DNA of 64,000 nt from assembly GCF_004001245.1 (NCBI RefSeq), contig NZ_AP018724.1, positions 2,720,501-2,784,500 of the forward strand. The letters run 5' to 3'. Position numbers and translations under genes: made by a program. Of this stretch, positions 1 through 64,000 are shown piece by piece (the first letter of the stretch is position 1; every line of letters begins with the position of its first letter). The notes below the pieces were generated by a model. It did no database searches. It saw only the letters and a program-made list of their open reading frames with translations, and was not told the origin of the DNA. This DNA is from Sulfurivermis fontis. GTDB taxonomy: Bacteria > Pseudomonadota > Gammaproteobacteria > Thiohalomonadales > Thiohalomonadaceae.

Positions 1-1024
1 AGACGAAGCCCGCGCCCAGTTCGGCCTTGATGATGCGTCCCAACGTCGGTCCCGCCATGCGCAGCCTGAGGCCAGCGAAGGGGATGAAGTAGTCCAGACA
101 GTCCGGGGTGAAGACGTAATTGCCGGTGTAGATGGTGCGCGCCGGGGTGAGGGTCCCCAACAATTCGGCCGGCTGATACACACTGCGACGCGTCGGGTGT
201 TCGCCGTCGAAAAAGCGCGCCAGCCGGGCGGCGAAATGGATGAAGCAGGCGACGTGATCATGCGCACCGCGCAGGTGGCAGTGATAACGGAACGCCTCTG
301 GCGCCTTGAAGCCGAACATGTCCGCCATATCATGATAGGCGGCATCGGCGGCGGGGCGCCGCGCCGTATGGAAGGTACATGGCGCCTGCGGCGTGCAGCG
401 CGCCATATCGGCCAGAAACGCCATGACATCGTCGAGGAAGTTGCCCGCCATCACCGCCGGCGACACCGGCGGGTCGCCGACCACCTTGCCGGTGAGGATG
501 CGCACCGGCGTGGTGGAGAATATCTGGTCGAGGCCGTTCAGGTAATCGACGGCGTATTGCTCCTCCTCACCGGCGGCCGTGGCCAGATTGACGCGAAACT
601 CCTGGTCGCTGTCGAGAAACCAGATCAGCTGCCGGCGTCCGTCCTGCACCTGGCGGCGCAGCCAGAGATAGGCGATGTTGCGGGTGATGGAGGCGCCCTT
701 GTGGGCGTAGCTGCCACCGTCGCCAATGATGCCGGCCAGTTGCATGCGTAGTGGTGCAGGCAGCGAGTCCACCAGTGCGCGCTGCGCGTCCGGGCCGAGG
801 TGGTGCACAGCGATGCCCTGCGCGGTGACGGACGCGGCGATGGCCCGGTGCTGCTCGATGCTGCTGGCGTCGCGGCTGTCCTCCGCCACCAGCACCATCA
901 CCTTGCCGGCATAGGGATAGCGGCGCTTCAGCTCCAGCAATGTATGCAGGCAGTCGGACAGGTGGCGCGGACGATCGGCGACGGGGATGACGAGGGTGAT
1001 GTCGTGGGGGGCGGGCGCAGTCAT
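1..1024 (-). CDS. Glycosyltransferase family 2-like protein (partial, cut by window start)
   Basis: Translating the minus strand from the ATG at 1024 gives an open frame of about 341 codons that runs off the window start, so the C-terminus is missing. The N-terminus (ITLVIPVADRPRHLSDCL) looks like the nucleotide-sugar-binding start of a GT-A glycosyltransferase. A DSD-type acidic motif follows near residue 150 (LIWFLDSDQEF), where such enzymes bind metal. The start overlaps the stop of the upstream ThDP enzyme by four bases (ATGA), so the two are probably translationally coupled. Donor and acceptor cannot be deduced. The family call rests on the two motifs only; a different Rossmann-like transferase is possible. 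Confidence 0.7.
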   Translation of the reverse strand, partial: MTAPAPHDITLVIPVADRPRHLSDCLHTLLELKRRYPYAGKVMVLVAEDSRDASSIEQHRAIAASVTAQGIAVHHLGPDAQRALVDSLPAPLRMQLAGIIGDGGSYAHKGASITRNIAYLWLRRQVQDGRRQLIWFLDSDQEFRVNLATAAGEEEQYAVDYLNGLDQIFSTTPVRILTGKVVGDPPVSPAVMAGNFLDDVMAFLADMARCTPQAPCTFHTARRPAADAAYHDMADMFGFKAPEAFRYHCHLRGAHDHVACFIHFAARLARFFDGEHPTRRSVYQPAELLGTLTPARTIYTGNYVFTPDCLDYFIPFAGLRLRMAGPTLGRIIKAELGAGFV

Positions 1025-2688
1025 CGCCGCGATGAATAATTGGGAAACAGATTCTTGTCGATGACGATTTCGATCAGGTTGATCGAATCGCGCAGGTCGC
1101 AGTGGGCGAACAGCGCATCGACATCCATCATGCCCTCCACCCGCTGGTAATGAATGCCGAAGGAGCGGGCCAGCAGTTCGAAGTCGGGATTCACGAAGTC
1201 GCAGCTGATGAAGCGCTGCTGGTAGTGCTGGTGCTGGTTCTTGCGGATCAGGCCCATGGTGGCGTTGTTGAACACCACGACATTGAGCGGGATGCCGTAG
1301 TTCACCGCCGTCATGATCTCCATGGCGCACATCTGGAAACCGCCGTCGCCGATGATGGCGAAGGTCGGTCGCTGCTCGATGAAGCGCGCGCCGATGGCAG
1401 CCGGGATGGCATGCCCCAACGAGGAAATGCCGGAGTTGGGGTAGTAGCGGTTACCGCTCGCCACGTTGTAGAAGTTCTGCGCGAAGATGATGTTGTCGTC
1501 GAACACCTGCACGCCGCGCGGGAAGTTCTGCTCCAGCGCACGGAAGAAATACTCCATCAGGGCAAAGCCGGACTGGAAGATGGCGTAATCGCTGGTGACG
1601 GCCGCCTTGGAGCGTTCGATTTCGCCGCGCAGGCGCGCGAAGCTGGCGGCCTCGGCCTCGCGGCCGTCGAGATAGGTCAGCACACCTCCCAGCACCACCT
1701 TGATATCGCCGTGGATGGCGAGATCGGCGGGAAACACCTTTTCCAGCTGCGCCGGGTCGAGATCGACCTGCACCACCTTCTTGCCGCCGAGCAGGGCCGG
1801 GTCCCACAGGTAGCTGGTGCGCTCGTTGAAGCTGGCGCCGAGAAACACCACCAGATCGGCCCGGTCCACCACATAGCGGTAGGCGTGGCCGCTGGAGGTG
1901 ACGCCGAGGCTGCCGAGGGCCAGCGGCGACTGCTCGCTGATCACGCCCTTGGCCTTGAGGCTGGTGGTTACCGGCACGTTGAGCAGGGCCGACAGTTGTT
2001 CCAGTTCGCCCTGCGCGCCGGCGCGCAGGCAGCCGTAACCGGCGACCATCACCGGGCGTTCGGCGGCCAGCAGCATCTCGGCCAATTGTTGCGCCGGCTG
2101 GGCGCATTCGCGCTGCGAGCGTGTGTGACGGCAACTGTGGATGCGCTCGAGCAGATTGGCATCGACCAGTTCCCGCTGCACGTTGTAGGGAAAACTGAGC
2201 AGCACCGGGCCGGGCTGATCGGACAGCAGGATCTTCGCCGCCTGGTTGAGCACGTTTTCCAGATAGTCGGTACGCTCGACGATCTTGTTGTAGCGCGTGA
2301 TGCCCTTGAACAGCGACACCTGATCGATGCTGCCGCCCTCGCCCGAGCTTTCCTGCAGGCCGCCCTTGCCGAAGATGTGGGTCGAGGTCTCCCCGGTCAG
2401 CACCAGCACCGGCAGCTTGTCGGCATAGGCGTTGGCGATGCCGGTGACCAGATTGGTGGCGCCGGGACCGGCGGTGGTGATACAGGCGCCGATCTTGCCC
2501 GAGGCGCGGGCATAGCCACCGGCCATGAAGGCCGCGCCCTGCTCGTGCTTGACCAGTACGGTCTGAATCGGCGAGTCGTACAGACTGTCGTAGACCGGCA
2601 GGATGTGCGCGCCCGGCATGCCGAAGATGGTTTGCACCCCCAGGCGTTCCAGGTAGCGGACGATCAGTTCGCTGACGGCTATTTTCAT
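1021..2688 (-). CDS. Thiamine diphosphate-dependent acetolactate synthase-like enzyme
   Basis: A 555-residue protein with the three-domain layout of ThDP enzymes such as acetolactate synthase large subunit. The catalytic glutamate is E49 (VKHEQGAAFMAGGYA). The ThDP/Mg motif GDGG is at 447-450, with its asparagine about 25 residues on (FNNATMG). Family members decarboxylate pyruvate or another 2-oxoacid and transfer the carbanion to an acceptor. No ilvN-type small subunit or ilvC lies nearby. The gene is instead coupled by an ATGA overlap to a glycosyltransferase, which argues against a role in branched-chain amino acid synthesis and for a specialised pathway. The ribosome site before the ATG is weak. 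Substrate unknown. Confidence 0.8.
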   Translation of the reverse strand: MKIAVSELIVRYLERLGVQTIFGMPGAHILPVYDSLYDSPIQTVLVKHEQGAAFMAGGYARASGKIGACITTAGPGATNLVTGIANAYADKLPVLVLTGETSTHIFGKGGLQESSGEGGSIDQVSLFKGITRYNKIVERTDYLENVLNQAAKILLSDQPGPVLLSFPYNVQRELVDANLLERIHSCRHTRSQRECAQPAQQLAEMLLAAERPVMVAGYGCLRAGAQGELEQLSALLNVPVTTSLKAKGVISEQSPLALGSLGVTSSGHAYRYVVDRADLVVFLGASFNERTSYLWDPALLGGKKVVQVDLDPAQLEKVFPADLAIHGDIKVVLGGVLTYLDGREAEAASFARLRGEIERSKAAVTSDYAIFQSGFALMEYFFRALEQNFPRGVQVFDDNIIFAQNFYNVASGNRYYPNSGISSLGHAIPAAIGARFIEQRPTFAIIGDGGFQMCAMEIMTAVNYGIPLNVVVFNNATMGLIRKNQHQHYQQRFISCDFVNPDFELLARSFGIHYQRVEGMMDVDALFAHCDLRDSINLIEIVIDKNLFPNYSSRR

Positions 2689-2763
2689 CGGGTCACAGAG
2701 TCGCGGTAAGACCCGCAGTGTAACCGAAACCGCGCGGCAGAATCACACAGCGGTGCCGCCAGG

Positions 2764-3954
2764 CTATCCCGGCCTGCCATCGATGCGCGGCCTGAGCAGC
2801 ATCAGGCCATAACTCCACACGAACAGTGCAAACGCCACCGACCAGAACACCGCAGACAGCGCCACGGTGAGCGCGTAGGACGGCAGCAGCAACGGCAGGA
2901 ACACGCGCAGCAACGCCGCCACATAGAGCAGCGCGAAGGCCCACGGCATTGCCGGAGGTGTGCTCAGCACGCGACCGGTATGCCCCAGCGTGACACGCGC
3001 CATCATGCCGAGGGTGATGCCGCCGATGCCGCCAATGGTGGCGGCGTGCAGCGCCAGCAGCGTCCCCGCGCCGCTGGCGGCTGCCACCGCCTTGAGCAGA
3101 AGCCCCAGCACCAGCCAGGCATACCCCACCTGCAGCACCCACACCAGCGGCACGCGCCAGATGGCATGGGTATACCAGCCGGACAGGCGCACGCCGTTGA
3201 CCACGGCGGCGGTGCCCGCCGCCAGCGCCACCAGGGTCGGCTGCGGCAGGACGCCTTCGATCAGCGCCAGGGCCAGCACGCTGAGCGGCGCCGCTATTTC
3301 GACCCAGCGCCATTCGCGCCGCACGAAGCCGGTCGTCACCCCCTTCTCGGTGAAGAAGGGAATCACCCGCCCGCCCATGATCACGATGATCAGCAGGATC
3401 ATGCCGACGGCGAGGTAAGTACCTGCCGTCGCGGTGTGTGCGGTCATGCCGAGCAGTTGCAGATGCACCAGCCCATTGCCCAGGGCCAGACCAAGCAGAA
3501 TGGCGACGAACATCAGGCTCTTGTAATGCCGTCCCTTCAACAGCGGCAGCAGTAAGGCGAGCGCGGCCAGCGGCAGAAAGGCCAGGTCCACCGCCGCGGT
3601 GAGCCAGGGCGGCGCCGGCAGCAGCGCCAGCACGCGACCCGCCAACCACAGCAGGGCCAGCAGTGCCAGGGGAACGCCGCGCAGGGTCTGCACCCCGGTC
3701 CAGTTGCGCGCCGCAGTGAGCAGGAAGCCGACGATCACCGCCGCCGTGTAGCCGAACAGCATTTCATGACTGTGCCAACCGATGAAGCCGTAGTAGCCCG
3801 CACCAGCGGGGCCATGCGCAAAGACATACCCCCACAGGGAAACCAGGATTACTGCGCCGATACCGGCCAGCAGAAAGAATGGCCGAAAGGCAAGCTCGAA
3901 TGGCGCCCAATGGCGCGGCGTGCGCGACGGATCAGTGATACCCACGATGGCCAT
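2764..3954 (-). CDS. nnrS: NnrS family membrane protein
   Basis: A polytopic membrane protein of 396 residues with about twelve hydrophobic segments. It contains the family's N-terminal FELAFRPFFLLAG and GWHSHEMLFGY stretches, whose histidines are thought to bind heme or copper. NnrS proteins accompany denitrification and nitric-oxide stress genes and help keep cellular iron available under NO stress. The start at 3954 (MAIVGITDPS) is chosen because a GAGGTGG ribosome site lies six bases upstream. A longer frame reaches 4071 but runs into the adjacent MITE. The match to the nap operon is functional, not positional (about 22 kb away). Confidence 0.85.
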   Translation of the reverse strand: MAIVGITDPSRTPRHWAPFELAFRPFFLLAGIGAVILVSLWGYVFAHGPAGAGYYGFIGWHSHEMLFGYTAAVIVGFLLTAARNWTGVQTLRGVPLALLALLWLAGRVLALLPAPPWLTAAVDLAFLPLAALALLLPLLKGRHYKSLMFVAILLGLALGNGLVHLQLLGMTAHTATAGTYLAVGMILLIIVIMGGRVIPFFTEKGVTTGFVRREWRWVEIAAPLSVLALALIEGVLPQPTLVALAAGTAAVVNGVRLSGWYTHAIWRVPLVWVLQVGYAWLVLGLLLKAVAAASGAGTLLALHAATIGGIGGITLGMMARVTLGHTGRVLSTPPAMPWAFALLYVAALLRVFLPLLLPSYALTVALSAVFWSVAFALFVWSYGLMLLRPRIDGRPG

Positions 3955-4020
3955 GTTCCACCTCGATTGTTGTATGGGCAAGAAATGCGGGTGGTGCGCG
4001 GCGAAGCAATCTGCCTTTAG

Positions 4021-4225
4021 GGAAGTTCTGAATAAGTTCAGAGCTTCCGCGGCACAGGGATGTGCCGCCATTTTTCAACGACGATAAGTCGTTGAAAAAT
4101 GAGGCCAAGCGAAAATCACACTTTTCGCTTGGCGTGGTTTTGTCCACGGATGGACTTATGTCGCGCAGCCCAGGGAGGGGCGGGAGCGACCTGAGAAGTC
4201 CAGGATGGACTTATTCAGACCTTCC
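4021..4225. mobile_element. MITE-like element, copy 1 (205 bp, chain of hairpins)
   Basis: A non-coding 205-bp unit found again at 53072-53276 with only about four or five differences. Its ends are imperfect inverted repeats (GGAAGTTCTGAATAAGT against ACTTATTCAGACCTTCC), and it is flanked by TTAG at 4017-4020 and 4226-4229. This is the YTAR-type duplication expected of IS5-family elements. Almost the whole unit folds into successive hairpins: 4021-4048, 4049-4068 (8-bp stem, GGGA loop), 4071-4099 (perfect 12-bp stem), 4104-4133 (perfect 12-bp stem), 4142-4155 and 4196-4212. A minus-strand frame inside it looks non-genic. It encodes no transposase and must have been moved in trans. Confidence 0.85.
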
Positions 4226-4276
4226 TTAGTGGTAACTGCGCGGCCATTGCGCCGCGGGCAGGCGGACCCGCCTGCT

Positions 4277-4990
4277 CTACGCAGGGTCGATGGCAATCAC
4301 CTGCGCGGTATCGCCCTCGACTCGCCAGCGCACATTGCAGTCGAACACGCGCACACCGTAGATGCGTCCCGGCTCCTCGTCGCCGCGATAGGCCGGGCGC
4401 GGGTCGTATTGCAGCATCTGCACGATGAATTCCCGCAGCGGCGGCCGCTGTACGCACACTGCCTCCGCCTCCGGCGCAAAGGCCACCTGCAGGCGCGGCT
4501 GCGGTGCGCCGGCGGCAAAACCCGCACGCGCCGTGGGCACGCTGTCCACATAGGGTACATACGGCTTGATATCGAGCACCGGCGTGCCGTCCATCAAATC
4601 GGCACCGCGCAGTTGTAACAGCAAATGCCCCTGCTCGCGTTTGATGCCGATCAACTCCACCACGGAAAGTCCAATGGGGTTGGGGCGGTGGGTCGCGCGC
4701 GTGGCGAACACGCCGAGCCGCTGATTGCCGCCCAGGCGCGGCGGCCGCACCGTCGGCGACCAATCGCCCTGGCGCACGCCGTGAAACACGAAGGTGATCC
4801 AGAGATGGGAGAAACCCTCGAGACCACGCACCGCCTCATCACGGTCATAGGGCGGCAGCAGCTCCAGCTGCGACTGCGCCGCGCTCATCAGCCCGCTCTG
4901 ACGCGGAATGCCGAATTTTTCCTTGAAGGGGGAACGGATGACGCCGATGGCGTCGAAGGTGAATCGGGCAGGAGAGGGGACTTCACTCAC
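4277..4990 (-). CDS. trmO: tRNA (adenine(37)-N6)-methyltransferase TrmO
   Basis: Similar along its length to E. coli YaeB/TrmO: FDAIGVIRSPFKEKFGIPRQ near the N-terminus, then TVRPPRLGGNQRLGVFATRA, RPNPIGLSVVEL and DGTPVLDIKPY. TrmO uses S-adenosylmethionine to methylate N6-threonylcarbamoyladenosine at position 37 of ANN-decoding tRNAs, giving m6t6A. The GTG at 4990 is preferred because it gives 237 residues, near the 235 of the E. coli protein, and has a GGGG tract upstream. An ATG at 5071 would add 27 atypical residues. TsaD, which makes the t6A substrate, is encoded at 54.8-55.8 kb. The gene is boxed in by a MITE and an ISL3 insertion just upstream of its start. Confidence 0.9.
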   Translation of the reverse strand: MSEVPSPARFTFDAIGVIRSPFKEKFGIPRQSGLMSAAQSQLELLPPYDRDEAVRGLEGFSHLWITFVFHGVRQGDWSPTVRPPRLGGNQRLGVFATRATHRPNPIGLSVVELIGIKREQGHLLLQLRGADLMDGTPVLDIKPYVPYVDSVPTARAGFAAGAPQPRLQVAFAPEAEAVCVQRPPLREFIVQMLQYDPRPAYRGDEEPGRIYGVRVFDCNVRWRVEGDTAQVIAIDPA

Positions 4991-5061
4991 CGCATCAACA
5001 CCCCACGGCCATAGCGGCGCAACGACGCTAAGGCAGAAGGCATCCGCAAACAAACGCAAAT

Positions 5062-6370
5062 GGGTCATCACCTAATCGAGTGGGTTGAATCACCGATTTC
5101 TCATCTGAGCGGGGTATAGGTCAAGGCCGCCGAGATGGAAGTAGATGGCAGTACGGAAACGCTCCCGATTGCGGAACCCCCGCGCCCGGTTCTTCATGTG
5201 CTGGATGCGGCTGTTGATGCTTTCGGCATGGCCATTGTGTACCTTCAACACCACGGCATTGATGATGCCCCACAGGTGCTTCTTGATCGTTGCGGCGGTT
5301 TTCTTCACCGGCTCCAGTCGGCTGCGTACAGCCCAAGACAGCCAGCGCGTCCAGCCCTTGGCCGCCCAGGTGCGGCTGTCGTAGTGCCACAGGCCCATGG
5401 CGAATTCCTTGATGGCCCAGGCCCGCGCCGTTTTCAGGCTGCCATCGCGCAGTGCACGAAAGCGGTTCTGCTGCGCACGCGTCATGTTGGCCGGGTTGGT
5501 GAGCCAGTCATATTTGCTGCCCTTGAGGCAGTCCTCGCCCACGGCCAACAGGGAGCGATGCTCCTGTCGCCGTACCTTGTCCACCGCATCATTCAGGTAC
5601 TTGGCGACATGAAACTTGTCGAAGGCGATTTTCTCCCGCGCCTGTGGGATGTGCGCCTCCGTGGCGCTGATATAGGCCGGCCACATGTCCATCGCCACCG
5701 CCTTGATGTTGGCCTTCTGCTCATCACTCAGCCCGGCATAGTAGGCCGACAGGCTCTCCGTCTTGCGGTCGTCCGCCACGTGCAGCACGACGCCACGTTC
5801 CTGGTCAGTCACCACGGTCACGTACTCGTGGCGCCGGGCGAAGGCGGTCTCGTCCACGCTCAAGTATTCCGGCGCTTGGCTCTCACGGCGGGACAGCCCG
5901 CGCTTCACCGCGCGCTGCATCACTCTGTCGATGGCGCCCCAACTCAGCTTCAATTGTCGCGCCACCGCCTGCGTGCTCGCCTCCTTCAGCCAGTCAATGA
6001 GCAGCGCCTCGAACAGCGCCGTGAAACCCGAACCCGGTTCTGCCCACGGGACCGCCACCGTGACCACCCCGTGCTCTGCACATTGCACCCGCGGCACGTC
6101 CGCTTCCAGCACCGTCTTGTACTGGCAGGTGTCCAGATGGCGCCATTGCCGACGCCTGCTGTCGTAGCCGGGGCTGGGGCGTCCACAGTGCGGACAGCTC
6201 CACGTCACTCCCGGCTCCGGGACCACGTGAATCCGAACCTCCTCGGCATCACGCAGCAACTGCACATCGGCCACCTTCCACGGCGACCGTAAGCCAAGAA
6301 TCTGGGCGTATAGGTCTATGTCTCTCATGACTCAACAGGGTAAGCTACCCACTCGATACGGGGAAGAGCC
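5062..6370 (-). mobile_element. ISL3-family insertion sequence, copy 1
   Basis: A complete 1309-bp element. The right end reads GGCTCTTCCCCGTATCGAG on the minus strand and the left end GGGTCATCACCTAATCGAG; these are imperfect terminal inverted repeats typical of ISL3. It is bounded by a perfect 8-bp target duplication, ACGCAAAT, at 5054-5061 and 6371-6378. The single passenger is the transposase. It is nearly identical to the copy at 19687-20995 and of the same length, so movement was recent. The insertion split a GCAAA-type repeat and separates trmO from its original upstream region. Confidence 0.95.
5090..6328 (-). CDS. ISL3 family transposase (copy 1)
   Basis: A 412-residue DDE-type transposase. 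An N-terminal zinc-finger segment (CPHCGRPSPGYDSRRRQWRH) is followed by a helix-turn-helix region near 135-155. The catalytic core has the first acidic residue in YLSVDETAFARRHEY and the second in AVAMDMWPAYI, and the C-terminal part contains AESINSRIQHMKNRARGF with the glutamate. The frame is intact with no internal stop, so the element could be active. It differs from the copy at 19715-20953 at only three residues that I can see (S/N in the zinc-finger region, T/M in WTRWLSW, Y/H near the end). Confidence 0.95.
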   Translation of the reverse strand: MRDIDLYAQILGLRSPWKVADVQLLRDAEEVRIHVVPEPGVTWSCPHCGRPSPGYDSRRRQWRHLDTCQYKTVLEADVPRVQCAEHGVVTVAVPWAEPGSGFTALFEALLIDWLKEASTQAVARQLKLSWGAIDRVMQRAVKRGLSRRESQAPEYLSVDETAFARRHEYVTVVTDQERGVVLHVADDRKTESLSAYYAGLSDEQKANIKAVAMDMWPAYISATEAHIPQAREKIAFDKFHVAKYLNDAVDKVRRQEHRSLLAVGEDCLKGSKYDWLTNPANMTRAQQNRFRALRDGSLKTARAWAIKEFAMGLWHYDSRTWAAKGWTRWLSWAVRSRLEPVKKTAATIKKHLWGIINAVVLKVHNGHAESINSRIQHMKNRARGFRNRERFRTAIYFHLGGLDLYPAQMRNR

Positions 6371-6480
6371 ACGCAAATAAACGCCAACCGGGACGGCGCG
6401 CCCCTGCGGGAATTTGCGTTTTTCGCGTTCATTTGCGGACTCTGTTGTTTCGCAGCTCTGTGCCAGGGGCGCTCATGCCA

Positions 6481-6762
6481 TCAACGGAACTGGCACAGAT
6501 AGGCGCTTTCCACCAGCGCCTTGATGCCGAACTTGCTGTTGGCGGGCACGTGGAACTTCTCGCCGGCGTTTACTTCGCGCCAGCCGCTCTCACCGGGCAG
6601 CGACACCGCCACCTTGCCGGAGACGATACTCATGATCTCCGCCTTGCCGGTATTGAACTCGTACTCGCCCTGCGCCAGCACACCGACGGTGGCGGCGCCT
6701 TCCGTCTCGGTGAAGGAGATGGACTTGACCTTGCCGTCGAAATACTCGTTTACCTTGAACAC
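6481..6762 (-). CDS. ppnP: Pyrimidine/purine nucleoside phosphorylase (PpnP, YaiE/DUF1255)
   Basis: A small cupin of 93 residues that phosphorolyses several nucleosides to the base and ribose-1-phosphate. Family signatures are KVNEYFDGKVKSISF, GVLAQGEYEFNT, EIMSIVSGKVAVSLPG and SAYLCQF at the end. The GTG at 6762 is chosen because it has a GAGGAG ribosome site six bases upstream and gives the length of E. coli YaiE (94). A TTG at 6780 would include that ribosome site inside the gene. The gene lies alone between the ISL3 element and a heptad-repeat element. Confidence 0.9.
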   Translation of the reverse strand: MFKVNEYFDGKVKSISFTETEGAATVGVLAQGEYEFNTGKAEIMSIVSGKVAVSLPGESGWREVNAGEKFHVPANSKFGIKALVESAYLCQFR

Positions 6763-6795
6763 TCTTGGCTCCTCAAACAAACGTGGTTGGATAAG

Positions 6796-6928
6796 TCAGA
6801 TACAAGATTAGAGAGGGAAGATGCAAGGGAAGGCGTGCGCCGCACGTACGGCCATTTCAATTCTTAAGCAGCACGAGCGCAGCGAGTTCATTCCCTTGTA
6901 ACTTGTAACTTGTAACTTGTATCTCTGA
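6796..6928. repeat. ACTTGTA heptad element with inverted ends
   Basis: The upstream region of ppnP contains four tandem heptamers, CTTGTAA three times and CTTGTAT once (6895-6922). The outer ends are inverted: TCAGATACAAG at 6796-6806 against CTTGTATCTCTGA at 6916-6928. An inner segment with GCACGAGCGCAGCGAG and GTGCGCCGCACG resembles the centre of the element at 38012-38119, so both look like members of one dispersed family of about 110-140 bp. No gene is seen in it. Confidence 0.6.
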
Positions 6929-6949
6929 TTTCTTGCCGGTGTGCGCACC

Positions 6950-7384
6950 CTACAACGGCGCAAAATGCTTTAGCAAACGCTGGAGCTGGGTTTCCGGCAG
7001 CGCCGCCTCGATCGCCGGAAACAAATCGTTTTCCTCGAAGCGGATATGCTCGCGCAGGGCAGCGGCCAGGGCTTGCAACAGGGGCAGCGACGGTGCGACC
7101 AATCCCTCCTCGATCTCATCGATCAGGGCGCGCATATGCACGTGCTGACGCAGGGTCTCCACGATCAGCGGATGGTCCGGCGCGCTGTAGCGCGCAAACA
7201 GCGGCAGCAGCCACTCTTCCTCGGCGACGAAGTGCGGGCCGATCTCCGTCCGCCAGGCGGTCAGCAGATTCTGCGCCGCCCCCCGCAGGTCGCTGTCCGC
7301 CGCCAGCTTGCTCACCCGCCGCGCCAGCACCAGACCGCTGTGGTGATCGCTGGAGAGCTGGCGCAGGGCGGCGTGGCGTTTCAT
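6950..7384 (-). CDS. Hemerythrin HHE cation-binding domain protein
   Basis: A 144-residue four-helix-bundle protein. Its histidine/carboxylate pattern fits a diiron site: SSDHHSGLVLARR near residue 20, PHFVAEEEWLLPLF near 60, RQHVHMRALIDEIEE near 90 and REHIRFEENDLFP near 120. Proteins of this family bind O2 or NO or sense redox conditions; which applies here is not visible. The start at 7384 is the ATG of MKRHAALRQLS; upstream codons in frame look non-coding. It follows the YkgJ-type gene by seven bases and is probably cotranscribed with it. Confidence 0.85.
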   Translation of the reverse strand: MKRHAALRQLSSDHHSGLVLARRVSKLAADSDLRGAAQNLLTAWRTEIGPHFVAEEEWLLPLFARYSAPDHPLIVETLRQHVHMRALIDEIEEGLVAPSLPLLQALAAALREHIRFEENDLFPAIEAALPETQLQRLLKHFAPL

Positions 7385-7391
7385 CGTGCCG

Positions 7392-8279
7392 TCAGATGAA
7401 TTCCAGCGCTTCGTCCGCCGGATCGTAGACGCGGCGCTTGATCTGCATCTCCTGCAGCTCGCGCAGACGCTGCTCGCGCACGCGCACGGCATCTTCCCGC
7501 GCCGCGATGGTGACCTCACCGAACATCACCTGCTTGAGGAAACGGAAGCCGAAGTGCATCAGCTCCAAATCGTTCTCCATCAGCTGCTTGTTGGTGGCAT
7601 CGTCCAGCTCGAAGGAGTTCTGGAACCCCTCGGAGCGCACGAACTCGCGGAACAGGTCCACGTCGTAGCAGGCCATGAAATACAGCTGGCGGCTGCGCAA
7701 CGAGGGCTTGCCGATGGTCGGGCCGGAGGACATCTTTTTCAGGATCAGCTGGCGCCAGCCGCGCGACTGCTCGTCGTATTCGGCGACGCCCTGCTCCTGG
7801 CGGTATTCGTCGATGGTCAACGGACGGTCGACCTCGTGACCCTTGCAGTGCGGCTCCTTCACCAGGGCATAGGAACTGGTATCGGTGTATTCGTCCTGCT
7901 TGCGCATGGCGATCAGCGCCACCGGGTAGTAGCGGCAGGCGGTGGGACGATCCTCGTACACCGAACAGCCTTCCGGGCGCATGAACTGGCAGGCGGTGCC
8001 GTTTTCCACCGGCTTGAGCTTGACGCCGGCGATGCCGTCCTTCTCCAGTTCGAACGGGAAGGTGTACTGGCGCAGGAAATCGCTGGAGCTGAGGCCGAGG
8101 CGCGTCTTCAGGCGCAGCACGTCATAGGGCGTCAGCGTGATATCGATATTGGCGCAACAGGCGTTCCAGCAGCCGATGCCCTTGTGGCAGCTGAAACTGA
8201 TGGTCTTGTTGCCATCGTACAGCTTGGGCATCACCGGACTGGTGGGAAACGGGGATTCGGTAAACGGGGTATCAGCCAT
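7392..8279 (-). CDS. YkgJ family cysteine-cluster protein
   Basis: A 295-residue protein with an N-terminal cysteine cluster (SCHKGIGCWNACCANI, about residues 31-46). Further cysteines follow near 90-105 (GTACQFMRPEGCSVYEDR and PTACRYYPVAL), the pattern of the YkgJ group of putative zinc- or iron-chelating proteins. The rest is charged and soluble. The start at 8279 has GAGGG eight bases upstream. The gene lies downstream of aprBA but beyond a hairpin terminator (8391-8416), so it is either read through or separately transcribed. A role in maturing or protecting the iron-sulfur enzymes of the locus is inference only. Confidence 0.8.
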   Translation of the reverse strand: MADTPFTESPFPTSPVMPKLYDGNKTISFSCHKGIGCWNACCANIDITLTPYDVLRLKTRLGLSSSDFLRQYTFPFELEKDGIAGVKLKPVENGTACQFMRPEGCSVYEDRPTACRYYPVALIAMRKQDEYTDTSSYALVKEPHCKGHEVDRPLTIDEYRQEQGVAEYDEQSRGWRQLILKKMSSGPTIGKPSLRSRQLYFMACYDVDLFREFVRSEGFQNSFELDDATNKQLMENDLELMHFGFRFLKQVMFGEVTIAAREDAVRVREQRLRELQEMQIKRRVYDPADEALEFI

Positions 8280-8390
8280 GGGTACATCCCTCAATGAAAC
8301 AGCCGGGCAAGGATACTCATGCGGCGGCCCCGGCGCCACCCTGCATATTGGATAGGCGGCCATTGCCGGCACAACCCGGCCCTGAAAACA

Positions 8391-8416
8391 AACCGGGCGC
8401 CTTGCGGCGCCCGGTT
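8391..8416 (-). terminator. Rho-independent terminator of aprBA
   Basis: AACCGGGCGCC, loop TTGC, GGCGCCCGGTT: a perfect 11-bp stem. Read on the minus strand it is followed by TTGTTTTCAGG, a T-rich tail. It lies 30 bases beyond the aprA stop. Confidence 0.8.
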
Positions 8417-8445
8417 CGCAGTTCCATCTACTGCCTGGACGGCAC

Positions 8446-10458
8446 TTAGTGAGCAGCCGCCTTGAACAGCTTGGACTTGTCCACCAGGTCCACGTGGGCG
8501 CGCTTGAACACGGTCCACTGCTTGGTGTTCTTGTCATAGATGGAGTTCACGAAGCAGTGCCAGTTCTCCTCATCGACAAAGTTCTTGTCCATGCGGTAGT
8601 AGAAGCCCGGGTAACGGGATTCTTCACGGAACTGGATGTGCTTCATGTGAGCTTCCGCGGTCAGGATGCGGTGGTAGTTCTCCCATGCACGCAGCAGCTC
8701 GTGCAGGTCCTTGGCACGCATCTTCAGCGCGTCTTCCTTCAGCATGCCCAGCTTCTCTTCCGCAACCTTGAGCATGTGCTCGTTGGTCTTGTAGTAGGTG
8801 GCCACGCCCGCAACGTACTCGTCCATGATCTTCTGCAGACGGAACTGCAGCATCTTCGGCGTGATGTAGTTGGGGTTGACGTCGATGGCGGTGGTGTAGT
8901 CCTTGTACTGCAGGTAGGTGCGTACCGGACGGTAGATCTCTTCCACCAGCTCGTCCACGGAGGTGTCCAGCTCGGGGGTCCAGTCCTTGTTGTCGATGAC
9001 GTACTGCACCATGGCCTTGGCGGCCAGACGGCCTTCGGCATGGGAGCCGGAGGAGAACTTGTGACCGGAGGCGCCCACGCCGTCACCGGCGGTGAACAGA
9101 CCCTTGACGGTGGTCATGCCGCGGTAGCCCCAGTTCCAGCCCTTCGGCAGGTGAGCGGGCACGCCCGGCAGGGCCTCGTCGGTGGGCGCACCCACGTCGG
9201 TCGGACCGGAGGTCCAGATACCGCAGCAACCGGAGTGCGAACCCAGCAGGTACGGCTCGGTCGGCATCAGCTCGGAGTTCTTCTTCTCCGGCTCGACGTT
9301 CTCACCGACCCAGATACCGCACTGGCCGACGCACATGTCCAGGAAGTCTTCCCAGGCTTCAGCCTCGAGGTGCTTCACTTCGCGCGGCGACAGGGTTTCG
9401 CGCAGCTTGGCGAGGGCGGTCACGGTATCCATCCAGATGGGACCGCGGCCTTCCTGCATCTCCTTCAGCATCAAGTGGTTACGCAGGCAGGAGGCGGGCA
9501 CGGCAGCCTGGCCGTACGGCGGGTAGTCGTTCAGCAGCTCCTTGTTCTTGGCCATGTACACTTCGCCGAAGGCGTTGGTGGCCTGGGACTTGAACAGCAG
9601 GAACCAGGCGCCGACCGGGCCGTAACCGTCCTTGAAGCGGGCGGGAACGAAGCGGTTTTCCATCATGGTCAGCTCGGCGCCGGCCTCGGCAGCCATGGAG
9701 TAGGTGGAGCCGGAGTTCCACACCGGGTACCAGGCGCGGCCGGTGCCTTCACCCACGGAACGCGGACGGAAGATGTTCACGCAGCCGCCGGCGGCCAGCA
9801 GGATGGCCTTGGCCTTGTAGACATACAGCTTGTGCTCGCGGGTGGAAAAACCGACGGCGCCGGCGACGCGACCCTTGTCGTTCTTGTCGTTGACCAGCTT
9901 GACGATGAACACGCGCTCCTGGATGCGCTCGGAGCCGAGGGCCTTCTTGGCGGCCTCAGCGACGATCCACTTGTAGGATTCGCCGTTGATCATGATCTGC
10001 CACTTGCCGGAACGCACGGGCTTGCCGCCGTCCTTCAGCGCGGGCAGGCCCTTGGAGCCGTCGTGACGCTCGCCGTTCTCGTCGGTCTTCCAGATGGGCA
10101 GGCCCCACTCTTCGAACAGGTGCACGGACTCGTCGACGTGGCGGCCGAGGTCGTAGGCCAGGTCGTCACGGGTGATACCCATCAGGTCGTTGGAGACCAT
10201 GCGGGCATAGTCCGCCGGATCCTGCTCGGGACCGATGTAGGTGTTGATGGCGGACAGACCCTGGGCCACGGCGCCGGAGCGGTCCATGGCGGCCTTGTCG
10301 ACCAGCTTGATCTTCATTTCGCGGCCCAGCTTGGCTTCAGCCGCCTTGGCCCACGGCATGATTTCGTAGGCGGCGCCGCAGCAGGCCATACCGCCACCAA
10401 TCAGGAGGACGTCTACCTCTTCCTGAATTACTTCCGGATTACCAAATTCACCAGCCAT
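8446..10458 (-). CDS. aprA: Adenylylsulfate (APS) reductase alpha subunit AprA
   Basis: A 670-residue flavoprotein subunit of dissimilatory APS reductase, similar in length to other AprA. The N-terminal FAD-binding stretch is VDVLLIGGGMACCGAAYE (about 15-32). Other conserved parts are AILLAAGGCVNIFRP, GTGRAWYPVWNSGSTY and GLFTAGDGVGASGHKFSSG. In a sulfur oxidizer it works in reverse: FAD joins sulfite and AMP to give APS, and electrons leave through the iron-sulfur clusters of AprB. It lacks a signal peptide and is cytoplasmic. It follows aprB by 30 bases. No aprM or qmo gene lies next to it, so the membrane electron acceptor is not encoded here. Confidence 0.97.
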   Translation of the reverse strand: MAGEFGNPEVIQEEVDVLLIGGGMACCGAAYEIMPWAKAAEAKLGREMKIKLVDKAAMDRSGAVAQGLSAINTYIGPEQDPADYARMVSNDLMGITRDDLAYDLGRHVDESVHLFEEWGLPIWKTDENGERHDGSKGLPALKDGGKPVRSGKWQIMINGESYKWIVAEAAKKALGSERIQERVFIVKLVNDKNDKGRVAGAVGFSTREHKLYVYKAKAILLAAGGCVNIFRPRSVGEGTGRAWYPVWNSGSTYSMAAEAGAELTMMENRFVPARFKDGYGPVGAWFLLFKSQATNAFGEVYMAKNKELLNDYPPYGQAAVPASCLRNHLMLKEMQEGRGPIWMDTVTALAKLRETLSPREVKHLEAEAWEDFLDMCVGQCGIWVGENVEPEKKNSELMPTEPYLLGSHSGCCGIWTSGPTDVGAPTDEALPGVPAHLPKGWNWGYRGMTTVKGLFTAGDGVGASGHKFSSGSHAEGRLAAKAMVQYVIDNKDWTPELDTSVDELVEEIYRPVRTYLQYKDYTTAIDVNPNYITPKMLQFRLQKIMDEYVAGVATYYKTNEHMLKVAEEKLGMLKEDALKMRAKDLHELLRAWENYHRILTAEAHMKHIQFREESRYPGFYYRMDKNFVDEENWHCFVNSIYDKNTKQWTVFKRAHVDLVDKSKLFKAAAH

Positions 10459-10488
10459 TGTTTGCTCCTAATTTCGTCAGGTCCGTAA

Positions 10489-10962
10489 TTACTTGCGGAT
10501 CAGCTCGGCCGGGTTGCCGGCGCGGTAGCCCTTCTGCTCCATATGGTTGAAGAAACCGGCCTCGCCGATCTTCGCCAGGTCAGCAGCCGGCTTGCCGCCG
10601 TACGGGTCGATGGAGCCTTCCGGAGTGGTACGGATGGGGAACTTGAAGCGCTTCATGGTGCCGTTGCGGAACTTGATGGTCCACATGATGGAATCGGAAC
10701 CACGCAGCGGCTGCACGGAGCCGCCCAGCGGGACGATGTCGGCATAGTGACGGGCCTCGATGGCCTGCTGCGGGCAAATCTTCACGCAGGAATAGCACTC
10801 CCAGCACTGCTCGGGCTCCTGGTTGAAGGCGCGCATGGCGTGGCCGGTTTCGGAGCCGTCCTTGTCCAGCTTCATCAGATCGTGCGGGCAGATGTACATG
10901 CAAGCGGTCTTGTCCTGACCCTTGCAGCCATCGCATTTGTCGGTACGTACAAATGTCGGCAT
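10489..10962 (-). CDS. aprB: Adenylylsulfate reductase beta subunit AprB
   Basis: A 157-residue ferredoxin-like subunit carrying two [4Fe-4S] clusters. The cysteines are at 10, 13, 21 and 25 (CDGCKGQDKTACMYIC) and at 53, 56, 59 and 63 (CWECYSCVKIC). The C-terminal tail (WTIKFRNGTMKRFKFPIRT) is the part that wraps around AprA in known structures. It passes electrons between the AprA flavin and the membrane acceptor. AAGGAG sits eight bases before the ATG. It is the first gene of aprBA and is divergent from soeABC, sharing a 477-bp promoter region. Confidence 0.97.
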   Translation of the reverse strand: MPTFVRTDKCDGCKGQDKTACMYICPHDLMKLDKDGSETGHAMRAFNQEPEQCWECYSCVKICPQQAIEARHYADIVPLGGSVQPLRGSDSIMWTIKFRNGTMKRFKFPIRTTPEGSIDPYGGKPAADLAKIGEAGFFNHMEQKGYRAGNPAELIRK

Positions 10963-11439
10963 TTGTTGTGCTCCTTATGTGTTAACTGCAGTTGAGAATC
11001 CACACCGCGACGCGGCATCCAGTCGTTGTGGCGCTCCTCGAGCGCTGCGCAAGCAACTGCTGGACATGGCCCCTGTCACGATCCGGCCGCATGCGGCCCA
11101 GACCCTGAGACACCCAAACGGAACCATCCAGTCCTAGGGACCGCTACCTTACTCGGCTAGCCGGGGGGTGCCAAACAGAAGTATCTTTCGCTGGCATAAG
11201 TGGCCTTTATTGTTTGCCAAATGCCGGATTTTCTATTCCCAATGGGATAGACGACGGCAGGAGGGACTACATTTAGGGATGTATAACGAGACAGTCGGGT
11301 TTTGATATATTAGAAAAAAGCGATATTTTGTTAGACCCATTCTAATAAGTCCAAAGGACAAGCCACGAGGTCCGCGCGGGCAGTATAGCGCGGGCCTCTT
11401 GTTTTCTGGCCGGTATTTAACTTCAGCGCGAGTGACACT
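10963..11439. promoter_or_regulatory. Shared aprBA/soeABC intergenic region (477 bp)
   Basis: No gene is seen here. The part from about 11200 to 11350 is clearly AT-richer than its surroundings and is the likely location of the divergent promoters. Visible symmetry includes an imperfect palindrome TATTCCCAATGGGATA near 11236 and an inverted pair ATTAGAA/TTCTAAT around 11310-11346. These could be operators, but no known regulator consensus fits. The soeA-proximal end carries a strong hairpin, listed separately. No convincing sigma-54 site was found. Confidence 0.5.
11367..11407 (+). terminator. Terminator-like hairpin in the soeA leader
   Basis: GAGGTCCGCGC and GCGCGGGCCTC form an 11-bp stem with one G-U pair around a 10-base loop, followed by TTGTTTTCT. 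It lies 33 bases upstream of soeA, on its coding strand. It either stops transcripts coming from upstream or acts as an attenuator in the soeA leader; sequence alone does not decide. Confidence 0.55.
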
Positions 11440-14331
11440 ATGAGTGAGTCCCCCAACAAGGCGGCCGGCGGCCGCGTCGAAGTAAAAAACACCACATGCT
11501 ATATGTGTGCGTGCCGCTGCGGCATCCGCGTCACCCTGCGTGACGGCGAGGTGCGGTATATCCAGGGCAATCCCAACCACCCCCTCAACAAGGGCGTGAT
11601 CTGCGCCAAGGGCAGCTCCGGCATCATGAAGCAGTACTCGCCGGCGCGCCTGACCCGCCCGCTGCGCCGCAAGGCCGGTGCCGAGCGCGGCGCCGGCGAG
11701 TTCGAGCCGATCTCCTGGGAAGAGGCCTTCGCCACCATCGAGGAGCGCCTGGCCCACATCCGCGCCACCGACCCGAAGAAGTTCGCCCTGTTCACCGGCC
11801 GCGATCAGATGCAGGCCCTGACCGGCCTGTTCGCCAAGCAGTTCGGCACCCCCAACTACGCCGCCCACGGCGGCTTCTGCTCGGTGAACATGGCCGCCGG
11901 CCTGATCTACACCATCGGCGGCTCCTTCTGGGAGTTCGGCGGCCCGGACCTGGAGCGCGCCAAGCTGTTCGTGATGATCGGCACCGCCGAGGACCACCAC
12001 TCCAACCCGATGAAGATCGAGTTGGCCAAGTTCAAGCGCAACGGCGGCCGCTTCATCTCCATCAACCCGGTGCGCACCGGCTACTCGGCCATCGCCGACG
12101 AATGGGTTCCCATCAAGCCGGGCACCGACGGCGCCCTGCTGCTGGCCCTGATCCACGAGCTGATCAAGCAGGGCCTGTACGACCGTGACTTCCTCACCCA
12201 GTACACCAACGCCGCCGAGCTGGTGAACCTGAACCCGAACGACCCGGAATACGGCATGTTCGTACGCTTCGAGATACCGCCGGAGGAAGGCTGCTTCGAC
12301 CCGCAGAACAAGCTGTGGTGGGACCGCGAGCTGAACAAGCCCATCTCCACCCACACCCCGGGCGCCGACCCGCGCCTGCTGGGCGAATTCAAGCTGTCCG
12401 ACGGCACCCCGGTGAAGCCGGCCTTCCAACTGCTCAAGGAACGCGTCGAGCAATACACCCCGGAATGGGCCGCCGACATCACCGGCATCCCGGCCGACAC
12501 CATCCGCCGCCTGGCCCATGAGATGGGCATCACCGCCCGTGACGAGAAGATCGAGCTGCCCATCGCCTGGACCGACGTGTGGGAGAACGAGCACAAGTCC
12601 GTCACCGGCAACCCGGTGGCCTTCCACGCCATGCGCGGCCTGGCCGCCCACTCCAACGGCTTCCAGACCATCCGCGCCCTCGGCATCCTGATGACCATCC
12701 TGGGCACCATCGACCGCCCGGGCGGCTTCCGCCACAAGGCGCCGTTCCCGCGCCCGATCCCGCCCTGCCCGAAGACCCCGACCAAGCCGGAGGATGTGCA
12801 GCCCAACACGCCGCTCAACGGCATGCCGCTGGGCTGGCCGGCGGACCCGGACGACCTGTTCGTCGACGACCAGGGCAACCCGGTACGCATCGACAAGGGT
12901 TTCTCCTGGGAATACCCGCTGTCGGTGCACGGCCTGATGCACAACGCCATCACCAACGCCTGGCGCGGCGACCCGTACAAGATCGACACCCTGCTGATCT
13001 TCATGGCCAACATGTCGTGGAACTCCACCATGAACGCCGAGCAGGTGCGCAAGATGCTCAACGACAAGGACGAGAACGGCGAATACAAGATCCCGTTCCT
13101 CATCGTCGCCGACGCCTTCCAGTCGGAAATGGTGGCCTTCGCCGATCTGGTGCTGCCGGACACTACCTATCTGGAACGCCACGACGTCATGTCCATGCTG
13201 GACCGTCCGATCTCCGAGTTCGACGGCCCGGTGGACTCGGTGCGCATCCCCGTGCTGCCGCCCACCGGCGAGTGCAAGCCGTTCCAGGAAGTGCTCATCG
13301 AGATCGGCTCGCGCCTCAAGCTGCCGGCCTTCGTGGATGCCGCCGGCAAACGCAAGTACCGCGACTACCCGGACTTCATCACCAACTTCGAGACCGCCCC
13401 CGGTTCCGGCATCGGCTTCCTCGCCGGCTGGCGCGGCAAGGGCGGCGAGAAGCACATGCGCGGCGAGCCCAACCCGAACCAGTGGAAGATGTACGAAAAG
13501 AACAACTGCGTGTTCCACTACGAGATGCCCAAGTCCTACCAGTACATGCGCAACTGGAACCAGGGCTATCTGCAATGGGCGCAGTCCAACGCCTTGACCC
13601 GCTACGCCGAGCCGATCAACTGCCACATCTACTCCGAGGTACTGCAGAAGTTCCGCCTCGCCGCCCAGGGCAAGACCAACGGCCGCCAGCCGCCGGAACA
13701 CCTGCGCAAGCGCGTGGAGACTTTCTTCGACCCGCTGCCGTTCTTCTACGAGCCGCTGGAGTCGCAGTTGTCCGACAAGCACAAGTACCCGCTCAACGCC
13801 GTGACCCAGCGCCCGATGGCCATGTACCACTCGTGGGACAGCCAGAACGCCTGGCTGCGCCAGATCCACACCTACAATCACCTCTACGTGCATCCATCCG
13901 TCGGCGCCGCCGCCGGCTTCGATGACGGCGACTGGGTGTGGGTGGAATCGCAGTGGGGCAAGGTGCGCTGCCTCAGCAAGTTCTCCGAGGCCGTGGAGCC
14001 GGGCACGGTGTGGACCTGGAACGCCATCGGCAAGGCCGCCGGTGCCTGGAACCTCGACCCGATGGCCAACGAGTCCAAGCAGGGCTTCCTGCTCAACCAC
14101 GTCATCAGCGAGGAGTTGCCACCGCACGACGCCGGCGATCATGTCTCCAACTCCGACCCGGTCACCGGCCAGGCCGCCTGGTACGACGTGCGCGTGCGCG
14201 TCTACAAGGCCGGCGATGAGGAACCGAAGGAAACCTTCCCGCAGTTCGACCCCATGCCGTCCGCACCGGGCACCCCGCCGCGCCGGCCGTGGCAGAACTA
14301 CTTCGCGGGCCGTTTCCAGAAGAAGGCGTGA
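11440..14331 (+). CDS. soeA: Sulfite dehydrogenase molybdopterin subunit SoeA
   Basis: A 963-residue molybdopterin oxidoreductase of the DMSO reductase family. Cysteines at 20, 23, 27 and 55 bind a [4Fe-4S] cluster. There is no twin-arginine signal, so it is cytoplasmic, as expected of SoeA, which oxidizes sulfite to sulfate on the inner face of the membrane. The large subunits of polysulfide and thiosulfate reductases are related; assignment to Soe rests on the missing Tat signal, the soeB-soeC companions and the neighbouring aprBA. GAG lies some bases before the ATG but the ribosome site is weak. A dispersed repeat separates it from soeB. Confidence 0.9.
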   Translation: MSESPNKAAGGRVEVKNTTCYMCACRCGIRVTLRDGEVRYIQGNPNHPLNKGVICAKGSSGIMKQYSPARLTRPLRRKAGAERGAGEFEPISWEEAFATIEERLAHIRATDPKKFALFTGRDQMQALTGLFAKQFGTPNYAAHGGFCSVNMAAGLIYTIGGSFWEFGGPDLERAKLFVMIGTAEDHHSNPMKIELAKFKRNGGRFISINPVRTGYSAIADEWVPIKPGTDGALLLALIHELIKQGLYDRDFLTQYTNAAELVNLNPNDPEYGMFVRFEIPPEEGCFDPQNKLWWDRELNKPISTHTPGADPRLLGEFKLSDGTPVKPAFQLLKERVEQYTPEWAADITGIPADTIRRLAHEMGITARDEKIELPIAWTDVWENEHKSVTGNPVAFHAMRGLAAHSNGFQTIRALGILMTILGTIDRPGGFRHKAPFPRPIPPCPKTPTKPEDVQPNTPLNGMPLGWPADPDDLFVDDQGNPVRIDKGFSWEYPLSVHGLMHNAITNAWRGDPYKIDTLLIFMANMSWNSTMNAEQVRKMLNDKDENGEYKIPFLIVADAFQSEMVAFADLVLPDTTYLERHDVMSMLDRPISEFDGPVDSVRIPVLPPTGECKPFQEVLIEIGSRLKLPAFVDAAGKRKYRDYPDFITNFETAPGSGIGFLAGWRGKGGEKHMRGEPNPNQWKMYEKNNCVFHYEMPKSYQYMRNWNQGYLQWAQSNALTRYAEPINCHIYSEVLQKFRLAAQGKTNGRQPPEHLRKRVETFFDPLPFFYEPLESQLSDKHKYPLNAVTQRPMAMYHSWDSQNAWLRQIHTYNHLYVHPSVGAAAGFDDGDWVWVESQWGKVRCLSKFSEAVEPGTVWTWNAIGKAAGAWNLDPMANESKQGFLLNHVISEELPPHDAGDHVSNSDPVTGQAAWYDVRVRVYKAGDEEPKETFPQFDPMPSAPGTPPRRPWQNYFAGRFQKKA

Positions 14332-14345
14332 GGCCAACGACGTTA

Positions 14346-14439
14346 AACGCAAAGGCGCGAAGGCCGCAAAGATCGCAAAGGGAAATGAACGCCAAAAGCC
14401 GCACTCGCATTCTTTGCGGCCCTTTGCGCCCTTTGCGTT
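14346..14439. repeat. GCAAAG heptad inverted repeat between soeA and soeB
   Basis: The left arm 14346-14380 (AACGCAAAGGCGCGAAGG, CCGCAAAG, TCGCAAAG) faces a right arm 14412-14439. The complement of the right arm reads AACGCAAAGGGCGCAAAG then GGCCGCAAAG. The arms are nearly the same over about 26 bp, with a 31-base loop. It lies inside the soe operon and resembles the element split by ISL3 copy 1. Confidence 0.65.
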
Positions 14440-14464
14440 GAAAGCTTTTAAAAGGTTAAGAGAA

Positions 14465-15193
14465 ATGACTCAACTAGCACTCGTAATCGATTTGAACGTC
14501 TGCGTCGGCTGCCACGCCTGCGTGACCTCGTGCAAGCAGTGGAACACCTCGTCGGAGAAGTCCGGCCCGCTGTTCGACGATCGGCCGTACGGACAGGACC
14601 CGACCGGCACCTTCTTCAACCGCGTGCAGACCTACGAGATCGGCTGCTTCCCCAACACCGAAACGCTGCACTTCCCCAAGAGCTGCCTGCACTGCGAGGA
14701 CGCCCCCTGCGTCCCGGTCTGCCCCACCGGCGCCAGCCACAAGCGCGCCGAGGACGGCATCGTGCTGGTGGACTACGACAAGTGCATCGGCTGCAAGTAC
14801 TGCTCCTGGGCCTGCCCCTACGGCGCGCGCGAATTCGACGAATACCAGAAGGTGATGAAGAAGTGCACCCTCTGCGTCGACCGTATCTACGACGAAAAGC
14901 TGCCCGAGTCCGAGCGCAAGCCCGCCTGCGTGCTGGCCTGCCCCACCTCGGCGCGCCTGTTCGGCGACGTGCACGATCCGGAGTCGCAGGTGTCGGTGGC
15001 GATCCGCGAGCAGGGCGGTTACCAACTGATGCCCGAGTGGGGCACCAAGCCGGCCAACCACTACCTGCCGCGGCGCAAGACGCGCATGCACATCCACGAG
15101 GATGAGCTCAAGCGCACCGACAACCCGCTCAAGAAGGAAGACATCCGCCACGGCACCAGCGACGACGTCACGCTGGACGACTGGCTCATGTAA
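14465..15193 (+). CDS. soeB: Sulfite dehydrogenase iron-sulfur subunit SoeB
   Basis: A 242-residue DmsB/PhsB-like protein with four cysteine groups for [4Fe-4S] clusters: CVGCHACVTSC near the N-terminus, CLHCEDAPCVPVC, CIGCKYCSWAC and CTLC with a later CVLAC. It moves electrons from SoeA to the membrane subunit. The ATG at 14465 is chosen because the ferredoxin fold begins directly after it; the frame is open further upstream only through the end of soeA. It lies between two different heptad-repeat elements (14346-14439 and 15197-15271). Confidence 0.92.
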   Translation: MTQLALVIDLNVCVGCHACVTSCKQWNTSSEKSGPLFDDRPYGQDPTGTFFNRVQTYEIGCFPNTETLHFPKSCLHCEDAPCVPVCPTGASHKRAEDGIVLVDYDKCIGCKYCSWACPYGAREFDEYQKVMKKCTLCVDRIYDEKLPESERKPACVLACPTSARLFGDVHDPESQVSVAIREQGGYQLMPEWGTKPANHYLPRRKTRMHIHEDELKRTDNPLKKEDIRHGTSDDVTLDDWLM

Positions 15194-15196
15194 AGA

Positions 15197-15271
15197 AGTC
15201 GCAAGTTGCAGGTGGCAAGTTGCAAGAAAACGGCAACCCCACTTGTAACTTGAAACTTGCAACTTGTAACT
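15197..15271. repeat. CAAGTTG heptad inverted repeat between soeB and soeC
   Basis: Two 30-base arms (15197-15226 and 15242-15271) match in inverted orientation at 24 of 30 positions and show a 7-base rhythm (GCAAGTT units against AACTTGT/AACTTGC). The loop is 15 bases. The end of the right arm supplies the sequence just before the GGAG ribosome site of soeC, so a hairpin here could affect soeC translation. Confidence 0.65.
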
Positions 15272-15281
15272 GGAGTTCAAA

Positions 15282-16268
15282 ATGCATCCGGCATTCTCGG
15301 TAATCTTTCTGACCACCCTCATCGGCGTCGGCCAGGGCCTGTTCCTCGCCCTGTTCAGCGCCCAGGCCTACGGCATGGCCAAGCTGCTGCCGGCACAAAG
15401 CGGCAGCTTCTTCGCCAACGGCAGCTTCCTCGCCCTGCTGTTCCTGCTCGGCGGCCTGTTCGCCGCGGTGTTCCACCTCGGCAAGCCCAGCTACATGTTC
15501 ACCCGCGCCTGGCGCGGCATGACCCAATGGCGCACCTCCTGGCTGTCGCGTGAGCTGATCGCCATGCCGGCGATGATGGGTCTGACCTTCCTCTACGCCG
15601 TGTTCCACTGGTTCGGCTGGGACGTGGACCTGTTCGGCTGGCATGTCACCGGCCAGTTGTCCCTCGTCGTCGGCATCGTCGGCGTGCTCGCTGCCATCGC
15701 CCTGTTCGTCTGCACCGGCATGATCTACGCGGCGGTGAAGTTCCTGCAGGAATGGGCCAGCCCGCTCACCGTGGTGAATTATTTCCTCCTCGGCAGCGCC
15801 TCCGGCTTCACCTGCGCCACCGTCTACGCCTCCTACCAGGGCGTCGAGCAGGAGCTGGTGCACTTCTTCGGCGGCTGGGCCATCGCGCTGACCGTACTGG
15901 GCTTCGCCACCCGCGGCTTCTCCCTGCTGCGCAACGCCCGCATCAAACGCAAATCCACCTTGCAGACCGCCATCGGCGTGCGTCACACCCACATCCAGCA
16001 GAAGGCCATGGGCATGATGGGCGGCTCCTACAACACCCGCGAATACAGCCACGGCAAGACCGGCGCCTTCCTCAAGTCGGTGAAGTGGCTCTTCCTGGTA
16101 TTGGTGTTCGTGGTCCCGGTCATCCTGCTGGCCCTCGGCCTCAGCGCCGACCACAACGCCCTGCTGCTGCTCGCCTTCATGACCCAGTACGTCGGTCTGC
16201 TGTTCGAACGCTGGTTCTTCTTCGCCCAGGCGAACCATCCGCAGAACCTGTACTACCAGACCATCTGA
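15282..16268 (+). CDS. soeC: Sulfite dehydrogenase membrane subunit SoeC
   Basis: A 328-residue integral membrane protein of the DmsC type with about eight or nine hydrophobic helices. It begins HPAFSVIFLTTLIGVGQGLF and has another clear helix at YFLLGSASGFTCATVY. It anchors SoeAB to the cytoplasmic side of the inner membrane and passes electrons to quinone. GGAG lies eight bases before the ATG. A strong terminator follows at 16291, so soeABC is a unit of three genes. Confidence 0.92.
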   Translation: MHPAFSVIFLTTLIGVGQGLFLALFSAQAYGMAKLLPAQSGSFFANGSFLALLFLLGGLFAAVFHLGKPSYMFTRAWRGMTQWRTSWLSRELIAMPAMMGLTFLYAVFHWFGWDVDLFGWHVTGQLSLVVGIVGVLAAIALFVCTGMIYAAVKFLQEWASPLTVVNYFLLGSASGFTCATVYASYQGVEQELVHFFGGWAIALTVLGFATRGFSLLRNARIKRKSTLQTAIGVRHTHIQQKAMGMMGGSYNTREYSHGKTGAFLKSVKWLFLVLVFVVPVILLALGLSADHNALLLLAFMTQYVGLLFERWFFFAQANHPQNLYYQTI

Positions 16269-16290
16269 GCAGTCCGCTGATGCAGCAAAG

Positions 16291-16320
16291 AAAAAGGCGC
16301 CGCAAGGCGCCTTTTTCTTT
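16291..16320 (+). terminator. Rho-independent terminator of soeABC
   Basis: AAAAAGGCGCC, tetraloop GCAA, GGCGCCTTTTT, then CTTT: a perfect 11-bp stem with a GNRA loop and T-tail, 22 bases beyond the soeC stop. Confidence 0.92.
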
Positions 16321-16361
16321 TCCCGACCGGGCATCGGGCATCATTGCACACCCGACATCCA

Positions 16362-16390
16362 GGTATTACACTCTGTTATCAAGTAATACC
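16362..16390. promoter_or_regulatory. Inverted-repeat operator of the vapBC module
   Basis: GGTATTAC at 16362-16369 and GTAATACC at 16383-16390 are perfect 8-bp arms with a 13-base spacer, 14 bases before the antitoxin start and touching its ribosome site. AbrB/VapB-type antitoxins bind such palindromes to repress their own operon; binding here is inferred. Confidence 0.65.
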
Positions 16391-16404
16391 CGAGGAGGTT
16401 TGCC

Positions 16405-16644
16405 ATGCCGACAACACTTACCAGCAAGGGCCAGGTGACGATCCCCAAGCAGATTCGCGACGCCCTGAATCTGGAGCCGGGGTCCAGGGTCGATTTCACC
16501 GTCAACCGCGATGGCGAGGTGGTAATACACAAGGTCGATGCCCGTCCGAGTCGCAAACACGACCGCTTCGAGGCAGCCCGCGGCAAGGCCGATGTGAAAT
16601 GGCGCACCGACGAGCTGATGGCACTGCTGCGCGGTGAGGAGTAA
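16405..16644 (+). CDS. vapB: AbrB/MazE-type antitoxin (VapB)
   Basis: A 79-residue antitoxin. Its N-terminal swapped-hairpin DNA-binding domain is recognised by TSKGQVTIPKQIRDAL and LEPGSRVDF (residues 5-32). The C-terminal tail (WRTDELMALLRGEE) is the part expected to bind and block the toxin. GAGGAGG lies eight bases before the ATG. Its stop overlaps the toxin start by one base (TAATG). It probably represses its own operon through the palindrome at 16362-16390. Confidence 0.88.
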   Translation: MPTTLTSKGQVTIPKQIRDALNLEPGSRVDFTVNRDGEVVIHKVDARPSRKHDRFEAARGKADVKWRTDELMALLRGEE

Positions 16645-17054
16645 TGCTACTCGTCGATACCAACGTCCTGGTTGATGTTCTGGAGGACGAGCCGGGCTGG
16701 GCCGACTGGTCCATCAACCAGTTACGGGCGCAATCCAAGGTTCATCGCCTGGCCATCAATCCGATCATTTATGCCGAATTGTCGCTAACCTTCTCCACCG
16801 TCGAGGCCCTCGACCAGGCCATCAACGATCTCAGACTCACGATGATCGAGTTGCCGCACCCAGCACTGTTCCTGGCCGGCAAGGCATTCGTGCGCTACCG
16901 CCGACAGGGTGGCACGAAGGGTAACGTGCTGGCGGACTTTTTCATCGGTGCCCACGCCGCCGTCAGCGACTATCCATTGCTGACGCGCGACACAGGACGC
17001 TATGCATCCTACTTTCCGAGCGTGCGATTGATCACGCCGACGGATGACGACTAA
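16644..17054 (+). CDS. vapC: PIN-domain ribonuclease toxin (VapC)
   Basis: A 136-residue PIN-domain protein. The four acidic residues of the Mg-dependent nuclease site are visible: D5 (LLVDTNVLVD), E45 (IIYAELSL), D98 (VLADFFIGAHA) and D116 (LLTRDTGRY). VapC toxins cleave tRNA or rRNA when their antitoxin is degraded. Start overlap with vapB (TAATG) indicates coupled translation, as usual for such pairs. All key residues are present, so it appears functional. It is the first gene of the island that separates soeABC from sat. Confidence 0.9.
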   Translation: MLLVDTNVLVDVLEDEPGWADWSINQLRAQSKVHRLAINPIIYAELSLTFSTVEALDQAINDLRLTMIELPHPALFLAGKAFVRYRRQGGTKGNVLADFFIGAHAAVSDYPLLTRDTGRYASYFPSVRLITPTDDD

Positions 17055-17212
17055 GGAAATGCAACACTAACGGAAATCGTAGTACGTCCCCGATTGTCCC
17101 CGGTGCGCACGGAGCTTTGGCATTTGTTGTAGTATCTACCCACGCTGACCACAGCATTGGCCGCTCGCCCCCCGGCCGGCAACCTACAGGAACCGCCTCC
17201 GGGGATGGCACC

Positions 17213-18448
17213 ATGGCAATCGTACGAACCAGCCACACACACCCTCTGCAGATCGCCGAAGTGCGCGCGAGCCCGTCCCACGGACGAATCGGCATAACCT
17301 TCTGCCCCGGCAAGCACGACCGTTTTGCCCATACCGGCGCCTGGGAGCGCGACCTCGGCCTCGATCTGGATGTCATCGCCGCATGGGGCGCGCGGCGCGT
17401 GCTGACCCTGGTCGAGTCCGCCGAACTCGTGGAACTCAAGGTGCCGCAGCTGGGACACGAGATCCGGCAGCGGGGCATCGAATGGCGCCATCTCCCCATT
17501 GCCGACTACTCCGTTCCCGGCGCGGCGTTTGAGCAGCAATGGCTCACGGAAGGCCGCGAGATCCGCACGCTGCTGCGCAACGGACAGCATGTGCTGGTGC
17601 ATTGCAAGGGCGGACTCGGCCGTGCCGGCATGATCGCGGCGCGGTTGCTGGTGGAACTGGGCATGGAACCCGGCGAGGCGATCCGCTCCGTGCGGCGCGT
17701 GCGCAAGGGCGCCATCGAAACCCCCGCGCAGCTGGCACTGGTGCGGCGCACCACCCCCATGGCTGACGCAGCCGGAACGCTGCTCGATACCGCCGCCATG
17801 CAGCGGGTGGGCGGCCAACTCGGCAGCAACCCTGCCGGCCTGTTCCAGGATGCCGATGGCAAACGTTACTACGTCAAGACGCTGGAATCGCCCGCCCATG
17901 CGCGCAACGAAATGCTCGCTGCCCGCCTCTACCAACTGGCCGGCGCACCGACATTGAAATACGTGGCCACAAAGGCCCCCGACCAGATCGCCACCGAGTG
18001 GATCGAACTCGACAAGAAGTGCGTCGCCCGCCTCAGCGCGGACGAGCGCAAACAGGCGCAGCAGTGGTTCGGTGTGCATGCCTGGACAGCCAACTGGGAT
18101 GCGGCTGGCCTCGATGGCGACAATCAGGGCGTCGTCAACGGCACCGTGCTGACCCTCGATGTCGGCGGGGCCCTGGCCTTCCGCGCCCACGGCGACCCCA
18201 AGGGCAAGGCCTTCGGCACCCGCGTCGATGAGATCGACCTGTTGCGCAGCGACCCGGACAACCCACACGCAGTACAGCTCTTCGCCGGCATGAGCCGCGA
18301 CGACATCAGGCAGGCCATCGGGGTGGTAACGCAAATCGCCGACGCGCAGATTCGTCAGGTCATCATGGAAGGCGGCGGCAGCGACGCATTGGCCGACAAG
18401 ATGATCGCGCGCAAGGCGGATATGGCAAGGCGACTGGAATCGGCGTGA
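17213..18448 (+). CDS. CDKN3-like protein phosphatase fused to a kinase-fold domain
   Basis: A 411-residue two-domain protein. The first half (about 1-180) is a cysteine phosphatase with signature HCKGGLGRAG: catalytic C131, arginine R137 and a likely general acid at D98 (IADYSVP). The second half (about 200-380) looks like a kinase-type fold: GLFQDADGKRYYVK with lysine 222, the helix glutamate in HARNEMLAA (E233), and a catalytic-loop-like NWDAAGLDGDN (294-304) followed by LDVGGAL with D316. I recall similar C-terminal domains in phage- and effector-associated proteins, but not their role. The start MAIVRTSH at 17213 is chosen for the fold; an ATG at 17117 would add 32 atypical residues. Its 3' side has been taken over by IS elements. 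Partner and substrate unknown. Confidence 0.65.
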   Translation: MAIVRTSHTHPLQIAEVRASPSHGRIGITFCPGKHDRFAHTGAWERDLGLDLDVIAAWGARRVLTLVESAELVELKVPQLGHEIRQRGIEWRHLPIADYSVPGAAFEQQWLTEGREIRTLLRNGQHVLVHCKGGLGRAGMIAARLLVELGMEPGEAIRSVRRVRKGAIETPAQLALVRRTTPMADAAGTLLDTAAMQRVGGQLGSNPAGLFQDADGKRYYVKTLESPAHARNEMLAARLYQLAGAPTLKYVATKAPDQIATEWIELDKKCVARLSADERKQAQQWFGVHAWTANWDAAGLDGDNQGVVNGTVLTLDVGGALAFRAHGDPKGKAFGTRVDEIDLLRSDPDNPHAVQLFAGMSRDDIRQAIGVVTQIADAQIRQVIMEGGGSDALADKMIARKADMARRLESA

Positions 18449-18518
18449 GCTGATTCAGCCTACTCTGCTCCGGCTCAAATTATTCCGTCTCGCGGAATAT
18501 CCATCCCAATTCACTTAG

Positions 18519-19676
18519 GGAACTTCTGCAAAAGTCCCCGATCTGATCTTGCAACCGCATGACCGGAGCCGAGGACGGGGAAAATGAAACAACTGAGCAT
18601 GACCACGGGGTTCGAGAAATACACCAAGGCGACCAAGCGCCAGGCGTTTCTGTCCGACATGGACCGCCTGCTGCCGTGGGCGGAGCTGTGCGCGCTGATA
18701 GCGCCGCACTACCCGCAGGCCGGTAACGGCCGGCCGCCGAAGGAGCTGGAGATGATGCTGCGCATCCACTTCCTCCAGCAGTGGTTCAATCTCTCGGACC
18801 CGATGGCCGAGGAAGCCCTGTACGACTCGCTCAGCATGCGCGCCTTCGCCGGCATCGACCTGGGCGAGCATCCGGTGCCGGACGAAACCACGATCTGCCG
18901 CTTCCGCCACCTGCTGGAGCAGCATGGCCTGGGTCGCAAGCTGTTCCAGCAGATGCACCAGTACCTGCAACGCCATGGCTTCAAGCTGGGCACCGGCACC
19001 ATCGTCGATGCCACCCTCATCAGCGCCCCGTCCTCGACCAAGAACAAGGACCAGCAGCGCGACCCGGACATGCACCAGACCAAGAAGGGCAACCAGTGGT
19101 ATTTCGGCATGAAGGCCCATGTCGGTGTCGACCACCGCACCAAGCTCATCCACTCGGTGGTGGCCACCTCCGCCAACGTCCACGACTCCCACTGCCTGCC
19201 CGACCTGCTGCACGGCGATGAAACCCGCGTCTGGGGGGATTCGGCCTATCAGGGCCAGACCGAGGTCATCAAACAGCATGCGCCCAGGGCCCGCGACCTC
19301 ACCCACCGACGCTACCGCTACAAGGGCTGGGTCGACGAAGCCGAACGGGCGAAGAACCGCCTCAAGTCCACCATCCGGGCACGGGTCGAACACAGCATCG
19401 GTGTCATCAAACGGATATTCGGTTTCGCCAAGACCCGCTACCGGGGATTGGAGAAGAATGCCAACCGCCTGTTTGTCACCTGTGCCCTGGCCAACATCTA
19501 CCTGGTGCGCAGGCAGCTGCTGCGTACTTTGCAGGCGTAGTGCCGATGCACTACGCCAAATGCGGCTCACGGGCCGCCGGGATGAGCAAATACCGGCGCT
19601 GCCGGTGCGATTCGGCGCGTGATGACTCGCTGGTATCGACGATTTGCTCATATTGGATTACTTGTTCAGAGCATCC
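18519..19676 (+). mobile_element. IS5-family insertion sequence
   Basis: An 1158-bp element with imperfect inverted ends (GGAACTTCTGCAAAAGTCC on the left; the right end complements to GGATGCTCTGAACAAGT). It is flanked by TTAG at 18515-18518 and CTAG at 19677-19680, the 4-bp YTAR duplication of IS5-family elements with one base changed. It carries one transposase gene. The CTAG at its right edge contains the former stop codon of the gene at 20970-21344. A second element (ISL3) then inserted two bases from that edge. Confidence 0.9.
18584..19540 (+). CDS. IS5 family transposase
   Basis: A 318-residue intact DDE transposase of the IS5 group. An N-terminal DUF772-like part (PPKELEMMLRIHFLQQWFNL) precedes the catalytic core: first aspartate in GTIVDATLISAPSS, second in RVWGDSAYQGQTE, and glutamate in ARVEHSIGVIKRIFGF. 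Between them lies KKGNQWYFGMKAHVGVD, a typical family stretch. The frame is complete, so the element may be active. It is the only full-length IS5-group transposase in the window and a candidate to mobilise the MITE, although the terminal repeats are only partly alike. Confidence 0.95.
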   Translation: MKQLSMTTGFEKYTKATKRQAFLSDMDRLLPWAELCALIAPHYPQAGNGRPPKELEMMLRIHFLQQWFNLSDPMAEEALYDSLSMRAFAGIDLGEHPVPDETTICRFRHLLEQHGLGRKLFQQMHQYLQRHGFKLGTGTIVDATLISAPSSTKNKDQQRDPDMHQTKKGNQWYFGMKAHVGVDHRTKLIHSVVATSANVHDSHCLPDLLHGDETRVWGDSAYQGQTEVIKQHAPRARDLTHRRYRYKGWVDEAERAKNRLKSTIRARVEHSIGVIKRIFGFAKTRYRGLEKNANRLFVTCALANIYLVRRQLLRTLQA

Positions 19677-19686
19677 CTAGAAATCA

Positions 19687-20995
19687 GGGTCATCACCTGA
19701 TCGAGTGGGTTGAATCACCGATTTCTCATCTGAGCGGGGTGTAGGTCAAGGCCGCCGAGATGGAAGTAGATGGCAGTACGGAAACGCTCCCGATTGCGGA
19801 ACCCCCGCGCCCGGTTCTTCATGTGCTGGATGCGGCTGTTGATGCTTTCGGCATGGCCATTGTGTACCTTCAACACCACGGCATTGATGATGCCCCACAG
19901 GTGCTTCTTGATCGTTGCGGCGGTTTTCTTCACCGGCTCCAGTCGGCTGCGTACAGCCCAAGACAGCCAGCGCATCCAGCCCTTGGCCGCCCAGGTGCGG
20001 CTGTCGTAGTGCCACAGGCCCATGGCGAATTCCTTGATGGCCCAGGCCCGCGCCGTTTTCAGGCTGCCATCGCGCAGTGCACGAAAGCGGTTCTGCTGCG
20101 CACGCGTCATGTTGGCCGGGTTGGTGAGCCAGTCATATTTGCTGCCCTTGAGGCAGTCCTCGCCCACGGCCAACAGGGAGCGATGCTCCTGTCGCCGTAC
20201 CTTGTCCACCGCATCATTCAGGTACTTGGCGACATGAAACTTGTCGAAGGCGATTTTCTCCCGCGCCTGTGGGATGTGCGCCTCCGTGGCGCTGATATAG
20301 GCCGGCCACATGTCCATCGCCACCGCCTTGATGTTGGCCTTCTGCTCATCACTCAGCCCGGCATAGTAGGCCGACAGGCTCTCCGTCTTGCGGTCGTCCG
20401 CCACGTGCAGCACGACGCCACGTTCCTGGTCAGTCACCACGGTCACGTACTCGTGGCGCCGGGCGAAGGCGGTCTCGTCCACGCTCAAGTATTCCGGCGC
20501 TTGGCTCTCACGGCGGGACAGCCCGCGCTTCACCGCGCGCTGCATCACTCTGTCGATGGCGCCCCAACTCAGCTTCAATTGTCGCGCCACCGCCTGCGTG
20601 CTCGCCTCCTTCAGCCAGTCAATGAGCAGCGCCTCGAACAGCGCCGTGAAACCCGAACCCGGTTCTGCCCACGGGACCGCCACCGTGACCACCCCGTGCT
20701 CTGCACATTGCACCCGCGGCACGTCCGCTTCCAGCACCGTCTTGTACTGGCAGGTGTCCAGATGGCGCCATTGCCGACGCCTGTTGTCGTAGCCGGGGCT
20801 GGGGCGTCCACAGTGCGGACAGCTCCACGTCACTCCCGGCTCCGGGACCACGTGAATCCGAACCTCCTCGGCATCACGCAGCAACTGCACATCGGCCACC
20901 TTCCACGGCGACCGTAAGCCAAGAATCTGGGCGTATAGGTCTATGTCTCTCATGACTCAACAGGGTAAGCTACCCACTCGATACGGGGAAGAGCC
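19687..20995 (-). mobile_element. ISL3-family insertion sequence, copy 2
   Basis: The same 1309-bp element as at 5062-6370, with the same ends, here bounded by a perfect 8-bp duplication AGAAATCA (19679-19686 and 20996-21003). The left duplication begins inside the CTAG of the IS5 element, so ISL3 arrived after IS5. At the other side it entered the 3' end of the minus-strand gene at 20970-21344 and changed its C-terminus. Confidence 0.95.
19715..20953 (-). CDS. ISL3 family transposase (copy 2)
   Basis: A 412-residue intact transposase, the same as the copy at 5090-6328 except for about three residues (N in the zinc-finger region, M in WMRWLSW and H in the C-terminal DLHPAQ). Zinc finger, helix-turn-helix and DDE residues are all present. 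The high similarity of the two copies, and the perfect target duplications at both sites, indicate recent transposition within this genome. Confidence 0.95.
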   Translation of the reverse strand: MRDIDLYAQILGLRSPWKVADVQLLRDAEEVRIHVVPEPGVTWSCPHCGRPSPGYDNRRRQWRHLDTCQYKTVLEADVPRVQCAEHGVVTVAVPWAEPGSGFTALFEALLIDWLKEASTQAVARQLKLSWGAIDRVMQRAVKRGLSRRESQAPEYLSVDETAFARRHEYVTVVTDQERGVVLHVADDRKTESLSAYYAGLSDEQKANIKAVAMDMWPAYISATEAHIPQAREKIAFDKFHVAKYLNDAVDKVRRQEHRSLLAVGEDCLKGSKYDWLTNPANMTRAQQNRFRALRDGSLKTARAWAIKEFAMGLWHYDSRTWAAKGWMRWLSWAVRSRLEPVKKTAATIKKHLWGIINAVVLKVHNGHAESINSRIQHMKNRARGFRNRERFRTAIYFHLGGLDLHPAQMRNR

Positions 20996-21344
20996 AGAAA
21001 TCAAACTCGCCATCGACGACCCGTTTTTCCAGGCCGAGCTGCGCGGCCTTGCTGAAGGCGATGCGCCAGAGTTTCTTGTCCCTGTCCCAAAAGCCACCCG
21101 CCGCCTTGATGCGCTCGCGCAGTTCGGATTCGCCGTAGCCGACGCGAACCAGGACCAGTTCATCTTTGGGAATAAAGGTTCCCGGCAGCCAGTCCTGTTC
21201 GTCCACGGCCAGCTCGACGGTGGTGATGCGCTTGCGGCGCTGGTGGTCGTAGCGGTAACGCACGCAGATGAGCTGGTCGCCGTACTGCGCGGCATAGCGC
21301 TTGGTGCCGTTCTGTCCCGGCCTGAGGGTCGCCTTGATCTGCAT
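20970..21344 (-). CDS. Conserved hypothetical protein with IS-altered C-terminus
   Basis: A 124-residue basic soluble protein that begins MQIKATLRPGQNGTKRYAAQ and contains a YDHQRRKRITTVEL segment and RIKAAGGFWDRDKKLWRI. I recall similar proteins of unknown function in proteobacterial accessory regions. AAGGAGG lies five bases before the ATG. The last native codons read GAT TTC; without ISL3 the next codon would be TAG, provided by the CTAG duplicated by IS5. ISL3 replaced this stop with its own end, so the protein now has eight extra residues (WLFPVSSG). Function unknown. Confidence 0.7.
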   Translation of the reverse strand: MQIKATLRPGQNGTKRYAAQYGDQLICVRYRYDHQRRKRITTVELAVDEQDWLPGTFIPKDELVLVRVGYGESELRERIKAAGGFWDRDKKLWRIAFSKAAQLGLEKRVVDGEFDFWLFPVSSG

Positions 21345-21473
21345 CCTGACCTCCTTGTCGGTTGCGCCGGCGGGCGGCGTCTGGGGGGAGCGGTCCGTGC
21401 CTGTGGTTTCGTTTATACGCCCATCGGCACGCAGCCTTCAAGAGTCGGCGCTGGCAGCACGGGTCCGACGCCC

Positions 21474-21764
21474 TCAGTCAGCACTCTTCGTCCAGTCTTC
21501 GTGACCGTGGCGCACGCGGATGATGAAGAGGCCACCGGCTGCGTCGATGATATCGATCACAATGTGTGATTTGATGCGATGGATACGGACAGGAGGGCCG
21601 AGTTCGGGACGTTCGCGGGCGGCCAGCGGATTCACGGCCAGGAACTGGAAGGTCCTTTCCAGCAGGTCGTGATACTGCTCGGCCTGCTGGAGGCCGAATT
21701 GCCGGGCACCGTCGAGGAAGATTGCGATGATGTCTTCCTCCGCCTTGCGGCTCAGGGTGTAACC
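21474..21764 (-). pseudogene. ParE-type toxin remnant without start codon
   Basis: Direct translation of the minus strand gives about 96 residues typical of the RelE/ParE toxin fold: YTLSRKAEEDIIAIFLDGAR, FQFLAVNPLAARERPELG, PVRIHRIKSHIVIDI and LFIIRVRHGHEDWTKSAD, then a stop at 21474. The body looks complete, but no ATG, GTG or TTG occurs in frame between it and the in-frame stop near 21848. Foreign sequence with an inverted repeat (21807-21844) lies where the start and the antitoxin gene should be. ParE toxins poison gyrase and need a partner, which is absent. It is most likely inactive. Confidence 0.65.
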
Positions 21765-21806
21765 CCTGTCGGAGTCAACCGCCGGCCACCGCTTTGGAGA
21801 ACCGGG

Positions 21807-21844
21807 GATGTACCACGGCTCACCCCAGGCTCCGCCGGTACATC
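21807..21844. repeat. Inverted repeat at the broken 5' end of parE
   Basis: GATGTACC (21807-21814) and GGTACATC (21837-21844) are perfect arms around a 22-base centre. It lies in the 96 bases between the parE remnant and doc. It may be the edge of the sequence that removed the parE start; no second copy was seen in this window. Confidence 0.5.
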
Positions 21845-21860
21845 ATGTGTCCGTCGGTAA

Positions 21861-22247
21861 TCAGCGCGGCGCGCTGTGTTCCCGCAGCCAGAGCGCGAGT
21901 GCGGCTTCATCCATGTCGCCTGCGGCGAGCGCCAGCGTGGTCAGCACGCATGCCGCATCGCCGGCGGTGAGTTGCATGCCGTTCAGCGCCATGAACAGTT
22001 CCATGCAGACAAAGGCCGTGCGCTTGTTGCCGTCGATGAAGGGATGGTTGCGGGCGATGCCGAAGGCGTAGGCAGCGGCGCAGTCGGCTGCGTCGGGTTC
22101 GCCATAGGCGGCAAGATTTTTCGGGCGGTCGAGGGCGGAGGCGAGCAGCCCGGCATCGCGAATACCTGCCGGGCCACCGTGTTCTGCAAGCTGGCTTTCG
22201 TGGACGGCCTGGACAACCGCCTCATCGAGCCAGACGAAGGCGGTCAC
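21861..22247 (-). CDS. doc: Fic/Doc family toxin (Doc)
   Basis: A 128-residue Doc-type protein with the Fic motif NHPFIDGNKRTAF (H68, then DGNKR at 72-76). Doc toxins phosphorylate elongation factor EF-Tu and stop translation. N-terminal LDEAVVQAVHESQLAEHGG and GLLASALDRPKN are further family marks. The start is GTG at 22247, which overlaps the antitoxin stop (GTGA), so the two are coupled. The partner is an AbrB-type protein instead of the usual Phd. The motif is complete, so it should be active. Confidence 0.9.
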   Translation of the reverse strand: MTAFVWLDEAVVQAVHESQLAEHGGPAGIRDAGLLASALDRPKNLAAYGEPDAADCAAAYAFGIARNHPFIDGNKRTAFVCMELFMALNGMQLTAGDAACVLTTLALAAGDMDEAALALWLREHSAPR

Positions 22248-22471
22248 TTGGCCAGTTCCCGCAGCACGTTGCGGCGGCGCTTCATGATTTCCTCGGCCAG
22301 GGTCATCTGCTTTTCGAAGTCCGGGTCGAACTCGGTGATGCGATAGCCGTCCGGCGACTCGGTCAGGAATACGGTGTCGCCCTTCTCCAGCTTCATGCGC
22401 ACAAGCGCCTCCTTGGGCAGGATCACACCGACGGAGTTGCCGATCTGGGTAAGTTTCAGCGTGAAGTGCAT
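22244..22471 (-). CDS. AbrB/MazE-type antitoxin of Doc
   Basis: A 75-residue protein with a swapped-hairpin AbrB domain (KLTQIGNSVGVILPKEAL and MKLEKGDTVFLTESPDGY). A charged helix at the C-terminus (MTLAEEIMKRRRNVLRELAK) probably covers the toxin. It precedes doc with a 4-base overlap. A palindrome lies just upstream of its start (22490-22511) and may be its own operator. Pairing of an AbrB-fold antitoxin with Doc is less common than Phd-Doc. Confidence 0.85.
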   Translation of the reverse strand: MHFTLKLTQIGNSVGVILPKEALVRMKLEKGDTVFLTESPDGYRITEFDPDFEKQMTLAEEIMKRRRNVLRELAK

Positions 22472-22489
22472 GGCGTGCCCCCGGCATCA

Positions 22490-22511
22490 GTTATAACGAG
22501 TGTTATATTAT
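22490..22511. promoter_or_regulatory. Possible operator of the AbrB-doc pair
   Basis: TTATAACGAGTGTTATATTA contains the inverted arms ATAAC/GTTAT with a 4-base centre and is AT-rich in a GC-rich setting. It lies about 20-40 bases upstream of the antitoxin start, a position suited to autorepression and overlapping a likely promoter. Confidence 0.45.
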
Positions 22512-22616
22512 GAAGCCAGAGCAAGAAACTCAAGGGAATGGGGCCAGCCCCGATGCCATCTGCCTGGACAGTCATCGGGTCGGCCCGGCTTTCCATGATA
22601 TGTGCCGCGCCCGGCG

Positions 22617-23396
22617 CTATTTCTTGTCCAGCGCCCCGTACAGCGCGGTGAGCTGGTCGGCGTCGTCGAGCATGCGCTCGGAGGTGGTGGAGATGAGGAA
22701 GGACAGGTTGCCGGCCTTGTCGGAGCGGGCCTTGAGCAGCAGCTGGTAGGCGCGATCCAGGTTGTTGAGCAGGGCGACCATCTCCTTGTTGTTGCCGCCG
22801 AAGGCGCGCAGCTCTTTCAGGCCCGCCGCGTATTCCTTGGCCGCGGTGTCGGCCATGGCCTCTTCGTCGGGACCACCAACGCCCCACAGTCTGAGCAGAT
22901 AGAACATGGCCATACGCTGCGACAGCATGCGCTGGCGGCCGGCGACGTTGACCAGTCGGCCGGTGGCCGAGGAGGCGTCCTGTTCCATCTGCACCACGAC
23001 CTCATGGGTCAACGGCAGCAGCTGGTGCGCGATCGCCAGCATCTTTTGTGCATTGTCTTTCGAGGGGGTCGTGAGGGCCAGTTCACGGTAGGGCGCCCAG
23101 GCCGTGCGCACCCGCGCCAGTCCGGCCTTGACCGCCTCGCCCACCGGCAGGGTTTCCAGTTGCAGCAGATTGGCCTCGAACAGATTGACCGCCTGCTGCA
23201 ACTGCTCGTGGGAGGCGCCGGTGTCCTCCCCCAGGCCGAGTTCGCAATAGCTCTTGAGGATGCGCTGCGACAGCATGCGTTGCATGCCGGCCTTGTCGAT
23301 GGCGTCGTTCTCGGTCATGCGCCCCTGCCAGGCGGCAGTGGCCAGCGAGGAATACAATACAGCGAAGAGCACCCCTGCCCATTTGGTCTGTTTCAT
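22617..23396 (-). CDS. Periplasmic protein with type IV pili MCP-like (PilJ-N) domains
   Basis: A 259-residue protein with a signal peptide (TKWAGVLFAVLYSSLATAA). Two copies of the PilJ-N type helix occur, AGMQRMLSQRILKSY near residue 37 and AGRQRMLSQRMAMFY near 151. The domain is the ligand-binding part of PilJ and of NarX-like sensors, but here no membrane helix or signalling domain follows, so it is probably a soluble periplasmic binding or sensor protein. It lies divergent from sat across about 350 bases. Its ligand is unknown; nitrate or nitrite is a guess from the related sensors. Confidence 0.8.
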   Translation of the reverse strand: MKQTKWAGVLFAVLYSSLATAAWQGRMTENDAIDKAGMQRMLSQRILKSYCELGLGEDTGASHEQLQQAVNLFEANLLQLETLPVGEAVKAGLARVRTAWAPYRELALTTPSKDNAQKMLAIAHQLLPLTHEVVVQMEQDASSATGRLVNVAGRQRMLSQRMAMFYLLRLWGVGGPDEEAMADTAAKEYAAGLKELRAFGGNNKEMVALLNNLDRAYQLLLKARSDKAGNLSFLISTTSERMLDDADQLTALYGALDKK

Positions 23397-23744
23397 GATC
23401 AGTCCTTGTTTCTGTTTGTTATGTCCACCCGCCCGCCGGCAGGACTACTCCCTCCGGCGAAGACGGCTATCACTTTCGGATTGAATCCGAGCGCGGCACT
23501 CTGATCCTTGTCCTATATCAAGGATCCGGGCGCCGCAGGCGGCCGTTTCACCTATTAATACCCCCATTACTGCAACCTATTTTTCCCCTTTCCGGCGCTG
23601 GTGTATGGTGTTCGCCTTGCCACCGGCGCGCCGGGCGGACGACCGCCGCGCGCCTTGATATAACGCAAAAATCACAGCGGTGGCGCCGATTTACAACACT
23701 TAACCGCCCAGGCGGGAGCAAAACTCAAACAAGAGGTGACACCG
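23397..23744. promoter_or_regulatory. Divergent PilJ-N/sat intergenic region
   Basis: About 350 bases without a gene. It must hold the promoters of the PilJ-N gene and sat. A possible -10 element TATAAC lies near 23659, but no convincing -35 accompanies it. GC-rich hairpins near 23525-23545 and 23620-23655 are visible. AAGAGGTG at 23731-23738 is the sat ribosome site. Confidence 0.45.
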
Positions 23745-24941
23745 ATGATCAAACCTGTTGGTTCCGATGAACTGAAACCGCTCTTTGTCTACGACCCGTC
23801 CAAGCACGACGCCCTCAAGCACGAGGCGGAGGCCCTGCCCTCGATGCTGCTGACCTCCCAGGCGGCAGCCAATGCGGTGATGATGGGTTCCGGTTACTTC
23901 AGCCCGCTGCCGGGCTACATGAACGTGGCCGACGCCATGGGCGCTGCCGAGAAGATGACCCTGACCAACGGCAAGTTCTTCCCGGTGCCGGTAATGAACC
24001 TGACCACCAAGGATCAGGTCGACGGCCTCAAGGGCGCCAAGCGCATCGCCCTGCGCGACCCCAACGTCGAGGGCAACCCGGTGCTGGCCGTGATGGACGT
24101 GGAGAAGATCGAAGAGGTCACCGACGCCCAGATGGAAACGATGACCAAAAAGGTCTACCGCACCACCGACCCCGAACACCCCGGCGTTGCCGCCTTCAAC
24201 AGCCAGGGCCGTTACGCCCTCTCCGGCCCGATCCAGGTGTTGAACTTTTCCTACTTCTCCGAGGACTTCCCCGACACCTTCCGCACGGCGGTGGAAATCC
24301 GCAACGAAATCCAGGAGCGCGGCTGGAAGAAGGTCGTCGCCTTCCAGACCCGCAACCCCATGCACCGCGCCCACGAGGAGCTGTGCCACATGGCCATGGA
24401 GCGCCTCGGCGCCGACGGCCTGGTCATCCACATGCTGCTCGGCAAGCTGAAGAAGGGTGATATACCGGCCCCTGTGCGCGACAACTGCATCCGCAAGATG
24501 GTCGAGCTCTACTTCAAGCCGAACAGCGCCATGGTCACCGGCTACGGCTTCGACATGCTCTATGCCGGCCCGCGCGAGGCCGTGCTGCACGCCTATTTCC
24601 GCCAGAACATGGGCGCCACCCACTTCATCATCGGCCGCGATCATGCCGGCGTGGGCGACTACTACGGCCCGTTCGATGCCCAGAAGATCTTCGAGGAAGA
24701 GGTGCCGAAGGGTGCGCTGCAAATCGAGATGTTCATGGCCGACAACACCGCCTGGTCGAAGAAGCTGAACAAGGTCGTGATGATGCGCGAGGCCCCGGAC
24801 CACACCAAGGACGACTTCATCACCCTCTCCGGGACCAAGGTGCGCGAGATGCTCGGCCGCGGCGAGGCGCCGCCGCCGGAGTTCTCCCGTCCGGAAGTGG
24901 CCAAGATCCTGATGGACTACTACCAGAGCCTGGACAAGTAA
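23745..24941 (+). CDS. sat: Dissimilatory ATP sulfurylase Sat
   Basis: A 398-residue homo-oligomeric ATP sulfurylase. Active-site motifs are QTRNPMHRAHE (Q201-H210) and IIGRDHAGVGDYYG (from about 295). In a sulfur oxidizer it turns APS and pyrophosphate into ATP and sulfate, the last step after AprBA. The ATG at 23745 is chosen because AAGAGGTG lies six bases upstream; the GTG at 23736 is part of that ribosome site. It is followed by a strong terminator. It is 13 kb from aprBA because a toxin-antitoxin and IS island lies between. Confidence 0.96.
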   Translation: MIKPVGSDELKPLFVYDPSKHDALKHEAEALPSMLLTSQAAANAVMMGSGYFSPLPGYMNVADAMGAAEKMTLTNGKFFPVPVMNLTTKDQVDGLKGAKRIALRDPNVEGNPVLAVMDVEKIEEVTDAQMETMTKKVYRTTDPEHPGVAAFNSQGRYALSGPIQVLNFSYFSEDFPDTFRTAVEIRNEIQERGWKKVVAFQTRNPMHRAHEELCHMAMERLGADGLVIHMLLGKLKKGDIPAPVRDNCIRKMVELYFKPNSAMVTGYGFDMLYAGPREAVLHAYFRQNMGATHFIIGRDHAGVGDYYGPFDAQKIFEEEVPKGALQIEMFMADNTAWSKKLNKVVMMREAPDHTKDDFITLSGTKVREMLGRGEAPPPEFSRPEVAKILMDYYQSLDK

Positions 24942-24961
24942 GCCGTCGCATTGAGGCCAGA

Positions 24962-24990
24962 CAAAAGGGGCGCTGCTGGCGCCCCTTTTG
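24962..24990. terminator. Bidirectional terminator between sat and the bacteriohemerythrin gene
   Basis: CAAAAGGGGCGC, loop TGCTG, GCGCCCCTTTTG: a perfect 12-bp stem with A-rich and T-rich flanks, so it can act on both convergent genes. It lies 20 bases after the sat stop. Confidence 0.9.
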
Positions 24991-25008
24991 CTTTGTCGCT
25001 GTCGTGCC

Positions 25009-25455
25009 TCAACCAAACAGCTTTTTCATGAGCCCCTTCACCCAGGTCTCGCCGCCTTCCTGCGCGATCACCTGTTGCACCGTCGCGGCGTAACGTTTGT
25101 CTTCCTGCTTGATGTGGTTGGCCACCCAACTGGTCAACATGGCCAGCAATTCTTCCGTGACATCATCGCCCTTGGCGTAGCGGCCGCGAAAATCCGCCAG
25201 CTTCTTCACGAAGATCTCGTGCACCCGTTCGTGGGCGCTGCGAAACTCGTAGTTGGCCTCCTCCATGAGCTTCTCCTCGAACAGGAAATTGTTCACTGCG
25301 AAATCCAGCAGTTGCTCCAGAACCCAGCCGGTCTGCTCACGGTCCCCCGTCTGCTGCGCCGCACTCAGGGTGTTGATGAAATCGCCGAGGCGGCGGTTCT
25401 GCACATCGATCTCGGCAATACCCGTGTCGAGCTCTTCCGTCCACTGCATGCGCAT
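25009..25455 (-). CDS. Bacteriohemerythrin with altered diiron site
   Basis: A 148-residue hemerythrin-fold protein with the normal frame MQWTEELDTGIAEIDVQ at the start and length close to other bacteriohemerythrins. Of the usual ligands, E60, H75, H79, H114 and D119 are present (FLFEEKLM, SAHERVHEIF, NHIKQEDKRY). The histidine after IDVQ is N20, and the one of the HFxxEE motif is N56. In known structures these two histidines hold one of the two irons, so O2 binding is probably changed or lost. Both codons are AAC. It may serve as a mononuclear metal, NO or redox protein; function unproven. Confidence 0.85.
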   Translation of the reverse strand: MRMQWTEELDTGIAEIDVQNRRLGDFINTLSAAQQTGDREQTGWVLEQLLDFAVNNFLFEEKLMEEANYEFRSAHERVHEIFVKKLADFRGRYAKGDDVTEELLAMLTSWVANHIKQEDKRYAATVQQVIAQEGGETWVKGLMKKLFG

Positions 25456-25643
25456 TTTTCTTCTCCCGTGGTAGAGGTGATTGGGCGCTCCTCCTGCCTG
25501 CCACCCTTATAGTTGTGCTGCATTCCCTGCCGCGGTGTCCGCGCCGGAATGTGAACCCCGGCAAGGTCGGACATGAATAACTATGCGCCGAAATGCGCCG
25601 GTTGACCACTCAAGACCGAGCGCATTACGCGGGTACTGCAAAG

Positions 25644-25674
25644 CAAAAAGGGGCGCCACAGGCGCCCCCTTTTG
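25644..25674 (-). terminator. Terminator of the nap operon
   Basis: On the minus strand AAAAGGGGGCGCC, loop TGT, GGCGCCCCTTTTT, then GC. It lies 45 bases beyond the napC stop. Plus-strand reading is also T-rich, but no plus-strand gene ends here. Confidence 0.85.
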
Positions 25675-25718
25675 CCTTGCCTCACGCCCGCCCCTGTCCG
25701 GGCCGGCGCTCCCTTACC

Positions 25719-26348
25719 TCAATGCCGCTTACCGTCGCCCATGGCGGCGGACGGGTCCACCTCGACCATCGCCGGCAGCGAGTGGGCGATGCCCTTGTGA
25801 CAATCGATGCAGGTCTTGCCTTCGTCGAAGCCCTCGATGTGCTGCATGCGGCCGCGACGCCCCTGCTTGGTATAGTCCATGGACTTGAAGTCGTGGCAGT
25901 TGCGGCACTCGCGCGAATCGGTCTTCTTCATCGCATGCCAAACGTTCCGCGCCAGTTGCAGGCGCTTGGCCTCGAACTTCTCCGGGGTGTCGATGCTGCC
26001 GAGCAGCTTGTGCCACACCTCGTTGCTGGCCTGGATCTTGCGCACGATCTTGTGTGTCCACTCCTTCGGCACGTGGCAGTCCGGGCAGGTGGCGCGCACA
26101 CCGGAGCGGTTGTTGTAATGGATGGTGTTCTGGTATTCGCGGTACACGTTCTCTTCCATCTCATGGCAGGAGATGCAGAACTGCTCGGTGTTGGTCGCCT
26201 CCATCGCTGTATTGAAGCCGCCCCAGAGCACGATACCGGCGACGATACCAATTCCCAGCAAGGAGCCCGCGGCGTAGCGGGTGCTGGGGCGCTTCAGCGC
26301 TCCCCACCAGCGCGCCAGGATATTTTTGTCTGCGTTTGCACTGGACAT
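25719..26348 (-). CDS. napC: Tetraheme c-type cytochrome NapC
   Basis: A 209-residue NapC/NirT protein: one N-terminal membrane helix (about 26-45, YAAGSLLGIGIVAGIVLW), then four CxxCH heme sites at 58, 88, 148 and 180. It takes electrons from quinol and passes them to NapB in the periplasm. The ATG at 26348 has AGAGG about six bases upstream; a start at 26369 adds seven residues. It is the last gene of napFDAGHBC, separated from napB by 80 bases. Confidence 0.95.
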   Translation of the reverse strand: MSSANADKNILARWWGALKRPSTRYAAGSLLGIGIVAGIVLWGGFNTAMEATNTEQFCISCHEMEENVYREYQNTIHYNNRSGVRATCPDCHVPKEWTHKIVRKIQASNEVWHKLLGSIDTPEKFEAKRLQLARNVWHAMKKTDSRECRNCHDFKSMDYTKQGRRGRMQHIEGFDEGKTCIDCHKGIAHSLPAMVEVDPSAAMGDGKRH

Positions 26349-26428
26349 GGCTGCCTCTCGCTTCTTCATTCGTGGTCACTGTCGCCGCGCCTCGGCGCGA
26401 CGTACTGCGTCTGCTCGCCGCTACACAA

Positions 26429-26872
26429 TCAGCGGTTGCTGATCGTCGGCAACGGCTGGAAGGTATTCTCCACCAGCGGCGCGGCATCGGCCTGCGGCAC
26501 ATGGCACTGGGTACAGAAGTAGCGCCGGGCCGATACATTGGCCAGGTCGTTGCCTTCGCGATCGGCGAAGTGAGTCTGGCTGATCTTGGTGGCCTTGTTC
26601 TGCTTGTAGTTGGCCCAGCTATGGCAGGTCAGGCACTTGTTGACCTTCTGGTTGATGACATAGCCTTCGACCGTATGTGGAATCAGCGGCGGCTGCTGCA
26701 CATAGTCGCGCGGGATCGGATCACGATCCTGCCAGTGCTTGATCTCCACTGCCTGGGAATCATGGGATATCTCCTGGTCACCGCGTAGCGAAACCACGCC
26801 TGCCGCCCACAGCGGAGCATTGGCTAGCATCGCCAGCAGCATCACTCCACCCAACACCATAGACCTTTTCAT
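26429..26872 (-). CDS. napB: Periplasmic nitrate reductase diheme subunit NapB
   Basis: A 147-residue cytochrome with a signal peptide (MVLGGVMLLAMLANAPLWA) and two heme c sites, CLTCH at 80-84 and CTQCH at 120-124. PPLIPHTVEGYVIN is a conserved NapB stretch providing an axial histidine. It delivers electrons from NapC or NapH to NapA. The start overlaps the napH stop by four bases (ATGA). Confidence 0.95.
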   Translation of the reverse strand: MKRSMVLGGVMLLAMLANAPLWAAGVVSLRGDQEISHDSQAVEIKHWQDRDPIPRDYVQQPPLIPHTVEGYVINQKVNKCLTCHSWANYKQNKATKISQTHFADREGNDLANVSARRYFCTQCHVPQADAAPLVENTFQPLPTISNR

Positions 26873-27765
26873 GGCGCCACCTCCGTCTTATGTAGAAACT
26901 GGTTGTTTGTCGAATTGTTGAAGCGTGTGTCGATCCTGAATACGTCCTTGCTGCACACATCGATGCACCGGCCGCAATTGGTGCAGTTGGGCGACAGGAT
27001 CAGCGGTCCTGCCCCGCTCGCCTCGCCCTTGAGGGCCGGCCGGATCACCTGCGGTTCCGGACAGACCTCGAAGCAATCCATGCAGTCATTACAGCGGGCC
27101 CGTGCCACCGCGCTGATCCGCACCACACTCGCCTTACCGAGCAGGCTGTAAAACGCCCCCACCGGACACAGATGGCCGCACCAACCGCGCCGGCTGACGA
27201 AGGCGTCGAACAGAAACAGCGCCACCAACAGCAGCCAGGCGGAGCCGATACCGAACACCAGGGCGCGATACACGCTGGAAACCGGGTTCACCAACTCCCA
27301 GGCCAGGCTGCCCGTGAGCAGTGCCAGCAACAACGTCAGCGCCAGAATCCAGTAGCGCGTACTGCGCGAGAAATTCGCCGTACTCTTGAAACCCAGGCGG
27401 CGATTCAGCCAGGCCGCCGCATCGGTAATGATGTTCACCGGACACACCCAGGCGCAGTACGCGCGCCCGCCGACCAGCAGATAGAACACCACCACAATCG
27501 CCGCACCGATCCAGGCGACCTGCATCGGCCGTCCCCCGCTCAGCAGCATCTGCAGCAACAGATAGGGATCGGTGAGCGGCAGCCACTCCAACGTCAGGCT
27601 CGATGCCAGCGAGCCCTCGACGATCCAAACGCCAAACCACGGCCCGAGCAGAAACAGACCCAGAATGCCCAACTGGCTGACACGCCGCAGCAACAACCAT
27701 TTGTGTGCTGCCCACCAGCCCTTGCTGACGACGGCGTCGTGTCCCGCATACTGGCCCGCGCGCAT
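26869..27765 (-). CDS. napH: Quinol dehydrogenase membrane component NapH
   Basis: A membrane protein of 298 residues with four hydrophobic helices, the cytoplasmic cysteine motifs CAWVCPVN and CGHLCPVG, and two ferredoxin-like [4Fe-4S] motifs (CNDCMDCFEVC and CTNCGRCIDVC) at the C-terminal end. NapGH form a second route of quinol oxidation for Nap. The ATG at 27765 overlaps the napG stop by one base (TGATG); a GTG one codon earlier is possible. Confidence 0.94.
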   Translation of the reverse strand: MRAGQYAGHDAVVSKGWWAAHKWLLLRRVSQLGILGLFLLGPWFGVWIVEGSLASSLTLEWLPLTDPYLLLQMLLSGGRPMQVAWIGAAIVVVFYLLVGGRAYCAWVCPVNIITDAAAWLNRRLGFKSTANFSRSTRYWILALTLLLALLTGSLAWELVNPVSSVYRALVFGIGSAWLLLVALFLFDAFVSRRGWCGHLCPVGAFYSLLGKASVVRISAVARARCNDCMDCFEVCPEPQVIRPALKGEASGAGPLILSPNCTNCGRCIDVCSKDVFRIDTRFNNSTNNQFLHKTEVAP

Positions 27766-28619
27766 CACAGACCTTCCTGCCCACGCTTGAGCGTCTCAAG
27801 CGGATCGTCGGCATAGGGACTGGCCGGCGCCGCCTCATCGATGATGAGTCCACGCCCTTCGTAGTCGTAGCGCATGCCTTCCGGCAGGTTGTACTGATGC
27901 TCCCGATCCGGCGCCACCAGACTGCCGCCGGCCTGCCGCTTTTCCTCCCAGCCGAGGCGATAGTGCTTGCCGAGCTTGCCGCGCGCCAGATGCAGCGGCA
28001 GCACCTTGATTGCCGCTTCCTCAAGGATGCAGGCCTTCTCGCATTTGCCGCATCCGGTGCAGGCATCCGCATGCACCTCCGGTATGAACAGCGCATGCTT
28101 GCCGGAACGGAGGTTGTGGCGCAGCTCCAGCGTGATCGCCTTGCCGCGCACCGGGCAGATGTTGAAACACACCTCGCAGCGCAGGCCCTGGAAGGCGATA
28201 CAGTTCTCCTGATCCACCACTACCGCGAGTCCCATGCGGGCGTCGTCGATGTTGGTCAGCTCGTGATCCAGCGCCCCCGTCGGACACGCCTTCACACAGG
28301 GGATGTCGGGACACATCTCGCAGGGGATCTCCCGGGCGATGAAGTATGGCGAGCCGTTGGCCACCTGCTCGCCCAATTCCGCCAGCCGCAGCGTGTCGAA
28401 CGGGCAGTCACGCACACACAGTCCGCAGCGGATGCAGGCGCCGAGAAACTTCTCCTCATCCAGCGCACCGGGTGGACGGATGGCCTCGGCCGGCAACGAG
28501 GCGGCGGAGCGCGCGTACAGTCCCACGCCCAACCCGAGCAAGGCGACACCGCAGGCGGTCCGGGTGACTTCACCCAGGAACCGCCGCCGTGATACTGCCT
28601 TGACTTCGCTGCCCGCCAT
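27765..28619 (-). CDS. napG: Ferredoxin-type protein NapG
   Basis: A 284-residue periplasmic iron-sulfur protein exported by the Tat system ([20 protein letters not shown]). Four [4Fe-4S] motifs are visible: [32 protein letters not shown] with an earlier cysteine, and [11 protein letters not shown]. It partners NapH in electron delivery to Nap. It lies 20 bases after napA. Confidence 0.94.
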
Positions 28620-28639
28620 TGCCGCTCACCCGCGCTGCA

Positions 28640-31183
28640 TTACGCCCGCATCACCTTGACCGCGCACTTCTTGAAGTCCGTTTCCTTGGAAATCGGACAG
28701 GTCGCGTCGAGGGTCAGCTTGTTGACCAGACGGCCGGCGTCGAACCAGGGGATGAAGATCAGTCCCTCGGGCGGACGATTACGGCCGCGGGTCTCCACCA
28801 TCAGCGTGATCTCGCCGCGCCGGCTGGCCACCTTGGCCATCATGCCGCGTTTGAGGCCGCGCTTCTCGGCATCCTTCGGATGCATGAACAGGACCGCATC
28901 CGGGAAGGCGCGATACAGTTCCGGCACGCGGCGCGTCATGGAGCCGGAGTGCCAGTGCTCCAGCACACGGCCGGTGGACAGCCACAGGTCGTATTCCTGG
29001 TCCGGCGACTCGGCCGCCGGCTCGTAGGGCAGGGCGATGATGTTGGCCTTGCCGTCCTTGTTGCCGTAGAACTGCCAGCCGGCGCCCGCCGGCACATGCG
29101 GGTCATAGCCTTCCTTGTAGCGCCACAGCGTCTCCTTGCCGTTGATCACCGGCCAGCGCAGGCCACGCACCTGATGGTAGTGATCGAACTCGGCCAGCTC
29201 ATGACCCTTCTTCGGACCTTCCAGGGAGAAGATGCGGTACTCCTCGTACAGGCCCTTCTGCACATAGAAACCGTAGCGTTCCGACTCGTCGTTGTCGTAG
29301 ACGTTGCCCTGGGCATCGGTAATCTTCTGCTTCGGGAACTTGTTCACCGCACCGTTGGCGAACAAGATGTCGAACAGGGTTTTGCCTTTGTACTCCGGCT
29401 TCTTGGCGAGCAGTTCCGCCGGCCACACCTCTTCCACCTTGAAACGCTTGGAGAACTCCATCAGCTGCATCAGATCGGACTGCGCCTCGCCCGGCGCTTT
29501 CACCTGCTGGCGCCAGAACTGGGTACGCCGCTCGGCGTTGCCGTAGGCGCCTTCCTTCTCCACCCACATCGCCGTCGGCAGGATCAGATCGGCCGCCACG
29601 GCAGAGACGGTGGGATAGGGATCGGACACCACGATGAAGTTGTCCGGATTACGCCAGCCCGGGTACAGCTCACCGTTGATGTTGGGACCGGCCTGCATGT
29701 TGTTGTTGCACATCTGCCAGTAGCAGTTGATTTTGCCGTCCTTCAGCAGGCGCGCCATCAACACCGCATGGGCGCCAACCTTGCCGTTGAGCGTACCCTC
29801 CGGCAACTTCCACACCTTCTCGGCGAAGGCGCGGTGATCGGCGTTGGCCACCACCAGGTCGGCGGGGAGGCGATGGGCGAAGGTGCCGACCTCACGCGCA
29901 GTGCCGCAGGCCGAGGGCTGGCCGGTGAGCGAGAACGGTCCGTTGCCCGGCTCGGAGATCTTGCCGGTGAGCAGATGGATGTTATAGACGAGGTTGTTCA
30001 CCCAGGTGCCGCGGGTGTGCTGGTTGAAGCCCATGGTCCAGTAGGACACCACCTTGCGCTTCGGATCGGCATACAATTCGGCCAGCTCGATGAGCTGCTC
30101 CTTCGGCACCTTGGACAGCTGCGCCACCTTGTCCACGGTGTACTCGGCGACGAATTTCTTGTACTCCTCGAAGTCGATGGGGTCCATCTTGCCGGCCGTG
30201 GCGACATTCGCCGCCTTCTGCTCGCGCGGATCATTGGGGCGCAGACCGTAACCGATGTCCGTGGCACCCTTCTTGAAGTTGACGTGCTTGGCGATGAAAT
30301 CCTTGTTCACCTTGCCGTTCTGGATGATGTAATTGGCGATGAAGTTGAGAATCGCCAGGTCGGTCTGCGGCTCGAACACGATGGGCAGGTCGGCCAGCTC
30401 GAAGCTGCGATGTTCGAAGGTGGACAGCACCGCGACCTTGACATGGTTGGCGGTGAGGCGGCGATCGGTGAGACGCGACCACAGGATCGGATGCATCTCC
30501 GCCATGTTGGAACCCCACAGCACGAAGGCATCGGCATGCTCCAGGTCGTCATAGCAGCCCATCGGCTCGTCGGCACCGAAGGTACGGATGAATCCCGCCA
30601 CGGCCGAGGCCATACAGTGCCGTGCATTGGGATCGATGTTGTTGGAACGGAAGCCGGCCTTGTACAGCTTGGCCGCGGCATAGCCTTCCCACACCGTCCA
30701 CTGCCCCGAGCCGAACATGGCGACGCTGGAGGTGAGCTGATCCGCCGGCTTGCCGGCATTGGCCGCCATATCCTTCTTCAGCGACTCCTTCCACTTCTGG
30801 GCCATGATGTCATAGGCCTGGTCCCAGCTGATCTCGGTGAACTCGCCTTCCTTGTCGTACTTGCCGTTTCGCATGCGCAGCAGCGGCTTGGTCAGGCGAT
30901 CCTTGCCGTACATGATCTTGGAAAGGAAATAACCCTTGATGCAGTTGAGACCGCGATTGACCGGCGCATCCGGGTCACCCTGGGTGGCGACGACGCGGCC
31001 ATCCTGGGTACCGACCAGCACGCTGCAGCCGGTGCCGCAGAAACGGCAGGCGGCCTTGTCCCAGCGGATCTTGCTGCTTGTGGACGCCAACGCGGTGTTG
31101 ATACCGGGCACGGTGATTCCGGCAGCGGCAGCCGTAGCGGCGATGGCATTGGTCTTGATGAAATCACGCCTGGTCAGTTTCAT
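28640..31183 (-). CDS. napA: Periplasmic nitrate reductase catalytic subunit NapA
   Basis: An 847-residue molybdenum enzyme that reduces nitrate to nitrite in the periplasm. A Tat signal ([19 protein letters not shown]) is followed by cysteines 46, 49, 53 and 81 for the [4Fe-4S] cluster (CRFCGTGC). C190 in [13 protein letters not shown] is the molybdenum ligand. Length and sequence are typical of NapA. It overlaps napD by four bases (ATGA) and depends on NapD for maturation and on moaA for cofactor synthesis. Confidence 0.97.
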
Positions 31184-31470
31184 TGCGAGGCCTCCTGTTC
31201 GGTAACGTCATTCTCGAATTGGTGATAAATCATCGCGGCAGACAGCACGCCCTCGACGTCGTATAGACGCATTACTGTTTCGCCTGTCATGCGCTCTGCA
31301 CTCTCTTCCACCGTCACCACCATCTTTCCTTCCGGGGTCACGGCGTGAACTTCGACGCCGGGCAGTTGCGTCAGCTGTGCCCGCACCCGCTCGATATGCG
31401 CGGGCGCGGCATGCACCAGCACGCCGGCAACGGAAATGGCGGTTGCATCCTGGCTCAATGCTTCATTCAT
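31180..31470 (-). CDS. napD: Nitrate reductase chaperone NapD
   Basis: A 96-residue chaperone that binds the NapA Tat signal peptide. Family features are [20 protein letters not shown] at the N-terminus and [10 protein letters not shown] in the middle. The ATG at 31470 is chosen because it overlaps the napF stop (ATGA). The stop overlaps the napA start in the same way. Confidence 0.92.
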
Positions 31471-31982
31471 ACGGATACCTCGACGGGATGGGGGCCGTAG
31501 CTCATGACGATGGCGGCAGCCGGACAGGGCGCAACACAGGCACCACAGCCGTTGCACAGCGCGGTGCTGACTTCCGGCGGCGCGACACGGCCGGCGGTGG
31601 GACGGAAACGGATGGCGCGCGCATCGCATTGCTCGCCGCAGCTGCGGCAGATCACGCCATGGTGGGTGAGACAGCCGCTGCCGATGCCGACACGCAACTG
31701 CCAGGGGGCCTCGCCTTCGTAAGCACGCAGGGCGCCACGCGTACAGCTGTCGAGACAGGCGCGGCAGAAGGTGCACTCGCCGCGCTGAAAATCGACCTTG
31801 GGGAAACCGCCACGCCCGGCGCTGAGCAGGCCTTGCGGACAGGCGCTGATGCACTGGCCGCAGCGATCGCAACGCTCGGCGAACAACCATTCTTCCAGCG
31901 CCCAGGGCGGACGCACGGCACGCCGCTCGCCGCGAAAATCGCCGCGCAGAAACTGCGTTCTGCTAATCGCCATATCCATCAT
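31467..31982 (-). CDS. napF: Ferredoxin-type protein NapF
   Basis: A 171-residue cytoplasmic iron-sulfur protein with cysteine motifs CDRCGQCISAC, CTFCRACLDSC, CRSCGEQC and CNGCGACVAPC. NapF helps mature NapA before export. AGGGG lies six bases before the ATG at 31982; internal ATGs follow two and four codons later. It is the first gene of the operon and lies below an FNR site at 32055. Confidence 0.92.
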   Translation of the reverse strand: MMDMAISRTQFLRGDFRGERRAVRPPWALEEWLFAERCDRCGQCISACPQGLLSAGRGGFPKVDFQRGECTFCRACLDSCTRGALRAYEGEAPWQLRVGIGSGCLTHHGVICRSCGEQCDARAIRFRPTAGRVAPPEVSTALCNGCGACVAPCPAAAIVMSYGPHPVEVSV

Positions 31983-32054
31983 GCTGCACCCCTGAGCTGA
32001 CTGGCGTTGTCGTTATATGCGCACAAACGCTAAGGATTTGGGCACCGTAGTGAC

Positions 32055-32068
32055 TTGATGTAAATCAA
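32055..32068. promoter_or_regulatory. FNR/Anr box for nap (and possibly moaA)
   Basis: TTGATGTAAATCAA matches the FNR-family consensus TTGAT-N4-ATCAA exactly. It lies 73-86 bases upstream of napF and about 190 bases before moaA. Its presence suggests induction when oxygen is low, by FNR, Anr or an NO-responsive Dnr relative. A TATAAC hexamer for napF is seen at 32012-32017, but its spacing does not fit the standard class II position, so the exact promoter is open. Confidence 0.85.
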
Positions 32069-32256
32069 GCGCCACTGCGCCCTCACCCGTCACCATGACC
32101 CGCTCAGGGGGAAAACCGGCGTTATTTCGGGCAGATACAGGACATGACTCATCTCCCTATCCTCTGTGGGGGTACTACTTCAGAGGTAGTGCGGATCGCC
32201 GCGAAAATGCGCCAAACACTTGCATCATGACGGCGGAAGGACTAGAAACTCACCCC

Positions 32257-33240
32257 ATGTCCCACACGCTCACCGACACCTACGGCAGACGCATCACCTA
32301 TCTGCGCCTTTCGGTCACCGACCGCTGTGACCTGCGCTGTTTTTACTGCCTGCCGCAGGGCTTCACCGACTTCGAGGTGCCCGAGCACTGGCTCGACTTC
32401 GACGAGATCGAGCGTGTCGTCGCCGCCTTCGCCGACATGGGCGTGCAGCGCCTGCGTCTCACCGGCGGCGAACCGCTGGTGCGCAGGGGCCTGCCCGATC
32501 TGGCGGCGCAACTGTCCTCCATTCCCGGCATCGACGATCTGTCCCTGTCCACCAACGCCGTGCAACTGGCCAAACAGGCGCAGGCGCTGAAACAGGCCGG
32601 CGTGTCACGCCTCAATGTCAGTCTCGATTCGATCCAGGCCGACAGATTCAAACAGATCACCGGCGGCCCGCTGGACAAGGTGCTGCGCGGTCTGGCGACG
32701 GCGCAGCAGGCGGGCTTCCATCCCATCAAGCTCAACATGGTGGTGATGAAGGGGGTCAACGACGACGAGGTCGAGGCGATGGTGCAGTTCTGCATCGAGC
32801 ACGGCTACACCCTGCGCTTCATCGAGACGATGCCCATGGGCGACACCGGCCGCGATGCCGCCGATCACTACCTCGATCTGCGCGAGGTGCGCGCGCGGCT
32901 GGAACAGCGCTTCGAACTCGTTGATGCCGTAATGCCCGGCGGCGGCCCGGCCAAGTACGTGCAGGTGGCCGGCACCGACCTCAAGCTCGGCTTCATCACC
33001 CCGATCTCGCAGCACTTCTGCGACACCTGCAACCGCGTGCGGCTCGGTGTCGACGGCACCCTCTACCTCTGCCTCGGCCAGGACCACAGCGTCGAACTGC
33101 GCCCGCACCTGCGCCAGGGCATCTCCCACGACGGCCTGGTCAATCTCCTCACCGAGGCCATCGCCCGCAAACCCCACAAGCACGAGTTCCGCGAAAAGCC
33201 CACCCAGGTCGTGCGCTTCATGTCGCAGACCGGCGGCTGA
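32257..33240 (+). CDS. moaA: GTP 3',8-cyclase MoaA
   Basis: A 327-residue radical SAM enzyme for the first step of molybdenum cofactor synthesis. C24, C28 and C31 (CDLRCFYC) bind the SAM cluster; RLTGGEPLVRRG binds SAM; the second cluster site is at FCDTCNRVRLGVDGTLYLC. The start MSHTLTDTYGRR matches the family start; an ATG at 32227 is possible, and neither has a good ribosome site. It is divergent from nap, whose catalytic subunit needs the cofactor. A small inverted pair CCTCTG/CAGAGG lies upstream near 32170-32195. Confidence 0.93.
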   Translation: MSHTLTDTYGRRITYLRLSVTDRCDLRCFYCLPQGFTDFEVPEHWLDFDEIERVVAAFADMGVQRLRLTGGEPLVRRGLPDLAAQLSSIPGIDDLSLSTNAVQLAKQAQALKQAGVSRLNVSLDSIQADRFKQITGGPLDKVLRGLATAQQAGFHPIKLNMVVMKGVNDDEVEAMVQFCIEHGYTLRFIETMPMGDTGRDAADHYLDLREVRARLEQRFELVDAVMPGGGPAKYVQVAGTDLKLGFITPISQHFCDTCNRVRLGVDGTLYLCLGQDHSVELRPHLRQGISHDGLVNLLTEAIARKPHKHEFREKPTQVVRFMSQTGG

Positions 33241-33336
33241 TCCCCCGCTGCACCGCAACTTTCCTTGCCCCGGCCCCGGGGCTATGATGTAACGCACTGA
33301 TTTACACCACATAACAACACATACAGGGAGTGTTTT

Positions 33337-34203
33337 GTGCCGACGGAAAACACGCCGTCCAGGCGGGACGAGGGGGAGCAGACCGCCCTGGAGCAGGACC
33401 TGCTGCGGACGCTGGAAAGCGAGATCGCCAGCAACCGTCTGGTGCTGCCCACCCTGCCGGAGATCGCCCTGCGCGTGCGCGAGCTGATGGCGCAGCCGGA
33501 TTGCTCGGCCACCCAGCTGGCGCGACTCATCAGCAGCGACGCCGCCCTGGCGGCACGCCTGCTCAAGGTGGCCAACAGCAGCCGCTACCGCGGCCACAAG
33601 ACCATCGACAGCATCCAGAGCGCCATCACCCGACTCGGCATGCAGCTGGTGCGCTCGCTGGTGACGCAACTGGCCCTGCTGCAGTCGCTGCACGGCGGCG
33701 CTGCCGACATCGGCCGCCAGCTCGCCGTCCTGTCGCGTCACAGCCTGGAGATCGGCGCGCACTGTCATGCCCTCGCCCAGTGCTACACCAAACTCGACCC
33801 GGAAGAGGCCCTGCTGGCGGGCCTGGTGCACGACATCGGCAAACTGCCGCTGCTGCTGCGCCTGCGCAGCCTGGGCGGCACGGGCGAGACCGCCGACCGT
33901 CTGGCGCGCCGCCTGCACGGCCGTGTCGGCGCCATGGTGCTGGAGGCCTGGCATTTCACGCCGGAGATGGTGGCGGTGGCGGCCGGCCATGAAGACGTGC
34001 AGCGCAATCCCTATGGCGCGCCCGACTATACCGACGTGGTGCTGCTGGCCCATCTGCTGCTGCACCTGCGCCACAACCGGCAGCAGCCATGGGCCGAACA
34101 GCTGCCCGTGTTCCGCAAGCTGCGCCGCAGTCCGCAGCAGATGCTCGACGACGACGTGCTGGCGCAACACACCCGCGCCGCCCTCGAGCGCCTGAGCACG
34201 TGA
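33337..34203 (+). CDS. HDOD domain signalling protein
   Basis: A 288-residue protein with an HDOD domain, an HD-like fold used in bacterial signalling: LVLPTLPEIALRVRELM, LARLISSDAALAARLLKVAN, SAITRLGMQLVRSLV and LAGLVHDIGKLPLLL. The HD pair is visible in HDIGK, but other metal ligands cannot be confirmed. The start is GTG at 33337 with AGGGAG seven bases upstream. It stands alone between moaA and the metal-uptake group. Function unknown; many relatives act in motility or stress control. Confidence 0.85.
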   Translation: MPTENTPSRRDEGEQTALEQDLLRTLESEIASNRLVLPTLPEIALRVRELMAQPDCSATQLARLISSDAALAARLLKVANSSRYRGHKTIDSIQSAITRLGMQLVRSLVTQLALLQSLHGGAADIGRQLAVLSRHSLEIGAHCHALAQCYTKLDPEEALLAGLVHDIGKLPLLLRLRSLGGTGETADRLARRLHGRVGAMVLEAWHFTPEMVAVAAGHEDVQRNPYGAPDYTDVVLLAHLLLHLRHNRQQPWAEQLPVFRKLRRSPQQMLDDDVLAQHTRAALERLST

Positions 34204-34240
34204 CGCGCGCGCTTTGACATCCCGGCACGGTTGCTGAAGA

Positions 34241-34555
34241 ATGCTGTTCCGTTTTCACCCCTATCCCACCCCGATGTCGCAGCGTGCCTTGCACATCGTT
34301 CTGGTCCTGGCCCTGCTGCTGTTCTCCTGGGTCGAGCTGGAACACAGCACCGACCTCGACGCCCACCATGGCGGCGAAAGCTGCGCCGTGTGCGTATTCG
34401 CCAGTCCGCTGGGCAACGGCCTCACACCCGCTGCCACGCTGTTCCTGCCGTCACCGCAGGTCACGTTCATCCCGCAGCAGACGCGGGCGGCGGCCGTCCT
34501 GCCGCAGCCGTACCGTCACACCCTGGGCCAGCGCGGCCCGCCGCCACACTCCTGA
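34241..34555 (+). CDS. Small exported protein, DUF2946-like
   Basis: A 104-residue protein with a signal anchor (ALHIVLVLALLLFSWVE) and a short HHGGESCAVC motif at about 42-51 that could bind metal. Proline-rich tail. Such small proteins are often near copper or zinc uptake genes. It precedes an outer-membrane protein and ABC-type metal-uptake genes, all on the same strand. The family call is tentative. Confidence 0.55.
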   Translation: MLFRFHPYPTPMSQRALHIVLVLALLLFSWVELEHSTDLDAHHGGESCAVCVFASPLGNGLTPAATLFLPSPQVTFIPQQTRAAAVLPQPYRHTLGQRGPPPHS

Positions 34556-34630
34556 TCCAGCAGCAATCCCCGGCTGACCCGCCCGCTACTCGTGGCGGGC
34601 CTGTTGATTTGCAATTTCAGGAGCCAAATC

Positions 34631-35827
34631 ATGAAACGCATTGCACTGGCCATCGCGGCCTGCTGCGCGGCGCCCGTCGGCGCCGCCGAGAACCACAGCT
34701 TCAATCCGGACATCTCCCTCATCCTGCAGGGCCGTTACCTCAACGCCGAGGACATCGCGGAACGCCACATCACCGGCTTCCTGCCCGCCGGCCACGACCA
34801 TGGCAGCGAGCGCGGCTTCTCCCTCGATCACAGCGAACTGATGCTGTCGGCCAACATCGATCAGGCCTTCCGCGGTCAGGCCAATTTCGCCGTCGCCGAT
34901 GGCGAGGTGGAGATCGAGGAGGCCTGGTTCCAGACCCTCGGCCTGGGCCAGGGTTTCACCGTCAAGGGCGGCCGCTTCCTGTCCGGCATCGGCTACAGCA
35001 ACGAGCAGCACCCCCACGCCTGGGACTTCGCCGATCAGAGCCTGGTCTACCAGGCGCTGTTCGGCGCACACCTGATCCAGGACGGCGTGCAACTGCGCTG
35101 GCTGACGCCCACCACCACCTTCATCGAGTTCGGCGTCGAGGCCGCGCGCGGCCAGTTCTTCCCCGGCGCCGAAGCAGGCGGCGACAAGAACGGCGCCGGC
35201 AGCACCGCCGCCTTCGTGCACATCGGCGACGACTGGAACGAGTCGCACAGCTGGCGTGCCGGCCTGTCGTATCTGCATGCCGCCCCCAAGGCACGCGAGT
35301 CGCACCTGGAGGATGCCAGCGAAACCGAGGCGCTCACCGTGTTCAGCGGTGATTCCAACACCTGGCTGGTGGACTTCGTGTGGAAGTGGGCACCGGACGG
35401 CAACAGCCGCGAGCGCAATTTCAAGTTGCAGGCCGAATACTTCCAGCGCGAGGAAAAGGGCGAACTCACCTGCGCGGACAACAGTGCCGACGGCGGCGTA
35501 TGCAATGACACCACCGGCCGCTACAACGCCGACCAGTCCGGTTTCTATGCCCAGGCGGTATACCAGTTCATGCCGCGCTGGCGCGTCGGCTACCGCTACG
35601 ACCGGCTCGACTCCGGCACGGTGGATTTCGGCGCCAATGCCGGCCTGCTGGAGCACACCGATTACCAGCCAACACGCCATGGTCTGATGCTGGACTACTC
35701 GCCGTCGGAGTTCTCGCGCCTGCGCCTGCAACTGACCCGTGACGAGTCCATGCGCGGCGTGACCGACAATCAGGTCACCCTGCAGTATGCCATGAGCCTC
35801 GGCGCGCATGGCGCGCACCGCTTCTGA
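34631..35827 (+). CDS. Outer-membrane beta-barrel protein near metal-uptake genes
   Basis: A 398-residue exported protein (KRIALAIAACCAAPVGAAE signal) with alternating beta-strand patterns throughout and an aromatic C-terminal residue (HRF), as in outer-membrane porins. An HDHGS motif near residue 55 may touch metal. AGGAG lies before the ATG at 34631. The next gene, a zinc-type binding protein, follows after 11 bases, so it may be a metal-related porin. No plug domain was seen, so it is not a TonB receptor. Confidence 0.7.
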   Translation: MKRIALAIAACCAAPVGAAENHSFNPDISLILQGRYLNAEDIAERHITGFLPAGHDHGSERGFSLDHSELMLSANIDQAFRGQANFAVADGEVEIEEAWFQTLGLGQGFTVKGGRFLSGIGYSNEQHPHAWDFADQSLVYQALFGAHLIQDGVQLRWLTPTTTFIEFGVEAARGQFFPGAEAGGDKNGAGSTAAFVHIGDDWNESHSWRAGLSYLHAAPKARESHLEDASETEALTVFSGDSNTWLVDFVWKWAPDGNSRERNFKLQAEYFQREEKGELTCADNSADGGVCNDTTGRYNADQSGFYAQAVYQFMPRWRVGYRYDRLDSGTVDFGANAGLLEHTDYQPTRHGLMLDYSPSEFSRLRLQLTRDESMRGVTDNQVTLQYAMSLGAHGAHRF

Positions 35828-35838
35828 GAGAGGTCGGC

Positions 35839-36744
35839 ATGAAGCGCTATCTGATCTGTTTGCTGCTGCCCATCGGGCTGTGGTGGCACAGTGCCGCGCA
35901 CGCCGCATTGAACGTGCTCGCCTGCGAACCGGAATGGGGCGCCCTGGTGGCGGAACTGGCCGGTGACAAGGCCGCCATCCACGTTGCCACCACGCCGCGC
36001 CAGGACCCGCACCGCATCGAGGCACGCCCCTCGCTCATCGCCCGCGCCCGCAACGCCGACCTGCTGGTCTGCAACGGCGCCGAGCTGGAGATCGGCTGGC
36101 TGCCGCTGCTGCAACGCGAATCCGGCAATCCCCGCGTTCAACCCGGGCAACCGGGCTGGTTCGAAGCGGCGCAATACGTGGAACTGATCGAAAAACCATC
36201 GAGCCTGGATCGCAGTGCGGGTGACGTCCATGCCGCCGGCAATCCGCACTTTCACGTCGACCCGCGCAACCTTCTGCCGGTGGCCACGGCGCTGGCGGCA
36301 CGGCTGGCCGAGATCGATGCCGCCAACGCGGCCCATTACCAGCACCGGCTGACGGATTTCCGTCAACGCTGGCAGGCCGCCATCACACGCTGGGAGCAGC
36401 GCGCCGCACCGCTCCGGGGCATGCCGGTGGCGGTGCAGCACAAGAACTGGAGTTATCTGCTGCGCTGGCTGGGCATGAAGGCCGTCATCGACCTGGAACC
36501 GAAGTCCGGCGTCGAGCCATCGGCGGCCTATCTGGCCGAAGTGGTGCAGCGCCTGCGGCAGACGCCGGTACGCATGGTCCTGCGCGCCAGTTACCATTCG
36601 CCGCGCCCGGCACAGTGGGTGGCGCAGCACAGCGGCATCGCGGCAGTGGAGTTGCCGTTCACCGTCGGTGCCAGCGAACAGGCCACGGATCTGTTCGGCG
36701 TGTATGACGACATCATCGAACGCCTGCTGGAGGCATCGCAGTGA
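35839..36744 (+). CDS. ZnuA-like metal ABC transporter substrate-binding protein
   Basis: A 301-residue periplasmic binding protein of the cluster A-I (zinc/manganese) type with signal peptide ending SAAHAAL. Metal-ligand candidates are the histidine in RQDPHRIEARPS and the HFHVDPRN motif. It lacks the long His-rich loop of classic ZnuA. It overlaps the permease gene by four bases (GTGA). It probably binds zinc, but manganese is not excluded. Confidence 0.8.
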   Translation: MKRYLICLLLPIGLWWHSAAHAALNVLACEPEWGALVAELAGDKAAIHVATTPRQDPHRIEARPSLIARARNADLLVCNGAELEIGWLPLLQRESGNPRVQPGQPGWFEAAQYVELIEKPSSLDRSAGDVHAAGNPHFHVDPRNLLPVATALAARLAEIDAANAAHYQHRLTDFRQRWQAAITRWEQRAAPLRGMPVAVQHKNWSYLLRWLGMKAVIDLEPKSGVEPSAAYLAEVVQRLRQTPVRMVLRASYHSPRPAQWVAQHSGIAAVELPFTVGASEQATDLFGVYDDIIERLLEASQ

Positions 36745-37496
36745 TCGACGACCTCGCCATCATCGCACCCGCCTTCGCGGCGGGACTGCTGGTACTGGCC
36801 AGCCATGTGCCGCTCGGCCGGCGCGTGCTGGAGCGCGGCATCATCTTCATCGACATCGCCCTCGCCCAGTTCGCCTCCCTCGGCATGGTGCTGGCCCACA
36901 TCCTGCACCTGGAGTCGGCCTGGATCACCCAGGCCGGCGCCTTCGCCGCCGCCCTCATCGGCGCCGCCCTGCTCAACCTGAGCGAACGGCTGTGGCCCGA
37001 GGTGCAGGAGGCGATCATCGGCAGCAGCTTCGTGGTGACGGCCTCGCTGGCGATCCTGCTGCTGGCCAACGACCCGCATGGCGGCGAACAGCTGCATGAA
37101 CTGCTGGTGGGCCAGATCCTGTGGAGCCGCTGGCAGGACCTGCTGCCGCTGGCCGGCATCACGCTGCTGGTGCTAGGCGCCTGGTTCGGCCTCGATCTGC
37201 AACGCTCGCGTGCCGGCTTCTATCTGTTGTTTGCCCTGGCGGTGACCATGGCGGTGCAGATCGTCGGCGTGTACCTGGTGTTCGCCAGCCTGATCCTGCC
37301 GGCGCTGGCGGTACGGCACTGCGGCGCACGGCGCGGCCTGGCACTGGGCTACGCCATCGGCGCCCTCGGCTACGGCAGCGGCCTGCTGCTGTCACTGTGG
37401 TTTGATCTGCCCTCCGGTGCCATCATTGTATGCATGCTGGCTGCAGGAACGGCCGTGGTGCTGCCGCTGCTGCAACGGCGCCAATCAACGGCCTGA
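36741..37496 (+). CDS. ZnuB-like metal ABC transporter permease
   Basis: A 251-residue ABC-3 family permease with about eight helices. Family features are IIFIDIALAQFASLGMVLAH in the first half and VGVYLVFASLILPALAVRH in the second. It starts with GTG overlapping the binding-protein stop. No ATP-binding gene (znuC) lies on either side within this window, so its ATPase must be encoded elsewhere or is shared. Twelve bases separate it from the flavin-reductase-like gene. Confidence 0.82.
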   Translation: MIDDLAIIAPAFAAGLLVLASHVPLGRRVLERGIIFIDIALAQFASLGMVLAHILHLESAWITQAGAFAAALIGAALLNLSERLWPEVQEAIIGSSFVVTASLAILLLANDPHGGEQLHELLVGQILWSRWQDLLPLAGITLLVLGAWFGLDLQRSRAGFYLLFALAVTMAVQIVGVYLVFASLILPALAVRHCGARRGLALGYAIGALGYGSGLLLSLWFDLPSGAIIVCMLAAGTAVVLPLLQRRQSTA

Positions 37497-37508
37497 GGTA
37501 CACACGCG

Positions 37509-38006
37509 ATGAACGGAACGCCGCGCACGGACGACAACTCGATGCTGAACCGCCTGCTGCGCCTGTTGCGGCAGCGGCGCTGGGCCGCCCTGGCCACCAG
37601 TGCGGCCGACGGCTCACCGATGGCCTCGATGGTCGCCTATGTACCCGGCGATAACGCCGGCTGCCTCTACCTGCACCTGTCGCAGCTCGCCGCCCACACC
37701 GGCAATCTGCTCGCCAATGGCAAGGCGGCACTGGTGATCGGCGAAGAGGACAACGGCAGCGGCGACCCGCAGGAGCTGGCGCGCGTCACCCTGCAGGGAC
37801 AGGCTGTCGTCGTCGCGCGCGACAGCGAGGAATACCGCCAGGCGCGCGAGCGCTACCTGGAGCGCCTGCCGGCCTCCGCACGGCTGTTCGATTTTTCGGA
37901 TTTTCTGCTGTTCCGCCTCGACATCGACAGCGCCCGCTTCGTCGGCGGCTTTGCCCAGGCGCGCAGCTTCGACAGAGATGCGCTGTGCAATGTGCTCATG
38001 CGGTGA
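37509..38006 (+). CDS. PNPOx-like/HugZ-type flavin- or heme-binding protein
   Basis: A 165-residue split-barrel protein of the pyridoxamine phosphate oxidase superfamily. RWAALATSAADGSPMASMVAY is the family's N-terminal strand pair, and the end (FRLDIDSARFVGGFAQA) resembles the HugZ heme-utilization group. It may bind FMN or heme. It is the last gene of a plus-strand run that starts with the metal-uptake genes. Substrate unknown. Confidence 0.75.
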   Translation: MNGTPRTDDNSMLNRLLRLLRQRRWAALATSAADGSPMASMVAYVPGDNAGCLYLHLSQLAAHTGNLLANGKAALVIGEEDNGSGDPQELARVTLQGQAVVVARDSEEYRQARERYLERLPASARLFDFSDFLLFRLDIDSARFVGGFAQARSFDRDALCNVLMR

Positions 38007-38011
38007 GTTAA

Positions 38012-38119
38012 AGGCAGATACAAGTGACAAGAGGATGAATGCGCTACGTGCGTGCCGTTATGCAATGCCGTGCGCGCAGCGCACTCACTCACTTGCAACC
38101 TGTCACTTGTATCTGCCTT
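38012..38119. repeat. Dispersed element with perfect 19-bp inverted ends
   Basis: AAGGCAGATACAAGTGACA at 38012-38030 is repeated in inverted form at 38101-38119 without mismatch. The 70-base centre is itself partly self-complementary (TGCGCTACGTGCG against CGCGCAGCGCA). It fills the gap between two convergent genes and may serve as their terminator. Ends and centre resemble the element at 6796-6928. Confidence 0.75.
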
Positions 38120-38122
38120 GAT

Positions 38123-39553
38123 TCACCCCTTGACGCACGCCATGGGCAGCAGCCGCGCCACCTTGCGCGCCAGGCCCGCAGCATCCGCCGCGTCGACCAC
38201 TGCAGAGACATCCTTGTAGGCACCCGGCGCCTCCTCCGCCACGCCACGCAGTGACGGACTGCGGATCACGATGCCGCGTGCAGCGAGGTCGTCCACCACG
38301 TCGCGGCCATGCCACTGCCGTGTCGCCGCGTGGCGGCTCATGGCGCGGCCGGCGCCATGACAGGCGGAACTGAAGGCGCGTGTCTCGCTTTCCCCGGTGC
38401 CGACCAGGATGTAGGAACTGGTGCCCATGGAACCGCCGATGAGCACCGGCTGGCCGACGGGGCGCAGATCCGGCGGCAGGTCGCGATGGCCCGGACCGAA
38501 GGCGCGCGTGGCGCCCTTGCGATGCACGAACAGGCGGCGCGCCTTGCCGTCGATGACATGCTCCTCGACCTTGCAAGTGTTGTGCGACACGTCGTACAGC
38601 AGATTGAGATGGGCCTGGGGGACCAGGCGCGCGAACACCTCACGCGTCAGATGGGTGATGATCTGGCGATTGGCCAGGGCGCAATTGATCGCCGCGCGCA
38701 TGGCGCCGAGGTAGCGCTGACCCAGCGGTGAGTCGATGGGCGCACAGGCCAGCTCGCGATCGGGCAGCCGGATGCCGTACTCGCCGGCGGCGATGGCCAT
38801 GTCCTTGAGGTATTCGGTGCCGATCTGGTGGCCCAGTCCACGCGAGCCGCAATGGATGCTCACCACCACATCATCGACCTTGAGACCGAAGGCCGCGGCC
38901 GCCGGCGCGTCGAATATCTCGGCCACGCGCTGCACCTCCAGGTAGTGATTGCCGGAACCGAGCGTCCCCATCTCATCGCGCTGGCGCCTCTTCGCCTGCG
39001 CCGACACCGCGGACGGCACGGCGCCACGCATGCAACCGTGTTCCTCGATGCGCGCCAGGTCCGCCTCGTCACCGTAGCCCTGCGCCACCGCCCACTGCGC
39101 GCCGCCGGCCAGCATGGCGTCCATCGCCTTGTCGTTGAGACGCAGCGCCCCGGTGCTGCCGACACCGGCGGGGATATGCTCGAACAGCGCATCGGCCAAC
39201 GCTGTCTTGCTGTGTTCCAGCTGCGCCACCGTCAGGCCGGTGTGCAGGGTGCGCACACCGCAGGAGATATCGAAGCCGACCCCGCCCGCCGATACCACGC
39301 CGCCCTCCTCCGCATCGAACGCCGCCACGCCGCCGATGGGGAAGCCGTAACCCCAGTGCGCATCCGGCATCGCATAGGAGGCCTGCACGATGCCCGGCAG
39401 CGTCGCCACGTTGCAGGCCTGCTCGAACACCTTGGCGTCCATGGCATCGATCAGCGCCCGACTGGCGAAGAGCACCGCCGCTACGCGCATCGCGCCACGC
39501 GGCGCGATCTCCCAGGAGAATGCTGACAATTGCTTCAACTCAGGAGGAGCCAT
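38123..39553 (-). CDS. rtcB: RNA ligase RtcB
   Basis: A 476-residue RtcB ligase that joins 2',3'-cyclic phosphate or 3'-phosphate RNA ends to 5'-OH ends using GTP and manganese. Signatures are YAMPDAHWGYGFPIGGVAAF, GVGFDISCGVRTL, GTLGSGNHYLEVQ, VSIHCGSRGLGHQIG and SACHGAGRAMSRHAA, the last holding the guanylated histidine. The start MAPPELKQ at 39553 is chosen because upstream in-frame codons are only translated heptamer repeats (LPLATCH units). Archease, its activator, is encoded just upstream. Confidence 0.92.
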   Translation of the reverse strand: MAPPELKQLSAFSWEIAPRGAMRVAAVLFASRALIDAMDAKVFEQACNVATLPGIVQASYAMPDAHWGYGFPIGGVAAFDAEEGGVVSAGGVGFDISCGVRTLHTGLTVAQLEHSKTALADALFEHIPAGVGSTGALRLNDKAMDAMLAGGAQWAVAQGYGDEADLARIEEHGCMRGAVPSAVSAQAKRRQRDEMGTLGSGNHYLEVQRVAEIFDAPAAAAFGLKVDDVVVSIHCGSRGLGHQIGTEYLKDMAIAAGEYGIRLPDRELACAPIDSPLGQRYLGAMRAAINCALANRQIITHLTREVFARLVPQAHLNLLYDVSHNTCKVEEHVIDGKARRLFVHRKGATRAFGPGHRDLPPDLRPVGQPVLIGGSMGTSSYILVGTGESETRAFSSACHGAGRAMSRHAATRQWHGRDVVDDLAARGIVIRSPSLRGVAEEAPGAYKDVSAVVDAADAAGLARKVARLLPMACVKG

Positions 39554-39565
39554 GTTCGAATCCCA

Positions 39566-39649
39566 GTGGCAAGTGGCAAGTGGCAAGTGGCAAGTGGCAA
39601 GTGGCAAGTGGCAAGTGGCAAGTGGCAAGTGGCAAGTGGCAAGTGGCAA
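39566..39649. repeat. Twelve perfect tandem GTGGCAA heptamers
   Basis: Exactly 84 bases of GTGGCAA repeated twelve times, 13 bases upstream of the rtcB start. An inverted arm with the same rhythm follows (ACTTGCAACTTGTCACTTG near 39673-39695). The array therefore can form a long hairpin between archease and rtcB. Copy number is likely to vary between strains. Confidence 0.9.
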
Positions 39650-39702
39650 GGAAGAGTGTGGGCCTTTTCTTGCTACTTGCAACTTGTCACTTGAAACTTC
39701 AT

Positions 39703-40122
39703 TCAAACATCCACCACGCACTGCGCATGCCACAACCCCTGCACATCCTGAAACACTCCCAGCTCAGTATAGGTCGCCCCCTTCACCTCCACCGCCGGGC
39801 GGTGGCGCGTCACATCCACCGGCTCGCCCCAGGCACGGGCGCGCAGCCGCGTGCCGTCCAGCTGCACCTCGAAGCGGGAGAACAGCATGTGGCGGACGGC
39901 CATCTCGTAGATCAAGGCGTTGAGCCAGTCCACCAGCAGCAATTCTCTATCCGGCGCCGTGCAGGCGATTTCCACCAGGCGCTCGGGGCGCACCCGTTGC
40001 GGATCACAGATCACGGCGGTGAGTGCCAGTGCGGCCTGGGCAAAGGCGCCGGCCAGATCCGGCGCAATGCCGGCGATACCGATATCTGCCTCGTGGGAAA
40101 AATGCTGCCAGGACGCCGTCAT
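39703..40122 (-). CDS. Archease (RtcB cofactor)
   Basis: A 139-residue archease, the protein that helps RtcB to guanylylation turnover and metal binding. Family marks are [11 protein letters not shown] at the start, [13 protein letters not shown] in the middle and [10 protein letters not shown] near the end. It is separated from rtcB by the repeat array and starts two bases from the end of the preceding outer-membrane gene. The pair suggests RNA repair after stress. Confidence 0.9.
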
Positions 40123-40124
40123 GA

Positions 40125-41390
40125 TCAGAACATGGTGTGGGTGGACAGATAGGTGCCCTGGGTATCGGCAGCCAGGCCCCAGGCATAGTCGAGGCGGATG
40201 GTGACGTTGACGAAGGTCTGCACGCGCCAGCGCAGCCCCAGGCCCAGCGAAACCTTCAGGTCGGTCAGGTCCATGTCGGATACCTCGCGCCAGGCATTGC
40301 CCACATCGCTGAACAGCACGCCGCGCATCTGCGGATAGCCGGAAACGGGAAACAGATACTCGATGTTGCTCAGCAGCATGGCATTGCCGGCAACGTAGTC
40401 CTTGTCATAGCCGCGCAGCGTGGTGCTGCCGCCGAGATACCAGCCGTAGCGGTTGAAGGCCGTGCCCTTGGCCATGCCGAGCTGGAAACGATAGTCCAGG
40501 TTGGAGCGTTTCTGATCCAGCGGCAGGTGGCGGCGGTAATAGAACAGATGGCGGTGATAGCTGAAGTCACCCCACTGCGGCACCGCCAGCTCGGCACTGT
40601 AGCCGTACACCCGACCTCGCCGCCGGTAGCGTTCCTCGTCCACCTCGTTCAACTCCACCAGACCATTCAACTGCACGTCGCGCGCATCCTGGTAGGGCAC
40701 GGCGTCACCCTCAAGGTAGCGATAATCCTCCCACTGCGCCGCCATGCCGCCGCCGTAGCGCAGGCCGCGTGACGGGCCGGTCACCGACTGCCAGCGGTAC
40801 AGGCCGAAACGCAGGTTATGCGTGGTCTGCTCGTAACGCCCGGTTTCCGCGCCGGCGGTATCCAGCTGTCGTTCCACGCGCTGCACCTCGCCGCCGCCCA
40901 CGTCGAGACGATACGGCGTGCCGACGATGCGCGGATAGCTGTAGCCGACAGACAGCTCGCGCCGCGCCGGCGTTCCGGAATCCAGCGACTCCTTGATGAT
41001 CGACTCCACCTCGAAATGCTGGTTCAGGCCGAACAGGTTGTCGAAACGCAGCTCCATGCCGTATTCGGTCTCGCCATCGCCGCGCACGCCGATGCGCGGT
41101 ATCGGCAGGATGTACCACTTCTCCACCACCGTGATGAGCAGTACCGTGCCGACCTCTTCCTCCCGCAACTCGGCCTGCACCGACTTGAACAGCCCCAGGT
41201 TCATGATCGCCTGGCGCGATTCCTCGATGCGTTCCGCATCGACGACATCACCCGCTGCGATTGTCATCTCCTGCAGCATCACCTCCGGGCGGGTGGTTGC
41301 ATTGCCGGCAAAGCGGATGGCGGCCAATACCGCGCCATGGGCCTCACCCAGCAGCAACAGGCAGGACATGAAAATGGTCAGGAGGCGCAA
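40125..41390 (-). CDS. Omp85-type outer-membrane protein with POTRA domain
   Basis: A 421-residue exported protein: signal peptide ([18 protein letters not shown]), one POTRA-like domain (about 20-90; [18 protein letters not shown] and [13 protein letters not shown]), then a beta barrel with the Omp85 hallmark [14 protein letters not shown] and a C-terminal phenylalanine. It is shorter than BamA or TamA, which have more POTRA domains. Its clients are unknown. Cotranscription with archease is likely from the two-base gap. Confidence 0.85.
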
Positions 41391-41394
41391 GCGT

Positions 41395-42183
41395 TCATTC
41401 CATCAACATCCTGACTCCCAGCAGCGCCAGGAACAGGGCGAAGAAACGCTTCAACGCCGTAGTGGGCAAACTGTGCGCCAGCCAGGCGCCGAGAGGCGCG
41501 AACAGGATACTGCTGACGGCGATGCCGAACAGCGCGGGCAGATACAGATAGCCCAGCGCCTGCGCCGGCAGGCCGGCATTGCCGCTGCCGGTCCAGGCAA
41601 AGGCCACGGCACCGGCGACGGCGATGGGCAGACCGCAGGCAGCGGATGTCGCCACCGCCTGGCGCATCGCCACGCCGCACCACAGCAGGAAGGGAACCGT
41701 CAGTGTCCCACCGCCGATGCCGACGATGGCGGATACGCCCCCTATCACCGTACCGGCCGCACTCATGCCGATGCGACCGGGCAGGGCACGGTGGGCCTCC
41801 GGCAGCAGCGAGAAACCCATCTGTGCCGCCACCAACAACTCGAACACGCCGAACACGTTACGCAACGCCGCCGTCGGCAGCCCCGCCGCGAGCAGCGCCC
41901 CGAGAAACACACCGAGCACGATGCCGGGCAGCAGCTGCCACACGGCCGGCCATCGCACTGCGCCGCGCCGGTGGTGTGCGCGTACCGAGGAGAGAGAGGT
42001 GAACACGATGGTGGCAAGCGAGGTCCCCACCGCCAGATGCATGATCACACCCTGGTCAAACGCCAGGCCGGCGAACGCCCAGGCCAGCACCGGCACGATG
42101 ACGAGCCCACCCCCCACACCCAGCATCCCCGCCAGGGTGCCGGCAAAGGCGCCCAGCGCCAGATAGATCAACCACTCGGCCAC
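41395..42183 (-). CDS. TauE/SafE (TSUP) family permease
   Basis: A 262-residue membrane protein with about eight helices. LALGAFAGTLAGMLGVGGGLVI and GVSAIVGIGGGTLTVPFLLW are the two typical glycine-rich repeats. Relatives export sulfite or sulfonates and other anions. Given sulfite oxidation elsewhere in the window, sulfite export is plausible but not shown. It ends four bases before the Omp85 gene. Confidence 0.85.
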   Translation of the reverse strand: MAEWLIYLALGAFAGTLAGMLGVGGGLVIVPVLAWAFAGLAFDQGVIMHLAVGTSLATIVFTSLSSVRAHHRRGAVRWPAVWQLLPGIVLGVFLGALLAAGLPTAALRNVFGVFELLVAAQMGFSLLPEAHRALPGRIGMSAAGTVIGGVSAIVGIGGGTLTVPFLLWCGVAMRQAVATSAACGLPIAVAGAVAFAWTGSGNAGLPAQALGYLYLPALFGIAVSSILFAPLGAWLAHSLPTTALKRFFALFLALLGVRMLME

Positions 42184-42239
42184 GGTATGTCCTCAGGAAG
42201 AATGCAGCGGCAGCACTGCCCTACGGCACGGCATATGTT

Positions 42240-43604
42240 TCAACGCACCCACACGGTCTTGGCGTTGACGAATTCACGTATGCCGAGCAGCGACAATTCG
42301 CGGCCATAGCCGGAGGCCTTGATGCCGCCGAAGGGCAGGCGCGGATCACTCTTCACCAGGCCGTTGACGAAGGCGCAACCGCATTCCAGTTGCCGCGCGA
42401 CGCGCTCGCCGCGCGCGCTGTCCGCGGTCCACACGCTGCCGCCGAGACCAAAGCGCGAATCGTTGGCGATGCGCACGGCATCCGCCTCGTCACGGGCACG
42501 GATCACGATGGCCACCGGACCGAACAGCTCCTCTTCGTAGGCGCGCATGCCCGGCCGCACCTGATCGAGGATCGACGGTGCGTAATACGTCGTAGTGCCC
42601 TCCAGCGGACGACAGCCGGTGAGCGCCACCGCACCGGCGGCGATGCTGTCCGTCACCTGGCGGTGCAACTCGTCGCGCAGATCGGGGCGCGCCAGCGGCG
42701 CCAGGGTGGTGGCCTCGTCCATCGGGTCACCGGCCCGAAGCTGCTCCACCGCCGCCTGGAAGCGCGGCAGGAATGCAGCGGCGACGGCATCGACGACGAT
42801 GAAGCGCTTGGCGGCGATGCAGCTCTGCCCGCCGTTGAGGAAGCGCGAGGCCACCGCCTGCTGCACGGTCCAGTCCAGCTCGGCATCCTCCAGCACGATG
42901 AAGGCATCGGAGCCGCCCAGTTCCAGCACGCTTTTCTTCAGGCAGGCGCCGGCGGTGGCCGCCACCTGGCGTCCGGCCGGCTCCGAGCCGGTGAGCGTCA
43001 CCGCATGCACCCGCGCATCACGGATCACGCCCTCGACCTGGGCGGAGGAAATCATCAGGGTGCGAAACACGCCGGCAGGAAAACCGGCGTCGCGAAAGAT
43101 CGCCTCGATGGCCAGCGCGCACTGCGGCACGTTGGAGGCGTGCTTGAGCAGTCCGGTATTGCCGGCCACCAGCGCCGGCGCGGCGAAGCGGAACACCTGC
43201 CACAAGGGGAAGTTCCACGGCATCACCGCCAGCACCGTGCCGAGCGGCTGCCAGGCGACGAAGCTGCGGCCGGCGTCGGAGGCGATCTCCTCGTCGGCGA
43301 GAAAGGCCACGCCATGCTCGGCGTAGTACTCGCAGCCCAGCGCGCTCTTGTCCACCTCGGCCAGCGCCTCGCGCCGCAACTTGCCCATCTCCAGGGTGAT
43401 GGTGCGCGCCAGTGCCTCGCGCCGCTCGCGCAGGATCGCCGCCGCGCGCCGCATCAGCGCGCAGCGCTCGGCCAGCGGGGTCGCCGCCCAGGCCGGCGCC
43501 GCGCGCGCCGCCTCGGCCAGCGCCTGCTCGATGGCGGCGCTGTCCCAGGCCGGATACTCCGCCAGCCGTTCGCCGTTTGCCGGATTGATCGATTGGAAGG
43601 CCAT
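42240..43604 (-). CDS. NAD-dependent succinate-semialdehyde dehydrogenase-like protein
   Basis: A 454-residue aldehyde dehydrogenase. The general base glutamate is in LELGGSDAFIVLEDAE and the catalytic cysteine in LNGGQSCIAAKR; VMPWNFPLWQVFRFAAPA binds NAD. It is closest in style to the GabD/Sad group. The ATG at 43604 has GAGGTG seven bases upstream. It is monocistronic here and its true aldehyde substrate is unknown. Confidence 0.85.
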   Translation of the reverse strand: MAFQSINPANGERLAEYPAWDSAAIEQALAEAARAAPAWAATPLAERCALMRRAAAILRERREALARTITLEMGKLRREALAEVDKSALGCEYYAEHGVAFLADEEIASDAGRSFVAWQPLGTVLAVMPWNFPLWQVFRFAAPALVAGNTGLLKHASNVPQCALAIEAIFRDAGFPAGVFRTLMISSAQVEGVIRDARVHAVTLTGSEPAGRQVAATAGACLKKSVLELGGSDAFIVLEDAELDWTVQQAVASRFLNGGQSCIAAKRFIVVDAVAAAFLPRFQAAVEQLRAGDPMDEATTLAPLARPDLRDELHRQVTDSIAAGAVALTGCRPLEGTTTYYAPSILDQVRPGMRAYEEELFGPVAIVIRARDEADAVRIANDSRFGLGGSVWTADSARGERVARQLECGCAFVNGLVKSDPRLPFGGIKASGYGRELSLLGIREFVNAKTVWVR

Positions 43605-43708
43605 GCGTGTCACCTCGCTGCCGCGCTACGGATGTCTGATTATCGCACAGGCGGCAATGCGACTCGTGCCGCTGCTACACTCACCTTCAACAGCTCAGGG
43701 AGGGCCTC

Positions 43709-44656
43709 ATGAACAGCCACACCATCGCCATCATCGGCGGTTCCGGTTTTGTCGGCAGCCGCCTGTGCGCCCGTCTGGCCCGCGACGGCCACAGCGTGCG
43801 TGTGCTCACCCGGCGCCGCGCACGGCATCGTGATCTGCTGGTACTGCCCACGGTGGAGGTATGGGAAGGCAATCCCCATGACGCCGCCGTGCTCGATACC
43901 CTGCTGGAAGGTTGCGATGTCGTCATCAATCTGGTCGGCATCCTCAATGAGAAACAACACGATGGCAGCGGCTTCGCCCACGCCCACGTCGAACTGCCGC
44001 GCGCGCTCATCGCGGCCTGCCGCCGCCGGGGCATCCGGCGCCTGCTGCACATGAGCGCCCTCGGCGCCGATGCGGAGCACGGCGCCAGCCACTACCAGCG
44101 CAGCAAGGGACGCGGCGAAGACCTGGTACTCGCCGCCACAGACCTGGACGTCACGGTCTTCAGCCCCTCGGTGATCTTCGGTCCCGGCGACAGCTTCCTG
44201 CGCCGTTTCGCCGGCCTGCTGCGTCTGGCCCCGGCATTTCCCCTCGCCTGTGCCGGCGCCCGTTTCCAGCCGGTGTTCGTCGGCGACGTGGCCGAGTGTT
44301 TTGCCCGCGCCATCGACAACCCGCAGACCATCGGCCAGCGCTACAACCTGTGCGGCCCGCGCGACTACACCCTGCTCGAACTGGTACGCTATGCCGCCCG
44401 GGTGTCCGGCATGCGCCGGTTGATCGTCCCGCTGCCCGACTGGCTCTCGCGCCTGCAGGCGGAAATCTTCGAATGGCTGCCCGGCAAGCCATTCTCGCGC
44501 GACAACTATCTGTCCACCCGGCACGACAACGTCTGCGACGCGCCCTTTCCGGCCATCTTCGGCATCACCCCGACCCCGCTGGAATCCATTGCGCCCTACT
44601 ACCTGGGCCAGGCCGGCGGGCGACGGCGTTACGAAAGGCTGCGCAGCCGCGACTGA
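43709..44656 (+). CDS. NDUFA9-like NAD(P)-binding protein (atypical SDR)
   Basis: A 315-residue Rossmann-fold protein beginning with [19 protein letters not shown]. The sequence follows the atypical SDR5/NDUFA9 group: [32 protein letters not shown] with the YxxxK pair, and [17 protein letters not shown]. In bacteria these proteins have no settled role; ubiquinone-related or quinone-oxidoreductase functions were proposed. AGGGAGG lies before the ATG. It precedes cca by 126 bases. Confidence 0.82.
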
Positions 44657-44781
44657 CCACGTCCGCAAAGCGTTTCCCGCCTGTTGCCGCGCGGCCGGTG
44701 CAGTCCCGCGCGCCTGGCACGCCCCCAAGGCCGCATTGCTCGGTTAAGATGACGCCACGCAAATCATCGGAACACTGCACC

Positions 44782-46014
44782 ATGCAAATCTATCTGGTCG
44801 GCGGCGCCGTCCGCGACAAGCTGCTGGGGCTGGAGCCGCAGGACCGCGACTGGGTGGTGGTGGGCGCGACCCCGGAAGAGATGCTGGCGCAGGGCTTCCG
44901 CCCGGTCGGCAAGGACTTCCCGGTGTTCCTGCACCCGGAAACCGGCGAGGAATACGCCCTGGCGCGCACCGAACGCAAGACGGCGCCCGGTTATCACGGC
45001 TTCGAGTTCCATGCCGATCCGTCGGTGACACTGGAAGAAGACCTCAGGCGCCGCGACCTCACCATCAACGCCATGGCCGAGGCCGCCGACGGCACCCTCA
45101 TCGATCCCTTTGGCGGCCGCGACGACCTCAATAACGGCCGCCTGCGCCACGTCTCGCCCGCCTTCACCGAAGACCCGGTACGCCTCCTGCGCGTGGCGCG
45201 CTATGCCGCGCGCTATGCCCGTTGGGGCTTTCGCGTCGCCCACGCTACCAACGCACTGATGCGGCAAATGGTGGAAAGCGGCGAGGTGGATGCGCTGGTG
45301 CCGGAGCGGGTGTGGCAGGAACTGTCACGGGCGCTGAGCGAAGCGACGCCGGCGCGCTTCTTCGAGGTGCTGCGCGGCTGCGGCGCCCTGGCGCGCATCT
45401 TTCCCGAGCTGGAGCAGCTTTTCGGGGTGCCGCAACCCAAACAGCACCACCCGGAAGAGGACACCGGCGTGCATACCCTGCTGGTGCTGGAACAGGCGGC
45501 ACGCCTGTCGCCGGAGCCACAGGTGCGCTTCGCCGCCCTGGTGCACGATCTCGGCAAGGGCACCACACCGCGCGAGGAGTGGCCGCGCCACATCGCCCAC
45601 GAACACCGCGGCGTCGCCCTGGTGGAACAGCTGTGCGAGCGGCTGCGCGTGCCCGCCGACTACCGCGACCTGGCGCTGCTGGTAACACGCTACCATGGCG
45701 TGTACCACCGTGCCGAAGAGCTGCGCGCCACCACCCTGCTGGAGCTGCTGGAACACCTCGACGCCTTCCGCCGCCCGCAGCGGGTGGAGCAGTTCCTGCT
45801 CGCCTGCGAGGCCGACTCGCGCGGCCGTCCGGGATTTGAAAACCAGGACTTCGCCCAGCCCGGACTGATCCGCGAGGCACTGCGCATCGCGCAGGCGGTG
45901 GATGTCAAAGCGGTGGTCGCCGCCGGCTACAGCGGCAAGGCGGTGGGCGAGGAGCTGCGCCGCCGCCGCCTCGCCGCCCTCAAGGCCTGGCGCCGCGACG
46001 AGGCCGAGGACTGA
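44782..46014 (+). CDS. cca: Multifunctional CCA tRNA nucleotidyltransferase
   Basis: A 410-residue class II nucleotidyltransferase that adds or repairs CCA ends of tRNAs. [15 protein letters not shown] and [14 protein letters not shown] form the catalytic head, [10 protein letters not shown] follows, and an HD domain ([15 protein letters not shown]) marks the long gammaproteobacterial type with phosphatase activity. The ATG at 44782 fits the family start; length matches E. coli Cca (412). Confidence 0.95.
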
Positions 46015-46086
46015 AGACATTCCGTTGCGGGGCGCCATGGCGTATCATGCGCGCCCCATCTGCAGTCCTGCCGGTTCCGCCCCATC

Positions 46087-46968
46087 ATGCGTTTCCTTTC
46101 GCGCCGCCGCCGCGCCGCACCCACCCGCCCGTCACGCCGCCTGTGGCGCTGGCTTGCCCTGGCGCTGCTGCTGCCCATCGTCATCGATGCCGCCTGGCTG
46201 GCCTGGCTGTGGCCGGACTGGGGCCGTCTGGCCAGCGGGCCCATCCCCAAGTCCGCCTTCATCACCGCCTATGAGCAGCGCCGCCAGGCCGATCGGCGCC
46301 TGCCGCCGCTGCGCTGGCAGCCGGTGCCGTTCACGCGCATCGCGCCGGCCATGCGTCGCGCCGTCATCGTCGCCGAGGACAGCCGTTTCTACCTCCATGA
46401 GGGCGTGGATTTCGAGGCGCTGATGGAGGCGATGGAACACAATTGGGAACAGGGCCGCATTACCCACGGCGCCAGCACCATCAGCCAGCAGACGGTGAAG
46501 AATCTGTTTCTCAGTCCGTCACGCGATCCGCTGCGCAAATGGCACGAGCTGGTGCTCACCTGGGCGATGGAAAGAAATCTGAAGAAGCGTCGTATCCTTG
46601 AGCTGTATCTGAACGTGGCCGAGTTCGGCCCGGGGATCTACGGTGTGGAGGCGGCGGCACGGCGCTACTGGGGCATCAGTGCGGCCGGCTTGTCGCTGGA
46701 GCAGGCGGTGGAACTGGCGGCCACCCTGCCGAGTCCCGCACAGAACAACCCGGCAACCCGCAGCCGCGCCTTCCAGCAGCGCAAGGCGAAGATCATGCGT
46801 CACCTTGTGCCGCGGACCACGCTGTCAGCTGTAGAGGTACAGCAACCCGGCCCCCAGCAGCAGGCGGTAGATCACGAAGGGCAGCATGCCGATGCGCTCC
46901 AGCAACCGGAGAAAGACGTGGATGCACAGGTAGGCGGCGAGACCGGACAGCACGCTGCCGAGCAATAG
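46087..46968 (+). CDS. mtgA: Monofunctional peptidoglycan glycosyltransferase MtgA (C-terminal overrun)
   Basis: A membrane-anchored GT51 enzyme polymerising lipid II. One helix (LALALLLPIVIDAAWLAWLW) is followed by AVIVAEDSRFYLHEGVDFEA with the catalytic glutamate, HGASTISQQTVKNLFL, and RILELYLNVAEFGPGIYGVE. The family domain ends near residue 240 (KAKIMRHLV), about the full length of E. coli MtgA. The frame continues 53 residues into sequence antisense to uppP, giving a 144-base convergent overlap and a glutamine-rich tail. The normal stop seems lost. Activity should remain. Confidence 0.88.
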   Translation: MRFLSRRRRAAPTRPSRRLWRWLALALLLPIVIDAAWLAWLWPDWGRLASGPIPKSAFITAYEQRRQADRRLPPLRWQPVPFTRIAPAMRRAVIVAEDSRFYLHEGVDFEALMEAMEHNWEQGRITHGASTISQQTVKNLFLSPSRDPLRKWHELVLTWAMERNLKKRRILELYLNVAEFGPGIYGVEAAARRYWGISAAGLSLEQAVELAATLPSPAQNNPATRSRAFQQRKAKIMRHLVPRTTLSAVEVQQPGPQQQAVDHEGQHADALQQPEKDVDAQVGGETGQHAAEQ

Positions 46969-47622
46969 ACTGGTCCAGTCGACCAGCGCTTCCCCGCGCA
47001 CCAGGTCGATGGTGTTCAAACCGCCGGCCAGCACGATCACCGGGATCGACAACAGAAACGAAAAGCGCGCCGCCGCCGAACGCGACAGCCCCAGCATCAG
47101 GCCGGCGGTCATGGTGATGCCGGAGCGCGAGGTGCCGGGAATCAGTGCCAGCGCCTGCGCCACGCCAATCACCAGCACATCCTTCCAGCCGATGGCATGC
47201 TCGCTGCGCGCACCACGGCCGCGAACATCGGCCCACCACAGCAGCGGCGCAAACACCACCGTGGCCCAGGCGATCACCAGCGGCGAACGCAGCTCGGTTT
47301 CGATCAGCCCCTTGAACAGCAGACCGGCCAGGCCCACCGGGATGGTGCCGAACAGCACCGCCCAGGCCAGCCGGCTCTCACCCACCATTTGCCGCGTCGC
47401 CACCGAGCGTCCCCAGTCGCGCGTCATCAGCAGCAGGTCACGGCGGAAATACCACACCACTGCCGCCAGCGTACCGACGTGCACCGCCACGTCGAAGGCC
47501 AGCCCCTGATCAGCCCAGCCCTCCATCTGCGGCAGCAGGATCAGGTGCGCCGAACTGGAGATGGGCAGGAACTCGGTGAGGCCCTGCAGGATGGCGAGGG
47601 CGATGATCTGGATCAGTTCCAT
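46825..47622 (-). CDS. uppP: Undecaprenyl-diphosphatase UppP (BacA)
   Basis: A 265-residue membrane enzyme that recycles undecaprenyl diphosphate for cell-wall synthesis. Motifs LQGLTEFLPISSSAHLILLP and IPGTSRSGITMTAGLMLGL hold the catalytic residues. About eight helices. Its 3' end overlaps the extended end of mtgA on the other strand; both act in peptidoglycan synthesis. Confidence 0.93.
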   Translation of the reverse strand: MELIQIIALAILQGLTEFLPISSSAHLILLPQMEGWADQGLAFDVAVHVGTLAAVVWYFRRDLLLMTRDWGRSVATRQMVGESRLAWAVLFGTIPVGLAGLLFKGLIETELRSPLVIAWATVVFAPLLWWADVRGRGARSEHAIGWKDVLVIGVAQALALIPGTSRSGITMTAGLMLGLSRSAAARFSFLLSIPVIVLAGGLNTIDLVRGEALVDWTSLLLGSVLSGLAAYLCIHVFLRLLERIGMLPFVIYRLLLGAGLLYLYS

Positions 47623-47644
47623 GGCTTGCTTCCGTGTGCGCGCT

Positions 47645-48340
47645 TCAACGCTTTTCCGCCACGATGCGCGCGTAGCGCCCTTCCTTGGCGATCTCGCTGT
47701 GGATTACCGCGAAGCCGGTATGGTTCAACAAATAGATCAAATCCTCGCGCGAGAAGCGGTTGTGCTCGACGAAGTGGATGAAAAAGTCTTCCAGCTCGGC
47801 GGTGCTGATATCGGCACCGAACAGCTTCGCCTCGTCGGTCTGGTTGCGCACATACACCTCCAGCGGCGCGCGCACCCAGTCAGCGATGTAGAAGCGCCCG
47901 CCGCGGCGCATCACGCGGCTGATCTCCTGCAGGGTGCGCAACGGCTGATCCATTTCATGCAGCACCACCGAGCACATCACGGCATCCACGGAACCATCCT
48001 CCAGCGGCAATTTCGGATCGTGCAGGTCTTCGGCAATGATCTCGCAACCGGCCGGCAGCTCTCCCACCGCCTCCAGCATATAGGGCGCCACCTCCACGCC
48101 GATGGCGCGGATGCCGGGATAGCGTCGCGCCAGTGCCTGGACGAACAGGCCGGGACCGGCACCCAGATCGAGCACCACCGGGCGTTCCGAATAGGCCGGC
48201 TCCACCCACTGCCGCCAGGCATTCCAGAAGATATCGTCGAAGCGGCTGTCGAAGGATTCCTTCATCAGCTGCACGAAACGCGCACCATCGCGGTGGTGCT
48301 TGGCGAGCATTTCCTCGGTCTGGCGCCGGCGATCGGACAT
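47645..48340 (-). CDS. Class I SAM-dependent methyltransferase
   Basis: A 231-residue methyltransferase with motif I VVLDLGAGPGLFVQALA, acidic residue IGVEVAPYM, and VDAVMCSVVLHEMDQP as motif III/IV region. Substrate cannot be read. It lies 22 bases upstream of uppP on the same strand. Confidence 0.8.
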   Translation of the reverse strand: MSDRRRQTEEMLAKHHRDGARFVQLMKESFDSRFDDIFWNAWRQWVEPAYSERPVVLDLGAGPGLFVQALARRYPGIRAIGVEVAPYMLEAVGELPAGCEIIAEDLHDPKLPLEDGSVDAVMCSVVLHEMDQPLRTLQEISRVMRRGGRFYIADWVRAPLEVYVRNQTDEAKLFGADISTAELEDFFIHFVEHNRFSREDLIYLLNHTGFAVIHSEIAKEGRYARIVAEKR

Positions 48341-48487
48341 GGCTTACTCCAGGTGTGGTCTATAACGGTGAAACGGGGGGCCATGATACCCGGTTTGCGC
48401 CGGGACGGCGCAGACACGGCTGTCAATAAAGCGTCATACAGGGCTGTTACGGTGGCACCGTACCCCAAGACGAAGAGAGATGAAACC

Positions 48488-48703
48488 ATGAGCCAGGAAA
48501 TCGTTGCCTTCTATACCCAACCCCTGCCGCACGGCCAGGAGCACCGCAGCCGCCTTGCCCAGGAGATCGCCTTTCTGGAGGGCCGCCTGCACGACCTGAG
48601 CGCCACCGGCGACGGTGACAACGCCTACGAACGCGCCCTCGGCCGCACCTACCAGGCCCTGCTCAGCCTGCGCCGCAGCGAGTTGGCCTCCCTCAACGCC
48701 TGA
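48488..48703 (+). CDS. Small hypothetical protein
   Basis: A 71-residue soluble, charged, largely helical protein (SRLAQEIAFLEGRLHDL, YERALGRTYQALLSLRRSEL). AGAGAG lies a little before the ATG. I do not recognise the family. It ends seven bases before the convergent midA stop. Confidence 0.55.
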   Translation: MSQEIVAFYTQPLPHGQEHRSRLAQEIAFLEGRLHDLSATGDGDNAYERALGRTYQALLSLRRSELASLNA

Positions 48704-48709
48704 TCACTC

Positions 48710-49909
48710 TCACAGGCGGTAGCGCTCGTCGCGCACGGCAAAACCCGCCCCGCCATCGGCCACACCGCGTCCCACGGCCAGCACCTTGAACAACTCCCCC
48801 ATCTCGCCGGGCAGCATCAGCCGCTTCAACTGCGCGGCCACCTCCAGCTGCCCGCGCACATCGCCCGCCTCCTGTGCCAGCTCCAGCAGGCCGCTGCCGA
48901 TGAGGTAGTTGGCCTGGTTGGCAAAACCCAGCACATCCAGACCGGCATCCAGGGCCGCCGCGGCCATGGCGCTGAAATCGACATGGGCGGTGATGTCCTG
49001 CAAACCGGGCAGGATCAGGGGGTCGGGGTGACTGCGATGGCGATAATGGCACATCAGGGTGCCGCCGCTGCGCTGCGGGTGGTAGTACTCATGGCGCGGA
49101 AAACCATAATCGAACAACACCGCGACGCCGCGTTGCAGCATTGCGGCGAGGCTGCGCAGCCAATCCTCGGCGGCAAAGTTCACCTCGGACTCATAGCCTT
49201 CCGGCAGCGCGCCGGTGGCGGCAATTTCCCGCACCCGCACCTCCAGGCGCGGCGAGCACACCGGCAGTTCACACCAGACAAAGGCCTCACCGCTCCAGCG
49301 CACGCCCAGTTCATGCACCCGGCCATCGCGCCAGCGGAAACGCTGCACCGGCAGGGCATCGAGCACCTCGTTGCCCAGCACGACACCGACAAATTGCTCC
49401 GGCAGGGCATCCAGCCACCGCACTCGTTCCAGCAGATACGGCGCCCGCGCCGCCAGTGTTTGCCGCTGCCGTTCGCGCAGGTCGGCGCTCACCTCGAGGA
49501 TGGCGTAGCGCGGCGGCAGCGCCTGCATCCGCTCCAGTTCCAGCAGGATGTCCGCCGCCATCACACCGCTGCCGGCACCGAACTCCATCACTTCACCGCC
49601 ATCCAGCGCGGACAACAGAGCGGCACAATGCCGCGCCACGCAACGGGAAAACAACGGCGACAGTTCGGGGGCGGTGACGAAATCACCGTCGGCACCGAAC
49701 TTGCGCGCGCCGGCGCTGTAATAGCCAAGGCCCGGCGCATACAGCGCCAGCTCCATGTAGCGGGCAAAGCTGATGGCGCCGCCGGCGGCGGAGATTTCCT
49801 TGCCGATATGCTGGATCAGGGCGGCACTGTGCGCCGCCTCGTCGGCCGACGGCGGCGGCAGTTCACGCAGGCTGCGGGCAACCTGGCGGAGGTCAGGGGA
49901 ATCAGACAA
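48710..49909 (-). CDS. MidA/NDUFAF7 family SAM-dependent methyltransferase
   Basis: About 399 residues. GGAISFARYMELALYAPGLG and FGADGDFVTAPELSPLF are strongly conserved in the family, followed by the SAM site VMEFGAGSGVMAADIL and GNEVLDALPVQRF. The eukaryotic relative methylates a complex I subunit; the bacterial target is unknown. The start is uncertain: TTG at 49909 (LSDSPDL) is used because the frame further upstream overlaps the divergent folM gene. The two are divergent across about 43 bases. Confidence 0.82.
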   Translation of the reverse strand: MSDSPDLRQVARSLRELPPPSADEAAHSAALIQHIGKEISAAGGAISFARYMELALYAPGLGYYSAGARKFGADGDFVTAPELSPLFSRCVARHCAALLSALDGGEVMEFGAGSGVMAADILLELERMQALPPRYAILEVSADLRERQRQTLAARAPYLLERVRWLDALPEQFVGVVLGNEVLDALPVQRFRWRDGRVHELGVRWSGEAFVWCELPVCSPRLEVRVREIAATGALPEGYESEVNFAAEDWLRSLAAMLQRGVAVLFDYGFPRHEYYHPQRSGGTLMCHYRHRSHPDPLILPGLQDITAHVDFSAMAAAALDAGLDVLGFANQANYLIGSGLLELAQEAGDVRGQLEVAAQLKRLMLPGEMGELFKVLAVGRGVADGGAGFAVRDERYRL

Positions 49910-49952
49910 CGTGGAGTTTCCGGCTGGAGTGAGTTTCGGTAGAGTGTGCCAG

Positions 49953-50726
49953 ATGAGCCAGCGCAACAAAAGCACGCACGATTCCGACACCCTCGACGGC
50001 AAGGTGGTGTTGATCACCGGCGCCGCCCATCGCATCGGCGCCACCACGGCGCGCCTGCTGCACGCCGCCGGCGCCAACATCGTGCTGCACTACCGCAGCT
50101 CGCGCAAGGCGGCCCAGGCGCTGCAAAAGGAGCTGAACGTCCTGCGTGACAACTCGGTGGTGCTGGTACAGGCGGACCTGCTCGATACCGACAAGCTCAC
50201 GGCCCTGGTGCGCGAGGCGCAGGGGGCGTGGGGCCGTCTCGACGTGCTGATCAACAATGCCTCCACCTTCTATCCCACTGAAATCGGCAAGGTGGCGGAA
50301 AAGGAGTGGCACGACCTCATAGGTTCCAATCTCAAGGCGCCGTTCTTCCTCGCCCAGGCGGCAGCGCCGCATCTCGTCAAGGCGCGCGGCTGCATCGTCA
50401 ACATCGTCGACATCCATGCCGACCGACCGCTCAAGGGCTATCCGGTGTACTCCATCGCCAAGGCCGGACTGGTGATGCTGACCCGCGCCCTGGCCGGCGA
50501 GCTGGGACCACATGTGCGCGTCAATGCCGTGGCGCCGGGGGCGATCCTGTGGCCGGAGCACGACATGGACGAGGTAACCAAGCAGCGCATCGTCTCGCGC
50601 ACCTTCCTCAAGCGCCAGGGTGATCCCAGCGATATCGCCAAGGCGGTGCTGTTTCTGATCCGCGACGCCGGCTACATGAGCGGCCAGGTAATCACCGTAG
50701 ACGGTGGCCGCAGTCTCAACAGCTGA
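49953..50726 (+). CDS. folM: Pteridine reductase (FolM-like)
   Basis: A 257-residue short-chain reductase with NADPH motif TGAAHRIGATTARLL, VLINNASTFYPTEI, and the catalytic YSIAKAG. The arginine in the glycine motif and ASTFYPT stretch are typical of the pteridine reductase/FolM group, which reduces dihydromonapterin or dihydrofolate. folK and folB lie 2.6 kb away. The ATG at 49953 (MSQRNKS) is the likely start. Confidence 0.85.
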   Translation: MSQRNKSTHDSDTLDGKVVLITGAAHRIGATTARLLHAAGANIVLHYRSSRKAAQALQKELNVLRDNSVVLVQADLLDTDKLTALVREAQGAWGRLDVLINNASTFYPTEIGKVAEKEWHDLIGSNLKAPFFLAQAAAPHLVKARGCIVNIVDIHADRPLKGYPVYSIAKAGLVMLTRALAGELGPHVRVNAVAPGAILWPEHDMDEVTKQRIVSRTFLKRQGDPSDIAKAVLFLIRDAGYMSGQVITVDGGRSLNS

Positions 50727-50804
50727 TTTCCCGCACTGCCATCATTCTGCAACGTAGCGTTGTTACCGTGGCGCGCTCCATCCTGCTGCGGAGTATGAAT
50801 TGCC

Positions 50805-52097
50805 ATGGCAGTCGCCACGATCGCCTCGCTCGCCATCACTGTGCCGCCGATTGCGCCACACGCCATCATCGAAGATGTAAGCGAATATTTTCTGGCTCCC
50901 GAAAACGAACAACTACTGTCGCTGCCGGTGGTGGAAGACGGTCGCCCGGTCGGGGTGGTGAGCCGTTACCAGATGATGAACGTGTTCCTCAAGCGCTACG
51001 GCCGCGAGCTGCACGGGCGCAAGCCGGTCGCTACGCTGATGAGCCGCACTCCGCTGTTGATCGCGGCGGAGCAGCCCCTGGAAGATGCCAGCCGCTACGT
51101 CACCGGCAACATGCGCTTTCCCATCACCGAGGACTTCATCATCGTGCACGACGACCGCTATGTCGGTGTCGGCGTAGTGTTGGATCTGCTCAAAGCGATG
51201 GAACAGCAGCTGGCCGGCCGTTCGCGCCAGCTGGCCAAGGCCTACAGCGAACTCAAATCGTCGCAGTCGCAGCTGGTGCAATCGGAAAAGATGGCCTCGC
51301 TGGGCCAGATGGTGGCGGGCGTGGCCCACGAGATCAACACGCCGCTGGGCTATGTGCACAACAACATCGAGTTGTTCGTGGAGCACCAGCGCCAGCAGGC
51401 CGCCGCACTGGACGGCTATGCCCTGCTGCTGCGTCTGATCGAGGCCGGCGACAGCAGCGCGGAAGTCCTGGCGCAGCAATTGGAACGGGTACGCCAGATG
51501 CACGCCGAGCTGGGCGACGGCGCGGAGACCGAGGCCCTGCTCGGCGACACCCTCTACGGCATCGGCCAGATTGCCGAGCTGGTCACCAGCCTGAAGAACT
51601 TCAGCCGCGTCGACCGCACCACGACCGATGATGTCGACATCAACGAGTGCCTGGAGACCACCCTCAAGATCGCCCACAACTCGCTCAAGCACCACGTGAC
51701 GGTGATCCGGCAGTACGGCGACATCCCCCTGGTCAACGGCATGCCGTCCAAGCTCAACCAGGTATTTCTCAACCTGATTACCAATGCCGCCCAGGCCATC
51801 GAGCAGCAAGGGCGTCTGCTGCTGCGCACCTATGCGGAAAACGACTACCTGCACGTGGTGATCGAAGACAGCGGCAAGGGCATCCCGGCCGCCGTGCTGC
51901 CAAAGATTTTCGACCCGTTCTTCACTACCAAACCCGTCGGCCAGGGCACCGGCCTGGGCCTGGCCATCAGCTACCGCATCATCCAGGAGCACGGCGGCGA
52001 TATCCGCGTCGCCTCGCGCGAGGGCGTCGGCACCCGCTTCGTCATCCGCCTGCCGCTGCCCCGCTCCGGGGCCGTGACCCTCGCCGCCGCCTCGTGA
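50805..52097 (+). CDS. CBS-domain sensor histidine kinase
   Basis: A 430-residue soluble kinase. The N-terminal half (about 10-130) reads as a CBS pair ([20 protein letters not shown] and [19 protein letters not shown]), which may bind nucleotides. A short coiled coil follows, then HisKA with the phospho-histidine in [19 protein letters not shown], and the ATPase part with [19 protein letters not shown] and [12 protein letters not shown]. No membrane helix, so it senses a cytoplasmic signal. It pairs with the response regulator 22 bases downstream. Confidence 0.85.
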
Positions 52098-52119
52098 GCA
52101 CACTGCCAAGGAGTCTGCC

Positions 52120-53046
52120 GTGAGCAAACCCACCCTGCTGTTCGTGGACGACGAGGAGCGTATCCTGCGTTCCCTCACCCCGCTATTCCGCGCCGACTAT
52201 CGGGTGCTGAGCACCACCGATGCCCACCAGGCGCTGAACTGGCTGCGCGAGGAGCCGGTGCACGTGGTGATCAGCGACCAGCGCATGCCGGTGATGCTGG
52301 GGGCGGAACTGTTGCGCCAGGCGCGGGAAATCGCTCCCGCCGCCATGCGTATCCTGCTGACCGGCTATTCCGACCTGGAAGCCGCCATCGCGGCGGTCAA
52401 CGACGGCGAGATCTACCGCTACCTCAACAAGCCATGGAACACACAGGAGTTGAAACACACCGTGAACCAGGCGGCGCAGATCGGTCTGCATCTGGCCGAT
52501 GCCTACCGCCACATCGCCGCGCCGGCCGTCCGGCGACCGGTCAATGTGCTGGTGATCGAGGGTGACGCAGACTCCCCCCTGTCGCTACGGCACATCATCG
52601 GCGAGCAATGCGACACCGAGTGCACGCTGCACTGGGCCGACAGTCTGGATCAGGCCATGGAGATGATCATGCACAAGGACATCGGCGTGGTAGTCACCGA
52701 TCTGCGCGTCAACGATCAGGATGCCGGTGCCGCCGTCAAGGCGCTCAAGCGCTACCGCCCCCATGTAGTCACCGTGGTCGTCACGCGATTCCAGGACAAC
52801 CACACGCTCATCGACCTCATCAACCAGGGGCAGATCTACCGTTTCCTACCCAAACCGGTCAGCCGCGGCCTGCTGTCGCGCAGCATGCAGGCGGCGCTGC
52901 AACATCACCGCCTGCTCAGGGCCAGCCCGCAGCTCGCCGCCCGCCATACGGTGGAAGCGCCGGCGGAGACGGCCACGAAGCGCCTGCCGACACAGCTGGC
53001 CAGCTTCATCAACCGGCTGCGCGGACTGTCCCACGCCAGCGGATAA
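52120..53046 (+). CDS. Response regulator with two receiver domains
   Basis: A 308-residue protein. The first receiver (1-125) has VDDEERIL, the phospho-acceptor in VVISDQRMPVMLG, LLTGYSD and the lysine in YLNKPW. The second (about 140-255) has VLVIEGD, VVVTDLRV and FLPKPV. No DNA-binding or enzyme domain follows, so output is through protein contact or phosphate transfer. Start is GTG at 52120 with AAGGAG upstream. Partner of the CBS kinase before it. Confidence 0.85.
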   Translation: MSKPTLLFVDDEERILRSLTPLFRADYRVLSTTDAHQALNWLREEPVHVVISDQRMPVMLGAELLRQAREIAPAAMRILLTGYSDLEAAIAAVNDGEIYRYLNKPWNTQELKHTVNQAAQIGLHLADAYRHIAAPAVRRPVNVLVIEGDADSPLSLRHIIGEQCDTECTLHWADSLDQAMEMIMHKDIGVVVTDLRVNDQDAGAAVKALKRYRPHVVTVVVTRFQDNHTLIDLINQGQIYRFLPKPVSRGLLSRSMQAALQHHRLLRASPQLAARHTVEAPAETATKRLPTQLASFINRLRGLSHASG

Positions 53047-53071
53047 ACGGCTGTCCCCGACCGGCGGCCCG

Positions 53072-53292
53072 GGAAGCTCTGAATAAGTTCAGAGCTTCCG
53101 CGGCACAGGGATGTGCCGCCATTTTTCAACGACGATAAGTCGTTGAAAATTGAAGCCAAGCGCAAATCACACTTTTCGCTTGGCGTGGTTTTGTCCACGG
53201 ATGGACTTATGTCGCGCAGCCCAGGGAGGGGCGGGAGCGACCTGAGAAGTCCAGGATGGACTTATTCAGACCTTCCCTTATTCAGACCTTCC
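53072..53292. mobile_element. MITE-like element, copy 2 (with duplicated terminal end)
   Basis: The same 205-bp unit as at 4021-4225 (53072-53276), followed by a repeat of its last 16 bases (CTTATTCAGACCTTCC, ending 53292). The first hairpin is perfect here (GGAAGCTCTGAA, TAAG, TTCAGAGCTTCC). It stands immediately at CTAG (53293-53296), which contains the folK stop. The doubled end may come from a second insertion or slippage. Confidence 0.85.
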
Positions 53293-53781
53293 CTAGAAGG
53301 AAAACTCCACCGGCCACAGCGGCTGGCTCTGCTTGTCGAAGGAATCCCACAACACGCCATAGGTGACGCCCAGCTGCGGGTGCTCAAGCTGCGGCGCGAT
53401 CTCCGCCAGCGGCCACAGCACGAAGGCGTTTTTGGTGATCTCGTCGCGCGGAATCTCCAGCTTGCCCTGGTGCAGCACCAGGTCGTCGTAGAGCAGCAGG
53501 TCGATGTCGAGGGTGCGCGAGGAAAAGCGCGGGCCGTTGCGCACGCGGCCGTGCGCCTCCTCGATGGCGCGCAGCTCCGCCGCCACCTGCTGCGGCGTCA
53601 GCGCGGTATCGAACCCGGCCACCAGGTTGTAGAAGCTGTCCCCGGCGAACCCCACCGCCTCGCTTTCATACACCGAGGAGAGGAGCAGCGTGCCGAAACG
53701 GGCCTTGAGGTCGGCGACACCGGCGCGGATGTTCTGCTCGCGCTCGATGTTGCTGCCGATGCTGACGTAGACGCGCGCCAT
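53293..53781 (-). CDS. folK: 2-amino-4-hydroxy-6-hydroxymethyldihydropteridine diphosphokinase FolK
   Basis: A 162-residue folate enzyme that transfers pyrophosphate from ATP to 6-hydroxymethyl-dihydropterin. VYVSIGSNIEREQNI at the start, YESEAVGF, FYNLVAGFDTAL and SSRTLDIDLLLYDD are family marks. It starts directly after the folB stop (TGAATG). Its last codons are TTC TAG, where the TAG is part of the CTAG beside the MITE; the protein appears complete. Confidence 0.95.
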   Translation of the reverse strand: MARVYVSIGSNIEREQNIRAGVADLKARFGTLLLSSVYESEAVGFAGDSFYNLVAGFDTALTPQQVAAELRAIEEAHGRVRNGPRFSSRTLDIDLLLYDDLVLHQGKLEIPRDEITKNAFVLWPLAEIAPQLEHPQLGVTYGVLWDSFDKQSQPLWPVEFSF

Positions 53782-54138
53782 TCAGGGTTTGCTGCCGCGC
53801 TCGATGATGATGCCGACGTCGCCGGCGTAGCGCACCGCCCCTTTCTTGTTGAGGCGCACGCGCACCCAGGAGACGTTGAATTCGCTGAGGATGATCTCGG
53901 CCACGCGTTCGGTGAGTGTTTCCACCAGCTGGAACTGGCTGTCGCCGACGAACTGGATCAGGCGCTTGGCCACCGCCTTGTAGTTGAGGGTGTCGTCGAT
54001 GCTGTCGCTGGCCGCCGCCTTGCGGATGTCGGTGGCCATCTCCAGGTCCAGGCTCACGGTCTGCCTGATGCGCCGCTCCCAGTCGTAGATGCCGATGACG
54101 GTGTCGATCTTGAGGTCATTGAGGTAGATGATGTCCAT
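53782..54138 (-). CDS. folB: Dihydroneopterin aldolase FolB
   Basis: A 118-residue aldolase that splits dihydroneopterin. DIIYLNDLKIDTVIGIYDWE at the start holds the conserved region, and the catalytic-area lysine lies in RLNKKGAVRYAGDVG. It is directly followed by folK. Before the ATG is a purine-rich repeat (AAGGTACAAGG, AGATACAAGG) resembling the other heptad elements. Confidence 0.95.
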   Translation of the reverse strand: MDIIYLNDLKIDTVIGIYDWERRIRQTVSLDLEMATDIRKAAASDSIDDTLNYKAVAKRLIQFVGDSQFQLVETLTERVAEIILSEFNVSWVRVRLNKKGAVRYAGDVGIIIERGSKP

Positions 54139-54224
54139 GGGCAGGAAAGGTACAAGGGAAAAGGTAAAAGATACAAGGTCGGACTTATGGTAGATTTTGC
54201 TCCCCTTGAATCCGGTTCGTCCCC

Positions 54225-54818
54225 ATGAACACTATCGACATTGCACTGTTCGCCGGCGCCTACCTGCTCGGCTCGCTGTCCACCGCCATCATCCTGTGCC
54301 GCCTGCTCGGCCTGCCCGACCCGCGTACCCAGGGCTCGGGCAACCCCGGCGCCACCAATGTGCTGCGCTTCGGCGGCAAGAAGCTGGCGGCGCTGACCCT
54401 GCTGGGCGATATGGCGAAGGGCCTGATCCCGGTGCTCATCGCCCGCACCCTCACCGCCGACCCGGTGGTGCTCGCCGCCGTGGCCATGGCCGCCTTCCTG
54501 GGTCATCTCTATCCGCTGTTCTTCGGTTTCAAGGGCGGCAAGGGCGTCGCCACCGCCGTGGGCGTGCTGTTCGGCCTGGCCTGGCCGGTGGCGCTGGCGG
54601 CGATCCTCACCTGGCTGGTGATGGCCGCGCTGTTTCGCATTTCCTCCCTCTCGGCGCTCACCGCCGCGGTGCTGGCGCCGGCCTATATGGTCTGGCTGGA
54701 CGGGCGCGCGGCCTTCATCGCCATGACCGCGGTGATGAGCCTGTTCCTGCTCTGGCGCCACCGCGCCAATATCCAGCGCCTGCTGGCCGGGGAAGAGAAG
54801 AAGATCGGCAAGAAATGA
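54225..54818 (+). CDS. plsY: Acyl-phosphate glycerol-3-phosphate acyltransferase PlsY
   Basis: A 197-residue membrane enzyme that makes lysophosphatidic acid. The three family motifs are GSGNPGATNVLRFGGKK, FLGHLYPLFFGFKGGKGVAT and an ALFRISSLSALTAA region. Five helices. It is divergent from folB and ends five bases from the convergent tsaD end. Confidence 0.94.
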   Translation: MNTIDIALFAGAYLLGSLSTAIILCRLLGLPDPRTQGSGNPGATNVLRFGGKKLAALTLLGDMAKGLIPVLIARTLTADPVVLAAVAMAAFLGHLYPLFFGFKGGKGVATAVGVLFGLAWPVALAAILTWLVMAALFRISSLSALTAAVLAPAYMVWLDGRAAFIAMTAVMSLFLLWRHRANIQRLLAGEEKKIGKK

Positions 54819-54822
54819 CCCG

Positions 54823-55845
54823 CTAACGCGGCGCCGGCAGGGTTTCCATCGGCCAGCGCGGCTGGGCGCGGATCGCCAGCGGCTCGTGCTGGCCGGCGTG
54901 CAACCGCACATACCCGGCATAGGCGATCATCGCGCCGTTGTCGGTGCAGAATTCCGGCCGCGGGTAGTACACCCTGGCCCCCTCTTCGGCGGCGATCTCC
55001 GCCAGTTTGCTGCGCAACCGGCGGTTGGCGCTGACGCCGCCGGCCATCACCAACCGCTTCAGCCCGGTCTGCTTCAATACGCGTCGGCACTTGATGGCCA
55101 GGGTGTCCACCACGGCATCCTCGAAGGCGCGGGCGATGTCGGCAGAGGCCTCCAGACCATGCTGCTGCAGGGTGGTGAGGGCATAGGTCTTGAGGCCGGA
55201 GAAGCTGAAGTCGAGGCCGGGCCGGTCGGTCATCGGCCGCGGGAAGGCAAAGCGCTGCGGGTCGCCCTGCTGCGCCAGTTGCGCCAGGGCCGGCCCGCCG
55301 GGGTAGCCCAGACCGAGCAGCTTGGCGGTCTTGTCGAAGGCCTCGCCGGCCGCGTCGTCCAGCGATTCGCCCAGCAGGGTATAGCGTCCGACGCCGTCCA
55401 CCCGCACCAGTTGGGTGTGGCCGCCGGACACCAGCAGGGCGGCAAAGGGGAATTCGGGCGGCTCCGCCTCCAGCATCGGCGCCAGCAGGTGCCCTTCCAT
55501 ATGGTGTACGCCGACGGCGGGCACCCCCCAGGCGAAGGCCAGGCTGCGGCCGACGCTGGCGCCCACCAGCAGGGCGCCGATCAGCCCGGGCCCGGCGGTG
55601 TAGGCCACGCCGTCGATATCGGCCCGCGTCACCCCGGCCTGGCTCAGACACTGCTCCAGCAGGGGCAGCACCCGGCGCACATGGTCGCGGGAGGCCAGCT
55701 CCGGCACCACGCCGCCGTATTCAGCGTGCAACTGCACCTGGCTGTGCAGGACGTGCGCCAGCAGACCACGCTCGCCGTGATACAGGGCGACGCCGGTTTC
55801 ATCGCAGGAGGTTTCGATGCCGAGGACGAGCAGTGGGGCGGACAT
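54823..55845 (-). CDS. tsaD: tRNA N6-adenosine threonylcarbamoyltransferase TsaD
   Basis: A 340-residue enzyme of t6A37 synthesis. [15 protein letters not shown], the metal motif [21 protein letters not shown] and [13 protein letters not shown] are all clear. The ATG at 55845 gives the usual length; the longer frame to 55896 would enter the rpsU promoter area. Adjacent to and divergent from rpsU, as in many proteobacteria. Confidence 0.95.
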
Positions 55846-55890
55846 AAGGGCGCATTGTCCGGACCCCGCCCCTTCGCCGCAAGGCCCCCT

Positions 55891-55919
55891 TTGCATTTTG
55901 GCCGGGGGATCATTAGAAT
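55891..55919 (+). promoter_or_regulatory. Sigma-70 promoter of rpsU
   Basis: TTGCAT at 55891-55896 and TAGAAT at 55914-55919 with a 17-base spacer, about 58 bases before the rpsU start. Good match to the consensus. Confidence 0.75.
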
Positions 55920-55976
55920 TGCGCGTTCACTGTATCCCGGCCGCCCCGCGGCCTTTATTTCGAGGTAGGAAGTTTC

Positions 55977-56192
55977 ATGCCGTCTGTCCGCGTCAAAGAG
56001 AACGAGCCGTTCGATTTTGCCCTGCGTCGCTTCAAGCGCAGCTGTGAGAAGGCCGGTATCCTGGCCGAGGTGCGCGAGCGCCAGCACTACGAGAAGCCGA
56101 CCTCCATCCGCAAGCGCCAGAAGGCTGCCGCGGTGAAGCGCCAGCAGAAGAAGGTGCAGCGTCAGCAGTCCCGTCTGGTTCGCCTGTACTAA
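55977..56192 (+). CDS. rpsU: 30S ribosomal protein bS21
   Basis: A 71-residue basic protein ([20 protein letters not shown], then [18 protein letters not shown]), identical in size to E. coli S21. It heads the macromolecular synthesis operon rpsU-yqeY-dnaG-rpoD. AGGTAGGA precedes the ATG. Confidence 0.97.
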
Positions 56193-56230
56193 GACTCCGC
56201 CGACCTTTTCCACCCGAGGCCCTTCGCGGC

Positions 56231-56686
56231 ATGAGCCAGGAATCCCTCAAGCAGCGCATCGACGCCGACATGAAGGAGGCGATGCGCGCCAAGGACAAGG
56301 AGCGCCTCGGCACCATTCGGCTGATCCTCGCCGCCATCAAGCAGCGCGAGGTGGACGAGCGCATCACCCTGGACGATACCCAGGTGCTGACCGTGCTGGA
56401 AAAAATGGTCAAGCAGCGCCGCGACTCCATCAGCCAGTTCGAGGCCGCCGGCCGCACCGATCTGGCCGGCAAGGAGAAGGCCGAGCTGGACCTGATCCAG
56501 ACCTACATGCCGGCCCAGCTCTCCGAGGCCGAGATCGATGCCATCATCGAACAGACCATCGCCGCCACCGGCGCCACCTCAGCCAAGGACATGGGCAAGG
56601 TGATGGGGCCGCTCAAGGCCCAGTTGCAAGGCCGCGCCGACATGGGCGCCGTCAGCGCCCGCCTCAAGGTCCGGCTCTCCGCCTGA
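56231..56686 (+). CDS. GatB/YqeY domain protein
   Basis: A 151-residue protein typical of YqeY: LKQRIDADMKEAMRAKDKER, RLGTIRLILAAIKQREVD and KDMGKVMGPLKAQLQGRADM. It shares the tail domain of the GatB amidotransferase subunit and probably binds tRNA. It stands between rpsU and dnaG, as is common. Confidence 0.93.
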   Translation: MSQESLKQRIDADMKEAMRAKDKERLGTIRLILAAIKQREVDERITLDDTQVLTVLEKMVKQRRDSISQFEAAGRTDLAGKEKAELDLIQTYMPAQLSEAEIDAIIEQTIAATGATSAKDMGKVMGPLKAQLQGRADMGAVSARLKVRLSA

Positions 56687-56752
56687 GTTTCCCGGCGTTT
56701 TCCCCTAGGGCGGAAGATGCCGTGTTTCTTTTAACCTCCTAGAATAAGGCCC

Positions 56753-58522
56753 ATGGCCGGCCGCATTCCCCAGCAATTCATCGACGAGCTGATCAGCCGC
56801 GTCGATATCGTCGATGTCATCGACGCGCGCGTGCCGCTGAAGAAAAAGGGCCGCGAGCACGTCGCCTGCTGCCCGTTCCACAACGAAAAAACCCCCTCCT
56901 TTACCGTCAGCCAGAGCAAACAGTTCTATCACTGCTTCGGCTGCGGCGCCCACGGCACCGCCCTCGGCTTCCTCATGGAATACGAACACCTCGACTTCGT
57001 CGAGGCGGTGGAAAAGCTGGCCGCCGGCATCGGCCTCACGGTGCCGCGTGAAGGCGGCGACAGTGCGCCGCGCGGCCCCTCGCCACAGCCGCTGTATGAG
57101 CTGATGGAAAAGAGCGTACAGTTCTACCAGCAGCAACTGCGCCGCCATCCGCAGCGCCAGCGCGCCGTCGACTACCTGAAAAAGCGCGGCCTGTCCGGCG
57201 AGATCGCCGCCGCCTTCGGCATCGGCTACGCCCCCGACGGCTGGGACAACCTGCTCCAGGCGCTGGGCACCGACAAAGAACAGCAGGACCGCCTGCTCAC
57301 CGTGGGCATGCTGATCGAAAAGGACAACGGTAGCCGCTACGACCGCTTCCGCGACCGCATCATGTTCCCCATCCGCGACTACCGCGGCCGCGTCATCGCC
57401 TTCGGCGGCCGCATCCTGGACAAGGGCGAACCCAAGTACCTCAACTCGCCGGAGACCCCCATCTTCCACAAGGGCCGCGAACTGTATGGCCTGTTCGAGG
57501 CGAAGCAGGCCCTGCGCGAGATCCCGCGCCTGTTGGTGGTCGAGGGCTACATGGACGTGGTGGCCCTGGCCCAGTTCGGCATCCGCAACGCCGTCGCCAC
57601 CCTCGGCACCGCCGTCACCAAGGAGCACCTGGAGCGTCTGTTCCGCACCACTTCGGAAGTGGTGTTCTGTTTCGACGGCGACCGCGCCGGCCGCGATGCC
57701 GCCTGGCGTGGATTGGAAAATGCACTACCCTTGATGCGCGAAGGACATCAACTACACTTCATGTTCCTTCCGGAGGGGGAAGACCCGGACACCCTGGTGC
57801 GCAGTATCGGCCGGGATGGGTTTGAGCAGCGGATCGCGCAGGCACAACCGCTGTCGGAATATTTCTTCGAGCAGATGGGCAGGCAGGCCGATATCACCCG
57901 GCTGGACGGGCGGGCGCGGCTGGTGGAACTCTGCCGGCCGTATCTGTCGAAATTACCCCCGGGGGTCTACCGTCACCTGATGCTGGATCGCCTGGCGCAG
58001 CTGGCGCACATGGAGCGGGATGCCCTGGAGCGCATGCTGGGCGGTGAAGCGCCAAGTGTGATTGCAGCGCGACCGGCCGCCGCCGTTAGGCCTGCCAGGC
58101 CGCCCGCTGCCCCCCGGCAACAACCCTCGCTGGTGCGTAGCGCCATCCGCCTGTTGCTGCAACGGCCGGCCCTGGCACAGCTGGTGGGGGAACCGCAGCG
58201 GCTGGTCGGTCTGCAACTGCCGGGGACGCCGCTGCTGGTGGAAATGCTTGAACTGCTCAAACAGCACCCGCATTTAACCACAGGAGCCTTGTTGGAACAC
58301 TGGCGCGGAAGTGACCAGGGCAAGCATCTGTTTGCCCTGGCGCAGCGCGACATGCTGCTGTCGCCGGAGCAGGACAACCTGGAACAGGAGTTCAGCGACA
58401 CCGTCGCCCGCCTGCTCCAGCAGCTGCGCCGGCAACGCCGGCTGGAGCTGGAGCAACGCTTCGGCTCACTCAGTCAGGCAGAAAAAGACGAGTACTGTCA
58501 ATTAGTTAAAGGTAACAACTAG
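56753..58522 (+). CDS. dnaG: DNA primase DnaG
   Basis: A 589-residue primase. The zinc site is C40, H43, C61 and C64 (CPFHNEKTPSF and CFGCGAHG). The TOPRIM core has LLVVEGYMDVVALAQFG with the catalytic glutamate, and CFDGDRAGRDAAWR. The C-terminal helicase-interaction domain (about 450-589) is more variable. It makes primers for replication forks. Confidence 0.96.
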   Translation: MAGRIPQQFIDELISRVDIVDVIDARVPLKKKGREHVACCPFHNEKTPSFTVSQSKQFYHCFGCGAHGTALGFLMEYEHLDFVEAVEKLAAGIGLTVPREGGDSAPRGPSPQPLYELMEKSVQFYQQQLRRHPQRQRAVDYLKKRGLSGEIAAAFGIGYAPDGWDNLLQALGTDKEQQDRLLTVGMLIEKDNGSRYDRFRDRIMFPIRDYRGRVIAFGGRILDKGEPKYLNSPETPIFHKGRELYGLFEAKQALREIPRLLVVEGYMDVVALAQFGIRNAVATLGTAVTKEHLERLFRTTSEVVFCFDGDRAGRDAAWRGLENALPLMREGHQLHFMFLPEGEDPDTLVRSIGRDGFEQRIAQAQPLSEYFFEQMGRQADITRLDGRARLVELCRPYLSKLPPGVYRHLMLDRLAQLAHMERDALERMLGGEAPSVIAARPAAAVRPARPPAAPRQQPSLVRSAIRLLLQRPALAQLVGEPQRLVGLQLPGTPLLVEMLELLKQHPHLTTGALLEHWRGSDQGKHLFALAQRDMLLSPEQDNLEQEFSDTVARLLQQLRRQRRLELEQRFGSLSQAEKDEYCQLVKGNN

Positions 58523-58551
58523 CGTGGACCCGGATGTCGGCCCGGGCTGCT

Positions 58552-58579
58552 TTGGAGCTAGCCGGCTATAGTATATAAT
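58552..58579 (+). promoter_or_regulatory. Possible internal promoter of rpoD
   Basis: TATAAT at 58574-58579 with TTGGAG at 58552-58557 (16-base spacer), 65 bases before rpoD. The -10 is perfect; the -35 is weak. Extra promoters at this place are known for rpoD in other proteobacteria. Confidence 0.6.
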
Positions 58580-58643
58580 CACGCGATTTTTCGCTTCATT
58601 CTGCCCTCAAGGATGGGGCGTACAGTATGCAGGTAACACCGAG

Positions 58644-60500
<1,857 letters not shown>

Positions 60501-60527
60501 TCAAAGGCCCGCTGCTGGGTATACTAG

Positions 60528-60557
60528 GCGCGCCCGGAGGGTCACCTTCGGGCGCGC
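60528..60557 (+). terminator. Strong hairpin between rpoD and tRNA-Ile2
   Basis: GCGCGCCCGGAGG, loop GTCA, CCTTCGGGCGCGC: 13 paired bases with one G-T. The tail (TGCGTTTCC) is only moderately T-rich. It ends ten bases before the tRNA, so it may end rpoD transcripts or mark the 5' processing of the tRNA. TATACT just before it could be a tRNA promoter. Confidence 0.65.
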
Positions 60558-60567
60558 TGCGTTTCCG

Positions 60568-60644
60568 GGGCCTATAGCTCAATTGGTTAGAGCAGAGGAC
60601 TCATAATCCTTTGGTTCCAGGTTCAAGTCCTGGTGGGCCCACCA
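60568..60644 (+). tRNA. tRNA-Ile2 (anticodon CAT, lysidine type)
   Basis: A 77-base cloverleaf with acceptor GGGCCTA/TGGGCCC, discriminator A and encoded CCA end. The anticodon CAT is at 60602-60604 within ACTCATAAT, the loop of E. coli tRNA-Ile2 rather than tRNA-Met. TilS would change C34 to lysidine so that it reads AUA. A tRNA-Met call by simple anticodon reading would be misleading. Confidence 0.9.
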
Positions 60645-60651
60645 CACAAAA

Positions 60652-60679
60652 CGGGGGGCATAAGCCCCCCGCTTTCTCC
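60652..60679 (+). terminator. Terminator after tRNA-Ile2
   Basis: CGGGGGGC, loop ATAA, GCCCCCCG, then CTTTCTCC: a perfect 8-bp stem, seven bases after the CCA end. Confidence 0.75.
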
Positions 60680-60699
60680 TCCCGCACCAGCGGTCAGCG

Positions 60700-61512
60700 T
60701 TACTGAAAGCCCCACACTGGCGCCAGCAATTCTCCCAGCCCTTCATAGTCAGCCGGATAGGCCGGTATGAATTTCTCCTTTTTGAATACCTCCAGCAAGG
60801 GAGCCGCCACCTTGTTGCCCTCCTCGCTGATCAGCGCCGCAGCAATCTTTTCACGTAATTCCGGCTCAATGTCCGCAGCGACCGAGAAGGTCCGTTCCGG
60901 ATGTTTGCGGTAAGCATGCGCAATCAGCCGCAGGCCGGTCTGATCCTGCTTTGCCCACACCTGATCGCGCAGCACCGCGGCATCGCCACGGCCGCTCTTG
61001 AGGCATTCGTTGATTTCCTTGAAACCCTCCACACGCAACAGCACCGGTTGCCGAGCCGGATTGCGGAAATAATTGAGAAAATCCATGGTCAACATGTTGG
61101 GCGAACTGAAGGCACACACATTGCGGCCAATCAGGTCATCCAACTGGCGAATATTGCTGTCTTCGCGCACCGCCACCACGATGCTGATGGCCCCGGGCAG
61201 GCGGGCTATCGGTATGGCACCCTGGCGCTCCATACGCCACGCGGTATAGTGAGGACCGTCGAATACCATGTCATAGGCATTCTGCAGGGTACCGTTGTTG
61301 TATTCGAGATAGTTCCGGGCCGGCTTGATGACAAACTGCTTGCCGGTGACCTGGCTCAGGTAATTGATTAATGGCGTGTAAAGCTTGATGGTTTGCTCGG
61401 GTGTCTGGGTCGGCGCCGTGGAAAACACGATTTCATCCTTGGCAAGTACCGCACTGGCCAAGCAACACCCCAGGACGATTCCCAGTCCCTTGCGCATCCA
61501 TTGATGGAGCAT
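60700..61512 (-). CDS. PhnD-like phosphate/phosphonate-type periplasmic binding protein
   Basis: A 270-residue exported protein (GIVLGCCLASAVLA signal) of the PhnD/SsuA/transferrin type: IVFSTAPTQTPEQTIKLYTP, MVFDGPHYTAWRME and GDAAVLRDQVWAK. No ABC permease or ATPase is adjacent, so it may be a sensor or an orphan binding protein. GGAGG precedes the ATG by six or seven bases. Confidence 0.8.
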   Translation of the reverse strand: MLHQWMRKGLGIVLGCCLASAVLAKDEIVFSTAPTQTPEQTIKLYTPLINYLSQVTGKQFVIKPARNYLEYNNGTLQNAYDMVFDGPHYTAWRMERQGAIPIARLPGAISIVVAVREDSNIRQLDDLIGRNVCAFSSPNMLTMDFLNYFRNPARQPVLLRVEGFKEINECLKSGRGDAAVLRDQVWAKQDQTGLRLIAHAYRKHPERTFSVAADIEPELREKIAAALISEEGNKVAAPLLEVFKKEKFIPAYPADYEGLGELLAPVWGFQ

Positions 61513-61620
61513 TCTTTCCCTCCCGCTCTATGGCTTTGTTTTTGTTGTAACCCATATTGCAAGGCAATGATACTCCTTGACAAGATGTTCTCGACCCGGC
61601 TTTTCGGCTAATCTTCTCCC

Positions 61621-62697
61621 ATGCCATGGAAATCTCCCCTCATGCGCCGTCCCCTGCCCCTCCTGTTTCTCATCGCCGCCACCCTGACCGCCGGATGCTC
61701 CGGCGAAGACAAACCTGCCAATGCCAGCAGGGCCAACAGTCCGGACCATATGGTGGAAACAGCGCTGGTGCGCAGCGAAGAGATTGCCGCCACCGCCACC
61801 CGCACCGGCTCGCTGCGCGCCCAGCGCGAGATACAGATTCTGTCCCAGGAGGAGGGGCGCATCGTCGCCTTGCCCTACTTTGCCGGTGATGCCGTCCGTC
61901 AGGGCGATTTGCTCCTGCAACTGGACGACACCTTGCTGACAGCCGAGCTGCGCAAGAGCGAGGCGCAGCGCCGTCAGATGGAGCTGGATCTCGGGCGGCT
62001 GGAACGCCTCAGCCGCAATCATCTCATCAGCGACGAGGAACTGGCCCGTGCCCGTACGGCTCTGGATATCGCCCTTGCCGAAGAACAACTGCTGCGCACC
62101 CGCCTCGGCTACACGCGGATCAGCGCGCCCTTTGCCGGCGTGATCAGCGAACGCCGTGCAGAGCCCGGCGACATCGTGCCCAAATTCACCCATGTGCTGA
62201 CCCTCACCGATCTCGACTCGTTGGTGACCACCACCAGTGTCTCGGAGTTGCTGCTACCGTTCCTGGCAGTAGGTGATGCGGTGAGCATCCATATCGATGC
62301 GCTCGGCACCGCCCCCCATCCGGGGCGCATCCTGCGCATCCACCCCTCCATTGATGCCAGCACACGCCAGGGAGTGGTGGAAGTGGCGCTGGATCCTGTG
62401 CCGGCCGCGGCGCGGCCGGGGCAGCTATGCCGCATCCTGTTTACCGGGCATCCGCAGGTGCGTCGGGTCATCCCCTTCTCCGCCCTGCGCCGTGACAACA
62501 GCGGCGAATTTGTCTTTACCCTCGACGCCGACGACAAGGTACAACGCCATGCCGTGGTCAGTGGCATGCACCTGGGTGAAGATATCGAGCTGTTGTCCGG
62601 CCCCGATACCGGCACCCGCGTCGTCACCAAGGGCTTCCTCGGCCTGCTACCGGGCCGCAAGGTCAAAAGCGTCAACGCCATGCCAGCCACCTCATGA
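61621..62697 (+). CDS. RND efflux periplasmic adaptor lipoprotein
   Basis: A 358-residue membrane-fusion protein. A lipoprotein signal ends LTAGCSG (lipid on the cysteine). The biotinyl-lipoyl-like parts (EEGRIVALPYFAGDAVRQGD and YTRISAPFAGVISERRAEPG) frame a helical hairpin. The next gene, the pump, overlaps by four bases (ATGA). Start ATG at 61621; 61642 is an alternative. Substrate unknown. Confidence 0.88.
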   Translation: MPWKSPLMRRPLPLLFLIAATLTAGCSGEDKPANASRANSPDHMVETALVRSEEIAATATRTGSLRAQREIQILSQEEGRIVALPYFAGDAVRQGDLLLQLDDTLLTAELRKSEAQRRQMELDLGRLERLSRNHLISDEELARARTALDIALAEEQLLRTRLGYTRISAPFAGVISERRAEPGDIVPKFTHVLTLTDLDSLVTTTSVSELLLPFLAVGDAVSIHIDALGTAPHPGRILRIHPSIDASTRQGVVEVALDPVPAAARPGQLCRILFTGHPQVRRVIPFSALRRDNSGEFVFTLDADDKVQRHAVVSGMHLGEDIELLSGPDTGTRVVTKGFLGLLPGRKVKSVNAMPATS

Positions 62698-64000
62698 GCA
62701 GAACCACTACGCATGGCGGTCTTGCCGCCTGGTCCATCCAGCATCCCATTGGCGTCAGCATGCTGGCCTTGACGGTGGTGGTACTGGGCTTCTTCGCCCT
62801 CGGCCGCCTCGCCGTCGACCTCCTGCCGCAAATCATCTATCCGGAAATTCAGGTGCGGGTTCTCGATCCCGGCGTTCCGGCCAACATCATGGAAGACCGC
62901 ATCACCCGCCAGCTTGAGGAACAGCTGGCGATCACGGAAGACGCCATCGGCGTGCAATCGCGCACCAACGAAGGCAGCAGCTCGGTGGAGCTGATGTTCG
63001 ACTATGGCAAGGACATCGACATCGCACTGCGCGACGCCAGCACACGACTGGATCGTGCCAAGCGCTTCCTCCCTACCACGATCGACCCGCCCATCATTTT
63101 CAAGCGTGACCCTTCGCAGATACCGGTAGCGGAATTCATCGTCAGTTCAACGACGCTAGATCCAGTCAAATTACGCGACTGGGTAGACTATGACTTTGCC
63201 AAGCAGTTCCTCAACCTCCCCGGCGTGGCAGCCGTGGAGGTCGGCGGTGGTCTGGTACGGGAAATCCACCTGCTGCCGGATCAGGAGCGTCTGGCCGCCA
63301 GTGGCCTTTCCCTGAACGACGTCATCACTGCATTGCAACGCGGCAACGTGGAACTGCCGGCCGGGCGCCTTACCATGGAGCGGCGCGAGCTCGGTGGACG
63401 CACGGCGGCACGCCTTCAGAACGTGCAGGAGATCGCCGCTTTGCCCCTGCGCCTCAAGGATGGCACCACCATTCGCCTCGATGAGGTCATGCAGGTACTG
63501 GATACCCATAGCGATGAACGCATCAAGGTGCGCCTCAATGGCACGCCCGGCGTGAAAATTTCCATTCAGAAACAGCCAACGGCCAATACCGTCGCCGTGG
63601 TCGATGCCGTGAAAGAGCGCATGGCCTGGCTGCGCCAGAATAAACTGCTGCTGCAGGATGCCGAAATCTTCAATGTCGACGACCAATCCATCTATGTGCG
63701 CAATGCCCTCAACAGCGCCACCCAGGCCGCACTGTCAGGCACACTGCTGGCGATGGCGGTGGTGTACCTGTTCCTGGGCAACCTGCGCCGCACTCTGATC
63801 ATCGGCAGTGCCATCCCGCTCGCCATCATGGTGACCTTCGTGCTGATGGGACTCGGTGATCTGACCTTCAACATGATGACGCTGGGCGGTCTGGCACTCG
63901 GTGTAGGCATGCTGGTGGACAACACCATCGTGATGTTGGAAAACATTCAACGTCATCAGCGTGAAGGCAAGGCAGCGGTAGAGGCGGGTACCCAAGCCGC
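62694..64000 (+). CDS. RND efflux inner-membrane permease (partial, cut by window end)
   Basis: Translating from the ATG at 62694 gives 435 open codons with no stop before the window end. It begins THGGLAAWSIQHPIGVSMLA and includes the periplasmic porter domain. It then has LGGLALGVGMLVDNTIVMLE, where the aspartate in transmembrane helix 4 carries protons. The full protein should be about 1000 residues. It overlaps the adaptor stop (ATGA) and forms a tripartite pump with it and an outer-membrane channel not seen here. Confidence 0.9.
   Translation, partial: MSRTTTHGGLAAWSIQHPIGVSMLALTVVVLGFFALGRLAVDLLPQIIYPEIQVRVLDPGVPANIMEDRITRQLEEQLAITEDAIGVQSRTNEGSSSVELMFDYGKDIDIALRDASTRLDRAKRFLPTTIDPPIIFKRDPSQIPVAEFIVSSTTLDPVKLRDWVDYDFAKQFLNLPGVAAVEVGGGLVREIHLLPDQERLAASGLSLNDVITALQRGNVELPAGRLTMERRELGGRTAARLQNVQEIAALPLRLKDGTTIRLDEVMQVLDTHSDERIKVRLNGTPGVKISIQKQPTANTVAVVDAVKERMAWLRQNKLLLQDAEIFNVDDQSIYVRNALNSATQAALSGTLLAMAVVYLFLGNLRRTLIIGSAIPLAIMVTFVLMGLGDLTFNMMTLGGLALGVGMLVDNTIVMLENIQRHQREGKAAVEAGTQA

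Follow-up and report, generated by a model that had tools for sequence, protein, structure and literature searches.

A single-domain bacteriohemerythrin of Sulfurivermis fontis with asparagine at both histidine positions of one iron site

Results and discussion

The 64,000-nucleotide stretch of the Sulfurivermis fontis genome analysed here (the window; contig NZ_AP018724.1, positions 2,720,501 to 2,784,500) carries a bacteriohemerythrin gene in which both histidine codons assigned to the Fe2 half of the diiron site have become asparagine codons, with the five other ligand positions kept. In our preferred reading, to which we give a probability of about 0.45, this N/N protein is a natural half-site bacteriohemerythrin in which the Fe1 half was kept and the Fe2 ligands were lost stepwise. 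Diiron hemerythrin is a textbook O2 carrier, and its O2-binding iron is the one for which the N/N protein lacks the histidines. To judge from its residues, the N/N protein probably has a role other than oxygen carriage.

The gene, its ligand positions and its predicted fold

The gene runs from ATG to stop on the minus strand with an intact frame and no internal stops; the plus-strand reading of the same interval is a shadow frame. Its product scores above the cut-offs of NF002007 (157.8 bits, cut-off 109), NF033749 (111 bits, cut-off 84) and PF01814 (50.2 bits, cut-off 25.3). The gene and the codons discussed below are located as follows.

25009-25455, minus strand: N/N bacteriohemerythrin gene, 148 aa, single domain (NF002007, NF033749, PF01814)
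25396-25398, minus strand: codon 20, AAC (Asn), first Fe2 histidine position
25384-25386, minus strand: codon 24, Gly, one helical turn from N20, in the N/N pair only
25300-25302, minus strand: codon 52, Phe, one helical turn from N56, in the N/N pair only
25288-25290, minus strand: codon 56, AAT (Asn), second Fe2 histidine position
25276-25278, minus strand: codon 60, Glu kept, bridging carboxylate position
25231-25233, minus strand: codon 75, His kept, Fe1 ligand position
25219-25221, minus strand: codon 79, His kept, Fe1 ligand position
25114-25116, minus strand: codon 114, His kept, Fe1 ligand position
25099-25101, minus strand: codon 119, Asp kept, bridging carboxylate position

Upon alignment to the solved proteins DcrH-Hr and McHr, N20 and N56 fall on the histidine positions of helices A and B, which we take from hemerythrin crystallography to be the ligands of Fe2, the O2-binding iron. 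In the same alignment the remaining five ligands correspond to E60, H75, H79, H114 and D119. A preliminary description of the locus had claimed that asparagine replaces exactly the two Fe2 histidines, and that the three Fe1 histidines and both bridging carboxylates remain; the alignment bears out both claims, with the assignment to Fe2 itself taken from crystallography. Instead of the diiron ligand set of five histidines, one glutamate and one aspartate (HHEHHHD in the order of positions 20, 56, 60, 75, 79, 114 and 119), the protein thus presents NNEHHHD. On fold and sequence we count the protein among the hemerythrins, but because its ligand set is incomplete we do not class it as an O2-binding diiron hemerythrin.

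The AlphaFold2 model of the N/N protein (four sequences) has a mean pLDDT of 87.8 and shows the hemerythrin fold, with no metal in the model. A four-helix bundle is predicted with helices at residues 14-36, 39-66, 72-94 and 100-133, next to a short helix at 137-147. The closest fold to this model is that of DcrH-Hr in its I119E variant (3waq; VIA Z 18.3, rmsd 1.7, 131 aligned residues), accompanied by DcrH-Hr 2avk (Z 17.6, rmsd 1.9, 131 aligned) and McHr 4xpx (VIA Z 17.3, rmsd 1.7, 128 aligned). Myohemerythrin and other hemerythrins scored Z 13.4-14.2, and the next chain 12.2.

Among known systems, the protein most resembles the single-domain PRK00808/NF002007 type represented by McHr, which we take to be from Methylococcus capsulatus: fold, length, conserved start and the EE(x)LM and WxxxHIxxxD blocks are the same, and the C-terminal tail resembles that of a paralogue in its own genome. 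It differs from the McHr type in the two Fe2 histidines changed to asparagine, in V24G and Y52F, and in a valine at the position of McHr Leu114. DcrH-Hr, a Desulfovibrio chemoreceptor domain, is the nearest solved sequence (32-33% identity to the N/N protein), but its diiron ligand set is complete with seven residues and it belongs to a receptor, whereas the N/N protein is a free-standing domain. The RIC/YtfE/ScdA proteins, which the available text describes as hemerythrin-like bundles with NO and nitrite chemistry, are likewise distinct: two diiron ligands are absent from the N/N protein, and a Pfam scan up to E 1 returned Hemerythrin and a sub-threshold UPF0150 match, without the RIC-type extra domain. 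That N-terminal domain is known as ScdA_N.

Iron-ligand patterns across hemerythrins

The frequency of such changes was surveyed in a set of hemerythrin domains that was non-random, as the family of the window genome is over-represented in it and part of that family's listed matches were included. A class search in which 53 of 143 genomes had a match contributed its full list of matches apart from the eight weakest, and a phylum search with matches in 70 of 120 genomes contributed the best 30. Two of the 230 survey loci gave no row. The ligand positions were read in 197 distinct rows, 189 of which have letters at all seven sites. The eight rows dropped for absent letters at one or more sites include two with a changed Fe1 residue.

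HHEHHHD was found in 173 of the 189 fully readable domains. Both Fe2 histidines are absent in four domains of three lineages, namely the N/N pair, one domain with S/Q and one with R/I at positions 20 and 56, and all four of these keep the E, H, H, H and D of the remaining sites. A single Fe2 histidine is absent in five further domains (two N/H, one H/N, one H/D and one E/H), and seven have both Fe2 histidines with another ligand changed. Survey-wide, several different residues stand in for the histidines (N, S, R or E at position 20; N, Q, I or D at position 56). None of the nine Fe2-changed domains is also changed at another ligand, which says little since about 0.3 such cases would be expected under independence.

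The S/Q domain is the second of a tandem protein (L195 3802-4692, plus strand, G102:C19) with a canonical first domain. The R/I protein (L196 4454-4843, minus strand, G016:C62) is short and scores 22.1 bits against Pfam, under the cut-off of 25.3; its gene sits between adk-like and LysR-type genes, named by eye. The H/N pattern occurs in the C-terminal hemerythrin domain of an NrfD-type membrane protein (L197 5466-7193, plus strand, G075:C8), where the sequence apparently records an independent H56N event.

Sister species and maintenance of the gene

A sister species of the same genus (G004) carries a gene 91% identical to that of the window, with the same N/N pair encoded by the same AAC and AAT codons. 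The pair also stands in the independent record JANJXC010000097.1, which by length and sequence was counted as the same contig as G004:C106, and is known in two genomes, both of one genus. As the window genome is a single contig of 100% completeness and the independent record shows the same pair, the pair is not a local assembly error.

Between the two N/N genes dN is 0.048 and dS 0.52 (dN/dS about 0.09, NG86), with 36 of the 52 differences on third codon positions. This ratio is comparable to those of napC and sat and lies below those of napA, napB, napG and napH (0.14-0.25). Moreover, the alignment just 5′ of the start codon is identical between the two species in 149 of its 189 columns. The low dN/dS and the conserved upstream region together indicate that the gene is maintained. 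Pseudogene features were not found, in that the frames of all four members of the clade described below are without internal stops and dN/dS is far from 1.

Order of the histidine losses

Two relatives found in the 20 genomes of the family (G012 and G013; 55% and 53% identity) carry N20 but H56. N20 is consequently common to all four clade members, and N56 to the two that form its inner pair; the five other ligands are intact in all four, at identities down to 53%. The tree was built without columns 20 and 56, from few columns and by a quick method, and comprised 64 of 167 rows (the 60 most query-like and four others with an Fe2 pair other than His/His). In this tree the four N20 rows form one clade (SH-aLRT 99) in which the N/N pair is nested (SH-aLRT 98). 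Given this nesting and the H56 still present in two N20 relatives, the sequences place H20N first and H56N later, as stepwise changes and not as one matched event. Each of the two is a single C-to-A change from a histidine codon, and because this one-base route means that mutation alone favours asparagine, the matching residues by themselves say little.

The preliminary description had read two matched losses as a sign of selection for a mononuclear or different metal site instead of decay. Its view that the gene is maintained stands, while the matching does not, as the losses are sequential and one base each. It had also proposed looking for the same pair in homologues and had named random substitutions at these positions as evidence against its reading. 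The pair recurs in the sister species but not in the two relatives of 53-55% identity, and the substitutions are not random within the orthologous clade but varied across the survey.

Further members of the lineage were sought more widely. A contig scan with the N/N protein returned three loci: the sister-species gene (L007) and two distant relatives that both show HHEHHHD, in a Lachnospiraceae MAG (L008) and in Marasmitruncus massiliensis (L009). Profile A1 found no further N20 member above thresholds among 20 family genomes (E 1e-25), 369 class genomes (1e-28; at most 10 candidates scored per genome) and 5 and 40 genomes of two other orders (1e-34 and 1e-34); for the order of the window genome the profile covered the same 20 genomes as for the family. 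Neither this profile nor the hemerythrin of one family member found a relative among viral contigs, where a query with a paralogue of the window genome found one partial relative (L194), which was set aside. No close match to the N/N gene was found in the congeners G001 (91% complete), G002 (84%) and G003 (100%). The window genome itself encodes six further hemerythrins (E 1e-8), all of them HHEHHHD.

Changes accompanying the lost histidines

We examined the 39 well-conserved columns, defined by an entropy of up to 2.2 bits among the 173 canonical domains, for residues that are rare there (under 5%). On the N/N branch only three of these 39 columns changed to a rare residue: H56N, V24G and Y52F. 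At position 24, glycine occurs in none of the 173 canonical domains and Val, Ile or Leu in 143; at position 52, tyrosine occurs in 130 and phenylalanine in four. Positions 24 and 52 are each a single helical turn away from 20 and 56, respectively, although this pattern was noticed after the fact and unplanned, and the placement in the bundle follows from helix periodicity. It is the company of the changes at 56, 24 and 52, and not the matched asparagines, that does speak for remodelling of the site.

Two other positions differ within the clade or around it. Position 111, which aligns with McHr Leu114, is valine in all four clade members, and McHr Leu114 is a residue mutated by others according to the entry titles of 4xpy, 4xpw and 4xq1. 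Position 26, outside the 39 columns, is phenylalanine in the N/N and tyrosine in the N/H proteins, with phenylalanine in two of the 173 canonical domains.

Neighbourhood and a possible link to nitrate respiration

The N/N gene lies between a periplasmic nitrate reductase operon and a convergent sulfate adenylyltransferase gene.

25719-31982, minus strand: nap periplasmic nitrate reductase operon, directly upstream (napC, B, H, G and A by NCBIfam; napD by Pfam; napF by eye)
25650-25668, no strand assigned: terminator-like inverted repeat with T run, between napC and the N/N gene
25456-25640, minus strand: upstream region, presumed own promoter, conserved in the sister species
23736-24941, plus strand: sat, sulfate adenylyltransferase, convergent neighbour

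The terminator-like repeat was scored on the plus strand, and about one such site arises by chance in shuffles. No sigma-70 promoter was found in 24900-25760, and no FNR/DNR-type box was seen by eye. The sister species G004 has the same layout, with the N/N gene directly downstream of its nap operon. The congener G001 has the same order of moaA (by eye), nap and sat with no hemerythrin between; its napC-sat interval gave no tblastn match to the N/N gene, nor a relic of it, the blastn matches below E 0.05 being repeat-like stretches outside the gene. In G003, nap is present and the N/N gene absent; about 1.6 kb beyond its napC there is another hemerythrin domain, of the canonical type (L200 8413-8775, minus strand, G003:C30, in a 668-aa frame).

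The N/H gene of G013 lies beyond a nos cluster (nosR, Z and D by NCBIfam; F, Y and L by eye), on the opposite strand and tail to tail with a DsrE-like gene. Near that of G012 no nap or nos gene was recognisable by eye, and the nosZ of this genome is on another contig; at the threshold used, NapA was found in neither genome. Cytochrome cd1-family genes of the window genome pass the Pfam cut-off; its NosZ-like gene stays below that of TIGR04244, a range in which matches also occur in six of 14 control genomes.

Membership of the nap operon was rejected as an established fact, in view of the repeat, the conserved upstream region and the G001 and G003 loci without the gene. A dedicated accessory of nitrate or nitrous-oxide respiration, buffering NO or nitrite for Nap or Nos, would be compatible with any reading of the metal site. 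The position next to nap in both N/N genomes, the location of one N/H gene just past nos, the canonical domain past napC in G003 and the cytochrome cd1-family and NosZ-like genes of the window genome all fit such a role. Against it stand the terminator-like repeat and conserved upstream region that separate the gene from nap, the nap loci of G001 and G003 that lack it, and the N/H relatives without NapA, one of them also without recognisable nap or nos neighbours. We therefore regard a denitrification role as suggested by place only, and a dedicated accessory function as unlikely.

What the remaining half-site may do

The half-site reading would run as follows. In one small lineage of PRK00808-type hemerythrins, H20N would have come first, common to the four clade members like the valine at the McHr Leu114 position, and H56N would have followed together with V24G and Y52F, the Fe1 half-site of H75, H79, H114, E60 and D119 being kept throughout. 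One iron, or another divalent metal, would then be bound by three histidines together with one or two carboxylates, and its free coordination position would point into the space left by Fe2, where Gly24 would contribute to a cavity. Reversible two-electron O2 carriage would be lost, and the protein might instead bind or react with a different small molecule, for example NO, nitrite or peroxide, alongside the six ordinary hemerythrins of the same cell. We favour a mononuclear Fe1-type site, which is compatible with the data yet unproven. More tentatively, and on balance doubtfully, a dioxygen carrier may have been converted through the extant N/H state into a one-iron NO, nitrite or peroxide protein of a nitrate-respiring host, as one of at least three origins (N/N, S/Q and R/I) of an Fe2-less, Fe1-intact state.

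The Fe2 position may also not be vacant, as asparagine is able to ligate metals. N20 and N56 could bind a second metal through their side-chain oxygens, so that the site would still be dinuclear, albeit weak, labile or heterometallic, as in an iron-donating or Mn/Zn-Fe protein. The retention of E60 and D119, the two bridging carboxylates, agrees with such a site. Yet the S/Q and R/I lineages keep EHHHD as well, although arginine and isoleucine are poor metal ligands, so the carboxylates do not by themselves imply a second metal. Going by helix periodicity, V24G would moreover open the Fe2 side and not pack it. There is a parallel in YtfE, one iron of which is described as more labile and the E159L variant of which, with one histidine ligand displaced, has a mononuclear iron centre (PMC9268430, in the text available). 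Weighing these points, we hold a surviving dinuclear site to be a credible but unlikely alternative to the half-site.

The five kept residues could also be structural, the protein being a metal-free pseudo-hemerythrin retained for its fold, for example as partner of a canonical paralogue or as a regulatory protein. Such proteins have precedents, at least as the available text describes them: the H2 hemerythrin-like domain of the plant iron sensor BTSL2 is without a diiron centre (PMC12022348), and Trichomonas RIC2 is tabulated with 0 Fe (PMC9268430). BTSL2 is a eukaryotic multidomain protein, unlike the single-domain N/N protein, and the likeness is one of description and not site by site. The G102 tandem protein, with its canonical domain followed by the S/Q domain, would suit a pairing of this kind, yet the five other ligands are invariant in the four clade sequences and in two further lineages, and we consider a metal-free protein rather improbable. 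That a redundant gene is decaying towards loss under relaxed selection, with both substitutions neutral, is disfavoured and very improbable: the six other hemerythrins of the genome and the missing gene in G001, G002 and G003, including the G001 napC-sat interval, would agree with it, but the excess of dS over dN, the bias of differences towards third positions, the four intact frames and the conserved upstream region all argue against it.

Variation at iron-coordinating residues was reported in 2016 for 106 single-domain hemerythrins, with loss of function, neofunctionalisation and other iron binding named as possibilities (PLoS One, PMC4919030); its available text mentions neither an N/N pair nor an order of events, nor does it apply a selection test. 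In searches of the open-licence PMC literature we found no description of a natural mononuclear or Asn-ligated hemerythrin, of the N/N lineage or of its N/H relatives. The lineage would constitute a natural experiment on what half of a diiron site can do, for which N/H intermediates and canonical paralogues of the same genome are available for comparison. If the Fe2-less, Fe1-intact state did arise at least three times, half-site hemerythrins would be a recurrent and overlooked class. The gene is also a warning for annotation, since its product passes the cut-off of an NCBIfam 'equivalog' bacteriohemerythrin model, yet the usual O2 carriage is not expected of it.

Other features of the window

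Next to sat, 22617-23396 (minus strand) encodes a stand-alone protein with matches to the PilJ N-terminal domain; in the sister genome this protein is present as two tandem copies. A Fic/Doc-family gene at 21861-22487 (minus strand) overlaps a small gene at 22244-22471 with a weak MazE antitoxin match (22.2 bits, cut-off 24.7), and judged by these matches the two are possibly a toxin-antitoxin pair. A VapC-like PIN-domain protein is encoded at 16644-17054 (plus strand) and an ISL3-family transposase at 19715-20953 (minus strand). Finally, the 7-bp unit AGTGGCA is repeated in 12.3 perfect copies at 39565-39650; perfect heptamer arrays can be phase-variable.
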